A stretch of DNA of 64,000 bases from Kaistia dalseonensis (GTDB lineage: Bacteria > Pseudomonadota > Alphaproteobacteria > Rhizobiales > Kaistiaceae), in the NCBI RefSeq assembly GCF_030814715.1, contig NZ_JAUSVO010000006.1, positions 186,001 to 250,000 of the forward strand. Reading direction: 5' to 3'. Each line of letters begins with the position of its first letter. Position 1 is the stretch's first letter. Under the pieces are notes generated by a model that was not told the origin of the DNA, made no database searches, and was given only the letters and a program-made list of their open reading frames with translations. The translations under genes and the position numbers were made by a program. This document shows, in pieces, positions 1 through 64,000 of the stretch.

Positions 1-59
1 GGGAGCGATCCCGCGGGGCTTTTGTTTTCGTCCAACGAGGTCGCTTTCGCCCGCCCGCC

Positions 60-959
60 TCAGGCCGTCCTGGCGGTGTAATCCATCTGCCTGAGGTCAT
101 CGAGGAGACTCGGGCCGGTCGGCAGCCAGCCCAGCTTTTCGCGCGTGATCGCGCTGGACGCCACGATGTCCGCCGAGGCGAACATGGCGAACCAGCCGAA
201 ATGCGCCGCCGCCTCGTCTTTCGAGAGAGAGACGACCGGAAGCCTGAGCCCGGCGGCGACGGTCTCTGCGATATCGCGTGCCGCCACGCCTTCCTCGGCG
301 ACCGCATGATAGCGCGCGCCGGCCTCGGCCCGCTCGAGGGCGAGCACATAGAGCTTGGCCACATCGAGCACATGGCCGGCCGACCAGCGGTTCGCGCCCT
401 CCCCGACATAGGCGACTGTGCCCTTGGCGCGCGCCATCTCGATATAGGGCGAGATCAGGCCCTGCTTGACCGTATCGTGCACTTGCGGGAGCCGCACGAC
501 CGAGAGGTTCACGCCGTCTTCCAGCAGGGCCTGCCCGGCCTGCTCCGAGGCGATGCGCGGATTGAAGTGATGCGCGTCGAAAACGTCCTCCCGCGCCGGC
601 TGACCATTGCGCGGATCGCCGATCCCGACGCCCGAGGTGATCAGCATGGGCCGATCCGATCCCTTCAGCACCGATCCGAGCGCCGCGATGACGCGCCGAT
701 CCTTTTCGCAATTGGCGACGAAGTTCGAGAAATCATGATCGAAGGCCGTGTGGATGACGGCGTCGGCGTTCCGGGCGCCCTCGGCGAGCCCGGCCGGATC
801 TTCGAGCGTTCCGAGATGGGCGCTCGCACCCGCCGCGGCGAGCGCGTCTGCTCCGGCCCTGGACCGCGCATTGCCGATCACCTCATGGCCGGCGGCCAGA
901 AGTTCGGGAAGGATGTGGGACCCGATGAAGCCCGTGGCACCCGTGAGGAAAACACGCAT
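60..959 (-). CDS. Atypical extended SDR, NAD(P)-dependent epimerase/dehydratase-like protein
   Basis: This 299-residue protein opens with a Rossmann nucleotide-binding motif (GATGFIG, residues about 7-13), so it binds NAD(P). The family covers nucleoside-sugar epimerases and small-molecule reductases. The usual YxxxK catalytic pair is not visible: the equivalent region reads HHFNPRIASEQ. It therefore looks like an atypical SDR with an unknown substrate. The gene is divergent from a MmyB-type regulator, and only about 80 bp separate the two starts. That gap holds a palindrome, so the regulator probably controls this gene. The family call is safe and the reaction is unknown. Confidence 0.85.
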   Translation of the reverse strand: MRVFLTGATGFIGSHILPELLAAGHEVIGNARSRAGADALAAAGASAHLGTLEDPAGLAEGARNADAVIHTAFDHDFSNFVANCEKDRRVIAALGSVLKGSDRPMLITSGVGIGDPRNGQPAREDVFDAHHFNPRIASEQAGQALLEDGVNLSVVRLPQVHDTVKQGLISPYIEMARAKGTVAYVGEGANRWSAGHVLDVAKLYVLALERAEAGARYHAVAEEGVAARDIAETVAAGLRLPVVSLSKDEAAAHFGWFAMFASADIVASSAITREKLGWLPTGPSLLDDLRQMDYTARTA

Positions 960-1012
960 GGGAAAATCTCCGATATTGACGGACGGCCTGATCCCATGAA
1001 AAATCGTCCTGT

Positions 1013-1028
1013 TAAAGTAGTGACTTTA
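1013..1028. promoter_or_regulatory. Operator-like palindrome between SDR gene and regulator
   Basis: The sequence TAAAGTAGTGACTTTA has perfect 6-bp arms around a 4-bp spacer. It lies between two divergent starts. A TATAAT-like hexamer at 1035-1040 overlaps the annotated ATG of the regulator, so the palindrome would cover the matching -35 region. Autoregulation by the MmyB-type protein is an inference. Confidence 0.45.
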
Positions 1029-1038
1029 TCATGGTATA

Positions 1039-1887
1039 ATGACCAACAGGATCACGAGCGTGACGGTTTCCGAAAACGTCCTGGGCGCATTCCTGCGCGA
1101 TCGGCGCATGCGGCTCGACCCGGCCGTCTTCGGCTTCCAGGTCGGACGCCGCCGCACGCCGGGCCTGCGCCGCGAAGAGGTCGCCCAGCGCGCGAACATC
1201 AGCCCGACCTGGTACACCTGGCTGGAACAGGGGCGCGGCGGCGCGCCATCCGCCCATGTGCTCGACCGGATCGCCGCAGGGCTCATGCTGACCGAACCGG
1301 AACGCGACCATCTGCACATTCTCGCCTTCGGCCATCCGCCCGAGGCGCGATACCGTGAGCCCGAAGGCATCAGCCCCAGACTGCAACGCGTCCTCGACGC
1401 CATGCCCTTCAGCCCGGCCATCCTCCGGACGGCGACATGGGACGTGGTGGCGTGGAACAAGGCCGCGACTGTGATCCTGACGGACTATGCGAAGCTTCCG
1501 AAGGACAAGCGCAACATATTGCGGCTGATCTTCTCCGACGAACGGGTGCGCGCGGCGCAGGACGATTGGCGCAACGTCGCCCGCTACGTCGTCGGCGCCT
1601 TCCGCGCCGATGCCATGCGGGCGGGCGCCGGCGTCGAAATCCAGCTCCTGGTCGACGAGCTTTCCGCGAGCAGCCCCGAATTCAAGGCGCTCTGGGACGA
1701 CAATGAAGTCACCGGCATGCGCGACGGCATCAAGCGCCTCCACCATCCCCTCCTCGGCGCCATCGAGCTCGAATTCTCGACCTTCGCGGTCGAAGGGAGA
1801 TCGGATCTGAACATGCTGGTCTACAGCCCGGCGAATGAGGCGGTGATGGAGCGGTTTCAGGCGGTGATTGGGGCGGCGGGGCGGTGA
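1039..1887 (+). CDS. XRE-family regulator with MmyB-like ligand-binding domain
   Basis: This 282-residue transcription factor has an N-terminal helix-turn-helix (residues about 12-90, with LRREEVAQRANISPTWYTWL) followed by the MmyB-type PAS-like domain (residues about 110-280, with WDVVAWNKAA and the YSP segment near the end). Family members often stand divergent from an oxidoreductase gene that they control, as here. The annotated ATG sits inside a TATAAT-like box. If that box is a real -10 element, translation may instead start leaderless at the in-frame GTG at 1060. The family is clear and the inducer is unknown. Confidence 0.88.
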   Translation: MTNRITSVTVSENVLGAFLRDRRMRLDPAVFGFQVGRRRTPGLRREEVAQRANISPTWYTWLEQGRGGAPSAHVLDRIAAGLMLTEPERDHLHILAFGHPPEARYREPEGISPRLQRVLDAMPFSPAILRTATWDVVAWNKAATVILTDYAKLPKDKRNILRLIFSDERVRAAQDDWRNVARYVVGAFRADAMRAGAGVEIQLLVDELSASSPEFKALWDDNEVTGMRDGIKRLHHPLLGAIELEFSTFAVEGRSDLNMLVYSPANEAVMERFQAVIGAAGR

Positions 1888-2088
1888 GAGGCTATTCGGG
1901 CCAGGGCATCGCGGACGGCAACCGCGCCGCCGCGGTCCTTGTTATTGCGCCCCCCCAGCGACCCGGGCGCTGATGGCAACTTCCGACCCCGTTTCGGTCG
2001 TTCAATCCTGAAGCGCGAATTCTGAATAGCTGACGTTCTCCGTCGGCGTCGCCAGTGGTAAATGCGGCGATACCCTCAGCCCTGTGGG

Positions 2089-2115
2089 CACGGCCCACTA
2101 TCCTAACGGGCCGTG
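2089..2115. other. Hairpin upstream of the HEPN gene
   Basis: CACGGCCC (2089-2096) and GGGCCGTG (2108-2115) form perfect 8-bp arms. A competing stem, GTGGGC with GCCCAC, overlaps it at 2084-2098. Two mutually exclusive stems about 50 bp before the HEPN start could be a leader structure or a terminator remnant. No T-tract follows. Confidence 0.3.
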
Positions 2116-2167
2116 CGGTTCCCTTAGTTTCCAATATGCTAGACTTGCCCGGGAAAGGGAAACCTCC

Positions 2168-3529
2168 ATGGCTACGCTGGAATCGCATGTAGAGGCACTA
2201 ATCGCGGAACTGACGCGCATACAAGCTCCTGGATCGGTACCGGGACCGGATGAGGAAGGATTCTCGTTTCCAGGGCAAATTGCCGTCGGGAATGACCGCT
2301 TCATAATGACGACGCCGGAGATGGAGCGGCTGATCGAGCTTTTTTCGCGGGAGTTCCAACGCAGCGATCCGATCCTAAGCCGCTCTCATACCGATAAGGA
2401 ATGGAATTGGATGGTGCGGGGTGCCTTCGGCCCGGCGCTGATGCTAATCGATCTCGATGAAGACCGGCAAGAGAACGCCCGCACTGTTATCGCTGCCATC
2501 CGCGTGGCCGTTAGTGGACCTGCCAAGACACACGGCCCTGCTGAGCATTCGTTCGGCTGCACTCTGTTTGGCAACTTTGAGGTCGCACCGTTTTCGATTG
2601 GTCCAGTACAGTTTGAGCCACGTCCGGCGTGGCTCGCACGCAAGCTTTCCGAAGGCGACGTTAGCAAGACCACCGCGCAGCGCATCATGCGCGTCTGGTC
2701 TGGAGGCAAACCGCGTAAGCGCAAGAGATCGGTAGATTTCATGCGGGAGCAGAATATTCTCGATGCAGTGGGCAAGTGTCCGTATGTGTGTAGTGTGCGC
2801 ACTGAAGGGCTCGCCTCCGAAGCCGGTCGTCTTAAAGCGCAAACGGCTGCGCGCCTTGCACTGACAGGAATTGCCCTGCACTGGGCCGTACCCTCCAAAG
2901 CGCTCGATGGGTTTCGCCTGTTGGTCGATCCGTCAGTTCGCCGCCAGCGCTCGCTGGTGTTCAAACCGAAGGTCAAGACGCTGTCTGGCGGCAACCTGAT
3001 GGGCCTGCCGCATGGTCCGAATATTAGTCCTGGAGAATGGGCCAAAGAACTGGCGAAGCATCGCGATGACTTCGATGTGGTGGGCGAGGCGATCACCTAT
3101 TACCTCTCGCGTGATGGGAAGGTCGCGCGTCCAGCGCTCATGAATACATTTGCGCAGGCGCTGCTATGGTTTCATGAGGGGTGCCGAGATGAGGTGGATC
3201 TGATGGCAGTTGTGAAGTTCTCGGCGTGCCTTGATGCCCTCGCTAGTGGCGGCAAGTCCAGCGGGATCAGAAGCCTAATCCGAGCCCGGCTGGGCATGCA
3301 GGACGACAAACCCATCCGCAAGGATGGCCCCACCATGCACCAGGCTGTAGAAGAGATTTACAGCTCGGGCCGCAGCCGCACGATACACGGCACCAACGAC
3401 AAGTTCGGCAATGACTGGTCATCTACTCGGGCGCTTGCAGAACAGTTTGCGCGGATGTGCCTTGTGATGAGTCTGGACTGGGCAGCCAGCAATCCTGCCA
3501 GCGACGACCCACTGGCTCTCAAGAAGTGA
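2168..3529 (+). CDS. HEPN-domain protein, orphan, possible defence nuclease
   Basis: This 453-residue protein has no clear N-terminal family. Its C-terminal ~100 residues look like a HEPN (ApeA/RiboL-PSP type) domain: a predicted all-helical segment carrying RSRTIH, an R-x4-H motif at about residues 402-407. In HEPN RNases this motif forms the active site. The start at 2168 is preferred because a purine-rich AAAGGGA lies just upstream; an in-frame start at 2084 has no such site. The base composition is less GC-rich than in the neighbours, and the gene stands alone between a regulator gene and a REP element, which suggests transfer. A role in phage defence is an inference from HEPN proteins in general. 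Confidence 0.6.
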   Translation: MATLESHVEALIAELTRIQAPGSVPGPDEEGFSFPGQIAVGNDRFIMTTPEMERLIELFSREFQRSDPILSRSHTDKEWNWMVRGAFGPALMLIDLDEDRQENARTVIAAIRVAVSGPAKTHGPAEHSFGCTLFGNFEVAPFSIGPVQFEPRPAWLARKLSEGDVSKTTAQRIMRVWSGGKPRKRKRSVDFMREQNILDAVGKCPYVCSVRTEGLASEAGRLKAQTAARLALTGIALHWAVPSKALDGFRLLVDPSVRRQRSLVFKPKVKTLSGGNLMGLPHGPNISPGEWAKELAKHRDDFDVVGEAITYYLSRDGKVARPALMNTFAQALLWFHEGCRDEVDLMAVVKFSACLDALASGGKSSGIRSLIRARLGMQDDKPIRKDGPTMHQAVEEIYSSGRSRTIHGTNDKFGNDWSSTRALAEQFARMCLVMSLDWAASNPASDDPLALKK

Positions 3530-4174
3530 ATGAATAGGGTATGCCCTCAGCGGACTTGCCACTTCCAGCCCCAATTCCGTGATCGGCGGAACGACCGCTG
3601 CCTTAAGCGCCCATTGAAAAAGCGGACAGGCGGGAAACCACCCCATTTCTGACCCCGTGGCCGATTTGCCGGGGCGGATGGATTCCCGGATGACGACGTT
3701 GGTTCGAAGACGTTCAATATGAGGTGCCAAGCGGCACGAAAGAAGATTTGCTGAACGCCCGTCCACTTTGAGTGCGTTTTTTTTGGAGCCGGTGAAGGCG
3801 CGATGGAATCCGCAGGGCCTTTTGTCCGGGCTCAGCCGCCAAGCCATCCCTCAAGGGGAGGGTTTTGCCGCCGGTGGCCGACGAACGCCGTCACCTCTCC
3901 AGCTCCGTCATCCCGGGCTTGACCCGGGATCCATTCCGCCGAAGCGCAGATCGCCCCAGCGGCCGAAATCACGGCTGTATGGGTCCCGGGTCGAAGCTCT
4001 GCTTCGCCCGGGATGACGGCGTTCTTAAAGGCTTCGGCTGCGCAATACAGGGAGTCGAAGGCCGTCCCCCTTCGAGCGCAGGCGCTGCAGAACCTTGATC
4101 CGGCGGATTTTGGGGGAAAGGCCCGCCTTCTGGGCGAAAGGCCCGTCTGTCGGCGGGCCCAAAGGCCGAACGGC
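3530..4174. other. Intergenic stretch without a gene
   Basis: About 645 bp lie between the HEPN gene and the secreted-protein gene. I see no credible coding frame. The stretch contains one REP-like element (3905-4020) and several GC-rich hairpins close to the 3' end of the secreted-protein gene (4141-4176). Confidence 0.6.
3905..4020. repeat. REP/BIME-like element (CCGTCATCCCGGG family)
   Basis: The element begins with CCGTCATCCCGGG and ends with CCCGGGATGACGGC, so its outer arms are inverted copies. Internal hairpins include CCCGGGCTTGACCCGGG. Related elements occur at 14927-15043 and 49350-49453, which shows that this is a dispersed extragenic family. Confidence 0.75.
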
Positions 4175-4615
4175 CTACTTCAACGAGATCGCCATGCCGC
4201 TGATATCGGCGTTGATCTGGAGTCCCGTCTGCGTGCCCGAGAGTTCGAGCCGGGCGCCCTTTTCGTTGGTCATGACGATGACCTGGGCGCCCTTGACGGC
4301 TGCGCCGCCGCCGCCGGCCGCGGCGTAGACACCCGCCACGTCCGAGGCGCGCTTGATGTTGCGCACGGTGCCCTGGAAATTGGTCCTGGAAACGCCGAAG
4401 GCGAGCCCGCCCGACAAGCCGCCGATCGCGATCGGATAATTGCGACCCTGGAAGGTCAGCGTGCCATCGCCGCCGGAACCGCCGACGAAGAAGGCCGCCT
4501 TGTAGATCGAGAAGCGGATCGTGCCCGTATCGGCATGCGCCGCGCTGGCGGCACCGACGGCCACCGCCGCGACAGCGGCAACAGCAACGGCACGGAGTCT
4601 GGACGAGATTATCAT
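4175..4615 (-). CDS. Small secreted protein of unknown function, glycine-rich
   Basis: This 146-residue protein has a clear Sec signal peptide (positively charged start, an alanine/valine-rich core, cleavage likely after AHA near residue 28). The mature part is rich in glycine and beta-prone segments such as GTLTFQGRNYPIAIGGLSGG. The C-terminus (MTNEKGARLELSG, then DISGMAISL) recalls the EipA/DUF1134 type of envelope proteins, but I cannot confirm that family. AGAGGAACGACC just upstream of the ATG gives a good ribosome binding site. It is probably periplasmic. Confidence 0.6.
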   Translation of the reverse strand: MIISSRLRAVAVAAVAAVAVGAASAAHADTGTIRFSIYKAAFFVGGSGGDGTLTFQGRNYPIAIGGLSGGLAFGVSRTNFQGTVRNIKRASDVAGVYAAAGGGGAAVKGAQVIVMTNEKGARLELSGTQTGLQINADISGMAISLK

Positions 4616-4706
4616 AGTGGTCGTTCCTCTGGATCGCCGCGCGCCCAGCGGCTGGGCTCGTCAGCATTGCGTCACGCTACAACTGAACCGTCGCGCCCGC
4701 TATTGG

Positions 4707-4787
4707 TTCCAGGCCAAGAACTTCCAAGCAAATGGCCTCCAAGCACATAGCTTCCAAGCACATGGCTTCCAGGCACACGGCTTCCAG
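4707..4787. repeat. 15-bp tandem repeat, about 5.4 copies
   Basis: The units follow TTCCAAGCACATGGC with small changes, at 4707, 4722, 4737, 4752 and 4767, plus a 6-bp partial copy. The period is divisible by three, so both strands read as five-residue repeats (FQAHG on plus, LEAMC on minus). No supported gene covers it. Confidence 0.8.
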
Positions 4788-4848
4788 CCGCTCCGCCCCG
4801 ATCGGCGGCCTCGATGGTCCGGCCGCTCCGCTCATGTTCCGTCGGCAG

Positions 4849-4894
4849 AAAACAAAAACCCTTGAACGCGCCCCTGCGGGCGGGTTCAAGGGGT
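4849..4894 (-). terminator. Rho-independent terminator of ilvC
   Basis: Read on the minus strand, arms starting CCCTTGAACC and ending GTTCAAGGG enclose a GC-rich inner stem. They are followed by TTTTTGTTTT. It lies about 75 bp after the ilvC stop codon, in the right orientation. Confidence 0.8.
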
Positions 4895-4968
4895 AGCAGC
4901 GCCAGCGCCGATATCGCCCTCCTCCCTCGGCAACGGCCGAGGGAAGAGGAGAGACGGCGGGGAAGACC

Positions 4969-6000
<1,032 letters not shown>

Positions 6001-6723
6001 TCATCCCGTCCGTTCGTTTCCCGCGCCGGCTCTCTCTGGAGCCGGTCCGGTCCCGTGCCGGCCCTCTGGGGACAGCCCGGTGGTTCTTTCAGCGCCATAG
6101 AGGCGCAGAAACTGGTCGATCGCCTGTTCCGCTCGCGCGGCCGGCGATTGGTCGTCGAGCCCGTCGCCGAGCAGCAGGCGCACATGCATGTCGCGCACGA
6201 CGAGGCCGTAGAGCGTGCGATAGGCCTCGCGCGTATCATCGAATGCGATCAGCCCGGCCGCGCGCCCGGCCTCGAGCAAGGCGGAAAGCCGCGTCTCGAT
6301 CGGCTTGCGGCCATGTTCGCGCAGCAGCCGGCCGAGCTTCGCCTCGTCGCGGCGCGCCTGGCCGATCGCAAGGCGGTTCAGCGCCAGCGACATGTCGCCG
6401 GCGAGCACGCGCAGCAGATTGGCGCCGATGCCGATCAACTGCGCCCTGAGCGCCGCGCGGCCGACCGCGCCGGAGGATTGCGGCTCGGCCCGCACCTGGC
6501 TCGACTGGAAGGTGATCATCGCGGCCAGCAGGCCATCGCGATCACCAAACCATTTATAGAGGCTCTCCTTCGAGCAATTAGCCGCGCGCGCCACGCCCGC
6601 CGTGGTCAGCGCCCGCTCGCCGCCCTCGACCAGCAGCGCGAGCGCGCTTTCCAGAACGGCGTTCTGGCGCGGCGAATAGGTCTCGCCCGCTGTCGTCGCC
6701 ATCTCGGTCGTCGCTGCGCTCAT
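6001..6723 (-). CDS. TetR/AcrR-family regulator upstream of ilvC
   Basis: The N-terminal helix-turn-helix (LTTAGVARAANCSKESLYKWFGDRDGLLAA) is of TetR type. The helical C-terminal half should bind a ligand. I place the start at the ATG at 6723 (240 residues); an upstream TTG at 6792 lacks a ribosome binding site and would crowd the palindrome at 6798-6813, and an ATG at 6702 is also possible. The stop codon lies 12 bp before ilvC, so the regulator is probably co-transcribed with it. The palindrome upstream suggests autoregulation, which would also set ilvC output. That coupling is an inference. Confidence 0.88.
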   Translation of the reverse strand: MSAATTEMATTAGETYSPRQNAVLESALALLVEGGERALTTAGVARAANCSKESLYKWFGDRDGLLAAMITFQSSQVRAEPQSSGAVGRAALRAQLIGIGANLLRVLAGDMSLALNRLAIGQARRDEAKLGRLLREHGRKPIETRLSALLEAGRAAGLIAFDDTREAYRTLYGLVVRDMHVRLLLGDGLDDQSPAARAEQAIDQFLRLYGAERTTGLSPEGRHGTGPAPERAGAGNERTG

Positions 6724-6797
6724 CGCCGCCAAATCCGTCGGTCTCCCGATCGCCCCTGTCTCGAATGCCACCCGCAGCGCATTTTGCTGCAATGCAG

Positions 6798-6813
6798 CGT
6801 ACCGTACGGTACG
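6798..6813. promoter_or_regulatory. Perfect 16-bp palindrome, probable TetR operator
   Basis: CGTACCGTACGGTACG is its own reverse complement. It stands about 75 bp before the regulator start. Size and symmetry suit a TetR dimer site. Confidence 0.6.
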
Positions 6814-6942
6814 GTTCCTTGGCGATACAGGAGGGATATCGGCAGGTCAAGGGGCGAAGCGCGCCCATCGCTCTGCCGACGCCGCGCCCGGCCGAGCTGG
6901 CCGCACGGCCGGCCGATCGCGTGCTCGTGCCCGGACGCTCCG

Positions 6943-8457
6943 TCAGCCCGCCATCAGCGCATCGAAGACAGGGGCCGGATCGTCGGCCTCGATCAGCCGC
7001 TTGCCCGAGATCACCCAGATCCGCGTCGCCACGGCCTGGACGAAGGCGCGGTCGTGGCTGACGAGAAGGCAGGCCGCGCCGTGCTCCACCAGCTCGCCTT
7101 CCAGCATCTCCTGTCCCTCGATATCGAGGTGGTTGGTCGGCTCGTCCAAGAGATAGAAATTCGGCCGGGACAGCCTTAGCAGCAGCATAGCCAGCCGCGC
7201 CCGCTGGCCGCCGGAAAGCCGGGCGACAGGCGCCGGCTGGGCGTCGATGCCGATGCCCGCCGCGGCGAGTTGCGCCCGTGCCTGGTGGTCGGCGAGCGCG
7301 CCGCTTCGCTTCACAGCGTCCCAAGGCGTCGGAAACGCATCGAGCTGCGACAGCGACTGGTCGGAATGGCCGAGTTCGAGGCTCGCCGCGCCTCGGATCT
7401 GCGGATCCGCGCCGGCAAGTGCCGCCCGTACCCTTTCCACCAGCCGCGTCTTGCCGGTGCCGTTGGCGCCGAGCAGGGCGATGCGGTCCCCCTTCTCGAT
7501 CCAGAGCCTGCCGGTGCGGAACAACAACCGTCCGTCCGGCGTCGTGATCGCCGCATCCTCCAGCGTCACCAGCGCCTTGGCGTGGCTGCCGCTATTGGTC
7601 AGGCGGATCGCCCCGGCCGAGCGTTCCTGATGCGCCGGTCTGGCCCGTTCCTCGAGCTTGTCCGCCCGCTCCGAAAGCTGCCGGGTCTTCACCACCAGCA
7701 GGTCGGAGCCGCTGTTGATGCCGATATTCTTGAGCTTGGCCGCCTGCTGGCGCAGCGCCTTCACCTTGCGCATGTCGTTTTCGAACTGGCGATCGCGCGC
7801 CGCATCGCGCTCCGCCAGGACTTGCGCGGCGCGGGAATAGGCGAGCGGGACGTCTTCGCTTGCCTCCGGCCGCAGGAACAGCGTGCGGTTGGTCACGTCG
7901 TCGAGGAAGACGCGATCATGGCTCGCCGCAACCACGGCGCAGTCGCGCGGCAAGCCGGCGAGAAACCGTTCCAGAACGCCGATCCGGCCGATGTCGAGAT
8001 GGTTGGTCGGCTCGTCCAGCAGCAGCAGGTCCGGCTCGACCACCGCCGCGCGGGCAAGCAGCATGGTGCGCTGCCAGCCGCCAGAAAGACTGCGGACGGC
8101 GCGCCCGCGCATCGCCTCGTCGACGGCGAGATCGTCGAGCAGCACATCGACCCGCCAGCCCTCCGTCTCCGCCACTTCGGGCGCGAGCGCGTCGCGCACC
8201 GCATCGTGGAAGCTGAACGACAGCAGGCGTTCGGGCGGGTCCTGCGGCGCGACGGCCACGACCAGCCCGCGCGATCGGGTGACGGTTCCGTCGGTCGCCT
8301 CCTCCTCGCCCGCCAGGACGCGCAGCAGCGAGGACTTGCCGCGGCCATTGGCGGCGACGAGCCCGAGGCGGTCGCCCTTGGCGATGGAAAGGCTGAGGCC
8401 GGCGAAAAGGGAAATGTGACGGGTGAGCGAAAGCTCTTTGGCGGCAATCAGGGACAT
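6943..8457 (-). CDS. ABC-F family ATPase
   Basis: This 504-residue protein has two ABC cassettes and no membrane segments, the hallmark of ABC-F proteins that act on the ribosome. The first cassette has Walker A NGRGKSS, signature LSGGW and Walker B LLLLDEPTNHLDI. The second has NGTGKT, LSGGQ and FYLLDEPTNHLDI. Between them is a charged helical linker (residues about 215-275), as expected for the P-site tRNA interaction motif. Roles in the family range from translation-factor-like activity to antibiotic resistance, and the sequence does not decide between them. Confidence 0.92.
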   Translation of the reverse strand: MSLIAAKELSLTRHISLFAGLSLSIAKGDRLGLVAANGRGKSSLLRVLAGEEEATDGTVTRSRGLVVAVAPQDPPERLLSFSFHDAVRDALAPEVAETEGWRVDVLLDDLAVDEAMRGRAVRSLSGGWQRTMLLARAAVVEPDLLLLDEPTNHLDIGRIGVLERFLAGLPRDCAVVAASHDRVFLDDVTNRTLFLRPEASEDVPLAYSRAAQVLAERDAARDRQFENDMRKVKALRQQAAKLKNIGINSGSDLLVVKTRQLSERADKLEERARPAHQERSAGAIRLTNSGSHAKALVTLEDAAITTPDGRLLFRTGRLWIEKGDRIALLGANGTGKTRLVERVRAALAGADPQIRGAASLELGHSDQSLSQLDAFPTPWDAVKRSGALADHQARAQLAAAGIGIDAQPAPVARLSGGQRARLAMLLLRLSRPNFYLLDEPTNHLDIEGQEMLEGELVEHGAACLLVSHDRAFVQAVATRIWVISGKRLIEADDPAPVFDALMAG

Positions 8458-8815
8458 GGAGGTCTCATCGGATCAGAGAGGCACGACAGAGCGTGCCGGA
8501 AAGGCTGACGACGAGACGGCGATGCGTTCCCTGGTCAGCCCCGCGAGATCAGGCGCGGGGCGAGGACAGGCCCTCGGGTTCTGTCATGGAAGCGACGATG
8601 CAGCACCGGCTTCCCCTTTGCGTGAGTCCAATGACGAGGGAAACGTAGCAATCCGAGCTCGCACTGACAAGGCAATCGGCTCTGGGGCACGCATCGGTGC
8701 CGCTCCCTTGGATCAACAGCAATTCGCCAGCGTCGATCGTGGCGTAGGGTCGGCGCACCCTTTTTTCAAAGCTGAAGGCACCGCTGATGCGGGCCTGAGG
8801 AACGCCGCTCGTGGG
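8458..8815. other. Intergenic stretch, nothing recognised
   Basis: About 360 bp separate the ABC-F start from the mazF stop. Open frames here show no family resemblance and no good ribosome binding sites. It should hold the ABC-F promoter, which I cannot place. Confidence 0.5.
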
Positions 8816-9151
8816 TTAGGGCACCAAGCCGAGCAACGGAGCCAGTCGGGCACGGACATCGGCCATGAATGAATCCGGCACACGCTCCAGAAACCCGAAC
8901 AAGCGCGACTCGTTGTGGACGAAGCGGATCTGGTCGATCAGCACGACGCCGCGCGTCAGCAGATGGTCCGGCAAGGGCAGGTTCCAGTTCCAGTCGCCAC
9001 GTGTAGTGCTGACCGGGCAAACGATCGAGCGGCCGGCTGCGATATTGTAGGCGAGCGGCGTCAGGATCAGCGCCGGGCGGCGGCCGGATCGCTCGGTTCC
9101 ACGGTTCGGGCTGAACTCGGCCCAGACGAGATCACCGGCGTCGTGCGGCAT
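8816..9151 (-). CDS. mazF: MazF/PemK-type endoribonuclease toxin
   Basis: The protein has about 111 residues and the PemK fold signature: the N-terminal GDLVWAEFSP, then RSGRRPALILTP, then VCPVSTT and the DQIRFV segment. MazF toxins cut mRNA at short sequence motifs and stop translation. The reading frame overlaps the 3' end of mazE by about 20 bp, so the pair is translationally coupled. I start it at the ATG at 9151; a GTG one codon upstream is also possible. Confidence 0.92.
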   Translation of the reverse strand: MPHDAGDLVWAEFSPNRGTERSGRRPALILTPLAYNIAAGRSIVCPVSTTRGDWNWNLPLPDHLLTRGVVLIDQIRFVHNESRLFGFLERVPDSFMADVRARLAPLLGLVP

Positions 9152-9455
9152 CACGCCCGCTCACAATGTCATCGTAAGTGATCTCGCCGCGCGCATACGC
9201 ATCGTCTGGAAGAGCTTCACCGCCGCGATCCGCCCCCCACTCGATAAGATCGGGCGGACCCTCGGGCCCGGCTGGGCCTGTGCCGTCAAGCAGTTCCTCA
9301 AGCGTGTAGCGCCGCGTCACGGGCCGGAATTCCAGGATCCCGCCCCGCGTCTCGACATCGAGTTCCTGTCCGTCGGATAAGCCCGCTTGATCGACAATGT
9401 CCTTGGGAATGCGAACGGCAACACTGTTGCCCCATTTCGCGACCTTGACACGCAT
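9132..9455 (-). CDS. mazE: MazE-type antitoxin
   Basis: The N-terminus MRVKVAKWGNSVAVRIPK is a typical AbrB/MazE swapped-hairpin DNA-binding domain. The acidic, flexible C-terminus should wrap the toxin. The start at 9455 is fixed by a GAGGAGG site 7 bp upstream; a longer frame starting at 9509 would run through the inverted repeat at 9463-9501. MazE proteins usually repress their own operon with MazF as co-repressor. Confidence 0.92.
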   Translation of the reverse strand: MRVKVAKWGNSVAVRIPKDIVDQAGLSDGQELDVETRGGILEFRPVTRRYTLEELLDGTGPAGPEGPPDLIEWGADRGGEALPDDAYARGEITYDDIVSGRDAARRR

Positions 9456-9462
9456 GACAGCC

Positions 9463-9501
9463 TCCTCGCTTCGGATATCCAATGTATATCCGAAGCGAGG
9501 A
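9463..9501. promoter_or_regulatory. 39-bp inverted repeat over the mazE promoter and ribosome binding site
   Basis: Two perfect 16-bp arms (9463-9478 and 9486-9501) flank a 7-bp spacer. On the minus strand a TATACA box lies across the spacer, with TTGAAT 15 bp upstream, so the repeat overlaps a plausible promoter. The arm nearest mazE contains the start of the Shine-Dalgarno sequence. The repeat may be an MazEF operator, an RNA hairpin, or both. It also stands 22 bp after ilvN, but no T-tract follows. Confidence 0.7.
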
Positions 9502-9522
9502 TTATTCAATGTCGATCGACGC

Positions 9523-10062
9523 CTATGTCGCGTCCGGCCCGCGCGTGATCGCCGCGACGCCGGTGCGCGAGACTTCGACGAGGCCGAGCGGCTGCATCAG
9601 CAGGATGAACTGGTCGAGCTTGTCGGTCTTGCCGGTCAGCTCGAACACGAAGCTCTCCGTCGTCGCGTCGATCACGCGGGCGCGGAACGCCTCGGCGAGC
9701 CTGAGCGCCTCGCTGCGCAATTCGCCCGCGCCGCGCACCTTGATCAGCAGCAATTCGCGCTCGATCGCCTTGCCCGTCACGGTCAGGTCCATGACGCGGT
9801 GCACCGGCACCATGCGCTCGAGCTGCGCCTTGATCTGCTCGATCACCTGCGGCGAGCCGGTGGTGACGACGGTGATGCGCGAGCGATGCTTCTCGTGCTC
9901 GGTCTCCGAGACGGTCAGGCTCTCAATATTGTAGCCGCGGCCGGAGAACAGGCCGATGACGCGGGCTAGAACGCCCGGTTCGTTGTCGACGAGCACCGAG
10001 AGCGTATGGGTCTCGGTGGCGTCCTTGCCTTCCTTGATCGCATAGACGGATCCAGGCTGCAT
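9523..10062 (-). CDS. ilvN: Acetolactate synthase small (regulatory) subunit
   Basis: The 179-residue protein has an N-terminal ACT domain (HTLSVLVDNEPGVLARVIGLFSGRGYNIESLTV, residues about 18-52) and the conserved C-terminal IlvN/IlvH half (ERELLLIKVRG, then FVFELTG). It binds branched-chain amino acids and confers feedback inhibition on IlvB. It lies 33 bp after ilvB on the same strand, in one operon. Confidence 0.97.
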   Translation of the reverse strand: MQPGSVYAIKEGKDATETHTLSVLVDNEPGVLARVIGLFSGRGYNIESLTVSETEHEKHRSRITVVTTGSPQVIEQIKAQLERMVPVHRVMDLTVTGKAIERELLLIKVRGAGELRSEALRLAEAFRARVIDATTESFVFELTGKTDKLDQFILLMQPLGLVEVSRTGVAAITRGPDAT

Positions 10063-10095
10063 GATGGTCTCTCCGTGTGTTCTTGTTCTGTCGGT

Positions 10096-11880
10096 TCAGA
10101 CCAGCGCCGCGCCGGCCTTGTCGATCGCGTTGGCGATCGCCTCGTCGGTCGCGTCTTCCGGCAGCAGCATCTCGTTATGCGCCTTGCCCGAGGGGATCAT
10201 CGGGAAGCAGTTGGCGAGGTTGGCGACGCGGCAATCGAACAGCACCGGCCCCTTCGCCGCGATCATCGCGTCGATCGCGTCGTCGAGCTCGGATGCCTTC
10301 TCGCAGCGCATGCCGATCGCGCCATAGGCCTCGGCGAGCTTCACGAAATCCGGCAGCGCATCGGTATAGGAATGCGACAGGCGATTGCCGTGCAGCAATT
10401 GCTGCCACTGGCGCACCATGCCCATATACTGGTTGTTCAGGATGAACACCTTGACCGGCAGTTCGTGCTGGATCGCCGTCGACATCTCCTGAATGTTCAT
10501 GAGGATCGACGCGTCGCCCGCAATATCGATGACCAGCGCGTCGCGATGCGCCGTCTGCGCACCGATCGCCGCCGGCAGGCCATAGCCCATCGTGCCGAGC
10601 CCGCCCGAGGTCATCCAGCGGTTCGGCTCATCGAAATGGAAATGCTGGGCGGCCCACATCTGGTGCTGGCCGACCTCGGTGGTGATGAAGGTCTGCCGGC
10701 CCGTCGCCTTCTCGAGCGCCTTCGTCTTCTCATAGAGCCGCTCGATCGCATATTGCGGCATGATCGTCTCGCTGGTCTGGCGATAGGCGAGGCTCTTGCG
10801 CGTCCGCCAGCGGTCGATCTCGCCCCACCAGTTCTTCAGCGCCGCCTGGTCGAGCTTGTGGCCCGCCGCCTTCCAGACCGCCAGCATCTCGGAGAGCACA
10901 TGGGCGACATCGCCGATGATGCCGAGATCGACGCGGACATTCTTGTTGACCGAGGACGGGTCGATATCGACCTGGATCTTCTTCGACCCCGGCGAAAACG
11001 CGTCGAGCCGGCCGGTGATGCGGTCGTCGAAGCGCGCGCCGATCGCGATCATGACGTCGCAATCATGCATCGCATTATTGGCCTCATAGGTGCCGTGCAT
11101 GCCCAGCATGCCGAGCCACTGCTTGTCGGAGGCCGGATAGGCGCCGAGACCCATCAGCGTCGAGGTGATCGGAATGCCCGTCAGGCGCACGAATTCGCGC
11201 AAGAGCGCCGCGGCTTCCGGCCCCGAATTGATGACGCCGCCGCCGGTATAGAAGATCGGCTTCTTCGCGCCCGCGATCAGCTCGACCGCCGCCTTGATCT
11301 TCGCCGGATCGCCCTCGACCTGCGGATGATAGGTCTTGTGCTCGACGCGGGCCGGGCCCTGATAGGTGCCGGTCGCGAACTGCACATCCTTCGGAATATC
11401 GACGACGACCGGCCCCGGACGGCCGGAGCGGGCGACATAGAACGCCTCGTGCAGGACGCGGCCGAGATCGTTCACGTCCTTGACCAGCCAGTTATGCTTG
11501 GTGCAGGGCCGCGTGATGCCGACCGTATCGGCCTCCTGGAAAGCGTCGGAGCCGATCAGATGCGTCGCGACCTGGCCGGTGATGCAGACCATGGGGATCG
11601 AATCCATCAGCGCGTCGGTCAGCGGCGTGACCATATTGGTAGCACCCGGCCCCGAGGTGACGAGCGCGACGCCGACCTTGCCGGTCGAGCGCGCATAGCC
11701 CTCCGCCGCATGCCCCGCCCCGCCTTCCTGGCGGACGAGGATGTGCTGGACCTTGTCCTGCTGGAAAAGCTCGTCATAGATCGGCAGGACCGCGCCGCCG
11801 GGATAGCCGAAGAGGTGTTCCACGCCCTGGTCGATCAGCGCCTGAACGACCATCTCCGCGCCTGTCATCTGCCGTGCCAT
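10096..11880 (-). CDS. ilvB: Acetolactate synthase large (catalytic) subunit
   Basis: IlvB is a thiamine-diphosphate enzyme that condenses pyruvate with pyruvate or 2-oxobutyrate. Visible marks are the YPGGAVLPIYDEL segment, the catalytic glutamate region VRQEGGAGHAAEGYAR, and the TPP-binding GDASILMN...NNQYMGMV region. I choose the ATG at 11880 (594 residues) because GGAG lies 9-12 bp upstream; an in-frame GTG or ATG further up is less well placed. A leader peptide and attenuator precede it (11945-12048), so expression should respond to charging of branched-chain tRNAs. Confidence 0.97.
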   Translation of the reverse strand: MARQMTGAEMVVQALIDQGVEHLFGYPGGAVLPIYDELFQQDKVQHILVRQEGGAGHAAEGYARSTGKVGVALVTSGPGATNMVTPLTDALMDSIPMVCITGQVATHLIGSDAFQEADTVGITRPCTKHNWLVKDVNDLGRVLHEAFYVARSGRPGPVVVDIPKDVQFATGTYQGPARVEHKTYHPQVEGDPAKIKAAVELIAGAKKPIFYTGGGVINSGPEAAALLREFVRLTGIPITSTLMGLGAYPASDKQWLGMLGMHGTYEANNAMHDCDVMIAIGARFDDRITGRLDAFSPGSKKIQVDIDPSSVNKNVRVDLGIIGDVAHVLSEMLAVWKAAGHKLDQAALKNWWGEIDRWRTRKSLAYRQTSETIMPQYAIERLYEKTKALEKATGRQTFITTEVGQHQMWAAQHFHFDEPNRWMTSGGLGTMGYGLPAAIGAQTAHRDALVIDIAGDASILMNIQEMSTAIQHELPVKVFILNNQYMGMVRQWQQLLHGNRLSHSYTDALPDFVKLAEAYGAIGMRCEKASELDDAIDAMIAAKGPVLFDCRVANLANCFPMIPSGKAHNEMLLPEDATDEAIANAIDKAGAALV

Positions 11881-11944
11881 CTTAATCGCTCCGTGACGGA
11901 CCACCATCGCTCGGTCCGCTTTTCTTCAGTTCCATCAAGCCAAT

Positions 11945-11971
11945 AAAAAAGGCCCTCTCGGGGCCCATTTT
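11945..11971 (-). terminator. Attenuator (intrinsic terminator) of the ilvB leader
   Basis: On the minus strand GGCCC-CGAGA-GGGCC forms a tight stem, flanked by AAAAT before and TTTTTTATT after. It ends about 65 bp before ilvB and about 40 bp after the stop codon of the leader peptide. This is the expected place for a transcription attenuator. Confidence 0.8.
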
Positions 11972-12003
11972 CGCGCACTACCTGTCGTGACGGCTTCAAA
12001 CCA

Positions 12004-12048
12004 TCAGGCAGTGCGCTCCGATACTACAAGAATGCTGAGGCGGATCAT
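12004..12048 (-). CDS. ilv leader peptide MIRLSILVVSERTA
   Basis: The 14-codon frame contains Ile-Leu-Ile-Leu-Val-Val among its first nine residues and ends at TGA. A purine-rich AAGGG stands upstream of the ATG. Downstream, GCGCACTGCCTG, which covers the last codons, can pair with CAGGTAGTGCGC; this is an alternative stem upstream of the terminator. Together they form a classical branched-chain attenuation leader: stalling at Ile, Leu or Val codons would free alternative pairing and allow readthrough into ilvB. The mechanism is known for ilv operons of proteobacteria. Its use here is inferred from the layout. Confidence 0.8.
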   Translation of the reverse strand: MIRLSILVVSERTA

Positions 12049-12079
12049 GTCCGGGCCCTTCGAACGAGAAATTTCGCGG

Positions 12080-12108
12080 AACATGGCGCAGGACAAAGCG
12101 GGCGTCAA
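12080..12108 (-). promoter_or_regulatory. Candidate promoter for the ilvB leader
   Basis: On the minus strand TTGACG (12103-12108) is followed after 17 bp by CATGTT (12080-12085). The -35 box is good and the -10 box is weak. Transcription would start about 25 bp before the leader-peptide ATG. Confidence 0.45.
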
Positions 12109-12199
12109 GAGGGGCAGGAAGAAAGTTGCGCGGGAGGGGTGTGGAGGGAAAGGAAATTAGGGGGTAGCCCGCAAACGATCAGCTACCAGTGATTGCAGT

Positions 12200-12264
12200 T
12201 AGGACACAATAGGACTTGAGTGCCAGAGTGATTTCCACCCTTATCGGTCCTAGTCTAGCTCAAA
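12200..12264. other. Repeat-rich 5' flank of the reverse transcriptase gene
   Basis: TAGGAC occurs at 12200 and 12210, and its complement GTCCTA at 12247-12252. TTGAG (12216) and CTCAA (12260) add a second pairing. The region could fold into a structured RNA just before the reverse transcriptase start. Some defence-associated reverse transcriptases need such a non-coding RNA. No RNA family is recognised here. Confidence 0.25.
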
Positions 12265-12283
12265 CTCGCAGGCGGCCTCGGCA

Positions 12284-13939
12284 ATGACTAAATTCATCGG
12301 CAGTGACCCCAACATTTTCGCTGAGAAAATGCTTGATTCAGGCTTTTTTCCCGAGAATTTGCCGCCTGTTTTCAAGATTGAAAACTTGCATGAAGCAGCA
12401 ATTGGAGCGCTCTCAACCAACCATTACTTAACCGATAAACCAACGGAAGGTGCCCGATACAATGCTTCAAAGAGGAACGGTCAACGACGTATATTCACAA
12501 TGCCTAATCCCGTATTTATGGTCGACTGCTCTATATTCTTTAGTGAATATTCCAGCCAAATCGATGAGCATTTGTCATTGTCCGCCGATGGACCCTCAAA
12601 CCCGTTGTTCAACGACGGCGCGGGTCGACCAATAAAAATAAATAGCCATCCAGAATTCCATAGAAGACGCCGAAAGGATCTTGCCCTTTCCAGATACGTG
12701 GTAAAGACAGACATATCTCGTTTCTTTCATTCTATTTATACGCACTCGATATCGTGGGCGTTGCACGGAAAAACAGATGCAAAAAAGGACCGCCGCGACA
12801 GTTCTGAAACGGTGTTTGGTAACCGTCTAGACAAGATTGTACGCCAGTCGCAAGACGGACAAACAATCGGAATTCCAGTTGGACCAGATTTCTCACGATT
12901 AATATCTGAAATAATTGGAGTATCCATAGATCATCGATTCAGAATTGATAACGGAGGAAACATCCCACTATTAAGGCTGGTTGACGACATATATATCGGT
13001 GCAGATAATTTGGATGACGCTAACAGTTACTTGAGCTCTATCAGGGACTCTATTCGCCAGTTTGAACTGGATATTAATGAGTCGAAAACTACCATACTCG
13101 AGTCCAGCGACGATCTGGAGCCATTCTGGCCCGTAGAAATTCGACGAGAGATCCAGACATTTTCCGCGGATGATATTACCAACAATCGTCAGAGCCGAGC
13201 AGACTTTGTTCATTTCATGGACGAAATTCTTCGAGCTGCAAAAATTAGAAATGATGAGGGCATTGTTAAATTTGCCCTTAGGAAGATTGATGACTTTAAC
13301 ATATGGAACATATATTGGGATTTACTTGAGCCTTTTCTAATAAGATCGGCAATCAGCTTTCCGCACTGCTGGGACTATGTTGCGAGAGTCGTCGCATGGC
13401 GGCAGCGGAAGCACGGCGTTGATTCGGACTTGTGGCGACAAGTTGCCGAAAAGTCGATCGCGCGTAGCGCCCGTTCGGGAAACGATTCAGAAGTAATATG
13501 GGCTCTTTGGATGCTCAAAGAGCTTGGCCAGGCGATATCACTCAGCTTGGTCGAGTCAATAATAAAACGCTGCGGGCCATTCGTCGTCTTATTATGCTTA
13601 GATGTCCACCAATCGTCTGCTTCTACCTACAACTTTCCCAAAGATATTTTGCTTGATCGCATTGGCGAACGACCGATGTTGGGGAGTAATTGGATATTAT
13701 CTTACGAGGCGGATCGTCAATTTGGATTTCGGCTTAAATCAAAGAATTTGCAAGGGAGCGATTTCTTCCAGTCTATGTACGACAATAACACATCATTCTA
13801 TGATCGCAGTGCTGACCCGGTTGTTTTTGAGAATGATGTCACGGGAACTTCCGCCAAAAATGCAATCGAAAAAGGCATAGGCGACTATGATGATTATTTT
13901 GATGATGAACCTGACGGCAAAGAAGATGATGAGTTCTAA
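12284..13939 (+). CDS. Reverse transcriptase of the defence-associated (UG/Abi-like) type
   Basis: This 551-residue protein carries the reverse transcriptase core. Motif A is KTDISRFFHSIYTHSI (residues about 141-156, catalytic Asp143). Motif B is TIGIPVGPDFSRLISEI (about 194-210). Motif C is RLVDDIYIG (about 231-239, Asp234 and Asp235). It lacks the intron maturase and the Cas1 partner. After the core come some 220 mostly helical residues (about 300-520) and a very acidic tail. This plan matches single-gene DRT and abortive-infection reverse transcriptases, which use a helical repeat C-domain. The coding sequence is strikingly AT-rich against its surroundings, so it was acquired recently. The exact UG class is not determined. 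Confidence 0.85.
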   Translation: MTKFIGSDPNIFAEKMLDSGFFPENLPPVFKIENLHEAAIGALSTNHYLTDKPTEGARYNASKRNGQRRIFTMPNPVFMVDCSIFFSEYSSQIDEHLSLSADGPSNPLFNDGAGRPIKINSHPEFHRRRRKDLALSRYVVKTDISRFFHSIYTHSISWALHGKTDAKKDRRDSSETVFGNRLDKIVRQSQDGQTIGIPVGPDFSRLISEIIGVSIDHRFRIDNGGNIPLLRLVDDIYIGADNLDDANSYLSSIRDSIRQFELDINESKTTILESSDDLEPFWPVEIRREIQTFSADDITNNRQSRADFVHFMDEILRAAKIRNDEGIVKFALRKIDDFNIWNIYWDLLEPFLIRSAISFPHCWDYVARVVAWRQRKHGVDSDLWRQVAEKSIARSARSGNDSEVIWALWMLKELGQAISLSLVESIIKRCGPFVVLLCLDVHQSSASTYNFPKDILLDRIGERPMLGSNWILSYEADRQFGFRLKSKNLQGSDFFQSMYDNNTSFYDRSADPVVFENDVTGTSAKNAIEKGIGDYDDYFDDEPDGKEDDEF

Positions 13940-14333
13940 ATTCATCTGCATTCTATAAATAGTCGCGGCCAGCCAGGATTTTCTTTCGGTCGTTCGTGCG
14001 CGCCCGCATCCCCAAGAGGGTCGTAGATGGTCGGGACCAGCCGACTATGACAACGGCGCGGGGTGAGGCGCAGGCTGTCCTTGGATGGCGTTGGCTATTC
14101 GTTGAGGAGCGAGGCTTATCCCGGTCAGGCCGTCCGCTCGCAGGTCAGGCTCACCTTTCGGCTGGCTCCTCCCTTCGACACACCACACCGGCCGTCATGG
14201 CCGCACTTGTTGCGGCCATCCACGTCTTGCTTTGGTAAGTCGGAGCATGCCCATGGCCAGCCATAAAGGCGTGGATGGCCGGGACGAGCCCGGCCATGAC
14301 GGCTGCGTGGCGTGAGTCGCCAGCAGCGCCCTG
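13940..14333. other. Intergenic stretch after the reverse transcriptase
   Basis: About 390 bp carry no credible gene. Composition returns to high GC at about 13970. The second half holds a REP-like element (14191-14303). No integrase, att-like repeat or transposase is seen. Confidence 0.5.
14191..14303. repeat. REP/BIME-like element (GCCGTCATGGCCG family)
   Basis: The outer arms are inverted: GCCGTCATGGCCG at the left and CGGCCATGACGGC at the right. Each arm contains a smaller hairpin followed by CATCCACG or its complement CGTGGATG. It belongs to the same family as 14788-14897 and 15347-15457. Confidence 0.75.
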
Positions 14334-14624
14334 CTACCAATTCAATTGCTCGTAGAGATCATCCCATTCGGGGTTCTGCTCGTGGATCAGCCGGACCTTC
14401 CAGGCGCGCGGCCAATGCTTCATCGTGCGCTCGCGCTGGATCGCCGCGGCGATATTGTCGTGCACCTCGACCCAGACCAGTCGCTTCAAGCCATAGCGCT
14501 CCGTGAAGCTCCCAATCACCAATCCCTCGCGATGCTCGAAGGCACGCCGTGCGATATCGTTCGTCACGCCGAGATAGAGCGTTCCGTTCTTCTTGTCCGT
14601 CATGATGTAGACGTAAGCGGCCAT
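14334..14624 (-). CDS. GIY-YIG nuclease-superfamily protein (UPF0213/YhbQ-like)
   Basis: This 96-residue single-domain protein has the GIY-YIG signature, here AYVYIMTDKKNGTLYLGVTND, with the conserved arginine in ARRAFEHR and the glutamate in AIQRERTMKHW. I start it at the ATG at 14624; a longer frame up to 14816 reads through repeat DNA. Such stand-alone GIY-YIG proteins are common in this order and have no established role. It is embedded in a cluster of REP-like elements, and a decayed half element (about 14673-14712) lies directly upstream. Confidence 0.85.
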   Translation of the reverse strand: MAAYVYIMTDKKNGTLYLGVTNDIARRAFEHREGLVIGSFTERYGLKRLVWVEVHDNIAAAIQRERTMKHWPRAWKVRLIHEQNPEWDDLYEQLNW

Positions 14625-14787
14625 ATGTCGAGCACAACGCAACCTCGGGCCGTCGTCAATGGGTTTTGGGGCGGCAAGCCCGGCGTGGGACGAGCCCTGC
14701 CATGACGGCGTCTGGCTATGAACCAAAGCCTCGTTTGGACTATCGTCCCAGGGCGGACGGGATTGCCACCAACAATTGTCATCCACC

Positions 14788-14897
14788 GCCGTCATGCCCG
14801 CATTCATTGCGGGCATCCACGTCTTGCTTTTGGCCGTGGTGCGCCAGGGCGGGTGTCAGAAAGGCGTGGATGGCCGGGACAGGCCCGGCCATGACGG
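14788..14897. repeat. REP/BIME-like element (GCCGTCATGCCCG family)
   Basis: The left 38 bp and the right 37 bp are identical to those of the element at 15347-15457. Only the central segment differs. The arms are inverted and the outer ends read GCCGTCATG and CATGACGG. Confidence 0.8.
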
Positions 14898-14926
14898 TTT
14901 TGATGAACCGCCCAACCCGACCTCAG

Positions 14927-15043
14927 GCCGTCATCCCGGGCGGAGCGCAGCGGAGACCCGGGACCCATTCAGCCGTGATGCCGGGTGCCTGTCATTCCCA
15001 ATGCTCCGGCTGGATGGGTCCCCGCTTTCGCGGGGATGACGGC
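14927..15043. repeat. REP/BIME-like element (CCGTCATCCCGGG family)
   Basis: The element runs from GCCGTCATCCCGGG to GGGGATGACGGC, with internal hairpins such as CCCCGCTTTCGCGGGG. It resembles the elements at 3905 and 49350. Confidence 0.75.
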
Positions 15044-15120
15044 ACTGGAAAGAGGGTGATGGCGCTAGAGAGGGGCCGCGCTGGCGTCGATATGACAGCA
15101 GAAGCGGCAGGACGGCATGG

Positions 15121-15314
15121 CTCCGCTTAACCCGCCCCTTGCGGGCGGGTCGAAAACGCCCTTGCGTTTTCGGGGCGGGGTTAGCCTTGGCGAAGCCGAG
15201 GCGTTCTTGCTTTCGGTGCGTTCTGAAGAGCCGGTATCCGGCCCCCGCAACCCGACCCCGCCCCAAAACCGCCTCGCGGTTTTGACCCGCCCGCAAGGGG
15301 CGGGTTAAGCGGAG
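15121..15314. repeat. 194-bp foldback element with nested hairpins
   Basis: The two ends are near-perfect inverted arms of about 38 bp: CTCCGCTTAACCCGCCCC at the left and GGGGCGGGTTAAGCGGAG at the right. Inside are further hairpins such as GAAAACGCCCTTGCGTTTTC. A second inverted pair (GGGGCGGGGTT and AACCCGACCCCGCCCC) lies further in. It has the look of a MITE or large palindromic extragenic element. An open frame of 63 codons through it is not a gene. Confidence 0.75.
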
Positions 15315-15346
15315 TGTGGGGGCGTCATGGGCAGTCCAGCATCAAA

Positions 15347-15457
15347 GCCGTCATGCCCGCATTCATTGCGGGCATCCACGTCTTCCTTTCGTCCGTGGTG
15401 CGCCTGAGCAGGTAACAGCAAGGCGTGGATGGCCGGGACAGGCCCGGCCATGACGGC
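15347..15457. repeat. REP/BIME-like element (GCCGTCATGCCCG family)
   Basis: This is a near-copy of 14788-14897 with identical outer thirds and a diverged centre. Its spacing of about 560 bp from the other copy offers a site for recombination that would delete the foldback element. Confidence 0.8.
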
Positions 15458-16390
15458 GTTGGGTTGCCGGAGGCGAGTTTGTCGGCGACGGCTGGAGTTG
15501 CGCATTGGCAGCAGGCCATTCCTATCGAGAAGGAGCGCCGCACTCTTCGCTTGGCGTCGATAGGAATAATTTCCTTGACATGTCCCTCCCCTTTCCGGCA
15601 TGCTCCCTCCATCCCGTGACGCGCCGGGGGCGGGCCTGGATCCGGTCCTTGCCTGATGCGTCCAAAGGGAGCGGCGCGTGCAGGCGGGGGAAACCGGTCC
15701 TTCGTCTCCGCGAGGCCTGCGATCATGCCAGCGGACACTATGATCCGTCGTGAGCGGCACCCATCGTGCCGCGCACCAGGGTTGGAGATCGGTCCGTTCC
15801 TCCGCCGCGATCAACCCCGGTCAGGAGGACGGACGTCCGAGTGCCTTCGCGCAGCGCGCGTCGAGCCGTCTCCCTCCCGCCAGGGCCGATCGGAGGACAG
15901 AAATCGCCGCGGCGGATGCGCGACGAGCGCCATATACGGAACTAACCCCAAGCGGTGCTTCTCGCGCATCCGCCTCCCCCCGGCCATCGCCGGCCCTGCC
16001 CCGCCGAGCACGAACCCGGGCGATCCGCCACGGGATCGCGCAACCGCGCCGCGACGCGAGAATGCCGACCGAGCCACCCGACCAGACCATCCGGCCATGA
16101 CATCCAGCCCCCCCCTAAACCCAGCCATGAAGCCTGCCCAACCATGACGCCCCGCCATGCACCCCTCGCCATCACGCCGGAGGATGACGCGGCGACGCCG
16201 ATCGCGGCGGCTGTCATGGCGTTGGGGCGCAGAGCAGCGCTATCCCGGCCGGGCCATGAAGGGGGCGCGGCCGCGGCGACATGGGATGGCGACGCCATGC
16301 GCGATGGGCTCGCGTCGGCGCATCGGAATGATCGCTTCTTCAAACGCAATGTTCTAGGCTGCCGGCAGGATATCCCCCCGGTACGCCTGA
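15458..16390. other. Gene-free stretch before the diguanylate cyclase
   Basis: About 930 bp show no recognisable coding region; several long frames are typical shadows of high-GC DNA. The only clear structure is an 11-bp inverted repeat (ATTCCTATCGA at 15518-15528, TCGATAGGAAT at 15557-15567). On the minus strand a strong GGGGAGGG stands before a 19-codon frame near 15585, but nothing else supports that frame. Confidence 0.45.
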
Positions 16391-17557
16391 ATGACCTTCG
16401 TCGATCCACCGACCCTCTTCGTCGTACTCGTCGTTACGATGATGGCGACGTCCATCCTGCTCTTCGGCTCGTGGCTGCAGATTCGCCGCGACCGCACGCT
16501 GCTCTGGCTCGGCCTCAGCTATGCGCTCGGCGCGACCGGCTGCCTGATGTATGCCGGTCGCGGCATCATCCCCGATTTCGTCTCGATCGACCTCGCCTCG
16601 GCGATCAATCTCTTCGGCTTCGGGCTCTGCTGGGTCGCGGCGCGCGTCTTCGACGGCCGGCCCGCCCGGCTCTGGCCGCCGCTCGCCGGCGCGGCGCTCT
16701 GGCTGCTGCTCTGCCGCTTTCCGGTGATCCAGGAGACCTTTTCCTATCGCGTCGTCGGCATTTCCCTCGTCATCGGCTTCTGGACGATCGCCGCGGCGCG
16801 CGAGTTCTGGGGCCATGACGGGCTCAAGGCGCGCTATGCGCTGGCGATCGTCTTCGCCGTGCACGGGCTCATCGTGCTCTTGCGCATTCCCGTCGCGCTG
16901 GTCGATGTCCCGACGCTCGACGCCCCGTTCGGAACGCGCTGGTTCGGCCTGATGGCGCTCGAATCGATCGTCTTCACCCAGGTCGTCGGCTTTCTCGCCG
17001 TGGCGCTGACCAAGCAGCGCGTCGAGGCACAGCTGCGCGAGGCGGCGCTGCGCGATTCACTGACGGGCCTCGCCAATCGCCGCGCCCTGTTCGAGCAGGG
17101 CGCCGCCATCCTCGGCGGGCGCGCGCGGCGGCAGCCCGTCGCGGTGCTCACCTTCGATCTCGACCGCTTCAAACAGGTCAACGATCTCTATGGCCATCCG
17201 GTCGGCGATGCGGCGCTGCGCGCCTTCGCCGATGCGGCGAGGGCCTCGCTCCGGCCGGATGATCATGTCGGGCGGATCGGCGGCGAGGAATTCGCGGTGA
17301 TCATGGAGCAGGTCGGCGAGGCGGAGGCGCGCGCCGTGGCGGAGCGGATCATGACCGCCTTCACCGAGCGCGCCAAGGCGATAGACGGGCTCGAGGCCGG
17401 CTGCACCACCTCGGTCGGCATCGCCGTCTCGCCCGATGGGCGCGGCTCGATCCAGCAATGGCTGGCGCTCGCCGATGCCGCGCTCTACGAGGCGAAGCGC
17501 GAGGGCGGCAACCGCCTCTGCGTGGCGGAGGCGGGCGCACTAGCCGTCGCCGCCTGA
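16391..17557 (+). CDS. Membrane-bound diguanylate cyclase (GGDEF)
   Basis: The N-terminal ~215 residues hold six or so hydrophobic segments. The C-terminal GGDEF domain (residues about 225-380) makes cyclic di-GMP from two GTP. The active site reads GGEEF. Five residues before it is an intact RxxD inhibitory site (RPDD), so product inhibition is expected. LRDSLTGLANRR marks the domain start. No EAL domain is present. The signal it senses is unknown. It is convergent with the opgG/D-type gene, with a hairpin between them. Confidence 0.93.
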   Translation: MTFVDPPTLFVVLVVTMMATSILLFGSWLQIRRDRTLLWLGLSYALGATGCLMYAGRGIIPDFVSIDLASAINLFGFGLCWVAARVFDGRPARLWPPLAGAALWLLLCRFPVIQETFSYRVVGISLVIGFWTIAAAREFWGHDGLKARYALAIVFAVHGLIVLLRIPVALVDVPTLDAPFGTRWFGLMALESIVFTQVVGFLAVALTKQRVEAQLREAALRDSLTGLANRRALFEQGAAILGGRARRQPVAVLTFDLDRFKQVNDLYGHPVGDAALRAFADAARASLRPDDHVGRIGGEEFAVIMEQVGEAEARAVAERIMTAFTERAKAIDGLEAGCTTSVGIAVSPDGRGSIQQWLALADAALYEAKREGGNRLCVAEAGALAVAA

Positions 17558-17568
17558 GGCAGCGTTTT

Positions 17569-17592
17569 CGGGCCCTCCGCAGGGAGAGCCCG
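17569..17592. terminator. Hairpin between convergent genes, possible terminator
   Basis: CGGGC and GCCCG arms enclose a CTCC/GGAG inner stem. There is TTTT before it on plus, and AAAAC after it on minus. No true T-tract follows on either strand, so termination activity is uncertain. Confidence 0.35.
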
Positions 17593-17623
17593 ATTCACCG
17601 TTTGACCCGAAAGGCGGAACGCG

Positions 17624-19204
17624 TCAGCTGTTCCCCCAATTGGGGAAATACTGGTAGAGCCAGGTTTCGGTCACGGCCGCGCCGGTCTTGTCGCGCACGA
17701 AGAGGCGCATATCGAGCGGGTCGGAGCCGGTAACGATCGTGTCGAAGAAGGCGCGGTAGAGGCCCGGCCGGCCGACCACCGGATAGGCATCGGCGAGGCT
17801 GACCGCGCCGCGCGACAGGCTGACCTCGGGCTTCGCGTCGCCGCGCACCAGCGCGTCGACCTTGGGCCCGCGGAAATCGACGACGAAGCGGACGGCGCCC
17901 GGCGGGCGGGGCTGGCCGGGAATGCCGCCGACACCGACATAGCTCGACACCACGCGGCCGAGATCCGACGGATAAGGCTCGTCCTCGACCCAGAACAGCC
18001 GATAGGAGAGCTCGATCGTGTCGCCCGGCTGCGCCTGCTTCTCCGGCACCCAGTAGACGACGATATTGTCGTCGATCTCGGTGTTGGTCGGCAGTTCCAC
18101 GAGCTGGACCTGGCCCTTGCCCCATTTGCCCTTGGGCTCGACCCAGATGCTCGGCCGGCGGTCGTAGAACACGCCGTCATCCTGGTAATGGTCGAAATCG
18201 CGATCGCGCTGCAGCAGGCCGAAGCCGCGAATATCGGCATCGAGGAAGGAATTGGTCATGACGCGCGGGGGATCGTTGAGCGGGCGCCAGATGCGCTCGC
18301 CATTGCCGGACCAGATCGCGAGGCCGTCGGAATCGTGGATTTCCGGCCGCCAGTCGATCGCGGTGCGGCGCACGGTCTCCGAATACCAGTACATTGAGGT
18401 GAGCGGCGCGATGCCGAGGCGCCCGATCGGCTTCCTCGGATAGAGCACGCTGTCGATATCCATCACGACCTCTTTGGTCTTGACGCAATCGATCCTGTAC
18501 GCGCCCGTCACGCTCGGGCTGTCGAGAAGGGCATAGACGATGACGCGGCCTTCCTGGCCCAGCACGCGCTCCAGCCAGAAAGCTGAGAAGCGCGGGAATT
18601 CCTCGGCGGTCGGCATGGCCGTATCGATGGCGAGACCGCGCGCGGAGGGTCCGTATTGGTCGAGCGGGCCGGAGGAGCGGAAATAGGACGCGCCGAGAAA
18701 GGCAAGCCAGTCGGTCTTCTGCGACGGCGCCTCGACGCGGAAGCCGGAGAAGCCGATATCGTCGGGCAGTTGGTGCGCCGGATGGCCGGGCGGCATGTCG
18801 AAATAGGTCTGCCGGTAGAGGATCTCGCGCGCCTTGCCATTCTCGACGGCATAGATCTGGCAGGGCTCCTGGAAATACTTGCCGAGATGGAAGAGCTGGA
18901 TCGGATTGCCGCCCTTATTGTCGGCCCAGAGCGCATCGGCCTTGCGGAAGGCGATGCTCTGGAAATTGTCGTAGTCGATCTTGTCGAGGATCGCGCCATA
19001 GGGCGAACGGCCGCTGACCCAGGGTTTCTTCGCATTCGCCTCGGCGAGCGCCTTCAGATCGTCGAAGGAGAACGGCGCGGCAGGGCCGAAGACGAGGCCG
19101 GGATCGGCCTCCGCCGCGGCTGCCGGCCCCATGCCCGAAAGGGCACCGGCGGCAATGGCGGAGAGCATTGTGAGCAGGGTATCGCGGCGGTTGGGATGAA
19201 CCAT
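17624..19204 (-). CDS. Periplasmic glucan biosynthesis protein (OpgG/OpgD family)
   Basis: The 526-residue protein belongs to the MdoG/OpgG family, which shapes osmoregulated periplasmic glucans. The N-terminus carries a twin-arginine signal (HPNRRDTLLTMLSAIAAG), as in OpgD-type members, so it is exported folded. The family body starts at about residue 40 (FSFDDLKALAEANAKKPW). I use the ATG at 19204; an upstream TTG has no support. No opgH glucosyltransferase lies beside it, so backbone synthesis must be encoded elsewhere. Confidence 0.9.
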   Translation of the reverse strand: MVHPNRRDTLLTMLSAIAAGALSGMGPAAAAEADPGLVFGPAAPFSFDDLKALAEANAKKPWVSGRSPYGAILDKIDYDNFQSIAFRKADALWADNKGGNPIQLFHLGKYFQEPCQIYAVENGKAREILYRQTYFDMPPGHPAHQLPDDIGFSGFRVEAPSQKTDWLAFLGASYFRSSGPLDQYGPSARGLAIDTAMPTAEEFPRFSAFWLERVLGQEGRVIVYALLDSPSVTGAYRIDCVKTKEVVMDIDSVLYPRKPIGRLGIAPLTSMYWYSETVRRTAIDWRPEIHDSDGLAIWSGNGERIWRPLNDPPRVMTNSFLDADIRGFGLLQRDRDFDHYQDDGVFYDRRPSIWVEPKGKWGKGQVQLVELPTNTEIDDNIVVYWVPEKQAQPGDTIELSYRLFWVEDEPYPSDLGRVVSSYVGVGGIPGQPRPPGAVRFVVDFRGPKVDALVRGDAKPEVSLSRGAVSLADAYPVVGRPGLYRAFFDTIVTGSDPLDMRLFVRDKTGAAVTETWLYQYFPNWGNS

Positions 19205-19367
19205 GTCCAGTCTCGTTCGCAGGGACGGCGCCAATCCTTCGCGCCGCTATTCGCCTCGCCGATAGCACGCTTTTCGTGCGGCGCGTAGGGGCCGATAGTG
19301 CTGCAATGCGGCCGTTTCTGGCCAGAATCGCACTGCCGCGACGGCAGGTCTGAAATGACGCATCCGT

Positions 19368-20297
19368 TCAGCCGGGAAGGAGCAGCCCGGGATCGTCGCC
19401 GGGTACGATCCGCGTCCAGTCGGCCATCTGGTGACGGAACCAGGTGACCTGCCGCTTGGCGTAGCGCCGCGTCTCCATCTTGGCGCGCTCGATGGCTTCG
19501 GGAAGCGTGATCTCGCCGGCCAGGAACGCCGAGAATTCGCGCACGCCGATCGCCTTCATCGCCGGCAGCGCCGGATCGAGGCCGAGGGCTGAAAGCGCCC
19601 TCACCTCGTCGAGCGCTCCGGCCTCGACCATCCGGTCGAAGCGCTCGCCGATCCGCGCATAGAGCAGCGCGCGCTCGGGATCGAGCACGAGGCGATGCGC
19701 TTGATCAGGCTCGATCAGCGGCGGCTCGGTCAGGCGCGCCTGAAAATGTCGCAGCGGCGATCCGGTCGCCTCCAGGACTTCGAGCGCACGGACGACACGG
19801 GTTCGGTCGCTCGGCTTCAGCAGCGCCGCCCCCTCGGCATCGCGTTCGGCGAGCGCGGCATGCAGCGTTGGCACGCCCTCGCGCTCCGCCCAGAGCTCGA
19901 CGCGCGCGCGTATCTCCTGCGGCACGGACGGCACATCGGCAATGCCCTCGGTCAGCGCCTTGAAATAGAGCCCCGTGCCACCGACGATGATCGGCAATTG
20001 CCCCGCGCCCCATGCGGCCTTGAGGGCGGCCTCTGCATCTCTCCGCCAGGCGGCGACGGAATAGCGCCGGGAAGCGGGCACATGGCCATAGAGACGATGC
20101 GGCGCGCGCGTCTCCTCGGCGGCATCAGGGCGTGCCGAAAGGATGCGCAGCTCGGCATAGACCTGCATGGAATCGGCGTTGATGATCACGCCGCCATGCC
20201 GCTCCGCCATCTGCAGCGCGAGGGCCGACTTGCCGCTCGCGGTCGGCCCGGCTATCAGGACGGCACGCCGTTCCCCCGTGAAGTTCAGGTCTCCCAT
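19368..20297 (-). CDS. miaA: tRNA dimethylallyltransferase
   Basis: MiaA transfers the dimethylallyl group to A37 of tRNAs that read codons starting with U. The P-loop GPTASGKS lies at residues about 15-22, followed by ADSMQVY and the GGTGLYFKAL segment. The C-terminal KRQVTWFR stretch is typical. The start at 20297 (309 residues) fits the family; a much longer open frame upstream is a shadow of serB. The start codon overlaps that of divergent serB by two bases. Confidence 0.95.
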   Translation of the reverse strand: MGDLNFTGERRAVLIAGPTASGKSALALQMAERHGGVIINADSMQVYAELRILSARPDAAEETRAPHRLYGHVPASRRYSVAAWRRDAEAALKAAWGAGQLPIIVGGTGLYFKALTEGIADVPSVPQEIRARVELWAEREGVPTLHAALAERDAEGAALLKPSDRTRVVRALEVLEATGSPLRHFQARLTEPPLIEPDQAHRLVLDPERALLYARIGERFDRMVEAGALDEVRALSALGLDPALPAMKAIGVREFSAFLAGEITLPEAIERAKMETRRYAKRQVTWFRHQMADWTRIVPGDDPGLLLPG

Positions 20298-21210
20298 GCC
20301 GCCCGATGCCGCTCCGTTCGAATATGTCGCCACCTTCATAGCACGGCCCGAGCATGCGGCATCGCTGTCGGAAGTCGTCGACGAGGCGGCCGATCTGCCG
20401 ACGGCCGGGCGGCCCGACTGGCTCGCGCCGGGCGAGGCCTGCGATATCGCCCTGCCCGCTGCCGCGTCCAGCGATCTTGCGGCGGTCCGCGACGACCTTT
20501 TCGAGATGATCGACGGCCGCCCCGTCGACGTCGTCGTGCAGCCGATCGCGAGCCGGCGGAAGCGGCTGCTGGTCGCCGACATGGATTCGACCATGATCGG
20601 GCAGGAGTGCATTGACGAGCTCGCCGACATGGCCGGCCTCAAGCCCTATGTCGCCGCGATCACCGAACGCGCCATGCGTGGCGAGATCGCGTTCGAGCCG
20701 GCGCTACGCGAGCGCGTCGGCCTGCTGAAGGGCCTGCCGCTCGGCGTGATCGACACCGTGCTCGCCGAGCGGATCAAGCTGACGCCGGGTGGCCCGGAGC
20801 TGGTCCGCACGATGAAGGCCGCCGGCGCCTATACGGCCCTGGTCTCGGGCGGCTTCACGCTCTTCACCGGCCCGGTTGCCGCGATGATCGGATTTGACGA
20901 GAACCGCGCCAACCAACTGAATCACGAGGGCGGCGTTCTCGACGGCACCGTGACCGAGCCGATCCTCGGCCAGGAAGCCAAGCTTTCGGCTTTGATGGAC
21001 CTTTCCCGCCGCTTCGGCCTGTCGCGTCATGAGACCCTGGCGATCGGCGACGGCGCCAATGATCTCGCCATGGTCCGCGCGGCGGGCCTGGGCATCGCCT
21101 ATCATGCCAAGCCCAAGGTCGCCGCCGAGGCCGACGCCCGCATCGACCATACCGACCTGACAGCAATCCTATTCGCACAAGGCTATCGCCGCACGGAGTT
21201 TGCCGCATGA
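20296..21210 (+). CDS. serB: Phosphoserine phosphatase
   Basis: SerB releases serine from phosphoserine. The 304-residue protein has an N-terminal ACT-like half and a C-terminal HAD phosphatase domain with the nucleophile motif DMDSTMI (residues about 95-101). The SGGFT motif and GDGANDLAM follow. The ATG at 20296 overlaps the opposite-strand ATG of miaA, so each promoter must lie inside the other gene. The stop codon overlaps the next gene as ATGA. Confidence 0.95.
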   Translation: MPPDAAPFEYVATFIARPEHAASLSEVVDEAADLPTAGRPDWLAPGEACDIALPAAASSDLAAVRDDLFEMIDGRPVDVVVQPIASRRKRLLVADMDSTMIGQECIDELADMAGLKPYVAAITERAMRGEIAFEPALRERVGLLKGLPLGVIDTVLAERIKLTPGGPELVRTMKAAGAYTALVSGGFTLFTGPVAAMIGFDENRANQLNHEGGVLDGTVTEPILGQEAKLSALMDLSRRFGLSRHETLAIGDGANDLAMVRAAGLGIAYHAKPKVAAEADARIDHTDLTAILFAQGYRRTEFAA

Positions 21211-21764
21211 GAACCGAGACCGAACGACTGATCCTGCGCCCCTGGGAACGACGCGATCTTGAGCCCTTCGCTGCGCTCAATGCCGATCCCGAGGTGATGC
21301 AGTTCTTCCCCGCGCAGTTCACCCGCGAGGAGACGGCGGCCTATATCGAGCGCGTCGCAACGCTGACGGATCAGGGCCTTGGCTTCCAGGCTGTCGAGGA
21401 GAAGGTCAGCGGTGATCTGGTCGGCGTCGTCGGCATGGCGCCGGTGAAGCCGGAATTCCCCTCGTCTCCGGGCGTAGAGATCGGCTGGCGCCTTGCCAAG
21501 GCGTTCTGGGGCAAGGGCTACGCCAGCGAGGCGGCCGCAGCCTGGCTGCACTGGGGCTTTGAAGAGCTGAACCTGGACGAGATCGTCGCCTTCACCTTCA
21601 GCGGCAACTTGCCTTCACGACGCGTGATGGAACGGCTCGGCATGAGCTATGATCCGGCGGACGATTTCGAGCATCCCAGTCTCGCCGAAGGCCACAGGCT
21701 GAAGCCGCATGTGCTCTATCGACTGAAGCGCGCCGATTTCAGGCCGCGAGCCGGTCGAAGCTGA
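21207..21764 (+). CDS. GNAT acetyltransferase, RimJ/RimL type
   Basis: This 185-residue protein has the RimJ-like start (RTETERLILRPWERRDL) and the acetyl-CoA loop in LAKAFWGKGYASEA, followed by NLPSRRVMERLGM. It may modify a protein N-terminus or a small molecule. ATGA coupling with serB indicates co-translation. Its 3' end overlaps that of the convergent oxidase gene by 26 bp. Confidence 0.88.
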   Translation: MRTETERLILRPWERRDLEPFAALNADPEVMQFFPAQFTREETAAYIERVATLTDQGLGFQAVEEKVSGDLVGVVGMAPVKPEFPSSPGVEIGWRLAKAFWGKGYASEAAAAWLHWGFEELNLDEIVAFTFSGNLPSRRVMERLGMSYDPADDFEHPSLAEGHRLKPHVLYRLKRADFRPRAGRS

Positions 21765-22872
21765 AGAGCGAAAGATCGAACGGGCTCCGCTTATCGGTCG
21801 CAAAATCGGCGAGGATTTCTCCCACGACGGATGCGAACTTGAAGCCGTGACCCGAGCACGGCGAAGCGACGATGATATCTGGTGATCCCGGCAGCGTGTC
21901 GATCACGAAATGCTCGTCGGGGGTATTGGTGAAGAGGCACGCTGAAAGCCGGAGCGTCGACCCGTTCGCATCGGGGAACAACCGGCTCATGCCGGCGCGC
22001 AGGATTTCCTCGTCGCGGGGCGTCGGCTCACGCGAGAGACTCTCGGCGTGACCGCTCTCGTGCAGATGGTGATAGAGCCCGATCTTGAAGCCCGGAATGC
22101 CCCATGTTGGAAACTGGTAGTAGTGACCGAAATCGGTCAGCACGTTCGAAACGGGGAAGCGCTCAGGCGTGAAAAGGGCCGGCACCTTGGGCTGGAACCA
22201 GCCGAGCACCTGCCGCTCGGCTACAGCCTTGCCCTTGAGTGCAGGGATGAGATCCGAGATCCAGCCGCCCGCCGAAACGATCACCCTGCCCGCCTCGTAG
22301 CTCGCGCGGTCGGTCGTCACGACGACACGTCCGCTACGCGGCGAAATCTCGCGCACCATTTCGCGGGCATGGATCGTCGCGCCCGCGCCGATCGCCAGCC
22401 CCGTATGGGCAAGGATGGCCCGCTCGGAGGCGACGAAGCCGCCATCGGGCTGGAACACGGCGAGATAATCCTCGGGCAGGCGATAGCCCGGGAAGCGGCC
22501 AGCCGTTTCCGCCGCCGTCAGAACCTCATGCGGCAGGTTGTGCTCGCGACAGGAAGCGAGTGATCCCTCGACGACATGACTGCCCTCGGGACCACCATCG
22601 ATGGAGCCTGTGATGAACAGAAGCTGTTCGCGCGTCAGCGTTTCCGCCTCGCGCCAGAGCTCATAAGCCCGGCGGAGCAGCGGCACATAGGAGGGATGCT
22701 CGAAATAAGCGAGGCGGATGATCCGGTTCAGGCCGTGCGACGAGCCCATGGCATGACCGAGATCGAAGCGCTCGAGCCCGAGCACGCGGAGGCCGCGGCG
22801 CGCAAGCTGCCAGCATGCCGCCGACCCCATGCCGCCCATTCCAACCACAATGACGTCATAGGTTCCGCTCAC
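21739..22872 (-). CDS. FAD-dependent sarcosine oxidase/N-methyltryptophan oxidase-like enzyme
   Basis: The N-terminal FAD motif VVGMGGMGSAA and the GSSHGLNRIIR segment are typical of monomeric sarcosine oxidases. The C-terminal SPCSGHGFKF carries the cysteine that holds FAD covalently in this family. The enzyme should oxidise an N-methyl amino acid and release formaldehyde and peroxide. I start it at the GTG at 22872 (377 residues), which follows a GGAGG site; the longer frame to 22944 adds an arginine-rich tail that is unlikely to be real. The substrate is not proven. Confidence 0.88.
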   Translation of the reverse strand: MSGTYDVIVVGMGGMGSAACWQLARRGLRVLGLERFDLGHAMGSSHGLNRIIRLAYFEHPSYVPLLRRAYELWREAETLTREQLLFITGSIDGGPEGSHVVEGSLASCREHNLPHEVLTAAETAGRFPGYRLPEDYLAVFQPDGGFVASERAILAHTGLAIGAGATIHAREMVREISPRSGRVVVTTDRASYEAGRVIVSAGGWISDLIPALKGKAVAERQVLGWFQPKVPALFTPERFPVSNVLTDFGHYYQFPTWGIPGFKIGLYHHLHESGHAESLSREPTPRDEEILRAGMSRLFPDANGSTLRLSACLFTNTPDEHFVIDTLPGSPDIIVASPCSGHGFKFASVVGEILADFATDKRSPFDLSLFSFDRLAA

Positions 22873-22962
22873 GCCACGCCTCCGACAAACACGGCAGAAG
22901 GATAATCGATTCCGGCGTCGCCAAGACGAGGCGCGACGCCGCACATGGCGATTGGGCCGACG

Positions 22963-24486
22963 CTATTCGTCGAGTTTGAGCGGAACGAAGCGCAGCTCGC
23001 CGGCCGTATTGGCGATCAGGAACAGCGCCGATTTGCGACCGTCCTTCTTCAGCGTATCGATCCGTGCCGTGATGTCCTCGGGCTTGGCGACGCTCTCCTG
23101 CGAGACCTCGACCACGACTTCACCCACCGCGACACCCTTTTCGGCAGCGCCGCTGCCGGGCGCAACGGCCGTAATCACCACGCCGTTCACATCCTTGGCG
23201 ACGTTGTATTTGGTACGCAGATCCGGAGTGAGCTCGGCGAGCGTCAGACCGAGAGCCTCGGTCACGATGGGTTTTGGCGGCTCGGCCGGCTGGTCGTCGA
23301 GCTTCGTATCGGCCGATGCCTCGGCCGCCTCGGTCAGGCGCCCAACCTTCACCTTCAGGGTCAATTCGGCGCCCTTCCGGATCACAACGACATCGACCAC
23401 CTTGTCGATCGGCGCATCGGCCACGAGTCGCGGCAGGTCGCGCATTTCGGTGATCGGCTTGCCGTCGAAGGAGATCACGACGTCGCCCGGTTCGATCTTC
23501 GCCTCGGCGGCCGGACCCTTGTCCGTGATGCCGGCGACGAGCGCGCCCCGCGCGGGACCCATGTTGAGGCTTTCGGCGATCTCATCCGTCACCTGCTGGA
23601 TGCGCACGCCAAGCCAGCCACGCCGCGTCTCGCCATACTGCCGCAACTGATCGACGACATGCATCGCCGCGTCGGACGGAATCGCGAAGCCGATACCGAT
23701 CGATCCACCGGATGGCGAGATGATCGCCGTGTTGATGCCGATGACCTCGCCATACATGTTGAACAGCGGTCCGCCCGAATTGCCGCGATTGATGGCGGCA
23801 TCGGTCTGGATGAAATTGTCATACGGACCGGAATTGATATCGCGATTGCGGGCAGAGACGATGCCCAGCGTCACCGTTCCACCGAGGCCGAACGGGTTGC
23901 CGATCGCCATCACCCAATCGCCGACGCGCATCTTGTCGGAATCGCCGAATCTCAGCGCCTTGAGCGGCTTGGCCGGATTGGGTTTCACCTGCAGCACGGC
24001 AAGATCGGTCTTCTCGTCCTTGCCAAGCAATGTCGCGGTCAGCTTCGAACCGTCGGAGAAATTGGCGACGATCTCGTCGGCATCCTCGATCACGTGATTA
24101 TTGGTGATGATGATGCCCGATGAATCGATCACGAAGCCGGAGCCGAGCGACTGAACCTTGCGCGGCGGCGCTTCGGCCTGTCCGTCTGGCCCCTTCTGTT
24201 TGTTGAAGAATTCGTCGAAGAACTCCTGGAACGGTGAACCCTCCGGCGCAGATGGAGCCGGAACGCCGCGTGTTCCGGCGACGGTCTGCGAGGTCGAGAT
24301 GTTGACGACGGAATCGAGCAGCCCCGCCGCCAGATCGGCGACAGAGGCAGGCCCCTGCTGCGCAAAGGCCGGAGTGCCAGCCGGCACGGCGACAAACAAC
24401 GCGCCCAATATCGCCGCGGCCAAGCCGAAGCGACGGGTCGATGCTCTCGCCTTTGCCTCGATGGACCGTGTCGCTGCCGCCGCCAT
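22963..24486 (-). CDS. degP: Do-like periplasmic serine endoprotease
   Basis: After a signal peptide (cleavage near AFAQQG) comes a trypsin-like domain with the full triad: His in TNNHVIED, Asp in KTDLAVLQV and Ser in RGNSGGPLF. Two PDZ domains follow. This is the HtrA/DegP/MucD architecture for periplasmic protein quality control. The ATG at 24486 (507 residues) is chosen because GAGGAGAG lies 4 bp or so upstream; an ATG at 24519 is possible. It ends the hflK-hflC-DUF2065 run, a neighbourhood typical of the order. Confidence 0.94.
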   Translation of the reverse strand: MAAAATRSIEAKARASTRRFGLAAAILGALFVAVPAGTPAFAQQGPASVADLAAGLLDSVVNISTSQTVAGTRGVPAPSAPEGSPFQEFFDEFFNKQKGPDGQAEAPPRKVQSLGSGFVIDSSGIIITNNHVIEDADEIVANFSDGSKLTATLLGKDEKTDLAVLQVKPNPAKPLKALRFGDSDKMRVGDWVMAIGNPFGLGGTVTLGIVSARNRDINSGPYDNFIQTDAAINRGNSGGPLFNMYGEVIGINTAIISPSGGSIGIGFAIPSDAAMHVVDQLRQYGETRRGWLGVRIQQVTDEIAESLNMGPARGALVAGITDKGPAAEAKIEPGDVVISFDGKPITEMRDLPRLVADAPIDKVVDVVVIRKGAELTLKVKVGRLTEAAEASADTKLDDQPAEPPKPIVTEALGLTLAELTPDLRTKYNVAKDVNGVVITAVAPGSGAAEKGVAVGEVVVEVSQESVAKPEDITARIDTLKKDGRKSALFLIANTAGELRFVPLKLDE

Positions 24487-24580
24487 TACGCTCTCCTCAT
24501 CCCGCTCGCCGGACGGCATGAATGCCGCCAGCCTCGATCATTCGTCATCTAGGGCAGCGAAGTACACGCGACGATAGCGG

Positions 24581-24766
24581 TCAACTCCGCGCGAGCCAGA
24601 CGATACCCACCCCAACTGCCAATGCGGCCAGGCCACAGATGCGCAACTGGTTGTCCGATGCGGCAAGACCTTGCCGCATCATGAATTTGCCGAGGGAGGG
24701 CGCCGCGGCATAGAAGGCGCCCTCGATCACAAGCACGAGGCCGATCGCCGCGGCGAAATCCGTCAC
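24581..24766 (-). CDS. DUF2065 small membrane protein
   Basis: This 61-residue protein has two hydrophobic segments (AAIGLVLVIEGAFYAA and GLAALAVGVGIVWL). DUF2065 genes usually follow hflC, as here. Its start overlaps the hflC stop as ATGA. A structural or regulatory role with the HflKC complex is suspected but unproven. Confidence 0.9.
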   Translation of the reverse strand: MTDFAAAIGLVLVIEGAFYAAAPSLGKFMMRQGLAASDNQLRICGLAALAVGVGIVWLARS

Positions 24767-25707
24767 GGCGTTGCAGGAGCCGGCTGCGCCGGCGCCGGCA
24801 CGGACGGCGCGGGCGAGGACGGTGCGATCGCCGCTCCACCCAACGGATCCGCGAAATAGCGGAAGAAGGGCGAAGTCGGAGAGAGCACGATCCGCGTCGT
24901 CTCCCCCTTCATGCTGTCGATGTAAGCCTGCATCGACCGGAAGAAGGAGAAGAACTCGGGATCCTGGCCATAGGCGGCGGCGAAGATCTTGTTGACGGCG
25001 GCATCGCCATCGCCGCGAAGCTCTTCCGCCTGCTGGTTGGCTTCAGCCACGATCACCGTCGCCTGGCGATCAGCCTGCGCACGGATGGTCTTGGCCTCCT
25101 GCTCGCCGCGCGAACGGATGTCGGTCGCCTCGCGCTGACGTTCCGTCTGCATGCGCTGGAACACGGCCTGGCTGTTTTCCGCCGGCAGATCCGCGCGGCG
25201 AATGCGGACATCCACCACGTCGACGCCGAGGCGTCGGCCTTCGGTATTCACCTGCCGTGTGATGCTCTCCATCAGACCGGCACGGCCATCGCGCACGATA
25301 TTGGTGAAGTCCATCTGGCCGACGGCACCACGAATGGCCGAGTTCAGGATCACGGCAAGCCGCGATTCAGCGACCTCGATCGAGCCGGCCGCCTGGTAGA
25401 AGAGCAGCGGATCGGTGATCTTGTAGCGACCAAACGCATCGACGATCAGGCGCTTGCGATCACGCGCTATGACTTCGAGCGGCGGGGAATCCACGTCGAG
25501 AAGCCGCTTGTCGATCATCACGACATTGTCGATCAGCGGAATCTTGGCATAGAGGCCGGGTTCCGTTACGACCCGGACCGGATTGCCGAAACGCAGCACC
25601 AGCGCCTGGTCGGTCTGGTTGACCACGAAGAGACCGGAATAGGCGATGACCGCTAGAACGATCAGGATGACGACGCCGAGGCCGCCGAAAATACCGCCGC
25701 CCCTCAT
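24763..25707 (-). CDS. hflC: HflC, FtsH-modulating SPFH protein
   Basis: HflC has an N-terminal membrane anchor (GLGVVILIVLAVIAYSGLFVV) and a band-7/SPFH domain, then a coiled coil rich in QRE and AEANQQAEEL. With HflK it forms a large periplasmic cage around FtsH and tunes membrane-protein degradation. A proline/alanine-rich tail of some 20 residues ends the protein. ATGA overlaps couple it to hflK and to the DUF2065 gene. Confidence 0.96.
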   Translation of the reverse strand: MRGGGIFGGLGVVILIVLAVIAYSGLFVVNQTDQALVLRFGNPVRVVTEPGLYAKIPLIDNVVMIDKRLLDVDSPPLEVIARDRKRLIVDAFGRYKITDPLLFYQAAGSIEVAESRLAVILNSAIRGAVGQMDFTNIVRDGRAGLMESITRQVNTEGRRLGVDVVDVRIRRADLPAENSQAVFQRMQTERQREATDIRSRGEQEAKTIRAQADRQATVIVAEANQQAEELRGDGDAAVNKIFAAAYGQDPEFFSFFRSMQAYIDSMKGETTRIVLSPTSPFFRYFADPLGGAAIAPSSPAPSVPAPAQPAPATP

Positions 25708-26837
25708 TGTGCCGCTCCCTGAGCCGGCTGGCTCGCAACCGGAGCACCCTTGAGCGCAGGCAACGGAAGATAGGGCAACACACCGCCGGTCTTCTCGTCG
25801 ACGACAACCTTGTCGGCGCCGCCGAGGACCTGAGACAGCGTCTCGAGATACATGCGCTGGCGCGTTATGTCGGGTGCCGCCTTATAGGATTCGTAGACTT
25901 TCACGAAACGATCCGCCTGTCCGGTGGCTTGCGCGATGCTCTGATCGCGATAGGCGTTGGCCGCCTCGACAATCTGCGACGCCTGGCCGCGCGCGCCGGG
26001 CAGAACCCGGTTGGCGTAGGTTTCGGCCTCGTTGCGAATGCGGTCCTGGTCCTGCTCTGCCGCCTGAACGTCGCGGAATGCGTCGATGACTTCGGCCGGC
26101 GGACCGGCGTTCAGAAGCTGAACCTGCGTGATCTGGATGCCCGCGCCATACTGGTCGAGCTTCTTCTGCATCAGTTCCTGCACGGAGGTCTGGATGCTGA
26201 GGCGCTCCTCGGTCAGAACGCGCTCGATGTCGGAACGGCCGATGACTTCGCGCATCGCGCTTTCGGCGATGGCCTTCACCGTGCCTTCGGGATTCTGGAT
26301 GTTGAACAGGAAGTCGCCCGCATTGTTGATGACCCAGAACACCGTGAAATCGATATCGACGATGTTCTCGTCGCCGGTGAGCATCAGGCTCTCCTGCGGC
26401 AGGTCGCGGCCGGCCGTGCTGCTGCCCGCACGATCATCCTGGCTCGTCCCGATCGTCACCCGGTTCACGCGCGTTACCTGCGGCGTGTAGACGGTTTCGA
26501 TCGGATATGGCCAGCGCAGGTTAAGACCTGGCTTGGCATCGCGGCTGTACTGGCCGAAGCGCAGCACGACGCCTTGCTCATCCGGTTCGACGCGGAACGT
26601 GAAGAAATTATAGCCGACAAAGGCGACGACGAGCGCCAGCACCCCCAGCAGGAGCACGGGATTGAACCCGCCCGAACCACCGCCTCCCGGCAGAACCTGC
26701 TTCAGCTTGTCCTGGCTGCGGCGAAGGAGTTCCTCGAGATCCGGCGGATTGGGGCCATTGCTGCGCGGCCCCTGACCCCAGGGCCCGCCATTGTTGCTCC
26801 CCTTCCATCCGCCGCCCGTCTGGTTGCTCCAGGGCAT
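25704..26837 (-). CDS. hflK: HflK, FtsH-modulating SPFH protein
   Basis: HflK starts with a glycine/asparagine-rich cytoplasmic segment (MPWSNQTGGGWKG), followed by one membrane helix (LLLGVLALVVAFVGYNFF) and the SPFH domain with EPDEQGVVLRFGQY. A GAGGAG site fixes the ATG at 26837. It is the first gene of the hflK-hflC-DUF2065 unit, with a 12-bp palindrome just upstream. Confidence 0.96.
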   Translation of the reverse strand: MPWSNQTGGGWKGSNNGGPWGQGPRSNGPNPPDLEELLRRSQDKLKQVLPGGGGSGGFNPVLLLGVLALVVAFVGYNFFTFRVEPDEQGVVLRFGQYSRDAKPGLNLRWPYPIETVYTPQVTRVNRVTIGTSQDDRAGSSTAGRDLPQESLMLTGDENIVDIDFTVFWVINNAGDFLFNIQNPEGTVKAIAESAMREVIGRSDIERVLTEERLSIQTSVQELMQKKLDQYGAGIQITQVQLLNAGPPAEVIDAFRDVQAAEQDQDRIRNEAETYANRVLPGARGQASQIVEAANAYRDQSIAQATGQADRFVKVYESYKAAPDITRQRMYLETLSQVLGGADKVVVDEKTGGVLPYLPLPALKGAPVASQPAQGAAQ

Positions 26838-26854
26838 TTGCACTCCTCAAATGG

Positions 26855-26866
26855 CGTAACGTTACG
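26855..26866. promoter_or_regulatory. Palindrome CGTAACGTTACG upstream of hflK
   Basis: This perfect 12-bp palindrome ends 18 bp before the hflK ATG, next to the ribosome binding site. It could be an operator, but no regulator is assigned. Confidence 0.3.
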
Positions 26867-26988
26867 GCGAGGCCAAATTGGCTGCACCGGACGAAACAAA
26901 CTAACCCGTCACCGGCCGCGTCGCCACGGCATGAGCTTGCGACAAGTGGTGTTCGGGACCTCACCTGTCAACGCAGGACCTCAAACAG

Positions 26989-27573
26989 TCACGAGACCCG
27001 TTCATAGATGGTAAACCGGCTTGCCGCCGTATCGGACGGACCGGCGGGCACATCTTCGGCCGAAACGACGCGCCATGTCGACGGGTCGATGGGCGGAAAA
27101 TGCGCGTCGCCGTCCGGCGCCGTTAAAACATGCGTGATGTAGAGCCGGTCGGCCCGGGGCATGAACGCGCGATAGATCTCGCCGCCGCCGATCACCATCG
27201 CCTCGACGACATCGGAAGCCGCACCGGCGGCGATCGCCGCGCTGAGCGCCGCATCCAGCGTGGGGACCACGACGATCCCCTCCTGATCGAACGCCGCGTC
27301 GCGCGTCATCACGATATTGACGCGGTTCGGCAAAGGACGCCCGATCGAGGCATAGGTCTTGCGCCCCATGATCACGGGCTTGCCCGATGTGATCGCCTTG
27401 AAACGGCGCAGATCCGTCGAGAGCTTCCACGGCATGTCGCCGTCGCGGCCGATGACGCCATTTTCGGCGACTGCGGCGATCAGCGAGATGCGAAGCGGTT
27501 CCGGCCCGCCGGCAACCTCTCCGGACGCCCCAAAATCGGATGTCTCTCCGTCCCTGGCCTCATGGCTTGCCAT
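26989..27573 (-). CDS. folA: Dihydrofolate reductase
   Basis: FolA reduces dihydrofolate with NADPH. The family body runs from ISLIAAVAENGVIGRDGDMPWKL (catalytic acid in the MPWKL region) through PVIMGRKTYASIG to VIGGGEIYRAF. An N-terminal extension of about 28 residues precedes the usual start, even with the ATG at 27573 chosen from its GAAGGG site. It lies downstream of thyA in the same direction, which is logical because ThyA consumes methylene-tetrahydrofolate and yields dihydrofolate. It overlaps the YqhA gene by 14 bp. Confidence 0.95.
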   Translation of the reverse strand: MASHEARDGETSDFGASGEVAGGPEPLRISLIAAVAENGVIGRDGDMPWKLSTDLRRFKAITSGKPVIMGRKTYASIGRPLPNRVNIVMTRDAAFDQEGIVVVPTLDAALSAAIAAGAASDVVEAMVIGGGEIYRAFMPRADRLYITHVLTAPDGDAHFPPIDPSTWRVVSAEDVPAGPSDTAASRFTIYERVS

Positions 27574-28072
27574 GTGCGTCGCCCTTCGAGGTGATCCGAT
27601 CGAGCAAGCCGAGAAGAAGGGCGGACACGACAAAGGTCATGTGCATGATGGTGAACCACATGATCTTCCAGTTGTCGTACTGATCAGCGTTCAGGAAGAT
27701 CTGCAGCAAATGGATCGAGGAGATCGCGACGATCGACGACGCGACCTTGATCTTCAGGCTGCCGGCATCGAGCTTGCCCAGCCAGGACAGTTGCACGTCG
27801 GCATTGTCGAGCCGACTGACGTAATTTTCATAGCTCGAGATCATGACCATCACGAGCAGGCTCGCAACGAGGGCCGCATCGACCAGGCTCAGCATGGAGA
27901 GGATCATATCGGCTTCATCAAGCACGAAGACGCCCTTCACCACCTTGATGAACTTGAAGACGAAGGAAATGGCATAGACGACGAGGGCGGCGGCGAGGCC
28001 GAAGCTGAATACGACGAGGATCCAGCGACTTCCAAGAATGATACGTTCGATGAAGGCTTCGGCGGCTTTCAC
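27560..28072 (-). CDS. YqhA/UPF0114 family membrane protein
   Basis: This protein of about 170 residues has three or four membrane helices, for example ILVVFSFGLAAALVVYAISF near its start and IMWFTIMHMTFVVSALLLGL at its end. It matches the YqhA family in length and layout. I place the start at the GTG at 28072 because GGAG stands 7 bp upstream; a TTG at 28132 would add 20 polar residues and overlap the GNAT gene. Its function is unknown. It sits between folate genes only by position. Confidence 0.85.
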   Translation of the reverse strand: MKAAEAFIERIILGSRWILVVFSFGLAAALVVYAISFVFKFIKVVKGVFVLDEADMILSMLSLVDAALVASLLVMVMISSYENYVSRLDNADVQLSWLGKLDAGSLKIKVASSIVAISSIHLLQIFLNADQYDNWKIMWFTIMHMTFVVSALLLGLLDRITSKGDAHGKP

Positions 28073-28128
28073 GGCAAGGCTCCGATCAGGGGTCTGTCGC
28101 TCAGACGAAGCATATGGCCGTTCCCGGC

Positions 28129-28629
28129 TCAAGGCGCCAGAGGCTTCTCACGCCCGAGCGCGAGAAGTGCGTCCCCTTCCACACGGCATCGCTGCCATTC
28201 CGTCAGGATGCGCGCGCCCTGCGAGCGATAGAAGTCGATCGAGGGTGTATTCCAGTCGAGCACGGCCCATTCGAATCGCCCAAGCCCCTCGGCCACGCAG
28301 CGCGCTGCGAGCCCCTTCAGCAGCGCCTTGCCGATGCCATGGCCACGAAATTCCGGGCGGACAAACAGGTCTTCCAGATAGATGCCATGCAAGCCGCGGA
28401 ACGTCGAGAAGGTGTAAAACCAGAGCGCGAAGCCGGCCGGCTCGCCGTTCCAGCTGGCGATCTCGCAGAAGACGCGCGGCTGTTCACCGAAGAGTGCCCG
28501 ATCGATCGCGACCTCGTCGGCCTCGACCTCGTGCAGGAGCTTCTCATAGTCGGCCAGTTCTCGCACGAACTGGAGCACAAGCGCAGCATCCCGCCTCTCG
28601 GCCGGTCGAATCGTAAGGCCTGTCATCAT
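28129..28629 (-). CDS. GNAT acetyltransferase, diamine acetyltransferase-like
   Basis: This 166-residue protein has the SSAT-like order: LTIRPAERRDAALVLQFVRELADYE, then GIYLEDLFVRPEFRGHGIGKALL (the acetyl-CoA pyrophosphate loop), then WNTPSIDFYRSQGA. Related proteins acetylate polyamines or thialysine. The substrate is unproven. Its start overlaps the DUF4424 stop by 4 bp. Confidence 0.88.
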   Translation of the reverse strand: MMTGLTIRPAERRDAALVLQFVRELADYEKLLHEVEADEVAIDRALFGEQPRVFCEIASWNGEPAGFALWFYTFSTFRGLHGIYLEDLFVRPEFRGHGIGKALLKGLAARCVAEGLGRFEWAVLDWNTPSIDFYRSQGARILTEWQRCRVEGDALLALGREKPLAP

Positions 28630-29642
28630 TTCTCCAGTCCGGCGCCGGCCAGAATGAGGACGTCGAAATCGCCCTCAGGGTAGAAGTCTTCCTTCGTCAT
28701 CTCGAAGGTCGTCGGACCAGTCTTCTTCACGCCATCGCCGCAGAAGCTCACCAGGTTTTTCGGCGAGCCCTTGTCGACGACGAGATGGAATTTCGAAATC
28801 GGACCAGCCCAGTTTGCGCCGGTACGCAGGATATATTCGATCCGATGCTCCATGAGGAAGTCGTTCTCGGCGCGGCCCGCCGCCGCCTTGTCCGCCGCAG
28901 CCAGGAAGGACTTTTCGATGCAATATTTGCGAACATAGTCCTGAAACCATGGCTCCTTGCGGCTTTCGGGCGTGCTGAAGGAGACACCCGCAGTAGAGCC
29001 AACGCTTGGCTTGTAGCTATGCTCGACGGTGATGGTGCGCTTGGCCGGAAAGGTCTGCTCCCAGTAGTAAGCTGTCGAAAGCACCCACATCGGTGCCAGA
29101 TGGCTCTCCCAGCCCTTGCCCGCATCGAACGTATCGACGGCGGCGAGGCCGAGATTGATCAGCCTGTCCCATTGCTCGCGCGGCAGCTTGTCGAGCGCCG
29201 CACGTGTCGCCTCGAGTTGCGGCGCGAGCGGCACGCCGAGGCTCTGGATCAGGGCCGTCTGGTCGACCCCAAGCGCGGAGACCCGCTGCTGCAACTTGGC
29301 CGTCACAGGCGCCCCGTCGACCGTTGTCTTGAAGCCGAGGAAATTGGCGGGGTCATCGACCGGGATACTGTCCATGAAATCGATATCGCCCTTGATGTCG
29401 GGCATCGGGAACGCGACGAGCGTCGTCACGTCCTTGTCGGACTTGTTTTCGAACTGATAGCGAACGCGAACCTCGTCCATGGAGATGAACAGGTCTTCGG
29501 AGGTCATCGCGACATCGTCGGTGGTAACATAGACGAGCCCGCCAGCGCCGAGCTCCGCAGTGGAATCGTTCGCCAAAGCCGGCTGTGCCATCGCGCCCGC
29601 AAGGACGGCGATCAGGATCAGGGTTACCGAAACCAGGCGCAT
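28626..29642 (-). CDS. DUF4424 secreted protein
   Basis: The protein has 338 residues with a signal peptide (cleavage near ALANDS). The mature protein begins NDSTAELGAGGLVYVTTDDVAM, the hallmark of DUF4424. It carries beta-rich stretches and a pair of cysteines (RKYCIEK; VSFCGDG). It is probably periplasmic or secreted with no known activity. A GGGAG site fixes the start. Confidence 0.85.
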   Translation of the reverse strand: MRLVSVTLILIAVLAGAMAQPALANDSTAELGAGGLVYVTTDDVAMTSEDLFISMDEVRVRYQFENKSDKDVTTLVAFPMPDIKGDIDFMDSIPVDDPANFLGFKTTVDGAPVTAKLQQRVSALGVDQTALIQSLGVPLAPQLEATRAALDKLPREQWDRLINLGLAAVDTFDAGKGWESHLAPMWVLSTAYYWEQTFPAKRTITVEHSYKPSVGSTAGVSFSTPESRKEPWFQDYVRKYCIEKSFLAAADKAAAGRAENDFLMEHRIEYILRTGANWAGPISKFHLVVDKGSPKNLVSFCGDGVKKTGPTTFEMTKEDFYPEGDFDVLILAGAGLEK

Positions 29643-29705
29643 CGGAATCTCCCGCCGAAGCAGTATCGCGGAACGCCGGGGCGACCCGTCACGACGACGA
29701 TTGGA

Positions 29706-30500
29706 TCAAACGGCCACGGGAGCGCGGATCAACGGCTCGGGATGATACCCCTCGAGCGTGAAATCCTCATAGGTGAAATCTTCCAGCCGCCGAACGGCCG
29801 GATTGAGCTTCATGACCGGCAGCGCCTTCGGCTCACGCGAGAGCTGCAGTCGGGTCTGCTCCAGATGGTTCAGATAGAGGTGCGTATCGCCGAAAGAATG
29901 GACGAAATCGCCCGGCTTCAGCCCGGTCACCTGAGCCACCATCATGGTCAGGAGCGCGTAGGACGCGATGTTGAATGGAACGCCGAGGAAGACATCGGCA
30001 GAACGCTGGTAGAGCTGGCAGGAGAGCTTACCGTCGGCGACATAGAACTGGAACATCATGTGACAGGGCGGAAGCGCCATGTCCTCGATCTCGGCCGGAT
30101 TCCAGGCCGAGACGATCAACCGGCGCGAATCCGGCGTCGTCTTGATCATCTCGATCACATTGCCGAGCTGGTCGATCGAGCGTCCGTCCGGCGCGGGCCA
30201 AGACCGCCACTGCGACCCATAGACCGGCCCGAGATCGCCATGCTCGTCGGCCCATTCATCCCAGATCGAGACGCCGTGGTCCTTCAGATATTTGATGTTG
30301 GTGTCGCCGCGGATGAACCAGAGCAATTCGTAGATGATCGACTTCAGATGCACCTTCTTCGTCGTCAGCAGCGGAAAACCGGCCGAAAGATCGAAGCGCA
30401 TCTGGTGTCCGAACACCGACAGCGTCCCCGTCCCGGTCCGGTCCGTCTTCTGGGCCCCCTCGTTGAGGATACGCTGCATCAGGTCGAGATAAGGGCGCAT
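29706..30500 (-). CDS. thyA: Thymidylate synthase
   Basis: ThyA methylates dUMP using methylene-tetrahydrofolate. The 264-residue length and motifs are standard: [18 protein letters not shown] at the start, the catalytic cysteine in [13 protein letters not shown], and the C-terminal APVAV. It heads the minus-strand run that includes folA. Confidence 0.98.
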
Positions 30501-30622
30501 GATTCTTCGTCGTTCGATTCGTCTTTGGCTGGATTATAGAGCGAAATCGCGCTACCCGCGCTCCCGAAACAGCCTGTGGCCGATCAAGGCCATGCGTTCG
30601 GACAGAGTCAGGGTCGATACAG

Positions 30623-31213
30623 ATGAACAATGCGGCGCCGATTCCCGACGTCTATATGCACATCCGCGTCATCATCGGCATCATTCTCGGCCTCAGCGTC
30701 TCGCGTCTTCTCAACGGGCTAGCAGGCTTCGTCCAGCATCCATCGAGCAAGAAGATTTACTACACCCATCTCATATGGGTCGTGTTCACACTGATTTCCG
30801 TCCTGCATTTCTGGTGGTTCGAGTTCTACCTCTACACCGTTCCAAAATGGACGTTTGAGCTATATCTTTTCGTTGTATTCTATTCCAGCCTCTATTTCCT
30901 GCTCTGTACCCTGCTTTTTCCGGACAAGATGGATGAATATTCTGGGTACAGCGAATACTTCATGTCTCGGCGCAAATGGTTTTTCGGCCTCCTGGCAACG
31001 ATTTTTATCGTCGACGTCATCGATACCGCAATCAAGGGATACGAACATATCCTGTCGTTCGGGTTCATCTATCCCGGCCGTAACTTCATATTTGCTTCGG
31101 CCGCCATCAGCGCGATCTTCATAACGAACCGGCGCTACCACCTCGCCGTCGCCATCGCGTCGCTCTTCTTCCAGACCTTCTGGATCCTTAGAGCCTTCTC
31201 GACGCTTTCGTGA
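30623..31213 (+). CDS. Membrane protein of unknown function
   Basis: This 196-residue protein has five or six hydrophobic helices, for example VIIGIILGLSVSRLLNGLAG, LYLFVVFYSSLYFLLCTLLF and WFFGLLATIFIVDVIDTAI. I do not recognise a family. Its base composition is less GC-rich than thyA and the pump gene on either side. A GATACAGATG context gives a weak ribosome binding site. It is probably real because of the coherent membrane pattern. Confidence 0.65.
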   Translation: MNNAAPIPDVYMHIRVIIGIILGLSVSRLLNGLAGFVQHPSSKKIYYTHLIWVVFTLISVLHFWWFEFYLYTVPKWTFELYLFVVFYSSLYFLLCTLLFPDKMDEYSGYSEYFMSRRKWFFGLLATIFIVDVIDTAIKGYEHILSFGFIYPGRNFIFASAAISAIFITNRRYHLAVAIASLFFQTFWILRAFSTLS

Positions 31214-31293
31214 TGGCAAGCGGCGTTGTCGGCCGCTGAAGCTGCCGAGGCGAGCGAGGGCGTCAAGCGCAGTCGATCACGATCACGAATGTT

Positions 31294-32496
31294 CTACTGG
31301 ACGGTCGCCTCGGTCAGCCGTCGGCCACGCAGGGTGGCTTGCGCGAGGATGAACGTGGCGATCGCGGAGCCCGCTATGCCACAGATCATCGGAAGCGCTG
31401 TGCCATCACTGAACAGGCCGGTGACCGCCATGATCACGCCGCCGGTGAGGAACTGCAGCGTTCCCATGAGCGCCGAGGCCGTGCCGGCGATTGCGCCATG
31501 TTCGTCGAGCGCCAGCACAGCCGAGGTCGGAATGACGAGACCGAGGAAGCCGAAACCGAAGAAGAGCAGCACCCCTATCAGCAGCAGATCGTCGAACCCG
31601 GCGAGCACCACCGCCAGCAGCAGCACCATGATGGAGACGAAGCAGGTCACCGCGAACTTCATCACCCGCGCCAGACCGAACAAGCCGCCCAGCTTTCCGT
31701 TGAACTGCGATACGCCGATGAACGACACGGCATTGATCGAGAAGGCGAAGGAGTACTGGGTCGGCGTCAGCCCGTAGTGCTCGATCAGCACGAAGGACGA
31801 ATTGGCGAGGTAGGTGAAGAAGCTCGACACGCCAAATGCGCCAATAAAGGTCAACCCGAGGAAATGCCGATCCGTCAGGAGCTGGCGGTAACCGGCAAGC
31901 GCGCTCGACACGCTGCTCTCGACGCGGCTTTCAGGCGGACGCGTCTCCGGCAGCGCGAGGCCAAGCAGGACCAATCCGAGAGCGCCGGCAATCGTGACCG
32001 CCCAGAACACACCGCGCCAGCCCGCGATATGAATGATGCCGCTTCCGGCGAGCGGCGCCAGGATCGGCGAGATGCTGAAGACGAGCATCAGGAGCGACAT
32101 CAGCTTGGCCGCTTCGGTGCCCGTATGCAGGTCGCGCACGATGGCGCGCGGGATCACCATGGCGGCGCACGCGCCCACGCCCTGAATGAAGCGGAACAGG
32201 ATCAGCATCTCGATCGTCGAGGCAAAGCTGCAGCCGATGCTGGCGACCACGAAAAGCGTAAGGCCGAAATAGAGCGGGGCCTTGCGGCCGAGCATGTCGG
32301 AAATGGGACCATAGATCAGCTGCGCGATCGCCACCGAGCCGAAGAACGCCATCAGGCTCAATTGCACCGCCGCGGTGCTGGCGCCGAGATCCTCGCCGAT
32401 CGTGGGAAGCGCCGGGAGATACATGTCGATCGCGAACGGCCCTATCGCGCTGAGCAGGCCGAGCACGACGCCGAAGCGGAGGATGGACGATGCCAT
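31294..32496 (-). CDS. MFS drug exporter, Bcr/CflA type
   Basis: This 400-residue transporter has twelve predicted helices. The N-terminal DMYLPALPTIGEDLGAS and the loop motif YGPISDMLGRKAPLYFG are typical of Bcr/CflA exporters, which use the proton gradient. It is divergent from a TetR gene with a palindromic site between them, so it is probably induced by its own substrates. A second pump of the same family is encoded at 60588-61862. Confidence 0.93.
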   Translation of the reverse strand: MASSILRFGVVLGLLSAIGPFAIDMYLPALPTIGEDLGASTAAVQLSLMAFFGSVAIAQLIYGPISDMLGRKAPLYFGLTLFVVASIGCSFASTIEMLILFRFIQGVGACAAMVIPRAIVRDLHTGTEAAKLMSLLMLVFSISPILAPLAGSGIIHIAGWRGVFWAVTIAGALGLVLLGLALPETRPPESRVESSVSSALAGYRQLLTDRHFLGLTFIGAFGVSSFFTYLANSSFVLIEHYGLTPTQYSFAFSINAVSFIGVSQFNGKLGGLFGLARVMKFAVTCFVSIMVLLLAVVLAGFDDLLLIGVLLFFGFGFLGLVIPTSAVLALDEHGAIAGTASALMGTLQFLTGGVIMAVTGLFSDGTALPMICGIAGSAIATFILAQATLRGRRLTEATVQ

Positions 32497-32619
32497 GATG
32501 GAAATCCTTCCGGCGAGAACCGGTCGACGGCCGGCGCGGACCGCAACGCGTGAAATGTGGGGAACGGACCGTCACCTCCGGACATGCGGAGGACGGCAGC
32601 GCAGCATAAGTCCAGTTTT

Positions 32620-32637
32620 TTGGACATAGTTGTCTAA
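32620..32637. promoter_or_regulatory. Near-palindrome TTGGACATAGTTGTCTAA, probable TetR operator
   Basis: The arms TTGGACA and TGTCTAA match at six of seven positions around a 4-bp spacer. The site lies 27 bp before the TetR ATG and 123 bp before the pump start. It fits a dimer site controlling both. Confidence 0.55.
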
Positions 32638-32664
32638 TCCGTCAAGCCCCCCTATTCTGCGGTC

Positions 32665-33381
32665 ATGAGACAGCAAAACGAGTTCGAGCCTGGTTGTGGC
32701 GGAACGCGCGGCCAGTGCGCGAAGCGCAGTTCGATCACCGAAGCGGCCGAAACGCTCTTTTCGCGCAACGGTTTTTCGGCTTCGAGCCTCGACATGATCG
32801 CGACCGCAGCAGGCGTGTCCAGGCAGACGATCTACAACCATTACGGCGACAAGGAAAACCTGTTCGTCGCCGTCGTCCGCGACATGACCGAGCGGGTCAA
32901 TGCGGTGCTCTTCTCGGTCATCGCGACGTTCCCCGACCGCCCGCAATCGGCTGACCTCGAGCCCGAGCTCACCGCCTTTGCCACGCGCCTCATCCGCAAT
33001 TGCCTGTGCGACCGGGACGGACGGGCCCTGAGGCGCATGATCGAAGCCGAAGGCGGACGTTATCCCAAGCTTTTTGCGGCCTGGCGCGACCACGGGCCGG
33101 GCAAGGCCTGGTCACTGATCGGCGGCCATTTTGCGCGCCTCGCCCATGAGCATCTGCTTTCCGTCGAAGATCCGGATCTCGCCGCGCGCCAGTTCATGGC
33201 GCTGATTTTCGCCGATATCCAGATGATGACGCTGCTCGGCGAGCAGCCCTCGACGGAGCAGATCGAGGCCGCAGCGATGAACGGTGTGCGCACGTTCATC
33301 CGCGCTCACGACGCCACCCGGCCGGTGCCAGGGCCCTCTCCCGTTCCTGCTGGACGCGACGCGACCATCGCTCTTTCATAG
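32665..33381 (+). CDS. TetR-family regulator divergent from the pump
   Basis: The N-terminal helix-turn-helix reads AAETLFSRNGFSASSLDMIATAAGVSRQTIYNHYGDKENLF (in two parts: residues about 21-40 and 41-61). The rest is the helical ligand domain of AcrR/TetR type (TetR_C_7-like). The protein has 238 residues. It most probably represses the Bcr/CflA pump gene and itself. Its gene ends shortly before the tmRNA gene. Confidence 0.92.
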   Translation: MRQQNEFEPGCGGTRGQCAKRSSITEAAETLFSRNGFSASSLDMIATAAGVSRQTIYNHYGDKENLFVAVVRDMTERVNAVLFSVIATFPDRPQSADLEPELTAFATRLIRNCLCDRDGRALRRMIEAEGGRYPKLFAAWRDHGPGKAWSLIGGHFARLAHEHLLSVEDPDLAARQFMALIFADIQMMTLLGEQPSTEQIEAAAMNGVRTFIRAHDATRPVPGPSPVPAGRDATIALS

Positions 33382-33423
33382 CGCGGCGGTTCGCGCCCTT
33401 TTCACCGCCCTTTCGATCCCCTA

Positions 33424-33768
33424 TATCTCCAGTGCCGGTGCAAGCCGGCTATGGCGATAAACGGTCACCGAAATAAACCTATCGGACCCGGGGGCGGTAC
33501 CCGGCGCCTCCACCAAAGACCATCGGCAACGATGGACCATCGACGGCGATGGTTTTCGGCGGGGGCGAAATAGGATCGACGAGGGCGTAAAGGGTGTTCT
33601 TTTGCTCGGCATGGTACCGCCGATATCGGACCAAACCTATAGTTGCGAATGACAACTATGCTCCGGTTGCTATCGCCGCGTAATGCGGTGCTGGTACCGA
33701 AATCAAAGTCCTTGCGGGTAGCACTGTAAGGCGGGGTCCGGAGGCACCTGGCAACAGAAGCCTCCACT
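33424..33768 (+). ncRNA. ssrA: Transfer-messenger RNA, circularly permuted two-piece form
   Basis: The acceptor piece comes first and ends at CCA (33513-33515). An internal segment that is removed on maturation follows. The coding piece begins at 33561 with GGGGGCGAAATAGGATCGAC. Its first six bases GGGGGC pair with GCCTCC at 33506-33511, rebuilding the tRNA-like stem across the two pieces. The tag frame at 33645-33683 reads ANDNYAPVAIAA and then TAA, the alphaproteobacterial pattern. A last hairpin GGAGGC/GCCTCC closes near 33763. The outer ends are approximate. tmRNA rescues stalled ribosomes and marks the product for ClpXP. Confidence 0.93.
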
Positions 33769-33816
33769 TCTTTTCCCGGCCCTTGGGCCGGAGCCTTATG
33801 CGAGACGGAAGAACGA

Positions 33817-34356
33817 ATGGCCGAAGACCTGATCCGTTACGATATTCTGGCTCAGGACGCGCTTCGAGGCGTCGTTCGCAAGGTGCTTGCCGAAGTGGCC
33901 AAGACCGGCCTTCCCGGTGATCATCATTTCTACATCACCTTCGAGACGCGGGCGCCCGGCGTCAGGATTTCCAGCCGCATGCTGGCCCAATATCCCGACG
34001 ACATGACGATCATCCTGCAGCATCAGTTCTGGGACCTGTCGGTCACCGAGCATGCCTTCGAGGTCGGATTGTCCTTCAACGGCGTCCCCGAGCGGCTGCT
34101 CATTCCGTTTACGGCGCTGAAGGCCTTCCTCGATCCGTCGGTGCAGTTCGGACTGCAGTTCGACATGGCGCGTGCCGACGAAGACGCCGAAGAAGGCAGC
34201 CACGAGATGGAGGAGGTCGAGACCTCACCGCTCGTGCTCGACCGTCCGTCGGCCTTTGCCTCCGCCGAAGCGGAGAGCGAGCCGGCTGGCGACGAAGAGC
34301 CTAAGCCGGCCCAGGCCGAGATCGTCCGGCTCGACGCCTTCCGCAAGAAGAACTGA
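33817..34356 (+). CDS. sspB: SspB-type ClpXP adaptor (alphaproteobacterial)
   Basis: The 179-residue protein has the SspB core in its first ~115 residues (IRYDILAQDALRGVVRKVL, then GVRISSRMLAQYPDDMTIILQHQFWDL, then IPFTALKAFLDPS). A long acidic linker follows, with a short conserved C-terminal tail (IVRLDAFRKKN) of the kind that docks on ClpX. SspB brings tmRNA-tagged proteins to ClpXP. The gene starts about 50 bp after ssrA, so the tag and its adaptor are encoded side by side. Confidence 0.94.
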   Translation: MAEDLIRYDILAQDALRGVVRKVLAEVAKTGLPGDHHFYITFETRAPGVRISSRMLAQYPDDMTIILQHQFWDLSVTEHAFEVGLSFNGVPERLLIPFTALKAFLDPSVQFGLQFDMARADEDAEEGSHEMEEVETSPLVLDRPSAFASAEAESEPAGDEEPKPAQAEIVRLDAFRKKN

Positions 34357-34392
34357 CCGGCAGTCAAACAGCCCCGATTCAGGCCGTGAGCG

Positions 34393-35280
34393 TTATCGCA
34401 CGGACTTGAAGTGCTTCTTGCCGATATCGAACGGCAGGAATGGCTGGATCTTGAGGCCGATGATGTTGCGCCGGTCGCGGTTGTTCACGTAGCCGCCCTG
34501 GTTCGGCACATAGGGATCGCCCTCCTGTGTGGCGATCCATTCCGCCATGACGGCCGGATGACTGCCCTCGAACCGTTTCACCAGCCGCCCATCCATCGAG
34601 TAGGTGTGCTGACGATTGACGTTCTCGGGCGTGGGGTCGATGCCCCTGCCCTCATAGAGCCGGTTCATCTGCCGCCGCTTCTCCCACATCGGGATAGGTG
34701 AGCGCGCATTGCCATAGTGGAACAGCCGGGCCTCGGCTGAAGCCGCGCGCGGATACCGGCCGCGCTTCTTCTTGTCGAGCACGAGAAAATAGAGCGAATC
34801 GGTCGTCGTCGTCCGCAACGTGTTGCGAATGACGCGCACCTCGCGTCGATAGAAGCTGTGCCCGATCGCCTGCCAGTTCACGTCGCCATAGAAGTGCACA
34901 TAGTCGAACCAGAGCGCCTCGACGCGCGGATCGTCGAAATGCCGCTCCATGGATCGCTTGAGCGCGTCGGCATCGTCCTCGTGCAGGACCTCGTCGCCCT
35001 CGATATAGAATGCCCAGTCGCCCGTGCAGTTATATTGCGCGATCATCTTCTGCTGCGCGAGCACGAAGCCCTTCTTGTGCAGCACCGGGTTCCAGACCGT
35101 ATCCACGATGCGGATCTTCGGGTCGCCGATCGCCACAATGCGCTCGCGCGTGTCATCTTCGCCGGCGCCGACCGCCACCACGAATTCGTCACAGACCGGC
35201 AGGGCCGATCTTATGCTCTCGATGAACGGATAGTTGAGGAGCGAACCGTTCCGGATGAAGGTGAAGCCGCTGATACGCAT
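34393..35280 (-). CDS. Glycosyltransferase, family 2-like
   Basis: This 295-residue protein has a GT-A type start (ISGFTFIRNGSLLNYPFIES) and a DxD-like GDEV in WAFYIEGDEVLHEDD (near residue 95). It resembles family 2 enzymes of the type found near surface polysaccharide genes, but no other such genes lie nearby. The donor and acceptor are unknown. It is convergent with sspB. Confidence 0.82.
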   Translation of the reverse strand: MRISGFTFIRNGSLLNYPFIESIRSALPVCDEFVVAVGAGEDDTRERIVAIGDPKIRIVDTVWNPVLHKKGFVLAQQKMIAQYNCTGDWAFYIEGDEVLHEDDADALKRSMERHFDDPRVEALWFDYVHFYGDVNWQAIGHSFYRREVRVIRNTLRTTTTDSLYFLVLDKKKRGRYPRAASAEARLFHYGNARSPIPMWEKRRQMNRLYEGRGIDPTPENVNRQHTYSMDGRLVKRFEGSHPAVMAEWIATQEGDPYVPNQGGYVNNRDRRNIIGLKIQPFLPFDIGKKHFKSVR

Positions 35281-35479
35281 GTCTCGACGCGATTGACCCT
35301 GACCTGCGCGACGGGCGCATCAAGCGCTTGGTAGCCTCTCCCGTCTTGCCGGGCAATCCGCAACGCTGCAAATCCGCCGTCCTGCGATTGCAGCCTTGGC
35401 CGCCTCGGACCCCCATGCTAGACAGCCGCATCCTTCGAGTTTCCTGCTGCACCGCGACATATCCGGGATTGAGCGCGCC

Positions 35480-36868
35480 ATGACCACCCGCATTGAAACC
35501 GACACTTTCGGCCCCATTGAGGTTGCTTCCGACCGCTATTGGGGCGCGCAGGCCCAGCGCTCGCTCGGCAATTTCAAGATCGGCTGGGAGAAGCAGCCCG
35601 TCGCGATTGTTCGTGCGCTCGGCATCATCAAACGTGCTGCGGCTGAAACCAACATGGAACTCGGCCGGCTCGACCCGGCCATCGGCAAGACGGTCATCGC
35701 CGCCGCGCAGGAAGTGATCGACGGCAAGCTCGACGATCATTTCCCGCTCGCCGTCTGGCAGACCGGCTCGGGCACGCAGTCGAACATGAACGCCAACGAG
35801 GTCATCTCGAACCGCGCGATCGAAATGCTGGGCGGTGTGATGGGCTCGAAGAAGCCTGTCCATCCGAACGATCACGTCAATATGAGCCAGTCGTCGAACG
35901 ACACCTACCCGACGGCGATGCACATCGCTGCCGCCGAGGAGATCGTGCAGAAGCTGATCCCGGCTCTGACGAAGCTTCGCGACGCGCTGGACGCCAAGGC
36001 CAAGGCCTGGGCCGGCATCGTCAAGATCGGCCGCACCCATACGCAGGATGCGACGCCGCTGACGCTCGGCCAGGAGTTCTCCGGCTATACCCAGCAGGTG
36101 ACGAACGGCATCGCCCGCATCCAGCTGACGCTTCCGGCGCTCATGGAACTGGCGCAGGGCGGCACCGCCGTCGGCACGGGTCTCAACGCGCCGATCGGCT
36201 TTGCTGAAGGCGTCGCCGCCAGGATCGCCGCCATTACCGGCCTTCCCTTCACCTCCGCTCCGAACAAGTTCGAGGCGTTGGCAGCCCATGATGCGATGGT
36301 CTTCAGCCATGGCGCCATCAACACCGTCGCGGCTTCGCTGTTCAAGATCGCCAACGACATTCGCCTGCTCGGTTCCGGCCCCCGCGCCGGCCTGGGCGAG
36401 CTTGCCCTGCCGGAGAACGAGCCCGGCTCGTCGATCATGCCGGGCAAGGTCAATCCGACCCAGTGCGAGGCACTGACGCAGGTCTGCGTGCAGGTCTTCG
36501 GCAACAATGCCGCGCTGACCTTCGCCGACAGCCAGGGCCATTTCGAACTGAACGTCTACAATCCCGTCATGGCCTACAACTTCCTGCAGTCGGTGACGCT
36601 GATTGCCGATGCGGCCGTATCCTTCACCGACAATTGCGTCGTCGGCATCGAGCCGCGCCTCGACAACATCAAGCATGGCGTCGACCGCTCGCTGATGCTC
36701 GTCACCGCGCTCGCGCCGAAGATCGGCTACGACAACGCCGCCAAGATCGCCAAGACCGCTCACAAGAACGGGACGACGCTTCGCGAGGAGGCCGTCGGCG
36801 GCGGCTATGTCACCGATGAGGAATTCGACGCGATCGTCCGTCCCGAGGACATGATCGGACCGAAGTGA
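35480..36868 (+). CDS. fumC: Class II fumarate hydratase
   Basis: FumC interconverts fumarate and malate in the TCA cycle without an iron-sulphur cluster. The 462-residue protein carries [15 protein letters not shown], the [11 protein letters not shown] region and the superfamily signature [11 protein letters not shown]. The ATG at 35480 gives the usual N-terminus ([13 protein letters not shown]); an upstream frame to 35396 is not supported. Confidence 0.97.
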
Positions 36869-37059
36869 GGCGACCGGGCTTGCCCGGCTCTGCCCGCGAT
36901 GCATCCTCCGCATGGATGTGCGGGGCGGCTGGATAGTGCTTCGATCGGACCGGCGGGCTCAAGCTTTCCGATCCGAAACGACTGAACGGCAGGCAAGATC
37001 GATCACGATCGAAACTGCATCAAAGTCGTGCTCAACCTGCAGTCTGCGAGGTTCTTGAA

Positions 37060-37242
37060 GTGTCGGCTGACCTCATCAACCTGAACCGCGTTCGCAAGGC
37101 CAAGGCCCGCCAGGATCAGGCGGTCAGGGCCGAGGAAAATCGCGCGCGGTTCGGGCGGACCAAGGCCGAGAAGAACAAGGCGAAAGCCGAAGCGGAGATG
37201 GCTGCCCGCCAACTCGATGGCCATCGCCGCGACACGGAATGA
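37060..37242 (+). CDS. DUF4169 small protein
   Basis: This 60-residue, very charged helical protein (LINLNRVRKAKARQ, then EENRARFGRTKAEK) fits DUF4169, a family of alphaproteobacteria. A GAGG site precedes the GTG start. Its stop overlaps the next gene as ATGA, and the two families commonly stand together. Function unknown. Confidence 0.85.
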   Translation: MSADLINLNRVRKAKARQDQAVRAEENRARFGRTKAEKNKAKAEAEMAARQLDGHRRDTE

Positions 37243-37499
37243 AGAAGCGCTCGCTCTCGATCGCCGGCCACGCGACATCGATATCGATCGAGGAACCGTT
37301 CTGGCAGGCCTTGCGGGAGATCGCGACGGCCCGATCGATCAGCGTCGCAGCCCTCGCCGCCGAGATAGACGGGGCGCGGACGCCCGAGACGAACCTCTCA
37401 TCCGCCATACGTCTACACGTCCTCGCCTGGTATCAGGCGAGGGAAACACGGCCAGCTCCGGTTCTGCCGGACGGCCCCGGGCCTGATCTTACGGGTTGA
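37239..37499 (+). CDS. Ribbon-helix-helix domain protein
   Basis: This 86-residue protein has a ribbon-helix-helix DNA-binding core: RSLSIAGHATSISIEEPFW as the strand, then ALREIATARSISVAALAAEI as the helices. It probably regulates transcription, but no target is evident. It is coupled to the DUF4169 gene. Its 3' end overlaps the end of the convergent AsmA gene by 11 bp. Confidence 0.85.
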   Translation: MKKRSLSIAGHATSISIEEPFWQALREIATARSISVAALAAEIDGARTPETNLSSAIRLHVLAWYQARETRPAPVLPDGPGPDLTG

Positions 37500-40400
37500 A
37501 CAGTTCGGGCGGCAGCCCGCCCAAAGGCTGCGCCGGCGCCGCGGGCTTGTTAGCCGACTCGGCAGCCTTTCGTTTCGCATCGGCCGCCTTGGCATCGGCG
37601 GCGGCCTTGGCATCTGCCGCTGCCTTTGCGTCCGCCGCTGCCTTGGCTTCTGCAGCAGCTTTTGCATCGGCCGCCTTCTTCGCCGCCTCTGCGGCCTTAG
37701 CCGCATCCGCCGCCGCCTTGGCCGCGGCAGCATCGGCAGCGGCCTTCTGCTTGGCCGCTTCGATCGCCTGGGCCTTGGCCACGGCCTCAGCCTTGCGGCG
37801 CGCCTCTTCGGCCGCCTGCCGCTCCGCTTCCGCCCGCTGCGCCGCCTCGGCCCGGCGTTGGTCCTCCTCACGATAGAGGCGAACGAGGCGGCCGAGCTTT
37901 TCCTTCTCCAATATGTCGGCCTGCAGTTTCTCGATCCGCTCGACCTCCCGCTCGAATGCCCGCACCGAGAGGAAGCCGGCCAAGGGCGCAACGTCGATCT
38001 TGCGCACGGGAGCCGACAGCGGACCGGAGAATGTCAGGTTGACCTGCGGCACCGCACCGGAAACCTTGTCCTCGCCCGGATCGACGGTAAGCGTCCACTG
38101 GCTGTCAATCGTGCCCTGATTGAGATCGACGGTGGCACCGCCGACCGTCGTAGCGCTCTTGGCGACGACATCAAGATTCTGCGCCCGAAGGGTGCCGGCA
38201 GCGATCGAGAACGCGCCTTCGACACGCTCGAAGGCGAGCGTGCCCGCATCGAGATAGCCGGCAAAGAGCTTGCGCAGATCGGCTTCGCTGATCTCCCGGC
38301 CCGCATTCGACGCCCGGATCACCGAACCGAACGCCTCGGGGTTGACGAAGCGCGCGGTGCCCGCACCGATGCGCAGCGATCCGCCGCCGGAGAGTGAGGA
38401 CACCACGCTTGCGAGCGAGCGTCCCGTGCCATCGAATTGTCCGGACAGATCGAGCGTGCCATCGGCGATCGAGCGCCCCTCGCGCTGCCAGACGATGTCG
38501 CCCAGCGCCGCGCCCTTGACGGAGAATTGCCCCGAGAGCGAGGCCTCCCCCTCCGGATTGACGATCGAAAGTTGCCCGCTGGCCACGCCGCCGGCAAAAT
38601 CGCCCTTGGTGAGGCCGATCTCGGTTCGGCCATCGGCAAAATGGGCCATCAGGCCTGCATTCGAAATCGAGAGCGCGTCGCCGAGCTCCAGACGATCAGC
38701 GCTCAGGCGGAACGACGCCTCGAAACGATCGATCACCGCCGGACCAAACGTCGATTTCGACCACGGTCCGTCATCCGGCTGCAGGGCCTCCGGCGACAGT
38801 CCAAGGGCTAGACCGAGCGCCACGTCGAGATCGGCTTCATCGACGGACAACTCGCCATCAAGCTTCCAGCGGCCCGTTTCCTGACGAAGGCCGAGCGTGC
38901 CGCTCGCATGCACGCTGCCGATCCGCGCATCGCGGAAGGTTGCCGTGCCAGCCGGGCCGCCGATCTCGAGCGCGGCATTGACCGTCAGCGGGCGGCGTTC
39001 GCCGAGGCCCGGTAGCGTCGTCAGCAGCAGCGAGAGGGCCGGATCGATATCGTCGCTGGTGAGTTCCGCCGTTCCCTTGAAGCGTGGCTCAGCGTCGGCA
39101 TCGGCGCCGATCGCGCCATCGAAAGCGTAGGAGATCCCGGCAAAATCGCCCTTCATCACCGTCTGGACGCCATCGCCGAGAGAACCGGCCCCCTCTGCGG
39201 TCAGACGAAACCTGCCGGGTGTTCCGATCGATACGACATCATGGCCCAACTGCCGCAGGATCTGGCCGGCATCGTCGTTCTCGACCGCGGCGGAGAGCTT
39301 CAGGGCCCCGGTGCGCCAATGATCCATGGTGCCGGCATAGCCGAGCGCCAAATCTATGGCCGTGCCTCCCGCCGTTCCGTTCAGCGTGAGATTGGCCGTC
39401 GTCGTTCCATTGAGGGCACGGGCATCGATCACGGTCGAGAGCTTGGCCGGGCCGAGAACGGGGGCGGCGGCCGTGAACCAGGTCGCAATCGGACTGTTCG
39501 GCAGGAACTGGCCGACGATTGGCGCGAGTCCAGACAGGTCCTCCGCCGTGATTGAAGCCGACAATTGCCCGTTTGGCGCGCCAGTTAGATCGGCGACCCG
39601 TCCCGAAGCATTGATCGAGGCGCCGGCGAGATTGCCGATCGAGAGCTTCTTGGCAACCAGCGCGCCATTGGCGTAGCTGCCATCGGCCGCAACATCCTTC
39701 AGCGTCTGATCCCCGATCATCAGGGCGCCAGTTGCGATCTTGACGGAGATGCCGTCGGCGATGCCGCCGCCCTCGGTGACCTTTCGGCCCGAGAACAATT
39801 CGGCCAGCGCCGCGACCTGATTATAGTCGAGCGTATCCGCCTTGAGATCGAGCGCGAGATCGCGCCGGCCGTCGCTCACCTGCTTCCAATCGAGCCCACC
39901 ACGAATATTGGCGTTCGACAGTTTCGCGGCAATGCCGCCGATGCGGATCGAGCCGGGCGCGAGATCGAGCTGCCCCGACATGTCGAAGGGCTGCAGCAGC
40001 GACGCTTGTCCGCCGGAGCCACCACGCCACCAGGACGCGAAGATGGAGGGCTGCTGTGATGCGAGACGGACCCCGCCGGAGAAACTGGCGGTGGGGCTGG
40101 TCCGCACCGTGCCGTCGGCTGTCAGCCGCGTCCGACCGGGCAGGTCGACGCCCAATTCCTCGATCTTCCAGCCATCGCCGGATGTCGAGGCATCAAAGCG
40201 CAGGTTCTGGGCCACCGACCCGCCAATGATGATGCCGGGAATATCGAAGGCAATCCGCCCGGGAATGGGCGGCATCGGCAGACCCGACAATCCGTTGGCA
40301 AAGCCGATCACCGCCGACCCGACATCGACAGGCCCCGCCGGTCCCTTGCCGGACGAACGGTCGACATCGATCTGCCGCGACTTGACGGTCGCATCGAAAC

Positions 40401-41319
40401 GCATCGACGGCCCGAGATCGACGGTCGAGCGGCCCGCAAGCCCATAGGGCCTGTCTTCGGGCCCCTGCGACAGGTCGAAATTCGGCAGGTTCAATTGCTC
40501 GGGCCGCAGCTCGAATGCGCCGGACGCGCGCCAGCCGGGCCCCGGTTTCGCAGCCGCGTCCGACGGCTCACCGTCCACGCCGGCGATATGGGCAAGCGAG
40601 AACGTGCCCGACCAGACCGGTCCACGGGCATCGATGCCGAGCGGACCATCCGCCGACAGCGCCACTGGCATGGAGGCCGGGTTCAGGTCGAGCTTGACGC
40701 GGAGCATGCCGTCATCACCGCGCCGGCCCGTCGCGATGCGGAAGGTCGTCGGCGTGCCGGCTGCGTCGAGACCACCCTCGATCTTCCAGGGACCAAGCAG
40801 GGAGCGCGCATCGACGGAGGCGTTGATGTTGGTGAAGGATGCGGTGCGACCCGATCGCGTATCGACGTAATCGAGCGAGCCGTCGGAGATATCGACGCGA
40901 TCGAGCGTGACGGCGTCCGGATTGAGCGCCTTGGAGGCTTCCGAGCGCTTGAGCCAATCCGGCGTGCCGTCGCCATTGATCGTCACGGTCAGATGCGGCC
41001 GCTCGATCGCCATGTCGACGACCTTGACCGTACCCGTGATCAGCGGAATGAGTTCGATCCGGACGGCAAACCGGTCAACCCGCATCATCGGCGCATCGGG
41101 CGTGCCGCCGACGCGGACATCGGTGAAGGTCAGTGACGGCATCGGGATCAGCGATGCATCGGCCGAGCCGAGCACGCGGACCGGCTGCCCCAATATCTTC
41201 TCGGCCTCGCGCTCGAAGGTCGAACGATAGGCGTCCCAATCGATGAACCACGGTACGACCAGCGCCGCGACGAGGATCGCGATGATCGTCCCGCCAAAGA
41301 TCAGGTAAAGCCTGTTCAG
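37489..41319 (-). CDS. Giant AsmA-family envelope protein, apparent CTG start
   Basis: AsmA-like proteins span the periplasm and are thought to move phospholipids to the outer membrane. This one has about 1276 residues. The N-terminal anchor NRLYLIFGGTIIAILVAALV is encoded upstream of the first ATG, GTG or TTG in frame. The only start that keeps it is the CTG at 41319, which follows GGAGG after 5 bp. The next usable codon, TTG at 41193, would remove the membrane anchor. Beta-rich repeats fill the middle and AsmA-C motifs follow near residues 1000-1140. The last ~130 residues are an alanine/lysine-rich coiled coil resembling TolA, then LGGLPPELFNP. Confidence 0.9.
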   Translation of the reverse strand: MNRLYLIFGGTIIAILVAALVVPWFIDWDAYRSTFEREAEKILGQPVRVLGSADASLIPMPSLTFTDVRVGGTPDAPMMRVDRFAVRIELIPLITGTVKVVDMAIERPHLTVTINGDGTPDWLKRSEASKALNPDAVTLDRVDISDGSLDYVDTRSGRTASFTNINASVDARSLLGPWKIEGGLDAAGTPTTFRIATGRRGDDGMLRVKLDLNPASMPVALSADGPLGIDARGPVWSGTFSLAHIAGVDGEPSDAAAKPGPGWRASGAFELRPEQLNLPNFDLSQGPEDRPYGLAGRSTVDLGPSMRFDATVKSRQIDVDRSSGKGPAGPVDVGSAVIGFANGLSGLPMPPIPGRIAFDIPGIIIGGSVAQNLRFDASTSGDGWKIEELGVDLPGRTRLTADGTVRTSPTASFSGGVRLASQQPSIFASWWRGGSGGQASLLQPFDMSGQLDLAPGSIRIGGIAAKLSNANIRGGLDWKQVSDGRRDLALDLKADTLDYNQVAALAELFSGRKVTEGGGIADGISVKIATGALMIGDQTLKDVAADGSYANGALVAKKLSIGNLAGASINASGRVADLTGAPNGQLSASITAEDLSGLAPIVGQFLPNSPIATWFTAAAPVLGPAKLSTVIDARALNGTTTANLTLNGTAGGTAIDLALGYAGTMDHWRTGALKLSAAVENDDAGQILRQLGHDVVSIGTPGRFRLTAEGAGSLGDGVQTVMKGDFAGISYAFDGAIGADADAEPRFKGTAELTSDDIDPALSLLLTTLPGLGERRPLTVNAALEIGGPAGTATFRDARIGSVHASGTLGLRQETGRWKLDGELSVDEADLDVALGLALGLSPEALQPDDGPWSKSTFGPAVIDRFEASFRLSADRLELGDALSISNAGLMAHFADGRTEIGLTKGDFAGGVASGQLSIVNPEGEASLSGQFSVKGAALGDIVWQREGRSIADGTLDLSGQFDGTGRSLASVVSSLSGGGSLRIGAGTARFVNPEAFGSVIRASNAGREISEADLRKLFAGYLDAGTLAFERVEGAFSIAAGTLRAQNLDVVAKSATTVGGATVDLNQGTIDSQWTLTVDPGEDKVSGAVPQVNLTFSGPLSAPVRKIDVAPLAGFLSVRAFEREVERIEKLQADILEKEKLGRLVRLYREEDQRRAEAAQRAEAERQAAEEARRKAEAVAKAQAIEAAKQKAAADAAAAKAAADAAKAAEAAKKAADAKAAAEAKAAADAKAAADAKAAADAKAADAKRKAAESANKPAAPAQPLGGLPPELFNP
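37560..37850 (-). repeat. Alanine-rich repeat tract in the AsmA C-terminus
   Basis: The tract encodes repeated AKAAADAKAAADAKAA-type units on the minus strand, with an 18-21 bp imperfect period. Tracts like this form long helices in TolA and can vary in copy number. Confidence 0.65.
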
Positions 41320-41356
41320 GACAGCCTCCAGACTAGCGCGGTCGGTGCCAGATCCA

Positions 41357-42772
41357 TCACAGGTCGGGAAGGATCTTGCCGGGGTTCATGATACCGAGCG
41401 GATCGAGCGCAGCCTTGATGGTGCGCATGATGCCGACTCCGGCGCCATGCTCCTTTTCCAGATATTTGCGCTTGCCCTGTCCGACACCGTGCTCGCCGGT
41501 GCAGGTGCCTTCCATCGCGATCGCGCGCTCCGTGAGGCGGCCGATGAAATGCTCCACCCGCTCGATCTCCTCCGCGTCATTGAGATCGACCAGAGGCTGA
41601 ACGTGGAAATTGCCATCGCCGACATGGCCGACGATCGGCGCGATCAGGCCGCTCTCGGCAATATCGGCAACGGTTTCGGCAACACATTCTGCAAGCCGCG
41701 AAATTGGCACGCAAACATCCGTTGCGATCGAGGCGCCGCCGACGCGCAGCCCCTTGGCCGCAAAATAGGAATCGTGCCGCGCCTGCCAGAGTCGGGAGCG
41801 ATCTTCCGGACGTGTCGCCCAGGTAAAATCGCCGCCGCCGAAATCCCGTGCGATTGCACCAAAGGCCTCGGACTGTTCGGCGACAGACGCTGTGGAGCCA
41901 TGGAATTCGAGGAAGAGATGCGGCGTCTCGGGCATGTCGAGATTGGCGAACTGGTTGGTGGCGCGGATCATCAGCGCGTCCATCAATTCGATCCGGGCGA
42001 CCGGAATGCCGCTTTGAATGGTCAGAATCGTGGCGTTGCAGGCGTCCTCGACCGTCGGGAAGGCGCAGATGCCGGCGGCAATCGCCTCCGGAATGCCCTG
42101 CAGGCGCAGCGTCACCTCGGTGATTACGCCGAGCGTGCCCTCCGAGCCGATCAGCAGACGCGTCAGGTCATACCCCGCGGAGCTCTTCTTGGCGCGGCTC
42201 GCGGTCTTCAGGATCGTGCCATCGGCCATTACGGCGGTCAGGTTGATGACATTGTCGCGCATCGTGCCGTAGCGCACGGCATTGGTGCCGGAGGCCCGCG
42301 TCGCCGCCATGCCACCGAGGCTGGCATCAGCGCCGGGATCGATCGGAAAGAACAGGCCCTGGTCGCGGATATATTCGTTGAGCTGCTTGCGCGTGACGCC
42401 CGCCTCGACGGTGCAATCGAGATCTTCAGGGTGGACGGCCACGATCCGGTTCATCTGCGAAAGATCGAGCGAAATGCCGCCAAACGGCGCATTCACGTGA
42501 CCTTCGAGCGAGGTCCCGGTGCCAAAGGGGATGACCGGTACGCCATAGCGCGCGCAGAGCGAGACAATCTCGGCGACCTCATCGGTCGATGCCGCATAGA
42601 CCACGGCGTCGGCAGGCTCGTTTGGCAGCCAGGTGGTCGTGTTCGCATGCTGGCGCCGGATCTCGAGGCCGCGCGAGAAGCGTTGGCCAAACCGCGCCTC
42701 GAGTTGGCCGAGCACAGCCGCGAGGCCGTCGCTGCCGAGCCCACTCCGTTCGCGCAGCGTTGAAACCACCAT
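41357..42772 (-). CDS. FAD-linked oxidase, D-lactate dehydrogenase/GlcD type
   Basis: The 471-residue protein has a PCMH-type FAD domain (PVIPFGTGTSLEGHVNAPFGGISLDLS in its core) and a C-terminal FAD-oxidase domain ending CTGEHGVGQGKRKYL. It should oxidise a D-2-hydroxy acid such as D-lactate or glycolate. No glcE or glcF subunits are nearby, so it acts alone, as D-lactate dehydrogenases of this type do. It ends 38 bp before the AsmA start. Confidence 0.9.
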   Translation of the reverse strand: MVVSTLRERSGLGSDGLAAVLGQLEARFGQRFSRGLEIRRQHANTTTWLPNEPADAVVYAASTDEVAEIVSLCARYGVPVIPFGTGTSLEGHVNAPFGGISLDLSQMNRIVAVHPEDLDCTVEAGVTRKQLNEYIRDQGLFFPIDPGADASLGGMAATRASGTNAVRYGTMRDNVINLTAVMADGTILKTASRAKKSSAGYDLTRLLIGSEGTLGVITEVTLRLQGIPEAIAAGICAFPTVEDACNATILTIQSGIPVARIELMDALMIRATNQFANLDMPETPHLFLEFHGSTASVAEQSEAFGAIARDFGGGDFTWATRPEDRSRLWQARHDSYFAAKGLRVGGASIATDVCVPISRLAECVAETVADIAESGLIAPIVGHVGDGNFHVQPLVDLNDAEEIERVEHFIGRLTERAIAMEGTCTGEHGVGQGKRKYLEKEHGAGVGIMRTIKAALDPLGIMNPGKILPDL

Positions 42773-42893
42773 CTCAAAGAGCCTCCATCAAACCCGGCGC
42801 TGTCCGCGCCGGGGCAAACTAGCAAAACCATCCAGCCGCGCCAAAGACTTCCTGGATTTTTCGACTGCGTCGAAGGGTCTGTCGCCGCTCGCG

Positions 42894-43880
42894 TCAGGCC
42901 GCACCGCCCCGCAGCGCAATCTTGCCTGATCGGCCCGGCTGATCGCTCGCCTTCGCCGCCGCCGCGGCGTCGGTGAGATCGAATATGGCATCGACAGAGA
43001 GGCTGAGCACACCGACGGTCGCCATCTGGATCAGTTCGCCGATCATGCGGGCCATGTCGCCACGCTCGGTCATTGCCGAGCGCTTGGCGCCCCAGAAGCC
43101 GCGAACCGTGATCTGCTTGAAGATCAGATGGCCCGAATTGATCTCTAGCGGCTTGCCTGACATGGAGCCGAAGGCGATCAGCGCGCCACCTTCGGCGAGC
43201 ACCCCCATCAGCTGGTTGGCTGCTTCGCCGCCCACCGATTCGAGCGCCCGCAGGATCGGCTGGCCACCCGTGATCGCCTGGACGCGTTCTTCCCATCCGG
43301 CTTGCTCGGTCGAGACGGCATTGCCGATGCCCGCCGCCGCCAGTTCATCAATGCCTGCATCGCGCCGAACCACATTGACGACGTGGATTCCGCGCGCCCG
43401 CCCAAAGGTGGCGACGAGCTTGCCGACGGCGCCGTTTGCGGCGTTCTGGATCATCCATTGGCCACTGGAGAGATCGATATCTTCCAGCAACATCAAGGTG
43501 CTGAGCGGCATCGCAATCAACTGGCAAGCCGTCTCGTCATCAATTTCGGGCGGAATCGGCACGACGCGAGCAGCCGGCGCGAGAAAATAGTCGGACCACA
43601 CACCGTTGACGCCGGCAACGACAATACGCTGCCCGATCGCCGGGGCGGTTACACCCTCGCCATGCGCATCAACAATGCCGAGCGCCTCCGTTCCACCAAC
43701 TGCCGGCAGGGCCGGCTTGTAGCCATAGGAACCCCGAACCGTCCAAAGATCGTGATTATGGATCGGCGACAGAACCATGCGGATGCGGACCTCACCCGGG
43801 CCCGGCTCCGGCAAGGGGCGCTCGGCGGTTGTCAGGACGAGGGCCGGATCGCCAAAGGTCTCATGAATGACGCTGCGCAT
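42894..43880 (-). CDS. Medium-chain dehydrogenase/quinone oxidoreductase-like protein
   Basis: This 328-residue MDR enzyme has the N-terminal GroES-like fold (PGPGEVRIRMVLSPIHNHDLWTVRG) and the Rossmann part (WMIQNAANGAVGKLVATFGRARG). The catalytic zinc cysteines are not evident, so a quinone-oxidoreductase or enoyl-reductase type activity is more likely. The substrate is unknown. Confidence 0.85.
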   Translation of the reverse strand: MRSVIHETFGDPALVLTTAERPLPEPGPGEVRIRMVLSPIHNHDLWTVRGSYGYKPALPAVGGTEALGIVDAHGEGVTAPAIGQRIVVAGVNGVWSDYFLAPAARVVPIPPEIDDETACQLIAMPLSTLMLLEDIDLSSGQWMIQNAANGAVGKLVATFGRARGIHVVNVVRRDAGIDELAAAGIGNAVSTEQAGWEERVQAITGGQPILRALESVGGEAANQLMGVLAEGGALIAFGSMSGKPLEINSGHLIFKQITVRGFWGAKRSAMTERGDMARMIGELIQMATVGVLSLSVDAIFDLTDAAAAAKASDQPGRSGKIALRGGAA

Positions 43881-44382
43881 GGTTCTCTCCGATCCAGTCT
43901 GTTCAGCGTGACTTCTATCTGATCATGCACCGACATGCCCAGATGATCCGCCTTCGCAAATCGTCTCGCTCGGCCAGCCTTCAAGGGGCTTTCTTCTGTT
44001 CGTCCAGGCAGTCGCGCAGAAATCTCGACGATCCGCGTCTGCTATCCTGGTCCCGATGCCCGGAAGATCGCCACCATGAGACCATTCGGGAGGCCCACAG
44101 CAATAGTGCGCGTCTCGCCATACGCGAAGCGCTCATCCGGCCCGTTCGACTGTGCGCCCCACAAAAAACCGCTGCATTATCGAGGATAATCGAGCCGCTT
44201 ATCGCACGGCGCTGCCTCACGCCTCGTCGGATCAGGAACGATCTGCGCTCGTTTTCCATGTATGCAATCAGTGAGGTGGCTCTGCGAGCTGGGTGCGAGT
44301 TGCCGCGGTCGCTGGAAAGAGGCCGCCCGAAAGTCCATATTCTCCAAATGTTCACGGTATCGAATCGTATGCGGGACGCCGC
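43881..44382. other. Intergenic stretch, nothing recognised
   Basis: About 500 bp lie between two divergent genes. Frames on both strands lack family resemblance. It must contain the promoters of the oxidoreductase and of uvrD, but I cannot place them. Confidence 0.45.
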
Positions 44383-46734
44383 ATGACCGCCTCTTCCGAC
44401 ATCACCGCTCCCGGCCCGCGCCCCGGCGGGATCGCGGCACGCGCGCTCGGCGCCAAGCCCATTCCCGACTATGTCGCCCGCCTCAACCCCGAGCAGCGAC
44501 TGGCCGTCGAGACGACAGATGGCCCTGTCCTCGTGCTGGCCGGCGCCGGCACGGGCAAGACGCGCGTGCTGACGACGCGCATCGCGCACCTGCTCGCCAC
44601 GGGCAAGGCCCATCCGAGCCAGATCCTCGCCGTCACCTTCACCAACAAGGCGGCGCGCGAGATGCGCCACCGGATCGGCGATCTGATCGGCCCCTCGGTC
44701 GAGGGCATGAACTGGCTCGGCACCTTCCATTCGATCGGCGTGAAGATCCTTCGCCGTCATGCCGAGCTGGTTGGCCTCAAATCCAGCTTCACCATCCTCG
44801 ACACCGACGACCAGATCCGCCTGATGAAGCAGGTGATCCAGGCGGAAGGCATCGACGAGAAGCGCTGGCCGGCCAAGCAGTTGGCGGCCCTGATCGATGG
44901 CTGGAAGAATCGTGGCCTCGTGCCGAAGGATGTCCCGCCCGGCGATGGCGGCTCATTCGCCAATGGCAAGGCGGTGAAGCTCTACATTGCCTATCAGGAA
45001 CGGCTCAAAGTCCTGAACGCCTGCGATTTTGGCGATCTGCTGCTCGAAAACCTGCGCCTGTTCCGCGAGCATCCCGACGTGCTCAAGGAATATCACCAGC
45101 GTTTCCACTACATGCTGGTCGACGAATATCAGGACACCAACGTCGCGCAATATCTCTGGCTGCGACTGCTCGCTCAGGGGCGGCGCAACATCTGCTGCGT
45201 CGGCGACGACGACCAGTCGATCTATGGCTGGCGCGGCGCCGAGGTCGACAACATCCTTCGCTTCGAAAAGGACTTTCCGGGCGCCGTCGTGATCCGGCTC
45301 GAGCGGAACTATCGTTCGACCTCCCATATCCTCGGAGCGGCCTCGCATCTGATCGCTCATAATCAGGGGCGGCTCGGCAAGACGCTCTTCACTGAGGCGA
45401 ACGACCCGGATTCGGTCAAGGTCCAGGTATCCTCATCCTGGGATTCGGAGGAGGAAGCACGCGCGATCGGCGAGAAGATCGAGGATTTGCAGCGCCAGGG
45501 CCACAGGCTCAACGACATGGCGATCCTCGTCCGAGCATCGTTCCAGATGCGCTCCTTCGAAGACCGCTTCATCACGCTGGGCCTCAATTATCGCGTCATA
45601 GGCGGTCCGCGCTTCTATGAGCGACAGGAAATCCGCGATGCCCTCGCCTATTTCCGCGTGGTGGCGCAGCCCGCCGACGACCTCGCCTTCGAGCGCATCG
45701 TCAATACCCCGCGCCGAGGCATCGGCGATACGTCGATCAAGCTGCTCTATGATTATGGACGCTCGCGCGGCATCCCCATCACGCAGGCGGCCGAAGAGCT
45801 TGTGCAGACCGAGGAGGTCAAGGCCAAGACACGCACGGCGCTCCGCGATCTGATGGCGTCCTTCGAGCGCTGGCGCGGCAAGCTCGGCACGATCAAGCAT
45901 ACCGAGCTCGCCGAGATCATCCTGGACGAGAGCGGCTACACCGAGATGTGGCAGCAGGACCGCTCGGCCGATGCGCCCGGCCGGCTCGAAAACCTGAAGG
46001 AACTCATCCGTTCGATGGACGAGTTCGAGAGCATGGAAGGCTTCCTAGAGCACATTGCCCTCGTCATGGACAAGGACAATGCCGAGAACCAGGATGCCGT
46101 GTCGATCATGACGCTCCATTCGGCCAAAGGTCTCGAATTCGAGACCGTGTTCCTGCCCGGCTGGGAGGAAGGCCTGTTCCCGCACCAGCGCGCGCTCGAT
46201 GAGAGCGGCCGCGCCGGGCTCGAAGAGGAACGTCGCCTCGCCTATGTCGGCATCACGCGAGCCAAGAAACGCGCCTCGATCTGGTTCGCCTCCAATCGCC
46301 GCATCCACGGCCTCTGGCAGTCGAATGTTCCCTCGCGCTTCCTCGACGAATTGCCGGAGAAGCATGTCGATGTCGTCGAACAGACGTCGAACTATGGCGG
46401 CTACAATGTCGGCGGCGTCGGCAATTATGGTGCGAGCCGCTTCGACCGGGCGGACCCGTTCCAGAATACGTATTCAACGCCGGGCTGGCAGCGCGCGCAG
46501 GCGAACCGCGCCGCGGGCGCGAAACCTGCCGCGAAGTCAAACACCCGACTGATCGAGGGGGAACTGATCGCGAAATCGACGGGCTCGAAGTCGGACTATG
46601 CGATTGGCGAGCGCGTATTCCACCAGAAGTTCGGCTATGGCCATATCGAGGATATCGAGGGCAACAAGCTGACGGTCGCCTTTGAAAAAGCCGGCACCAA
46701 GAAGGTGGTGGATAGTTTTGTGAGCAAGAACTAG
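44383..46734 (+). CDS. uvrD: UvrD/PcrA-type DNA helicase II
   Basis: This superfamily 1A helicase has 783 residues. Walker A is AGAGTGKTR (near residue 55), Walker B is LVDEYQDTN, motif III is GDDDQSIYGWRGA, and motif V is LHSAKGLEFE. The C-terminus (GERVFHQKFGYGHIEDIEG) is the Tudor-like domain that binds RNA polymerase in PcrA/UvrD. It acts in nucleotide excision repair and replication-conflict handling. The ATG at 44383 is used; an earlier start at 44293 is less likely. Its stop codon overlaps that of the convergent gene in CTAG. Confidence 0.95.
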   Translation: MTASSDITAPGPRPGGIAARALGAKPIPDYVARLNPEQRLAVETTDGPVLVLAGAGTGKTRVLTTRIAHLLATGKAHPSQILAVTFTNKAAREMRHRIGDLIGPSVEGMNWLGTFHSIGVKILRRHAELVGLKSSFTILDTDDQIRLMKQVIQAEGIDEKRWPAKQLAALIDGWKNRGLVPKDVPPGDGGSFANGKAVKLYIAYQERLKVLNACDFGDLLLENLRLFREHPDVLKEYHQRFHYMLVDEYQDTNVAQYLWLRLLAQGRRNICCVGDDDQSIYGWRGAEVDNILRFEKDFPGAVVIRLERNYRSTSHILGAASHLIAHNQGRLGKTLFTEANDPDSVKVQVSSSWDSEEEARAIGEKIEDLQRQGHRLNDMAILVRASFQMRSFEDRFITLGLNYRVIGGPRFYERQEIRDALAYFRVVAQPADDLAFERIVNTPRRGIGDTSIKLLYDYGRSRGIPITQAAEELVQTEEVKAKTRTALRDLMASFERWRGKLGTIKHTELAEIILDESGYTEMWQQDRSADAPGRLENLKELIRSMDEFESMEGFLEHIALVMDKDNAENQDAVSIMTLHSAKGLEFETVFLPGWEEGLFPHQRALDESGRAGLEEERRLAYVGITRAKKRASIWFASNRRIHGLWQSNVPSRFLDELPEKHVDVVEQTSNYGGYNVGGVGNYGASRFDRADPFQNTYSTPGWQRAQANRAAGAKPAAKSNTRLIEGELIAKSTGSKSDYAIGERVFHQKFGYGHIEDIEGNKLTVAFEKAGTKKVVDSFVSKN

Positions 46735-47201
46735 ATGCTAAGGCCGCTGCCCTTACTATTTGGAACCGATTGCAGCCAATTCATGAACGAGCCCAAATGG
46801 TCAGCAATCTGGTTTCCTGCCCACCACCAGAAGAGAAGACTTACTAAGATGTTTACCAGCGCCAGAGTGTAAACCCAACGACGCTGCTCACCTTGAGGCT
46901 CTCCAGCATACGCCGCGATGGCTACCGCCAAGATTGGCGAGACTACCAAAAGGGGGATGACGCTCAGAAACCAAACGAGTATCGGAACCGGATCGCTGCG
47001 AATTGCGCCGAAACCGGGCCAAGCTTTCCGAAGACTCGCAGTCTTCAGATCTCGAAGCGCGACCTCCAGCTGTAGCAGCGCCCCACAGGTCGGGCATGTT
47101 CTAGCACCTTCCAGAATCTCGTTGGAGCAGGAAGGACAAGAATTCGTGCGTCGAAGGCGGGGCGCGCCCACCTCAGCCTCGGTAGCCGATCGGGGCTCCA
47201 C
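46731..47201 (-). CDS. Zinc-ribbon membrane protein of unknown function
   Basis: This 156-residue protein starts with a zinc ribbon (CPSC, 12 residues, CPTC; residues about 22-40). Two membrane helices follow (ILVWFLSVIPLLVVSPILAVAIAAYA in two parts, and WVYTLALVNILVSLLFWWWA). The GTG start lies inside the 3' end of the GYF_2-TM2 gene (29-bp overlap), so the two are coupled. Base composition is lower in GC than the flanks. No family name is assigned. Confidence 0.7.
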   Translation of the reverse strand: MEPRSATEAEVGAPRLRRTNSCPSCSNEILEGARTCPTCGALLQLEVALRDLKTASLRKAWPGFGAIRSDPVPILVWFLSVIPLLVVSPILAVAIAAYAGEPQGEQRRWVYTLALVNILVSLLFWWWAGNQIADHLGSFMNWLQSVPNSKGSGLSI

Positions 47202-47820
47202 CCGTCAAAATCATATGGTAGCGCAGGTTCATCGCTTTTGCGGTCCTGTAAGCGTCAACGGCGGACCAAATCCAAACAATCCAGCCAAGAAAAACGAACC
47301 ACAACGCAACCATCATGATGAACATCAAAATGCCTTTGCCAACCTGGCCATTATAAAACTGCCCAAGACCAGCGCACAAAAGCGAAAGCAGGAGCGCTAC
47401 ACCGGCCGATTTATTTGCCGCAGGACCGTCGAGAAGGACGGCAGCAACGTTACTCGGCTGCTGACCAATAAGGTTGGTCACTTGTACGACAGTTGAACCC
47501 TCTGCCGCGCTAACTCGATGATCGGGGATTACTTGAGAAGGCGGTAACGGCGACGCCGATTTAGTCAACAGGCGACCCAGAATTGGATCGTCCTTAAGCG
47601 TCGACCATGTCGTGCCATCCTCGGCAATGACCTGTGTATTTTCGGAGACGCGTTGCTCGGACAGGAAGCGGCCGAAATCATGGCCGGGATAAGGGCCGTA
47701 GTTCTTTCCCTCATAGCTAATATACCACCGCCGATCCAACGGATGTGGCGGGGGCCCATCAGCACCTCCGGAAACCGAGTGATTTAACGAATCCGGAGCA
47801 ACAAGATTTGTCATTGCCAC
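47173..47820 (-). CDS. GYF_2-TM2 domain membrane protein
   Basis: The 215-residue protein has an N-terminal GYF_2 domain (RRWYISYEGKNYGPYPG, about residues 30-80), which binds proline-rich or other peptide ligands. A disordered linker leads to a TM2 domain (SAGVALLLSLLCAGLGQFYN, then WIVWIWSAVDAYR, residues about 134-190). The fused pair recalls bacterial proteins of unknown role in which GYF_2 senses and TM2 anchors. Translational overlap with the zinc-ribbon gene suggests that both proteins work together. Confidence 0.8.
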   Translation of the reverse strand: MAMTNLVAPDSLNHSVSGGADGPPPHPLDRRWYISYEGKNYGPYPGHDFGRFLSEQRVSENTQVIAEDGTTWSTLKDDPILGRLLTKSASPLPPSQVIPDHRVSAAEGSTVVQVTNLIGQQPSNVAAVLLDGPAANKSAGVALLLSLLCAGLGQFYNGQVGKGILMFIMMVALWFVFLGWIVWIWSAVDAYRTAKAMNLRYHMILTGGAPIGYRG

Positions 47821-47987
47821 TTTCCCCCTAGGTGCAGCGAAGATAACCTATGATTGTGCAATGTCCAGACGGCGCGCGGACGAGTTTGAGTTTCGCTGCC
47901 TAGGTAATGGCGGGGGTAGCCACAGGGCAGCAAACCAAACAGACTTTCGATGCGATTCCATCTGCATGGCGACCGCCCCAGAAGGCG

Positions 47988-48413
47988 CTAGGTCCGCCCA
48001 AGCCGCATTAGCCCGGCTTCGGTCGGCCGAAAGCCGCAGGCCCGGTAGAAGCCCGCAAGATGCGGTTCATAGTCGACATGAAGCCAATGCGCGCCACGAT
48101 CGGCGGCGATCCGGGCCGCTTCCCGCACCAGGCGCATGCCGAGGCCGTTGCGCCGATAGTCGGGATCGACGGTTGGATCGAGCAGGAAGGCATGGATGCC
48201 GCCATCCCAGGCGACATTCACATATCCGACCAGCCGATCGCCATCATAGGCGCCGAGATGGACGAGACTGCGCGACAGGATTGCATGGGGATCGGCAGGC
48301 CCGGCACTGTTCCAACTGGCCCGCCAAAGCCGGTCCAGGGTGGAGGAATCGGGAAATGGGTCGGTTTCGATACGGATTTCGCTCAAGGGGCGTTTCCAAG
48401 ATGGTGAATGCAC
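47988..48413 (-). CDS. GNAT acetyltransferase
   Basis: This 141-residue protein has the acetyl-CoA loop DPDYRRNGLGMRLVREA and the late motif HVDYEPHLAGFYRACGF. It may acetylate a small molecule or protein. It is divergent from prmA, with about 40 bp between the starts. Confidence 0.87.
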   Translation of the reverse strand: MHSPSWKRPLSEIRIETDPFPDSSTLDRLWRASWNSAGPADPHAILSRSLVHLGAYDGDRLVGYVNVAWDGGIHAFLLDPTVDPDYRRNGLGMRLVREAARIAADRGAHWLHVDYEPHLAGFYRACGFRPTEAGLMRLGRT

Positions 48414-48455
48414 GGATATGAAGCATCTCCGTTTTGAAAGACAAGGCCGTCAGCC

Positions 48456-49331
48456 GTGACCCTCATCGCCTCCCTGCACCTCGCCAAGGAAACTGACGCA
48501 CAAGCGCTGGTCGAAGCCATCGGCGCGAGCGAGGCGTTGGATTTCCCGACCGCCGCCACCACGGAGCAGGACGACAAGAGCTGGGTTGTCGACATCTACT
48601 TCGAGGCTCAGCCCGACGAGGCTTTGCTCGCCTCGATCGTCCGCGACGTGCTGGGCGAAGAGGCCGGCACCTTCGTCGTGGCGCCGCTGCCGGATGAGGA
48701 CTGGGTGGCGAAGTCCCTCGAGGGGCTGAAGCCCGTGCGCGCCGGACGCTTCCTCGTCCACGGCAGTCACGACCGCGACAAGATCCAGCCCGGCGACATC
48801 GCGATCGAGATCGAGGCCGGCGAAGCCTTCGGCACGGGCCATCATGGCACCACCGCCGGCTGCCTGGCCGAGATCGACCGGCTCGGCGCGCTCTATGACT
48901 ACAAGAGCATTCTCGACCTCGGAACCGGCACGGGCGTGCTTGCAATTGCCATCGCCATGGCGTGGCACAAGCCTGTGCTCGCGACCGACATCGACCCGAT
49001 CGCGACCCGCGTCACGGCGGAAAACGCCGCCCTGAACGGCGTTGCGACGCTGATCGAGGCGGCCACGGCCGAAGGGTTCGGCAATCCGGTCTTCGCCGCT
49101 CATGCGCCATTCGACCTGATCATTGCGAACATCCTCGCCGGACCGCTGATCGCGCTGGCACCCGAAGTGGTCCGTCATCTCGCCCCGGAAAAGGGCACGA
49201 TCGTGCTCTCAGGGCTGCTGGTCGCACAGGGGCCGAGCGTCACAGCCGCCTATGAGGCTGAGGGCATGAAGCTGGCGCGACAGGGCGAAATGGAAGGCTG
49301 GCTGACGCTGACGCTGGAGCGGGCGTCGTAG
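48456..49331 (+). CDS. prmA: Ribosomal protein L11 methyltransferase
   Basis: PrmA trimethylates L11 using S-adenosylmethionine. The 291-residue protein has the PrmA N-domain (VVDIYFEAQPDEALL) and the methyltransferase core with FGTGHHGTTAGCL, LDLGTGTGVLAIA and NILAGPLIALAP (the NxxxxP-type motif). It starts at GTG. Confidence 0.94.
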   Translation: MTLIASLHLAKETDAQALVEAIGASEALDFPTAATTEQDDKSWVVDIYFEAQPDEALLASIVRDVLGEEAGTFVVAPLPDEDWVAKSLEGLKPVRAGRFLVHGSHDRDKIQPGDIAIEIEAGEAFGTGHHGTTAGCLAEIDRLGALYDYKSILDLGTGTGVLAIAIAMAWHKPVLATDIDPIATRVTAENAALNGVATLIEAATAEGFGNPVFAAHAPFDLIIANILAGPLIALAPEVVRHLAPEKGTIVLSGLLVAQGPSVTAAYEAEGMKLARQGEMEGWLTLTLERAS

Positions 49332-49349
49332 GCCACCGCCGTCGCCGCA

Positions 49350-49453
49350 CCGTCATCCCCGCGAAAGCGGGGATCCATCCAGCCCATACCTATCCGGGAA
49401 GGGTCCAGTTGGATGGGTCCCGGGTCTGCGCTACGCTCCGCCCGGGATGACGG
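49350..49453. repeat. REP/BIME-like element (CCGTCATCCCCG family)
   Basis: The element begins CCGTCATCCCCGCGAAAGCG and ends GCCCGGGATGACGG, with inverted outer arms and internal hairpins. It lies between convergent prmA and the CoA-transferase gene, the usual place for such elements. Confidence 0.75.
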
Positions 49454-49483
49454 ACGGAGTGGAATCGACAAGGTCGCCATCCC

Positions 49484-50977
49484 TTACTTCGGCAGCATCG
49501 AGCCCGTCTCCTCCAGCCGCGTATACCAGGTGAACGCCTCGGCAAGCTTGTGCGGCGTCTGTCCGCCATGCTTCAGCGCTTCGCGATAATAGTCCTCGGC
49601 CAGGTCGCGGAAATTCGCGTGGATGCAATTGTCGATGATGACCCGCGCGCGCTCGCGCGGCGCGAGGCCGCGCAGATCGGCGAGCCCCACCTCGGTCACG
49701 ACCACGTCGACGTCATGCTCGTTATGGTCGACATGCGGCACCATCGGCACCACGCGCGAGATCGTGCCACCCTTGGCGAGCGACTTCGTCACGAAGATGC
49801 CGAGATAGGCGTTGCGGGCGAAATCGCCTGAACCGCCAATGCCATTCATCATGTGCGTGCCGCCGACATGGGTCGAATTGACGTTGCCATAGATGTCGAA
49901 TTCGAGCGCGGTGTTGATCGCGATGATGCCGAGGCGGCGGATGACCTCGGGATGATTGGAAATCTCCTGCGGCCGCAGGATGAGACGGTTCTTGTAGCGG
50001 CCGATTTCGGGAAAGACGCGCGCCTGGCATGCGGCGGACAGGGTGATCGACGAGCCGGACGCGAAAGCGAGCTTGCCGGAATCGAAGAGGTCGAAGGTGC
50101 TGTCCTGCAGCACTTCGCTATACATCGTCATGTCGTGGAACGGGCTCTCGATCAGCCCGTGCAGCACCGCATTGGCGATCGAACCGATACCGGCCTGAAG
50201 CGGGCTCAGCCGCTCGGTCAGGCGCCCCTTGCGCACCTCGGAGCCCAGGAACTCGATCAGATGGCCTGCGATCGCACGCGTCTCGTCATCGGGCGGCGTC
50301 GTCGCGGCGGAACTATCCTGCTGGTTGGTGACGACGATCGCAGCGATCTTTGCTGGGTCGATCGGGATGAAGGGCAGTCCGATGCGGCTATCCGGCGACA
50401 CGACCGGAATCGGCTCCCGGAACGGCCGCCGCGTCGGAATATAGATATCGTGAATGCCCTCGAAATCGATCTGCTGGCCGAGATTGATCTCGATGATCAC
50501 CTTCTCGGCAAGAATAGCGAAGGTCGCGGAATTACCGACCGAGGTCGTCGGCACGATGCCGCCCTCGCGCGTGATCGCGGCCGCCTCGATGACGGCGACG
50601 TCGACCGGCCCCATCTGGTTCGACCGCAACAGCTCGACGGTCTCCGACAGGTGCTGGTCGATGAACATCACCTCGCCGCGATTGATCGCCGCGCGCAGGA
50701 CGGAGTCGGATTGGAACGGCAGGCGCCGCTTCAGCACATGCGCCTCGGTCAGCACGCTGTCGATGCCGCTTCCGAGCGAGGCGCCGGTGATGAGCGTGAT
50801 ACCGAGCGGCTCGGTCCGTGCCCGTTCGGCCAGGGCCAGCGGCACGGCCTTGGCGTCGCCGGCCCGCGTGAAACCGCTCATGCCGACGGTCATGCCGTCC
50901 TTGATCAAAAGCGCGGCTTCCGCCGGCGACATGACCTTGTCGAGAAGCGAGGAGAGGCGAATACGATCCTGAAGCAT
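49484..50977 (-). CDS. Acetyl-CoA hydrolase/transferase family (succinyl-CoA:acetate type)
   Basis: The 497-residue protein resembles Cat1/AarC enzymes, which move CoA between succinate and acetate or other acyl groups. The catalytic glutamate should be in MYSEVLQDSTFDL (near residue 295). GIGGSGDFARNAYLG is the glycine-rich CoA loop. It may recycle acetate in the TCA cycle, which fits the presence of isocitrate lyase further on. The exact acyl pair is not determined. Confidence 0.92.
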   Translation of the reverse strand: MLQDRIRLSSLLDKVMSPAEAALLIKDGMTVGMSGFTRAGDAKAVPLALAERARTEPLGITLITGASLGSGIDSVLTEAHVLKRRLPFQSDSVLRAAINRGEVMFIDQHLSETVELLRSNQMGPVDVAVIEAAAITREGGIVPTTSVGNSATFAILAEKVIIEINLGQQIDFEGIHDIYIPTRRPFREPIPVVSPDSRIGLPFIPIDPAKIAAIVVTNQQDSSAATTPPDDETRAIAGHLIEFLGSEVRKGRLTERLSPLQAGIGSIANAVLHGLIESPFHDMTMYSEVLQDSTFDLFDSGKLAFASGSSITLSAACQARVFPEIGRYKNRLILRPQEISNHPEVIRRLGIIAINTALEFDIYGNVNSTHVGGTHMMNGIGGSGDFARNAYLGIFVTKSLAKGGTISRVVPMVPHVDHNEHDVDVVVTEVGLADLRGLAPRERARVIIDNCIHANFRDLAEDYYREALKHGGQTPHKLAEAFTWYTRLEETGSMLPK

Positions 50978-51135
50978 AATGGTCCGCTGTCCAATTGTGA
51001 CGCGACCATAGTCTCCCCGGCGCGATGCTGCACCTCAGGAACTATCCGCAGTGGCGCGACGACCCGTCGCGTACCCCAGATGAAAAAGGCGACGCCCGGC
51101 GCCGCCTTCCTAGCCCTTACCCGATCGATCGCCGC

Positions 51136-51357
51136 TCAGAGCGGATTGCTCATCAGACCGCGTTCGAACGTTTCACGATCAAAGCCGAACGTGGCGATCG
51201 TCGCATCGTCGAGGGAGAGCTGATAACCGTTCACATAGCGCGGCATCTGCCGCTCGCGGACGTGGTTCATCCGTGCAACGGCGCGCCGGACGACGCCATG
51301 CCCGCGGCTTCCCGCTCGCGCAACGCCAATCTCACCATATGCCGCAACCATTGTCAT
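51136..51357 (-). CDS. Small basic protein, DUF1127-like C-terminus
   Basis: This 73-residue protein ends in RERQMPRYVNGYQLSLDDAT and then FGFDRETFERG, which resembles arginine-rich DUF1127-type proteins of this order. An AAGGA site stands about 9 bp before the ATG. It is short, so both reality and family are less sure than for the longer genes. Confidence 0.5.
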   Translation of the reverse strand: MTMVAAYGEIGVARAGSRGHGVVRRAVARMNHVRERQMPRYVNGYQLSLDDATIATFGFDRETFERGLMSNPL

Positions 51358-51591
51358 CGATCCAATCCTTCAAGCCGGAAAGCTCTAGCCCCCCTCGGTT
51401 GAAGCGACCATAGCGGCTGCCGTCACATCAAAGAACAGACGGATCGGAATGACAGACATGCGCTTTTCGCATCGCACAATCTTCCGCCGCAATTATGCCG
51501 CGTTGCAAACAAGTCTGTTACCGGTTTGCGACAGGGCGCCGACCCGATAATCTCGCCGCGCTGATTTCGTCGCGTGAAAGGCCGATCTCCC

Positions 51592-53433
51592 ATGTTCCAG
51601 AATTTCGATGCGCCCAGCCGGGCGGAGCCGATCTCCGGCCGCCTCGTCGCCCTGCGCGCACGCCTCGCCGACGCCGGCCTCACGGGATTTCTGGTGCCCC
51701 ATGCCGATGAATATCAGGGCGAGTATATTCCCGCCTCGGCCGAGCGCCTCGCCTGGCTGACCGGCTTCACCGGTTCCGCCGGCGCCGCTGTCGTGCTGGC
51801 GAACGAAGCGGCGGTCTTCGTTGACGGTCGCTATACGCTGCAGGCCCGCAATCAGATGGACAGTGCCGATTTTTCGCCTGAGAGCCTGATCGACAACCCG
51901 CCGCATGCCTGGCTGAAAGGCCGGCTCAAGAAGGGTGACCGCCTCGGCTACGACCCGCGCCTGCTGACGCTGGCCGAAACGCGCCGCTTTGAGAGCGCCT
52001 GCGCCGCTGCGGGCGCCGCTTTCGTGGCGCTCGACGAGAACCCGATCGACGCGATCTGGGCCGACCGCCCTGCCCCGCCGCTCGCTCAGGTCTCGATCCA
52101 GCCCGACGAACTGGCCGGCGAGACGGCGAGCGCCAAGATCGAGCGACTGCGGACGATCCTGGCCGAGAAGGATGTTGCCGCCGCGATCATTGCGCAGTCC
52201 GATTCGATCGCCTGGACCTTCAATATTCGTGGCGCCGACGTGCCGCACAATCCCGTCGCCCTCTCCTACGCGCTGCTGCGCCGTGAGGGGCCGCCGACCC
52301 TCTATATGGACGGCCGCAAGCTCTCCAATGCCGTCCGCGATGCGCTGGCGGGCCTTGCCGACATCAAGGAGGAGCGCGCCCTGCTCGGTGATCTCGCAGC
52401 GCTGGGCCGCGAGGGCGCGCGCGTTCTCGCCGATCCACAATCGACCCCGGCGATCCTCGCTCAGGCACTCACCGAAGCAAACGGCACGATCGTCGAAGGC
52501 AGCGACCCGGCCGTGTTGCCCAAGGCGCGCAAGAACGCGATCGAGCTCGACGGCAGCCGCAGGGCGCATCGTCGCGACGGCGTGGCCGTCACGCGCTTCC
52601 TTGCCTGGTTCAACCAGAACGCTGGCAGGACGCCCCTGACGGAGATTGCCGTCGCCCGGAAGCTCGAGGCCTTCCGTGCCGAGACGGGCGCCGAAGACGG
52701 AATGCCCCTCCTCGACCTCTCCTTCGATACGATTGCCGGCACGGGTCCGGACGGCGCGATCGTGCATTACCGCGTCAATGAGGCGACCGATCGCGCGCTG
52801 GAGAACGACACGCTGTTCCTGATCGATTCGGGCGCCCAGTTCCGCGACGGCACCACCGACATCACCCGCACCATCGCGATCGGCACGCCGACGGACGAAA
52901 TGCGGCAGCGCTTCACCCTCGTGCTCAAGGGCCATATCGCGCTCGCGACCGCGCGCTTCCCGAAGGGCACGACCGGGGCGCAACTCGATACCCTCGCCCG
53001 CCATGCACTGTGGCAGGCGGGACTCGATTTCGACCACGGCACGGGCCACGGCGTCGGCGTCTTCCTCTCGGTACATGAAGGACCGGCTCGGATCTCGAAG
53101 AGCGGAACCGTGCCGCTCGAGCCGGGCATGATTCTCTCCAACGAGCCCGGCTACTACAAGACCGACAGCTTCGGCATCCGGATCGAGAACCTGATCGTCG
53201 TGACACCGCCGGCGCCGATCGAGGGCGGCGAGCGCGAGATGCTGGGCTTCGAGACGATCACGCTCGCCCCCATCGATCGCAGGCTCGTCGACACAACGCT
53301 TCTGAGCCGGGCCGAGATCGCCTGGTTCGACGCCTATCATGCGCGCGTCCGCGAGGCCCTCGCTCCGTCGCTCTCCGGCGAAGCGCTGGATTTTCTTGTC
53401 GCGTCAACACAACCCTTGGCTGCCGTCACCTGA
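51592..53433 (+). CDS. pepP: Aminopeptidase P family (M24) metallopeptidase
   Basis: The 613-residue protein has two creatinase-like N-domains and a C-terminal pita-bread domain. Metal ligands are visible: the two Asp in IDSGAQFRDGTTDITRT, His in HGTGHGVGVFLSVHEGP, Glu in SNEPGYYK and Glu in RIENLIVV. It removes N-terminal residues before proline. The length is that of eukaryote-like aminopeptidase P1. The ATG at 51592 follows a GAAAGG site; the GTG at 51574 has none. Confidence 0.94.
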   Translation: MFQNFDAPSRAEPISGRLVALRARLADAGLTGFLVPHADEYQGEYIPASAERLAWLTGFTGSAGAAVVLANEAAVFVDGRYTLQARNQMDSADFSPESLIDNPPHAWLKGRLKKGDRLGYDPRLLTLAETRRFESACAAAGAAFVALDENPIDAIWADRPAPPLAQVSIQPDELAGETASAKIERLRTILAEKDVAAAIIAQSDSIAWTFNIRGADVPHNPVALSYALLRREGPPTLYMDGRKLSNAVRDALAGLADIKEERALLGDLAALGREGARVLADPQSTPAILAQALTEANGTIVEGSDPAVLPKARKNAIELDGSRRAHRRDGVAVTRFLAWFNQNAGRTPLTEIAVARKLEAFRAETGAEDGMPLLDLSFDTIAGTGPDGAIVHYRVNEATDRALENDTLFLIDSGAQFRDGTTDITRTIAIGTPTDEMRQRFTLVLKGHIALATARFPKGTTGAQLDTLARHALWQAGLDFDHGTGHGVGVFLSVHEGPARISKSGTVPLEPGMILSNEPGYYKTDSFGIRIENLIVVTPPAPIEGGEREMLGFETITLAPIDRRLVDTTLLSRAEIAWFDAYHARVREALAPSLSGEALDFLVASTQPLAAVT

Positions 53434-53438
53434 CAGAG

Positions 53439-53483
53439 GTTCCATCACGTTTGGAAACATTTGTTTGTGGTACGTGATGGAAC
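53439..53483. promoter_or_regulatory. 12-bp-arm inverted repeat overlapping the EcfG -35 box
   Basis: GTTCCATCACGT (53439-53450) and ACGTGATGGAAC (53472-53483) are perfect inverted copies with a 21-bp spacer. The right arm ends in the GGAAC of the promoter below. It may be a regulator site or the tail hairpin of the peptidase transcript. Confidence 0.5.
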
Positions 53484-53503
53484 GTGACCATGACTGCTCC
53501 GTT
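53479..53503 (+). promoter_or_regulatory. EcfG-type general stress promoter for the PRC-barrel gene
   Basis: GGAAC (53479-53483), 16 bp, then CGTT (53500-53503) matches the consensus of the alphaproteobacterial general stress sigma factor EcfG (GGAAC-N16/17-CGTT). The PRC-barrel ATG is 50 bp downstream. PRC-barrel genes are frequent members of this regulon. Confidence 0.65.
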
Positions 53504-53553
53504 GTCCGGGTGAGCAATCGCTCGAACCTATTTGAAAACACGGAGATACGACC

Positions 53554-54078
53554 ATGAAGAAGCTCTTGACCGCCACGGCTTTGGTCGGCCTTCTGGCCGC
53601 CCCCGCCTTCGCCCAGGACGCCGTTTCGCCTTCGATGACGACGCCCTCCACAACCGGCGACACAACCCAGCCTCTCAATCCCCTCCCCGGCGACAAGTTC
53701 ATCACGAGCCAGGCTTCGGATGACTGGAACGCGGCCAAGGTCATCGGCTCGACGGTCTACGGCGCCGGTGACGAAGATCTCGGCAAGGTCAATGATCTGG
53801 TTGCCGGCAGCGACGGCAGGCTCAAGGCGGTCGTCGTCGGCGTCGGCGGCTTCCTCGGCATCGGCGAAAAGAATGTCGGCGTCTCGCCGGCGGCCCTGCA
53901 GCGTGTTGCCGATGGCAACAACTGGAAGTACACGCTGACGACCACAAAGGAAGAGCTGGCCGCGGCGCCCGAGTTCAGGATGCCGGAGGGCATTGACGGC
54001 TCGACCACGTCGAGCACGACGCCCGCCGATCCGGCCGCTCCGATGGCACCGGCCACACCGGCGCCCGCTGCACCGTAA
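53554..54078 (+). CDS. Secreted PRC-barrel domain protein
   Basis: The 174-residue protein has a signal peptide (MKKLLTATALVGLLAAPAFA) and a PRC-barrel (residues about 58-125, with KVIGSTVYGAGDEDLGKVND and VVVGVGGFLGIGEKNVGV). A threonine/proline/alanine-rich tail ends the protein. The envelope location is clear and the function is not. The EcfG promoter upstream and the strong terminator downstream make it a monocistronic stress gene. Confidence 0.88.
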   Translation: MKKLLTATALVGLLAAPAFAQDAVSPSMTTPSTTGDTTQPLNPLPGDKFITSQASDDWNAAKVIGSTVYGAGDEDLGKVNDLVAGSDGRLKAVVVGVGGFLGIGEKNVGVSPAALQRVADGNNWKYTLTTTKEELAAAPEFRMPEGIDGSTTSSTTPADPAAPMAPATPAPAAP

Positions 54079-54101
54079 GGCCTCAGCGATCAATCAGGAA
54101 G

Positions 54102-54130
54102 AGCCCGCCCATTCGGCGGGCTTTTCTTTG
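54102..54130 (+). terminator. Rho-independent terminator of the PRC-barrel gene
   Basis: AGCCCGCC and GGCGGGCT form a perfect 8-bp stem with a 5-base loop, followed by TTTTCTTTG. It lies 24 bp after the stop codon. Confidence 0.85.
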
Positions 54131-54235
54131 CCTGCCCGAAAGCCGGATCGAAGCCAAGACGACAACTTCTTCGCGAAATCACCGCCGCAATCGACCAAGA
54201 CTCGGTTTGCACGGGATTTTGCCCATGCTCTAATC

Positions 54236-55213
54236 ATGCCCAATCAACATGCAGGATCGGGCAGGCTCATGTGCGTCGCGTGCGACTATACCATCCATGG
54301 CAATCAGCATCATTTCGGCTGGAACCACGATTTCGAGCCCGCGCTGGTGATGCAGCCAGGAAAAAGCGTTCACCTCGAATGCGTTGATTCCTCGGGTGGC
54401 CAGATCGACGGCAATTCGACGGTCGCGAGTGTCGCTGCCCTGGATTTCTCCAAGGTGAACCCGATCAGCGGGCCGATCTATGTCGAGGGTGCCGAGCCGG
54501 GCGACGCGCTCAAGATCACGCTGCACCATTTCGAACCCTCGGGCCTCGGCTGGACCGCGAACATCCCCGGCTTCGGACTGTTGGCCGATCATTTCAATGA
54601 ACCCGGGCTGCATGTCTGGAAATACGATACCGCCTCCATGGCGCCCGCTCTCTATGGTCCGGGTGGCCGCGTCCCCCTGAAGCCCTTCGTCGGAACCATC
54701 GGCGTTGCCATGGCTGATCCGGGCCTGCACTCCGTCGTGCCGCCCCGCCGCGTCGGCGGCAATCTCGACATACGCGACCTTGCGGCGGGGACGACCCTCT
54801 ACCTGCCCGTCGAGGTCGAGGGCGCCCTTTTGTCGATGGGCGACACGCATGCGGCGCAAGGCGATGGTGAGGTTTGCGGCACGGCGATCGAGAGCCAGAT
54901 GAACATCGACGCGACCATCGAACTGGTTAAGCATGCGCGGCTCGCAAGCCCGCGCTTCACGACGCCCGGCCCGGTCACGCGCCATCTCGACGGCGCCGGC
55001 TATGAGGTCACGACCGGGATCGGTCCCGACCTGATGACGGCCGCACGCGAGAGCGTCCTGCGCATGGTCGACCTGCTCGGCAAGGAGCGCAGTCTCGCCC
55101 CGCTCGACGCCTATATGCTCTGCTCGGTCTGCGGCGACCTGCGGATCAGCGAGATCGTCGACATGCCGAACTGGGTCGTCTCGTTCTATTTCCCGCGCAT
55201 CGTCTTCGAATGA
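54236..55213 (+). CDS. Acetamidase/formamidase family protein
   Basis: The 325-residue protein follows the FmdA/AmdA pattern: DYTIHGNQHHFGWNHDFEP at the start, then VEGAEPGDALKITL, then GDTHAAQGDGEVCGTAIES, which holds the active-site region. It hydrolyses short amides to ammonia and acid. The start is uncertain: ATG at 54236 or ATG at 54269, the latter with a weak GCAGG site. It is convergent with ligA. Confidence 0.88.
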   Translation: MPNQHAGSGRLMCVACDYTIHGNQHHFGWNHDFEPALVMQPGKSVHLECVDSSGGQIDGNSTVASVAALDFSKVNPISGPIYVEGAEPGDALKITLHHFEPSGLGWTANIPGFGLLADHFNEPGLHVWKYDTASMAPALYGPGGRVPLKPFVGTIGVAMADPGLHSVVPPRRVGGNLDIRDLAAGTTLYLPVEVEGALLSMGDTHAAQGDGEVCGTAIESQMNIDATIELVKHARLASPRFTTPGPVTRHLDGAGYEVTTGIGPDLMTAARESVLRMVDLLGKERSLAPLDAYMLCSVCGDLRISEIVDMPNWVVSFYFPRIVFE

Positions 55214-55228
55214 ACAGCGAGGCGGGTT

Positions 55229-57397
<2,169 letters not shown>

Positions 57398-57475
57398 CTA
57401 TGCCGCGCCGTCGGACACCTCGCAAGGGGCGAGAGCGGCGGGATCGCCCGAGCCCCTTGGGGTTAGGCTAAAGGC

Positions 57476-57667
57476 TCATCGCTCCGCCGCGATCGTGAAC
57501 CGCATCAGGCATTGCGAACGGCTCTCCTCGGAGAGGCGGCGCCAGGCCTCCTCCGCCGCGCGCCGCTCGCCATAGGGCCCGAACACGCGCTGCGTGCCCT
57601 CGATCAGCCTGTCGAATGCCATCGACGCATATTCGCCGCCGACGATCCAGAAACGTGGTGCTTGCAT
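57476..57667 (-). CDS. DUF4170 small protein
   Basis: This 63-residue protein (FWIVGGEYASMAFDRLIEGT, then FGPYGERRAAEEAWRRLSEE) fits DUF4170. The ATG at 57667 follows GGAGGA. It begins 13 bp after the aceA stop, so it is probably co-transcribed with isocitrate lyase. Function unknown. Confidence 0.85.
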   Translation of the reverse strand: MQAPRFWIVGGEYASMAFDRLIEGTQRVFGPYGERRAAEEAWRRLSEESRSQCLMRFTIAAER

Positions 57668-57680
57668 GGTGCTGTCCTCC

Positions 57681-58970
57681 CTATTCGGCAGCATTCAGGA
57701 ACTGGGCGCTCTCGGTCGATTCGGCCATGGCCGTGGTCGAGGAGAGACCGCCTGTGATCGCCATCGACACCTGGTCGAAATAGCCGGTGCCGACCTCGCG
57801 CTGGTGCCGCGTCGCCGTGTAGCCGCTCGTCTCGGCGTCGAACTCCGCCTGCTGCAACTCGCTATAGGCCCCCATGCCGCGATCGCGATAACCGCTCGCA
57901 AGCGTGAACATGGAATGGTTCAGTGCGTGGAAGCCCGCGAGCGTCACGAACTGGAACTTGTAGCCCATGGCGCCCAGCTCGCGCTGGAACGTGGCGATCG
58001 TCTCCGCGTCGAGCTTCGCCCGCCAGTTGAACGAGGGCGAGCAATTATAGGCCAGCATCTTGCCCGGATATTGCGCATGCACCGCCTCGGCAAAGGCGCG
58101 CGCATCGTCGAGATCGGGATGCGATGTTTCCCACCAGATGAGATCGGCATAGGGCGCGAAGGCGAGGCCGCGGGCGATGCAGTGTTCGAGGCCCGTCCCT
58201 TCCTTCAGGCGGTAGAACCCCTCGGCCGTCCGCTCGCCCTCGACGATGAACGGGCGGTCGCGCTCGTCCACGTCGGAGGTGATGAGGCGCGCCGATTCGG
58301 CGTCGGTGCGCGCGACCACCAGGGTCGGAACGCCCATGACATCGGCCGCAAGCCGGGCGGCGACGAGATTGCGCTCATGCGCTGCCGTGGGGATCAGCAC
58401 CTTGCCGCCGAGATGGCCGCACTTCTTCTCCGAGGCCAGCTGATCCTCGAAATGCACCGCCGCAGCGCCCGCCTCGATATAGGCCTTCATGATCTCGAAG
58501 GCGTTGAGCGGCCCGCCGAAACCGGCCTCGGCATCGGCGACGATCGGCGCAAACCAGTCGCGCGAGACCTTCCCCTCCGCCTGCTCGATCTGGTCGGCGC
58601 GCTGGAGCGTACGGTTGATCCGCCGGCAGAGCTCGGGCCCGGCATTGGCGGGATAGAGACTCTGATCGGGATACATCGCGCCGGCCGTATTCGCGTCGGC
58701 CGCGACCTGCCAGCCCGAGAGATAGATAGCCTGCAAGCCCGCGCGGACCATCTGCATGGCCTGGTTGCCGGTGACGGCACCGAGCGCATGGACATAGGGC
58801 GTCTCGGTCAATTGCTGCCAGAGCCGGTTCGCGCCCTTTTCGGCGAGCGTATGGGCGACCCGCACCGAGCCGCGCAGCCGGACCACATCGGCAACCGAAT
58901 AGGGCCGACGAATACCGTCGAACCGTCCGGGCGCATGATTGGAAATGAGCTGATCGAAAGTCGGTGCCAT
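57681..58970 (-). CDS. aceA: Isocitrate lyase
   Basis: AceA cuts isocitrate to glyoxylate and succinate, the first step of the glyoxylate bypass. The 429-residue protein has [20 protein letters not shown], the metal-site [10 protein letters not shown], and the catalytic [11 protein letters not shown]. Its promoter region is shared with the divergent RamB/ScfR regulator. No malate synthase is in the window. Confidence 0.97.
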
Positions 58971-58982
58971 GGTTCTCTCCCA

Positions 58983-59132
58983 TTTACAACATTTGACAAC
59001 CGGGAGCGGATGCCTTCAGTAATGTTGCTGACAGGCGGGAATGTGACATCTGCGATTTACCGGAACAAGCTGACTTTCTGGAATTCGGGTCGCGGTGTCA
59101 CAGCCATTCAGTGAACTTTGTAAGATTGTAAA
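58983..59132. promoter_or_regulatory. TTGTAAA-type boxes between aceA and ramB, candidate operators
   Basis: Next to aceA (minus strand) lie two boxes, TTGTCAAA and TTGTAAAT, at 58982-59000. Next to ramB (plus strand) lie two boxes, TTGTAAGA and TTGTAAAA, in direct repeat within TTTGTAAGATTGTAAA (59117-59132). The same box stands twice at each end of the gap, pointing to each gene. RamB as binder is an inference. Confidence 0.5.
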
Positions 59133-59135
59133 ACC

Positions 59136-60584
59136 GTGACAATCGACAGTGAGCGAAAACTCTTCATCGGCCCCAAGCTGCGCCGCATCCGGCGCGAGCT
59201 CGGGCTCAGCCAAACGAGGATGGCCGAGGATCTCGGCATCTCGCCGAGCTATGCCAATCTGATGGAGCGCAATCAGCGGCCGGTTTCGGCGCAGATCCTG
59301 CTCAAGCTCGCCGATGTCTATGATCTCGACGTGAAGATGCTCGCTTCCTCCGAGGACGATCGCAGCCGCGCCGAAATCGGCGAGATCTTCGGCGATCCGT
59401 TGTTTCGCGACCTCACCATTGCGCCGCAGGAGTTGCGCGAGTTGGTCGAGAGCTGCCCAACCGTCGCCGATGCGCTGCAGCGCCTTTATTCCGCCTACCA
59501 GCAGACACAAGGCGGTGGCACGAGTGGCGGCGAGGCTGCCGATGGCGGGCCCGTCACGGCCCCCGTCGATATCGTCCGCGCGGCGATCGAGACGAGCCGC
59601 AACTATTTCCCAGCGCTCGACGAAGCCGCCGAAGCGCTCGCGGGCGAATTGGCCGTCGGCGATGCCGCGCTCCTACCGGCGATGATCGATCGGCTGCGCG
59701 CGCGGCACGGCGTGCGCGTGCGCGTCCTGCCCGCCGATGTCATGGCTGACGCACTGCGCCGCTTCGACCGTCATCGGCGCCAGTTGCAGCTTTCAGAGAT
59801 GGTCGGCCCCTCCGGGCGGACCTTTCAAGTCGCCTTCCAGCTCGCCATGATCGAGCAAGCTGAAATCATCGACCGCACCGTCGAGGACTGCGCGCTCGCC
59901 GATCCGACGGCGCGGCGCATGTTCCGGATCTATCTCGCCAACTATTTCGCCGGTGCGCTGATGATGCCCTATGGCCGCTTCTTTGCAGCGGCGGAGGCGA
60001 GCCGCTATGACCTTGCTTTGCTATCGCGCCGCTTCGAGGCGAGCTTCGAGCAGGTCTGCCATCGCCTGACCACCCTGCAGCGGCCGACCGCGAAGGGCGT
60101 GCCCTTCTTCATGATCCGTGTCGACGATGCCGGCAATGTCTCGAAGCGCTATGCCTCGGGGCGCTTCCATCTCTCGCGCTATGGCGGAACCTGTCCGATC
60201 TGGAACCTGCACGAGACCTTCCGTGCGCCGAACGAGATCCTGACGCAGCGGCTCGAGCTCGCGGATGGCAGCCTGTTCTTCTCGATCGCAACGGCGGTGG
60301 CGGGTACGCCGCAGGCCTTTCCACGCCGGGAAGCCCGCTTCGCGATCGGCCTGGTCTGCGAGATGAAATACGCGCCGCGGCTCGTCTATGCGGATACCGA
60401 GGGGCCGGCGGCGCCGATCGGCACCAATTGCCGGCTGTGCGAGCGCAATGACTGCGCACAGCGGGCGGAGGCGCCGGCGAGCCGGCCGATCCTCATCGAC
60501 GAGACGATGCGGCGCGTCGTGCCGTTCTTCTTCGATCCGCGGCGCGGTAGCCGCGGACCGGTCAGGGACGATTCCGCAAGCTGA
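59136..60584 (+). CDS. RamB/ScfR-type regulator of short-chain acyl-CoA and glyoxylate genes
   Basis: The 482-residue protein has an XRE helix-turn-helix (KLRRIRRELGLSQTRMAEDL, residues about 14-68), a central IrrE-like domain and a C-terminal DUF2083 domain with a cysteine cluster (CRLCERNDCAQRA). RamB/ScfR proteins sense acyl-CoA state and control isocitrate lyase. Its position divergent from aceA supports that role. The GTG start has no clear ribosome binding site and follows the TTGTAAA boxes directly, so leaderless or weak translation is possible. Confidence 0.9.
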   Translation: MTIDSERKLFIGPKLRRIRRELGLSQTRMAEDLGISPSYANLMERNQRPVSAQILLKLADVYDLDVKMLASSEDDRSRAEIGEIFGDPLFRDLTIAPQELRELVESCPTVADALQRLYSAYQQTQGGGTSGGEAADGGPVTAPVDIVRAAIETSRNYFPALDEAAEALAGELAVGDAALLPAMIDRLRARHGVRVRVLPADVMADALRRFDRHRRQLQLSEMVGPSGRTFQVAFQLAMIEQAEIIDRTVEDCALADPTARRMFRIYLANYFAGALMMPYGRFFAAAEASRYDLALLSRRFEASFEQVCHRLTTLQRPTAKGVPFFMIRVDDAGNVSKRYASGRFHLSRYGGTCPIWNLHETFRAPNEILTQRLELADGSLFFSIATAVAGTPQAFPRREARFAIGLVCEMKYAPRLVYADTEGPAAPIGTNCRLCERNDCAQRAEAPASRPILIDETMRRVVPFFFDPRRGSRGPVRDDSAS

Positions 60585-60587
60585 CCG

Positions 60588-61862
60588 TCAGTGCAGGGCA
60601 ATGCCCGGCAGCGGATCGGCGTGGTGCGGCGAGAACAGCTTGCCCTTCTCGGTCCAGAACACCACCGCAAGCGCCACCGCGCCCGTCACCAGAAAGCCGA
60701 GCGCAAGCGGCGTGACCGTGCCGTCGAAGCTCTGGCTGATCAGCATGCCGACCAGAGCACCGACAATCGTCGTGTAGAAGCCGATCACCGAGGAAGCCGT
60801 GCCCGCGATATCGCCGAGCGGCTCCATCGCCATCGTGTTGAAGTTCGGCATGGTCAGGCTGAACAGGAACTGGCATCCGGCCAGTATGACCGCGAACAGC
60901 AGCAGCGGCGGCTTGCCGTTGAAGACCAGGGCGACCACCACCATCAGCGCCGCCACGGCGGCAAAGCCGACAACGCCGATATGGGACAGCCGACGCATGC
61001 CGAAGCGACGCACGAGCTTCGAATTGACGAAGGAAGCAACGCCCATGACAGCCGCAATCGACCCGAACACGACGGGGAAGATCGCGCCGAGGCCATAGAC
61101 CTCCGTTTCGAAGATTTGCTGCGTCGAGCCGAGATAGCCCATCAGCGCGCCGAACATCAGCGCCATGGCCGTGGCATAGCCGAAGGTCGCCCGCTCGGTG
61201 ACGCAGCGCCGCGCGCCATCGGCGATCCGCTTGACCGAGAACGGCATGCGATACTCCGGCCGCAGCGTTTCCGGCATGCGGCGTCCGAACCAGACCGCAA
61301 GAATCACGGCCAGCACGAGCATGGAGACGAAGATCGTGTGCCAGGTGCCGAACAGCAGAAAGAAGCTGCCGATCGCCGGCGCGAACACCGGGACGATGAT
61401 GAAGATCATCATGGTGATCGACATGACGCGGGCCATTTCGCGGCCCTCATAACGGTCGCGTACGATCGTGACCGACAGAATGCGCGTCGCGGCCGAGCCC
61501 ATGCCCTGGATCAGGCGGGCAACCAGCAGCATCTCGAAGCTGTGGGCGAAGAGCGCGATGGCACTGCCGATCGAGAAGATCACGAGGCCGATCATCAAGG
61601 TCGGCCGGCGCCCGACAATGTCGGAGATCGGGCCATAGAAGAGCTGCATGACGGCGAAGCCGATCATGTAGACGGTCAGGATAAGCTGCACCTCATTGGC
61701 GCTCGGAAGCGCATAATCGGCCTGGATCGGACCGAAGGCTGGCAGCAGATTGTCGATCGACATCGAGCCGAGCGCCATCATGAAGGCGATCAGAGTGACG
61801 AACTCGAAAAAGGACGGCTCGGAAACAGGACGCGCAGTGGCGCCCACGGACGTGGCGGACAT
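60588..61862 (-). CDS. MFS drug exporter, Bcr/CflA type
   Basis: This 424-residue transporter has twelve predicted helices, an N-terminal SIDNLLPAFGPIQADY segment and the loop motif YGPISDIVGRRPTLMIGL. It is related to the pump at 31294-32496 but longer. It ends 3 bp from the convergent ramB stop. Its substrate is unknown. Confidence 0.92.
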   Translation of the reverse strand: MSATSVGATARPVSEPSFFEFVTLIAFMMALGSMSIDNLLPAFGPIQADYALPSANEVQLILTVYMIGFAVMQLFYGPISDIVGRRPTLMIGLVIFSIGSAIALFAHSFEMLLVARLIQGMGSAATRILSVTIVRDRYEGREMARVMSITMMIFIIVPVFAPAIGSFFLLFGTWHTIFVSMLVLAVILAVWFGRRMPETLRPEYRMPFSVKRIADGARRCVTERATFGYATAMALMFGALMGYLGSTQQIFETEVYGLGAIFPVVFGSIAAVMGVASFVNSKLVRRFGMRRLSHIGVVGFAAVAALMVVVALVFNGKPPLLLFAVILAGCQFLFSLTMPNFNTMAMEPLGDIAGTASSVIGFYTTIVGALVGMLISQSFDGTVTPLALGFLVTGAVALAVVFWTEKGKLFSPHHADPLPGIALH

Positions 61863-62184
61863 TTCACATTTCTCTAGTCGGATGCCCAGGCGAAATGGCC
61901 CGGACGTCGTGTGTCATCCGCCGAGACTTCGGTGATCCGGTATCCGAACGGGCGACATGAAGGACGTTGATAGGCCTCGGGCGACAACAATGCCGTGACG
62001 CTCATCACAGCATCGGACCCGAGAGCGGCCGTTTCAAGCGACCCATACTCCCATGGGTGCCTTACGATCAATCAGAAAGAGCCGGCGCATTCCGCTTTTT
62101 CGGGCATTGAAGCAATTTCGTCGCGCTCCGGTCGGTCACGCGGTCCAGATCGCGCAAAGCAACGGCCGAAGCACCGGTCCCCGT
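61863..62184. other. Intergenic stretch with doubtful small frame
   Basis: About 320 bp lie between recN and the pump gene, both on minus. A 65-codon frame (61874-62071, ends GHFAWASD) lacks a good ribosome binding site and family resemblance. The stretch near 62065-62095 resembles the terminator region at 54087-54122 but its stem is degraded. Confidence 0.4.
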
Positions 62185-63855
62185 TCAGATATTGCCGTGA
62201 ATCAGCCGTTCGGCCGCGGCGCGTGCCTCGTCGGTAATCACGCTGCCGGCCAGCATGCGGGCGATCTCCTCGCGGCGATCAGGACCGGCCAGCGGCTTGA
62301 CACCCGTCGCGACACGCTCCTCGCCGGCGACCCCCTCCTTGGCGATCAGCATATGGCTGCCCGCCCGCGCGGCGACCTGCGGCGCATGCGTCACGGAGAG
62401 AACCTGCACCCGCTCGGCCAGCCGCGCGAGGCGCTTGCCGATCGCCTCGGCGACGGCTCCGCCGACCCCCGTATCGATCTCGTCGAAGACGAGCGTGGGC
62501 GCGGAGCCGCGATCGGCGAGCGCGACTTTGATCGCGAGCAGGAAGCGCGAAAGCTCGCCGCCGGACGCGACCTTCATCATCGGCCCGGCGCGCGTGCCTG
62601 GATTGGTCCGCACGAAGAAGGAGACGATATCGATGCCGCTTTCGCTGCGCGCCTCGGCATCGCTCTCGATCGAAACGATGAAGGCGGCACGCTCGAGCTT
62701 CAGCGCCGGCAACTCCTCGGCGACACGCACCTCCAGATCCGCCGCTGCGCCGCGCCGACGGGCCGAGAGAGCCGCCGCCCGGGCGTCGAAGGCCCGCTGC
62801 GCCGCTTCAGCCGCCGCTTCCAGCGCCGCGAGACGCTCCTCGCCCGAATCGAGCGCCGCGAGATCCGCCGTCATGCGGTCCCGAAGCGCGATCAAACCCT
62901 CGACGGGGACATCGAATTTGCGCGCAGCACCACGCAGCGCAAAGAGCCGCTCCTCGGTCCGCTCGAGTTCCTTCGGATCGAAAGCACTCTCGCGAATGCT
63001 GCGGGTCAGGATCGTCTCGGCCTCTTCCAGCGCGTCGATCGCCTGGTCGATCGCCTCGACCACGCCGTCGAGCAACCCGCCCGCCTGATCGCGCTTGCGC
63101 TCCAGACGCCGTGCCAGGCTTGCCAGCGTCGGCACGGGCGAGGAGGAGCCGGCGATCGTGTCATGCGCGTCGGCCAGATCGCCCGCGACCTTTTCCGCTT
63201 GCATCATGTGGTGGCGCTGTTCGGCGAGTTCGGTTTCCTCGCCCGGCTGCGGCGCAAGCTTCGCCAGTTCCTCGACCGAGGCACGGAGGTAATCGCCCTC
63301 GCTGCGCGCGGAGCTGATCCGCCGCCGCAGCGCCGTGACTTCGCTCTCTGCCTTGCGCCAGGCGCGATAGGTGTCGGCGACGCCGGCCACCTCGCCATCC
63401 AGCCCGCCGAAGACATCGAGCAGGTTGCGATGAATGGCCGGATCGACGAGCGCGCGGTCGTCATGCTGGCCGTGGATCTCGACCAAGGCGGCGCCGACAT
63501 CGCGCAGGAAGGCGACGCTCACTGGCTGATCGTTGATGAAGGCGCGCGTGCGGCCGTCTTCGGTCTGCACGCGGCGCAGGATGATGCCGCCATCATGATC
63601 GATGGCGTTGCCGTCGAGCAGGCTGCGCGCCGGATGATCGGCCGGAACCTCGAACACGGCCGTGACCTGGCCCTGATTGGCGCCATGGCGCACCAGCCCG
63701 CCATCGCCGCGCCCGCCGAGCGCCAGCGACAGCGCATCGAGCAGGATCGACTTTCCGGCGCCCGTCTCGCCCGTCAGCACGGTCATGCCGGGCGCGAAGG
63801 CAAGCTTGAGCCGATCGATCAGAACGATGTCACGGATCGACAGCTCAGCAAGCAT
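62185..63855 (-). CDS. recN: DNA repair protein RecN
   Basis: RecN is an SMC-like ATPase that gathers broken DNA ends. The 556-residue protein has Walker A GETGAGKS (residues about 29-36), long coiled coils in the middle and Walker B LVFDEIDTGVGG near residue 465. It starts 18 bp after bamD, as is common in the order. Confidence 0.97.
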   Translation of the reverse strand: MLAELSIRDIVLIDRLKLAFAPGMTVLTGETGAGKSILLDALSLALGGRGDGGLVRHGANQGQVTAVFEVPADHPARSLLDGNAIDHDGGIILRRVQTEDGRTRAFINDQPVSVAFLRDVGAALVEIHGQHDDRALVDPAIHRNLLDVFGGLDGEVAGVADTYRAWRKAESEVTALRRRISSARSEGDYLRASVEELAKLAPQPGEETELAEQRHHMMQAEKVAGDLADAHDTIAGSSSPVPTLASLARRLERKRDQAGGLLDGVVEAIDQAIDALEEAETILTRSIRESAFDPKELERTEERLFALRGAARKFDVPVEGLIALRDRMTADLAALDSGEERLAALEAAAEAAQRAFDARAAALSARRRGAAADLEVRVAEELPALKLERAAFIVSIESDAEARSESGIDIVSFFVRTNPGTRAGPMMKVASGGELSRFLLAIKVALADRGSAPTLVFDEIDTGVGGAVAEAIGKRLARLAERVQVLSVTHAPQVAARAGSHMLIAKEGVAGEERVATGVKPLAGPDRREEIARMLAGSVITDEARAAAERLIHGNI

Positions 63856-63873
63856 GGAATGCCTCTCGGCCGA

Positions 63874-64000
63874 TCAGCCCGTTACGACCTTGAACGCCTT
63901 GCTCATCCACGAGCCCTCGTTCTCCTGAGGCTTCACGCCGCCCGACTGCAGCAGCGAATAGGCGTCCTTGTACCAGCTCGAATTCGGGAAGTTGTGTCCG
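63874..64000 (-). CDS. bamD: Outer membrane assembly factor BamD, 3' end only
   Basis: The last 41 codons of a gene that enters from beyond the window edge are visible on minus: [20 protein letters not shown], then [11 protein letters not shown] and stop. This is the C-terminus of BamD/ComL, a lipoprotein of the BAM complex. Position directly before recN supports the call. Confidence 0.8.

Follow-up and report, generated by a model that had tools for sequence, protein, structure and literature searches.

A single-gene DRT6 (UG12) reverse transcriptase with an acidic, phenylalanine-ending tail in Kaistia dalseonensis

Introduction

An AT-rich reverse transcriptase gene of Kaistia dalseonensis raises the question of which kind of enzyme it encodes, and whether it represents a new class among the reverse transcriptases of phage defence. 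The gene lies in the window, by which is meant the whole stretch of 64,000 nucleotides that was analysed (contig NZ_JAUSVO010000006.1, positions 186,001 to 250,000, forward strand). The original prediction, made from the sequence alone, described a single-gene reverse transcriptase of the UG/Abi type, probably a new variant of no known UG class, with a helical C-terminal domain and an acidic tail that might be unusual. The present work describes the gene, its family, its fold and its tail, together with its foreign composition, its absence from the corresponding sites of sister genomes and the lack of a recognisable partner. The reading to which this leads, held here at a probability of about 80%, is that of a DRT6 (UG12) anti-phage system made up of one gene and acquired horizontally, which would stop the infected cell by template-free, protein-primed synthesis of single-stranded DNA (ssDNA).

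Sequence sets

The relatives of the window protein were obtained by a contig scan with alignment A1; a scan with the single window protein gave 40 pattern-matching stretches, none of which was confirmed as a relative. Counts of tails refer to a set of 81 sequences, composed of the window protein, L003, L005 and L006, 74 loci from the best 80 of 376 matching, and L137, L138 and L141, which are three of 26 loci from a further scan, the rest being mostly short matches to the reverse transcriptase core. Six of the 83 sequences extracted were left out as shorter than 500 aa or containing X (L060, L073, L105, L110, L113 and L135); L004 (identical to L068) and L010 (internal stop) were also excluded. 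The outgroup (L007, L008, L009, L019 and L020) was separated before the tails were counted, and 11 distant rows stand in the 92-row tree outside the 81-sequence set. Of four loci found later, L163 and L165 carry the tails of L061 and L074, while L164 and L166 have new tails. The background comprises 490 ORFs of at least 200 aa, the longest non-overlapping ones from loci L050 and up and from the window, and includes near-duplicates and some other reverse transcriptase genes. PADLOC scans of single relatives cover nine proteins, among them L019, which is not part of the 81.

Gene and catalytic core

The reading frame begins with ATG and runs uninterrupted for 551 aa. Its main features, in window coordinates, are as follows.

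12284 to 13939, + strand: complete gene of a DRT6 (UG12) reverse transcriptase, 551 aa (ORF; PADLOC Drt6, E 3.1e-154; Foldseek 9wy8)
12710 to 12712, + strand: codon of catalytic Asp143 in motif A, KTDISRFFHSIYTHS (invariant in 55/55 of alignment A2)
12983 to 12988, + strand: codons of catalytic Asp234-Asp235 in LVDDIYIG (invariant in 55/55 of alignment A2)
13127 to 13783, + strand: alpha-helical domain, residues 282-500 (helices in model mfa9b18d052f7)

The core motifs named in the original prediction are all present in this ORF: Asp143, Asp234 and Asp235, each found in every one of the 55 sequences of alignment A2, and GIPVGPDFSR as motif B. The Pfam RVT_1 profile matches the protein at E 6e-11, and in the whole assembly (5.18 Mb) this gene is the sole RVT_1 match at E 0.001. 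The gene is thus genuine and intact.

Class and fold

Among the PADLOC profiles, Drt6 is the best for the window protein, with 512.6 bits (E 3.1e-154) over residues 13-534 and profile positions 4-497 of 511. We take PDLC03748 to be the UG12 model and PDLC03752 the UG15 model. The next scores come from two models labelled Drt4, PDLC02179 (376.3 bits) and PDLC02177 (364.3 bits), which are also the best models for the relatives L103 and L098; since the segment of the solved DRT6 structure (9wy8) likewise prefers such a model, the window protein might be viewed as a DRT4 (UG15) protein instead. This appears very improbable. The Drt6 model leads by 136 bits for the window protein, the UG15-type Drt4 model PDLC03752 reaches 219.9 bits (UG30, 213.6 bits), the NCBIfam Drt4 profile gives 194.4 bits and stays below its cut-off of 450, and the nearest solved fold is that of DRT6.

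The two labels themselves deserve a remark. The 9wy8 segment scores 724.6 bits with its best model, which carries the Drt4 label, 601.1 with Drt6 and 253.8 with PDLC03752; put side by side, PDLC02177 and PDLC02179 give it 507 and 725 bits against 254 for PDLC03752. Because the solved DRT6 segment obtains its top score from one of the two, both seem to cover DRT6-like proteins, and, judged by these sequence scores, their Drt4 labels may be wrong.

The predicted fold agrees with the assignment. The AlphaFold2 model built from 55 sequences (mfa9b18d052f7; modelled as a monomer) has a pLDDT of 92.4 and a pTM of 0.91, and its helices from residue 282 to 500 bear out the helical C-terminal domain that had been expected. 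The top Foldseek match is 9wy8_A, entitled 'Cryo-EM structure of the hexameric DRT6' (TM 0.83/0.92, rmsd 2.6, 511 columns), whose sequence also matches the window protein at E 9.1e-64. The next folds are UG15/DRT4 (TM 0.74-0.75) and AbiK (0.57-0.64), followed by Abi-P2 and by group II intron reverse transcriptases (0.38-0.39), while the match to a DGR reverse transcriptase covers the core, with a TM of 0.34.

A placement among group II intron maturases, retrons or DGR reverse transcriptases is a further alternative. In its favour stands a weak shared reverse transcriptase core, with 36.6 bits for the group II profile and 32.3 bits for retron St85; these scores are far under the respective cut-offs of 300 and 235, no Rfam family matches between 9000 and 17000, and the entire chain, including the helical C-domain, fits the DRT6, DRT4 and AbiK folds. 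The probability of such an identity is practically negligible, and an origin from a group II intron or retron is ruled out by the profile scores and the structure comparison.

A quick 92-row tree joins the window protein to reverse transcriptases from Pelagibius, Mesorhizobium and Sulfitobacter (SH-aLRT 98), that of Pelagibius being 63% identical to it. Its clade consists of 18 rows (SH-aLRT 96), the named ones from Alphaproteobacteria; the long-branch warnings of the tree concern no row of this clade, and the named row L005 adjoins it. The profile search and the tree, both proposed along with the original prediction, hence assign the protein to Drt6 and give it named relatives, and they yield no new class: a new UG class is ruled out by the PADLOC profiles and the fold match. 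The window gene is a member of the known class DRT6/UG12, and an ordinary one for its family.

Genomic surroundings

The coding sequence has a GC content of 44.1%, compared to 64.2 and 65.9% in the 2 kb flanks, in line with the AT-richness first noticed. The comparison of this site with sister genomes defines a larger unit.

12165 to 17640, no strand: segment with no homologous counterpart here in any of 12 sister flanks (blastn, E 1e-8; both edges in 9/12)

There are 13 other genomes of the genus, and flanks were taken from 12 of them, G750 being fragmentary and without a full match. Upstream of the reverse transcriptase lies a divergent gene on the - strand (10096-11907), which we take to encode acetolactate synthase, and just upstream of it homology ends in all 12 flanks, between 12054 and 12164. 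Homology to 12165-17640 is absent from all 12 sister stretches of 6.2-6.3 kb (blastn, E 1e-8), and it resumes at about 17640 or 19416 in nine of them, the second edge being unseen in three; in L046 about 160 bases separate the two flanks. One sister genome (G371) has a reverse transcriptase homologue of 40% identity on a different contig. The gene is sparse at wider ranges, since the Drt6 profile matched just 7/398 genomes of a phylum draw (at 1e-20) and 6/385 of a class draw (at 1e-60), own genome counted in both. A search of 397 genomes at the level of the order found 16 with a match at 1e-10 or better, again counting the own genome, and six of these matched over the reverse transcriptase core alone. 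The window gene thus looks foreign and horizontally acquired.

The segment contains, besides the reverse transcriptase, a GIY-YIG ORF (14337-14816, - strand), intergenic repeats and a GGDEF diguanylate cyclase gene (16391-17554, + strand), and both of these genes share its absence from the site in sister genomes. The repeats, downstream of the reverse transcriptase at 14191-15461, are palindromic; two copies of 115 nt are 90% identical, and a third has pieces of 41-46 nt in common with them.

A gene of this origin could be a decayed or silent passenger of the island, devoid of present function. Its foreign base composition and the missing counterpart at sister sites would suit a passenger, as would promoter-like matches at chance level (five found, against a mean of 3.5 in shuffles). 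Decay, however, is difficult to reconcile with 551 open codons, intact catalytic residues and tail motif, and 63% identity to the Pelagibius enzyme, and we regard this explanation as improbable.

As to partners, the original prediction had noted that no maturase, Cas1, primase or msr/msd accompanies the gene. In agreement with this, Rfam at gathering threshold gives no match within 9000-17000, and neither of the two downstream ORFs (GIY-YIG and GGDEF) matches a PADLOC family. The coding DNA of the window aligns with its three nearest relatives at 65-66%. When the 500 bases upstream and the 500 bases downstream of the gene were compared among the window and 15 relatives, no common sequence appeared beyond near pairs and short repeats, flank sharing being limited to the near pairs (L065, L069 and L072) and downstream repeats of 32-60 bases. 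A noncoding RNA partner was set aside on these grounds, although a fast-changing RNA could escape such searches. The organisation is therefore that of a single gene with no recognisable protein or RNA partner, a fast-changing RNA still being conceivable. Profile, structure and the absence of a partner together support a single-gene defence enzyme of the UG/Abi type, and the unconserved flanks and missing Rfam match agree with the description of DRT4 and DRT6 as single-gene systems in the accessible part of PMC13213688.

Five neighbourhoods of relatives, chosen rather than sampled, were viewed (L050, L057, L058, L059 and L136), and in three of them defence genes are found near the reverse transcriptase. 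In L058 (4080-7075) a SPARTA-like pair of TIR-APAZ and short Argonaute directly follows the UG12 gene; in L136 (1988-3832) a HerA-like ATPase (PADLOC HerA, 2.5e-167) stands directly upstream of it; and in L050 (2401-8727; sister genome G371) a type IIG, MmeI-like restriction enzyme lies near it, with a serine resolvase adjoining the reverse transcriptase. The two proteins beside the reverse transcriptase of L057 match no PADLOC family.

Proposed mechanism

Published accounts, mostly reviews in the case of DRT4 and DRT6, provide a model for what the enzyme may do. As far as the excerpts of these sources go, DRT4 produces random ssDNA without a template from a Tyr primer, and the phage protein ORF55 protects the 3' end of the product (PMC13213688, PMC13314766); DRT6 is a single-gene system, related to DRT4 and activated by ORF55 (PMC13213688), and the chemistry of its product is termed 'less resolved' or 'not yet fully characterized' (PMC13213688, PMC13314766). 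From the portions seen of the primary work, AbiK is a hexamer which primes from Y44 in its fingers loop (PMC9508834), and host ExoI digests the DNA made by DRT9 until this is shielded by an end-binding protein of the phage (PMC12483538). By analogy, DRT6 enzymes probably make toxic ssDNA during phage attack, and, because of its family membership, the same mechanism is the best guess for the window protein.

Accordingly worded from the published DRT4, DRT6, DRT9 and AbiK systems, the sequence of events would be the following. The window protein would assemble as a hexamer and synthesise ssDNA without a nucleic-acid template, primed by a residue of the enzyme itself, while host 3' exonucleases would limit its amount. 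Upon infection, an ORF55-like phage protein that binds DNA ends may cover the 3' end, whereby ssDNA would accumulate and lead to growth arrest or cell death before phage release. The own genome has no match to ExoI (Pfam PF08411; the E. coli control was positive), and the silencing role that ExoI has for DRT9 in E. coli must therefore fall to another nuclease here.

Acidic tail

The end of the protein carries two further features.

13862 to 13894, + strand: linear tail motif AIEKGIGDYDD, whose Tyr535 (codon 13886-13888) is a possible protein primer (clade motif, Tyr column)
13883 to 13936, + strand: tail, acidic and disordered, with Phe551 as its last residue, DYDDYFDDEPDGKEDDEF; possible mimic of the SSB tip (pLDDT, tail statistics)

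The acidic tail that was first noted is present, with a pLDDT under 50 at 534-537 and 539-551 in the AlphaFold2 model. The suggestion that it may be unusual does not stand for the family, as 46 of the 81 aligned sequences (window counted) have acidic last 20 residues, with a net charge of -5 or lower, and the solved DRT6 chain also enters an acidic stretch. The more distinctive property is its last residue. An aromatic residue ends 48/81 sequences (F 25, Y 21, W 2), compared to 23/490 background ORFs, and a terminal F is found in 25/81 versus 9/490. Collapsing the set at 50% identity to 41 clusters leaves 9.9 for F and 23.2 for aromatics, far above background (p ~5e-8 and 2e-20). None of the five DRT6-like outgroup sequences ends in an aromatic residue, and all have a penultimate Tyr, so that the count is 48/86 with the outgroup and 50/92 over all tree rows. 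In the window's clade 14/18 end in F and 5/18 in PF, an ending which occurs in only 9/81. The terminal aromatic is a labile trait, with 22 or more changes counted on the quick tree.

Several of these endings resemble the tip of SSB, the single-strand DNA-binding protein of the cell, such as DDDDDDDLPF (L137), YDDLPF (L126), DEDDPF (L064) and DEDQPF (L065); the SSB of the own host (L167) ends in DLDDDIPF. The tip of the window protein, KEDDEF, is a partial match, since it has no Pro. According to the passages available, SSB partners including ExoI and RecO bind the SSB tip (PMC10018359, PMC10143822). This raises the hypothesis, a tentative one which we hold to be rather unlikely as a whole, that the C-terminus of this clade's DRT6 mimics the SSB tip and thereby recruits or starves nucleases and helicases that are partners of SSB, the tail Tyr serving as primer. 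The acidic, Phe-ending tail, often with DDxPF, would then borrow the cell's code for 'single-stranded DNA here'. The tip would link the DNA output of the enzyme to the ssDNA machinery of host and phage, and interference by the phage with this machinery may trigger the system. Since AlphaFold leaves the tail disordered, both the SSB mimic and the tail primer are unproven.

The tail may alternatively act within its own molecule, as a mimic of ssDNA or a solubility tail which fills the product channel as long as no DNA is made. This is a real possibility, though less likely than not: an acid-rich, disordered tail would suit an enzyme that probably produces ssDNA, and of the 35/81 sequences without an acidic tail 21 nonetheless have an aromatic last residue, Tyr in 15 cases, which the SSB mimic leaves unexplained. 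Acidity alone, in turn, does not account for the terminal Phe, which ends 19/46 acidic-tailed sequences of the set and 1/21 acidic-tailed neighbouring ORFs. The one ORF among these 21 is the HerA-like ATPase upstream of the L136 reverse transcriptase (...DIDDEIPF), which is also the sole background ORF combining an acidic tail with PF.

The C-terminus of that ATPase, NPQFDGDIDDEIPF, itself resembles an SSB tip.

Among the matches listed by a literature search of partial coverage, neither a DRT6 tail nor an SSB-like tip of a DRT was found, nor, within the same partial coverage, was 'DRT6' together with 'C-terminal'. Within that coverage, the tail pattern of aromatic end, SSB-like tips and tail Tyr looks new. 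If the SSB-tip hypothesis is true, DRT6 gains a concrete control element, consisting of a short peptide and a single Tyr, and the tail would suggest how a synthase of random ssDNA stays harmless in a host which lacks ExoI.

Primer candidates

Beyond residue 505 the tails vary from 19 to 143 residues in length, and a Tyr recurs in them. The motif A[IL]E-x4-6-Y-[DEG], which was written after the tails had been seen, occurs in 18/18 sequences of the window's clade (window counted) and in 0/63 elsewhere; of the two later-found tails, both acidic and Phe-ending, that of L164 has the motif and that of L166 lacks it. Position 535 of the window protein is Tyr in 69/81 sequences, in a column that depends on how MAFFT aligned these variable tails, and it is one of only four columns with Tyr in at least 60/81 (148, 152, 474 and 535). 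A tail Tyr of any kind is seen in 72/81, a modest excess over the roughly 60 expected from composition, and is missing in nine.

The other place to look is the AbiK-type loop. The window protein has Y48 and Y59 there; column 59 is Y in 31, F in 28 and H in 19 of the 81, and the loop (46-69) has no Tyr in 22/81, because of which a loop Tyr is doubtful as the family-wide primer. In the sections at hand of the respective reports, DRT9 primes at its C-terminal Y496/Y498 (PMC12483538) and DRT10 at S456 or Y444, also C-terminal (PMC12632851). Given the conservation of the tail Tyr, the variable loop Tyr and the C-terminal priming of DRT9 and DRT10, Y535 may be rated, by analogy, as no more than a fair candidate primer. 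The docking of a Tyr at the active site is without support, since the AlphaFold2 tails are disordered both in the window protein and in L112, a relative whose short tail ends in Tyr (pLDDT below 50 for residues 511-527). The one Drt4-like relative encountered, L021, scores 419 bits, which is likewise under the Drt4 cut-off; its chain stops five residues past the aligned Phe505 and is thus tailless; a tail primer would therefore not be common to DRT4.

The outgroup sequences L007, L008, L009, L019 and L020 form a separate DRT6-like clade, in which the Drt6 profile gives 416 bits for L019 and 407 bits for L020. The C-termini of the five read ENYG, ENYE, ENYD or HNYD, endings that closely resemble the priming peptide of DRT9 (NYDYE).

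Comparison with known systems

The window gene is one more well-placed member of DRT6, a family for which the PDB copy used here contains a single solved structure and on whose mechanism little has been published. Among the known systems, DRT9 and DRT10 are alike in their C-terminal priming residues, which, as described in the excerpts of these reports, resemble the tail Tyr of the window protein; yet both use an ncRNA template (PMC12483538, PMC12632851), and the DRT9 fold is far from the window model (TM 0.32-0.34). AbiK (7r06, 7r07) shares the reverse transcriptase and helical domain (TM 0.57-0.64), and the published enzyme makes Tyr-primed ssDNA template-free, according to the part of PMC9508834 consulted; its type of priming loop, however, lacks Tyr in the 22/81 window-family sequences mentioned above.

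DRT4 (UG15; 9vdo, 9l9s) has the overall fold in common (TM 0.74-0.75) and is likewise a single gene, as stated in the accessible text of PMC13213688, whereas the window protein remains under the NCBIfam Drt4 cut-off. The closest likeness is to the DRT6 of 9wy8, which shares the reverse transcriptase and helical domain, the full-length fold and an acidic C-terminal stretch, yet is 29% identical to the window protein in the structural alignment; the AIExxxxxYD tail motif belongs to the window's clade.
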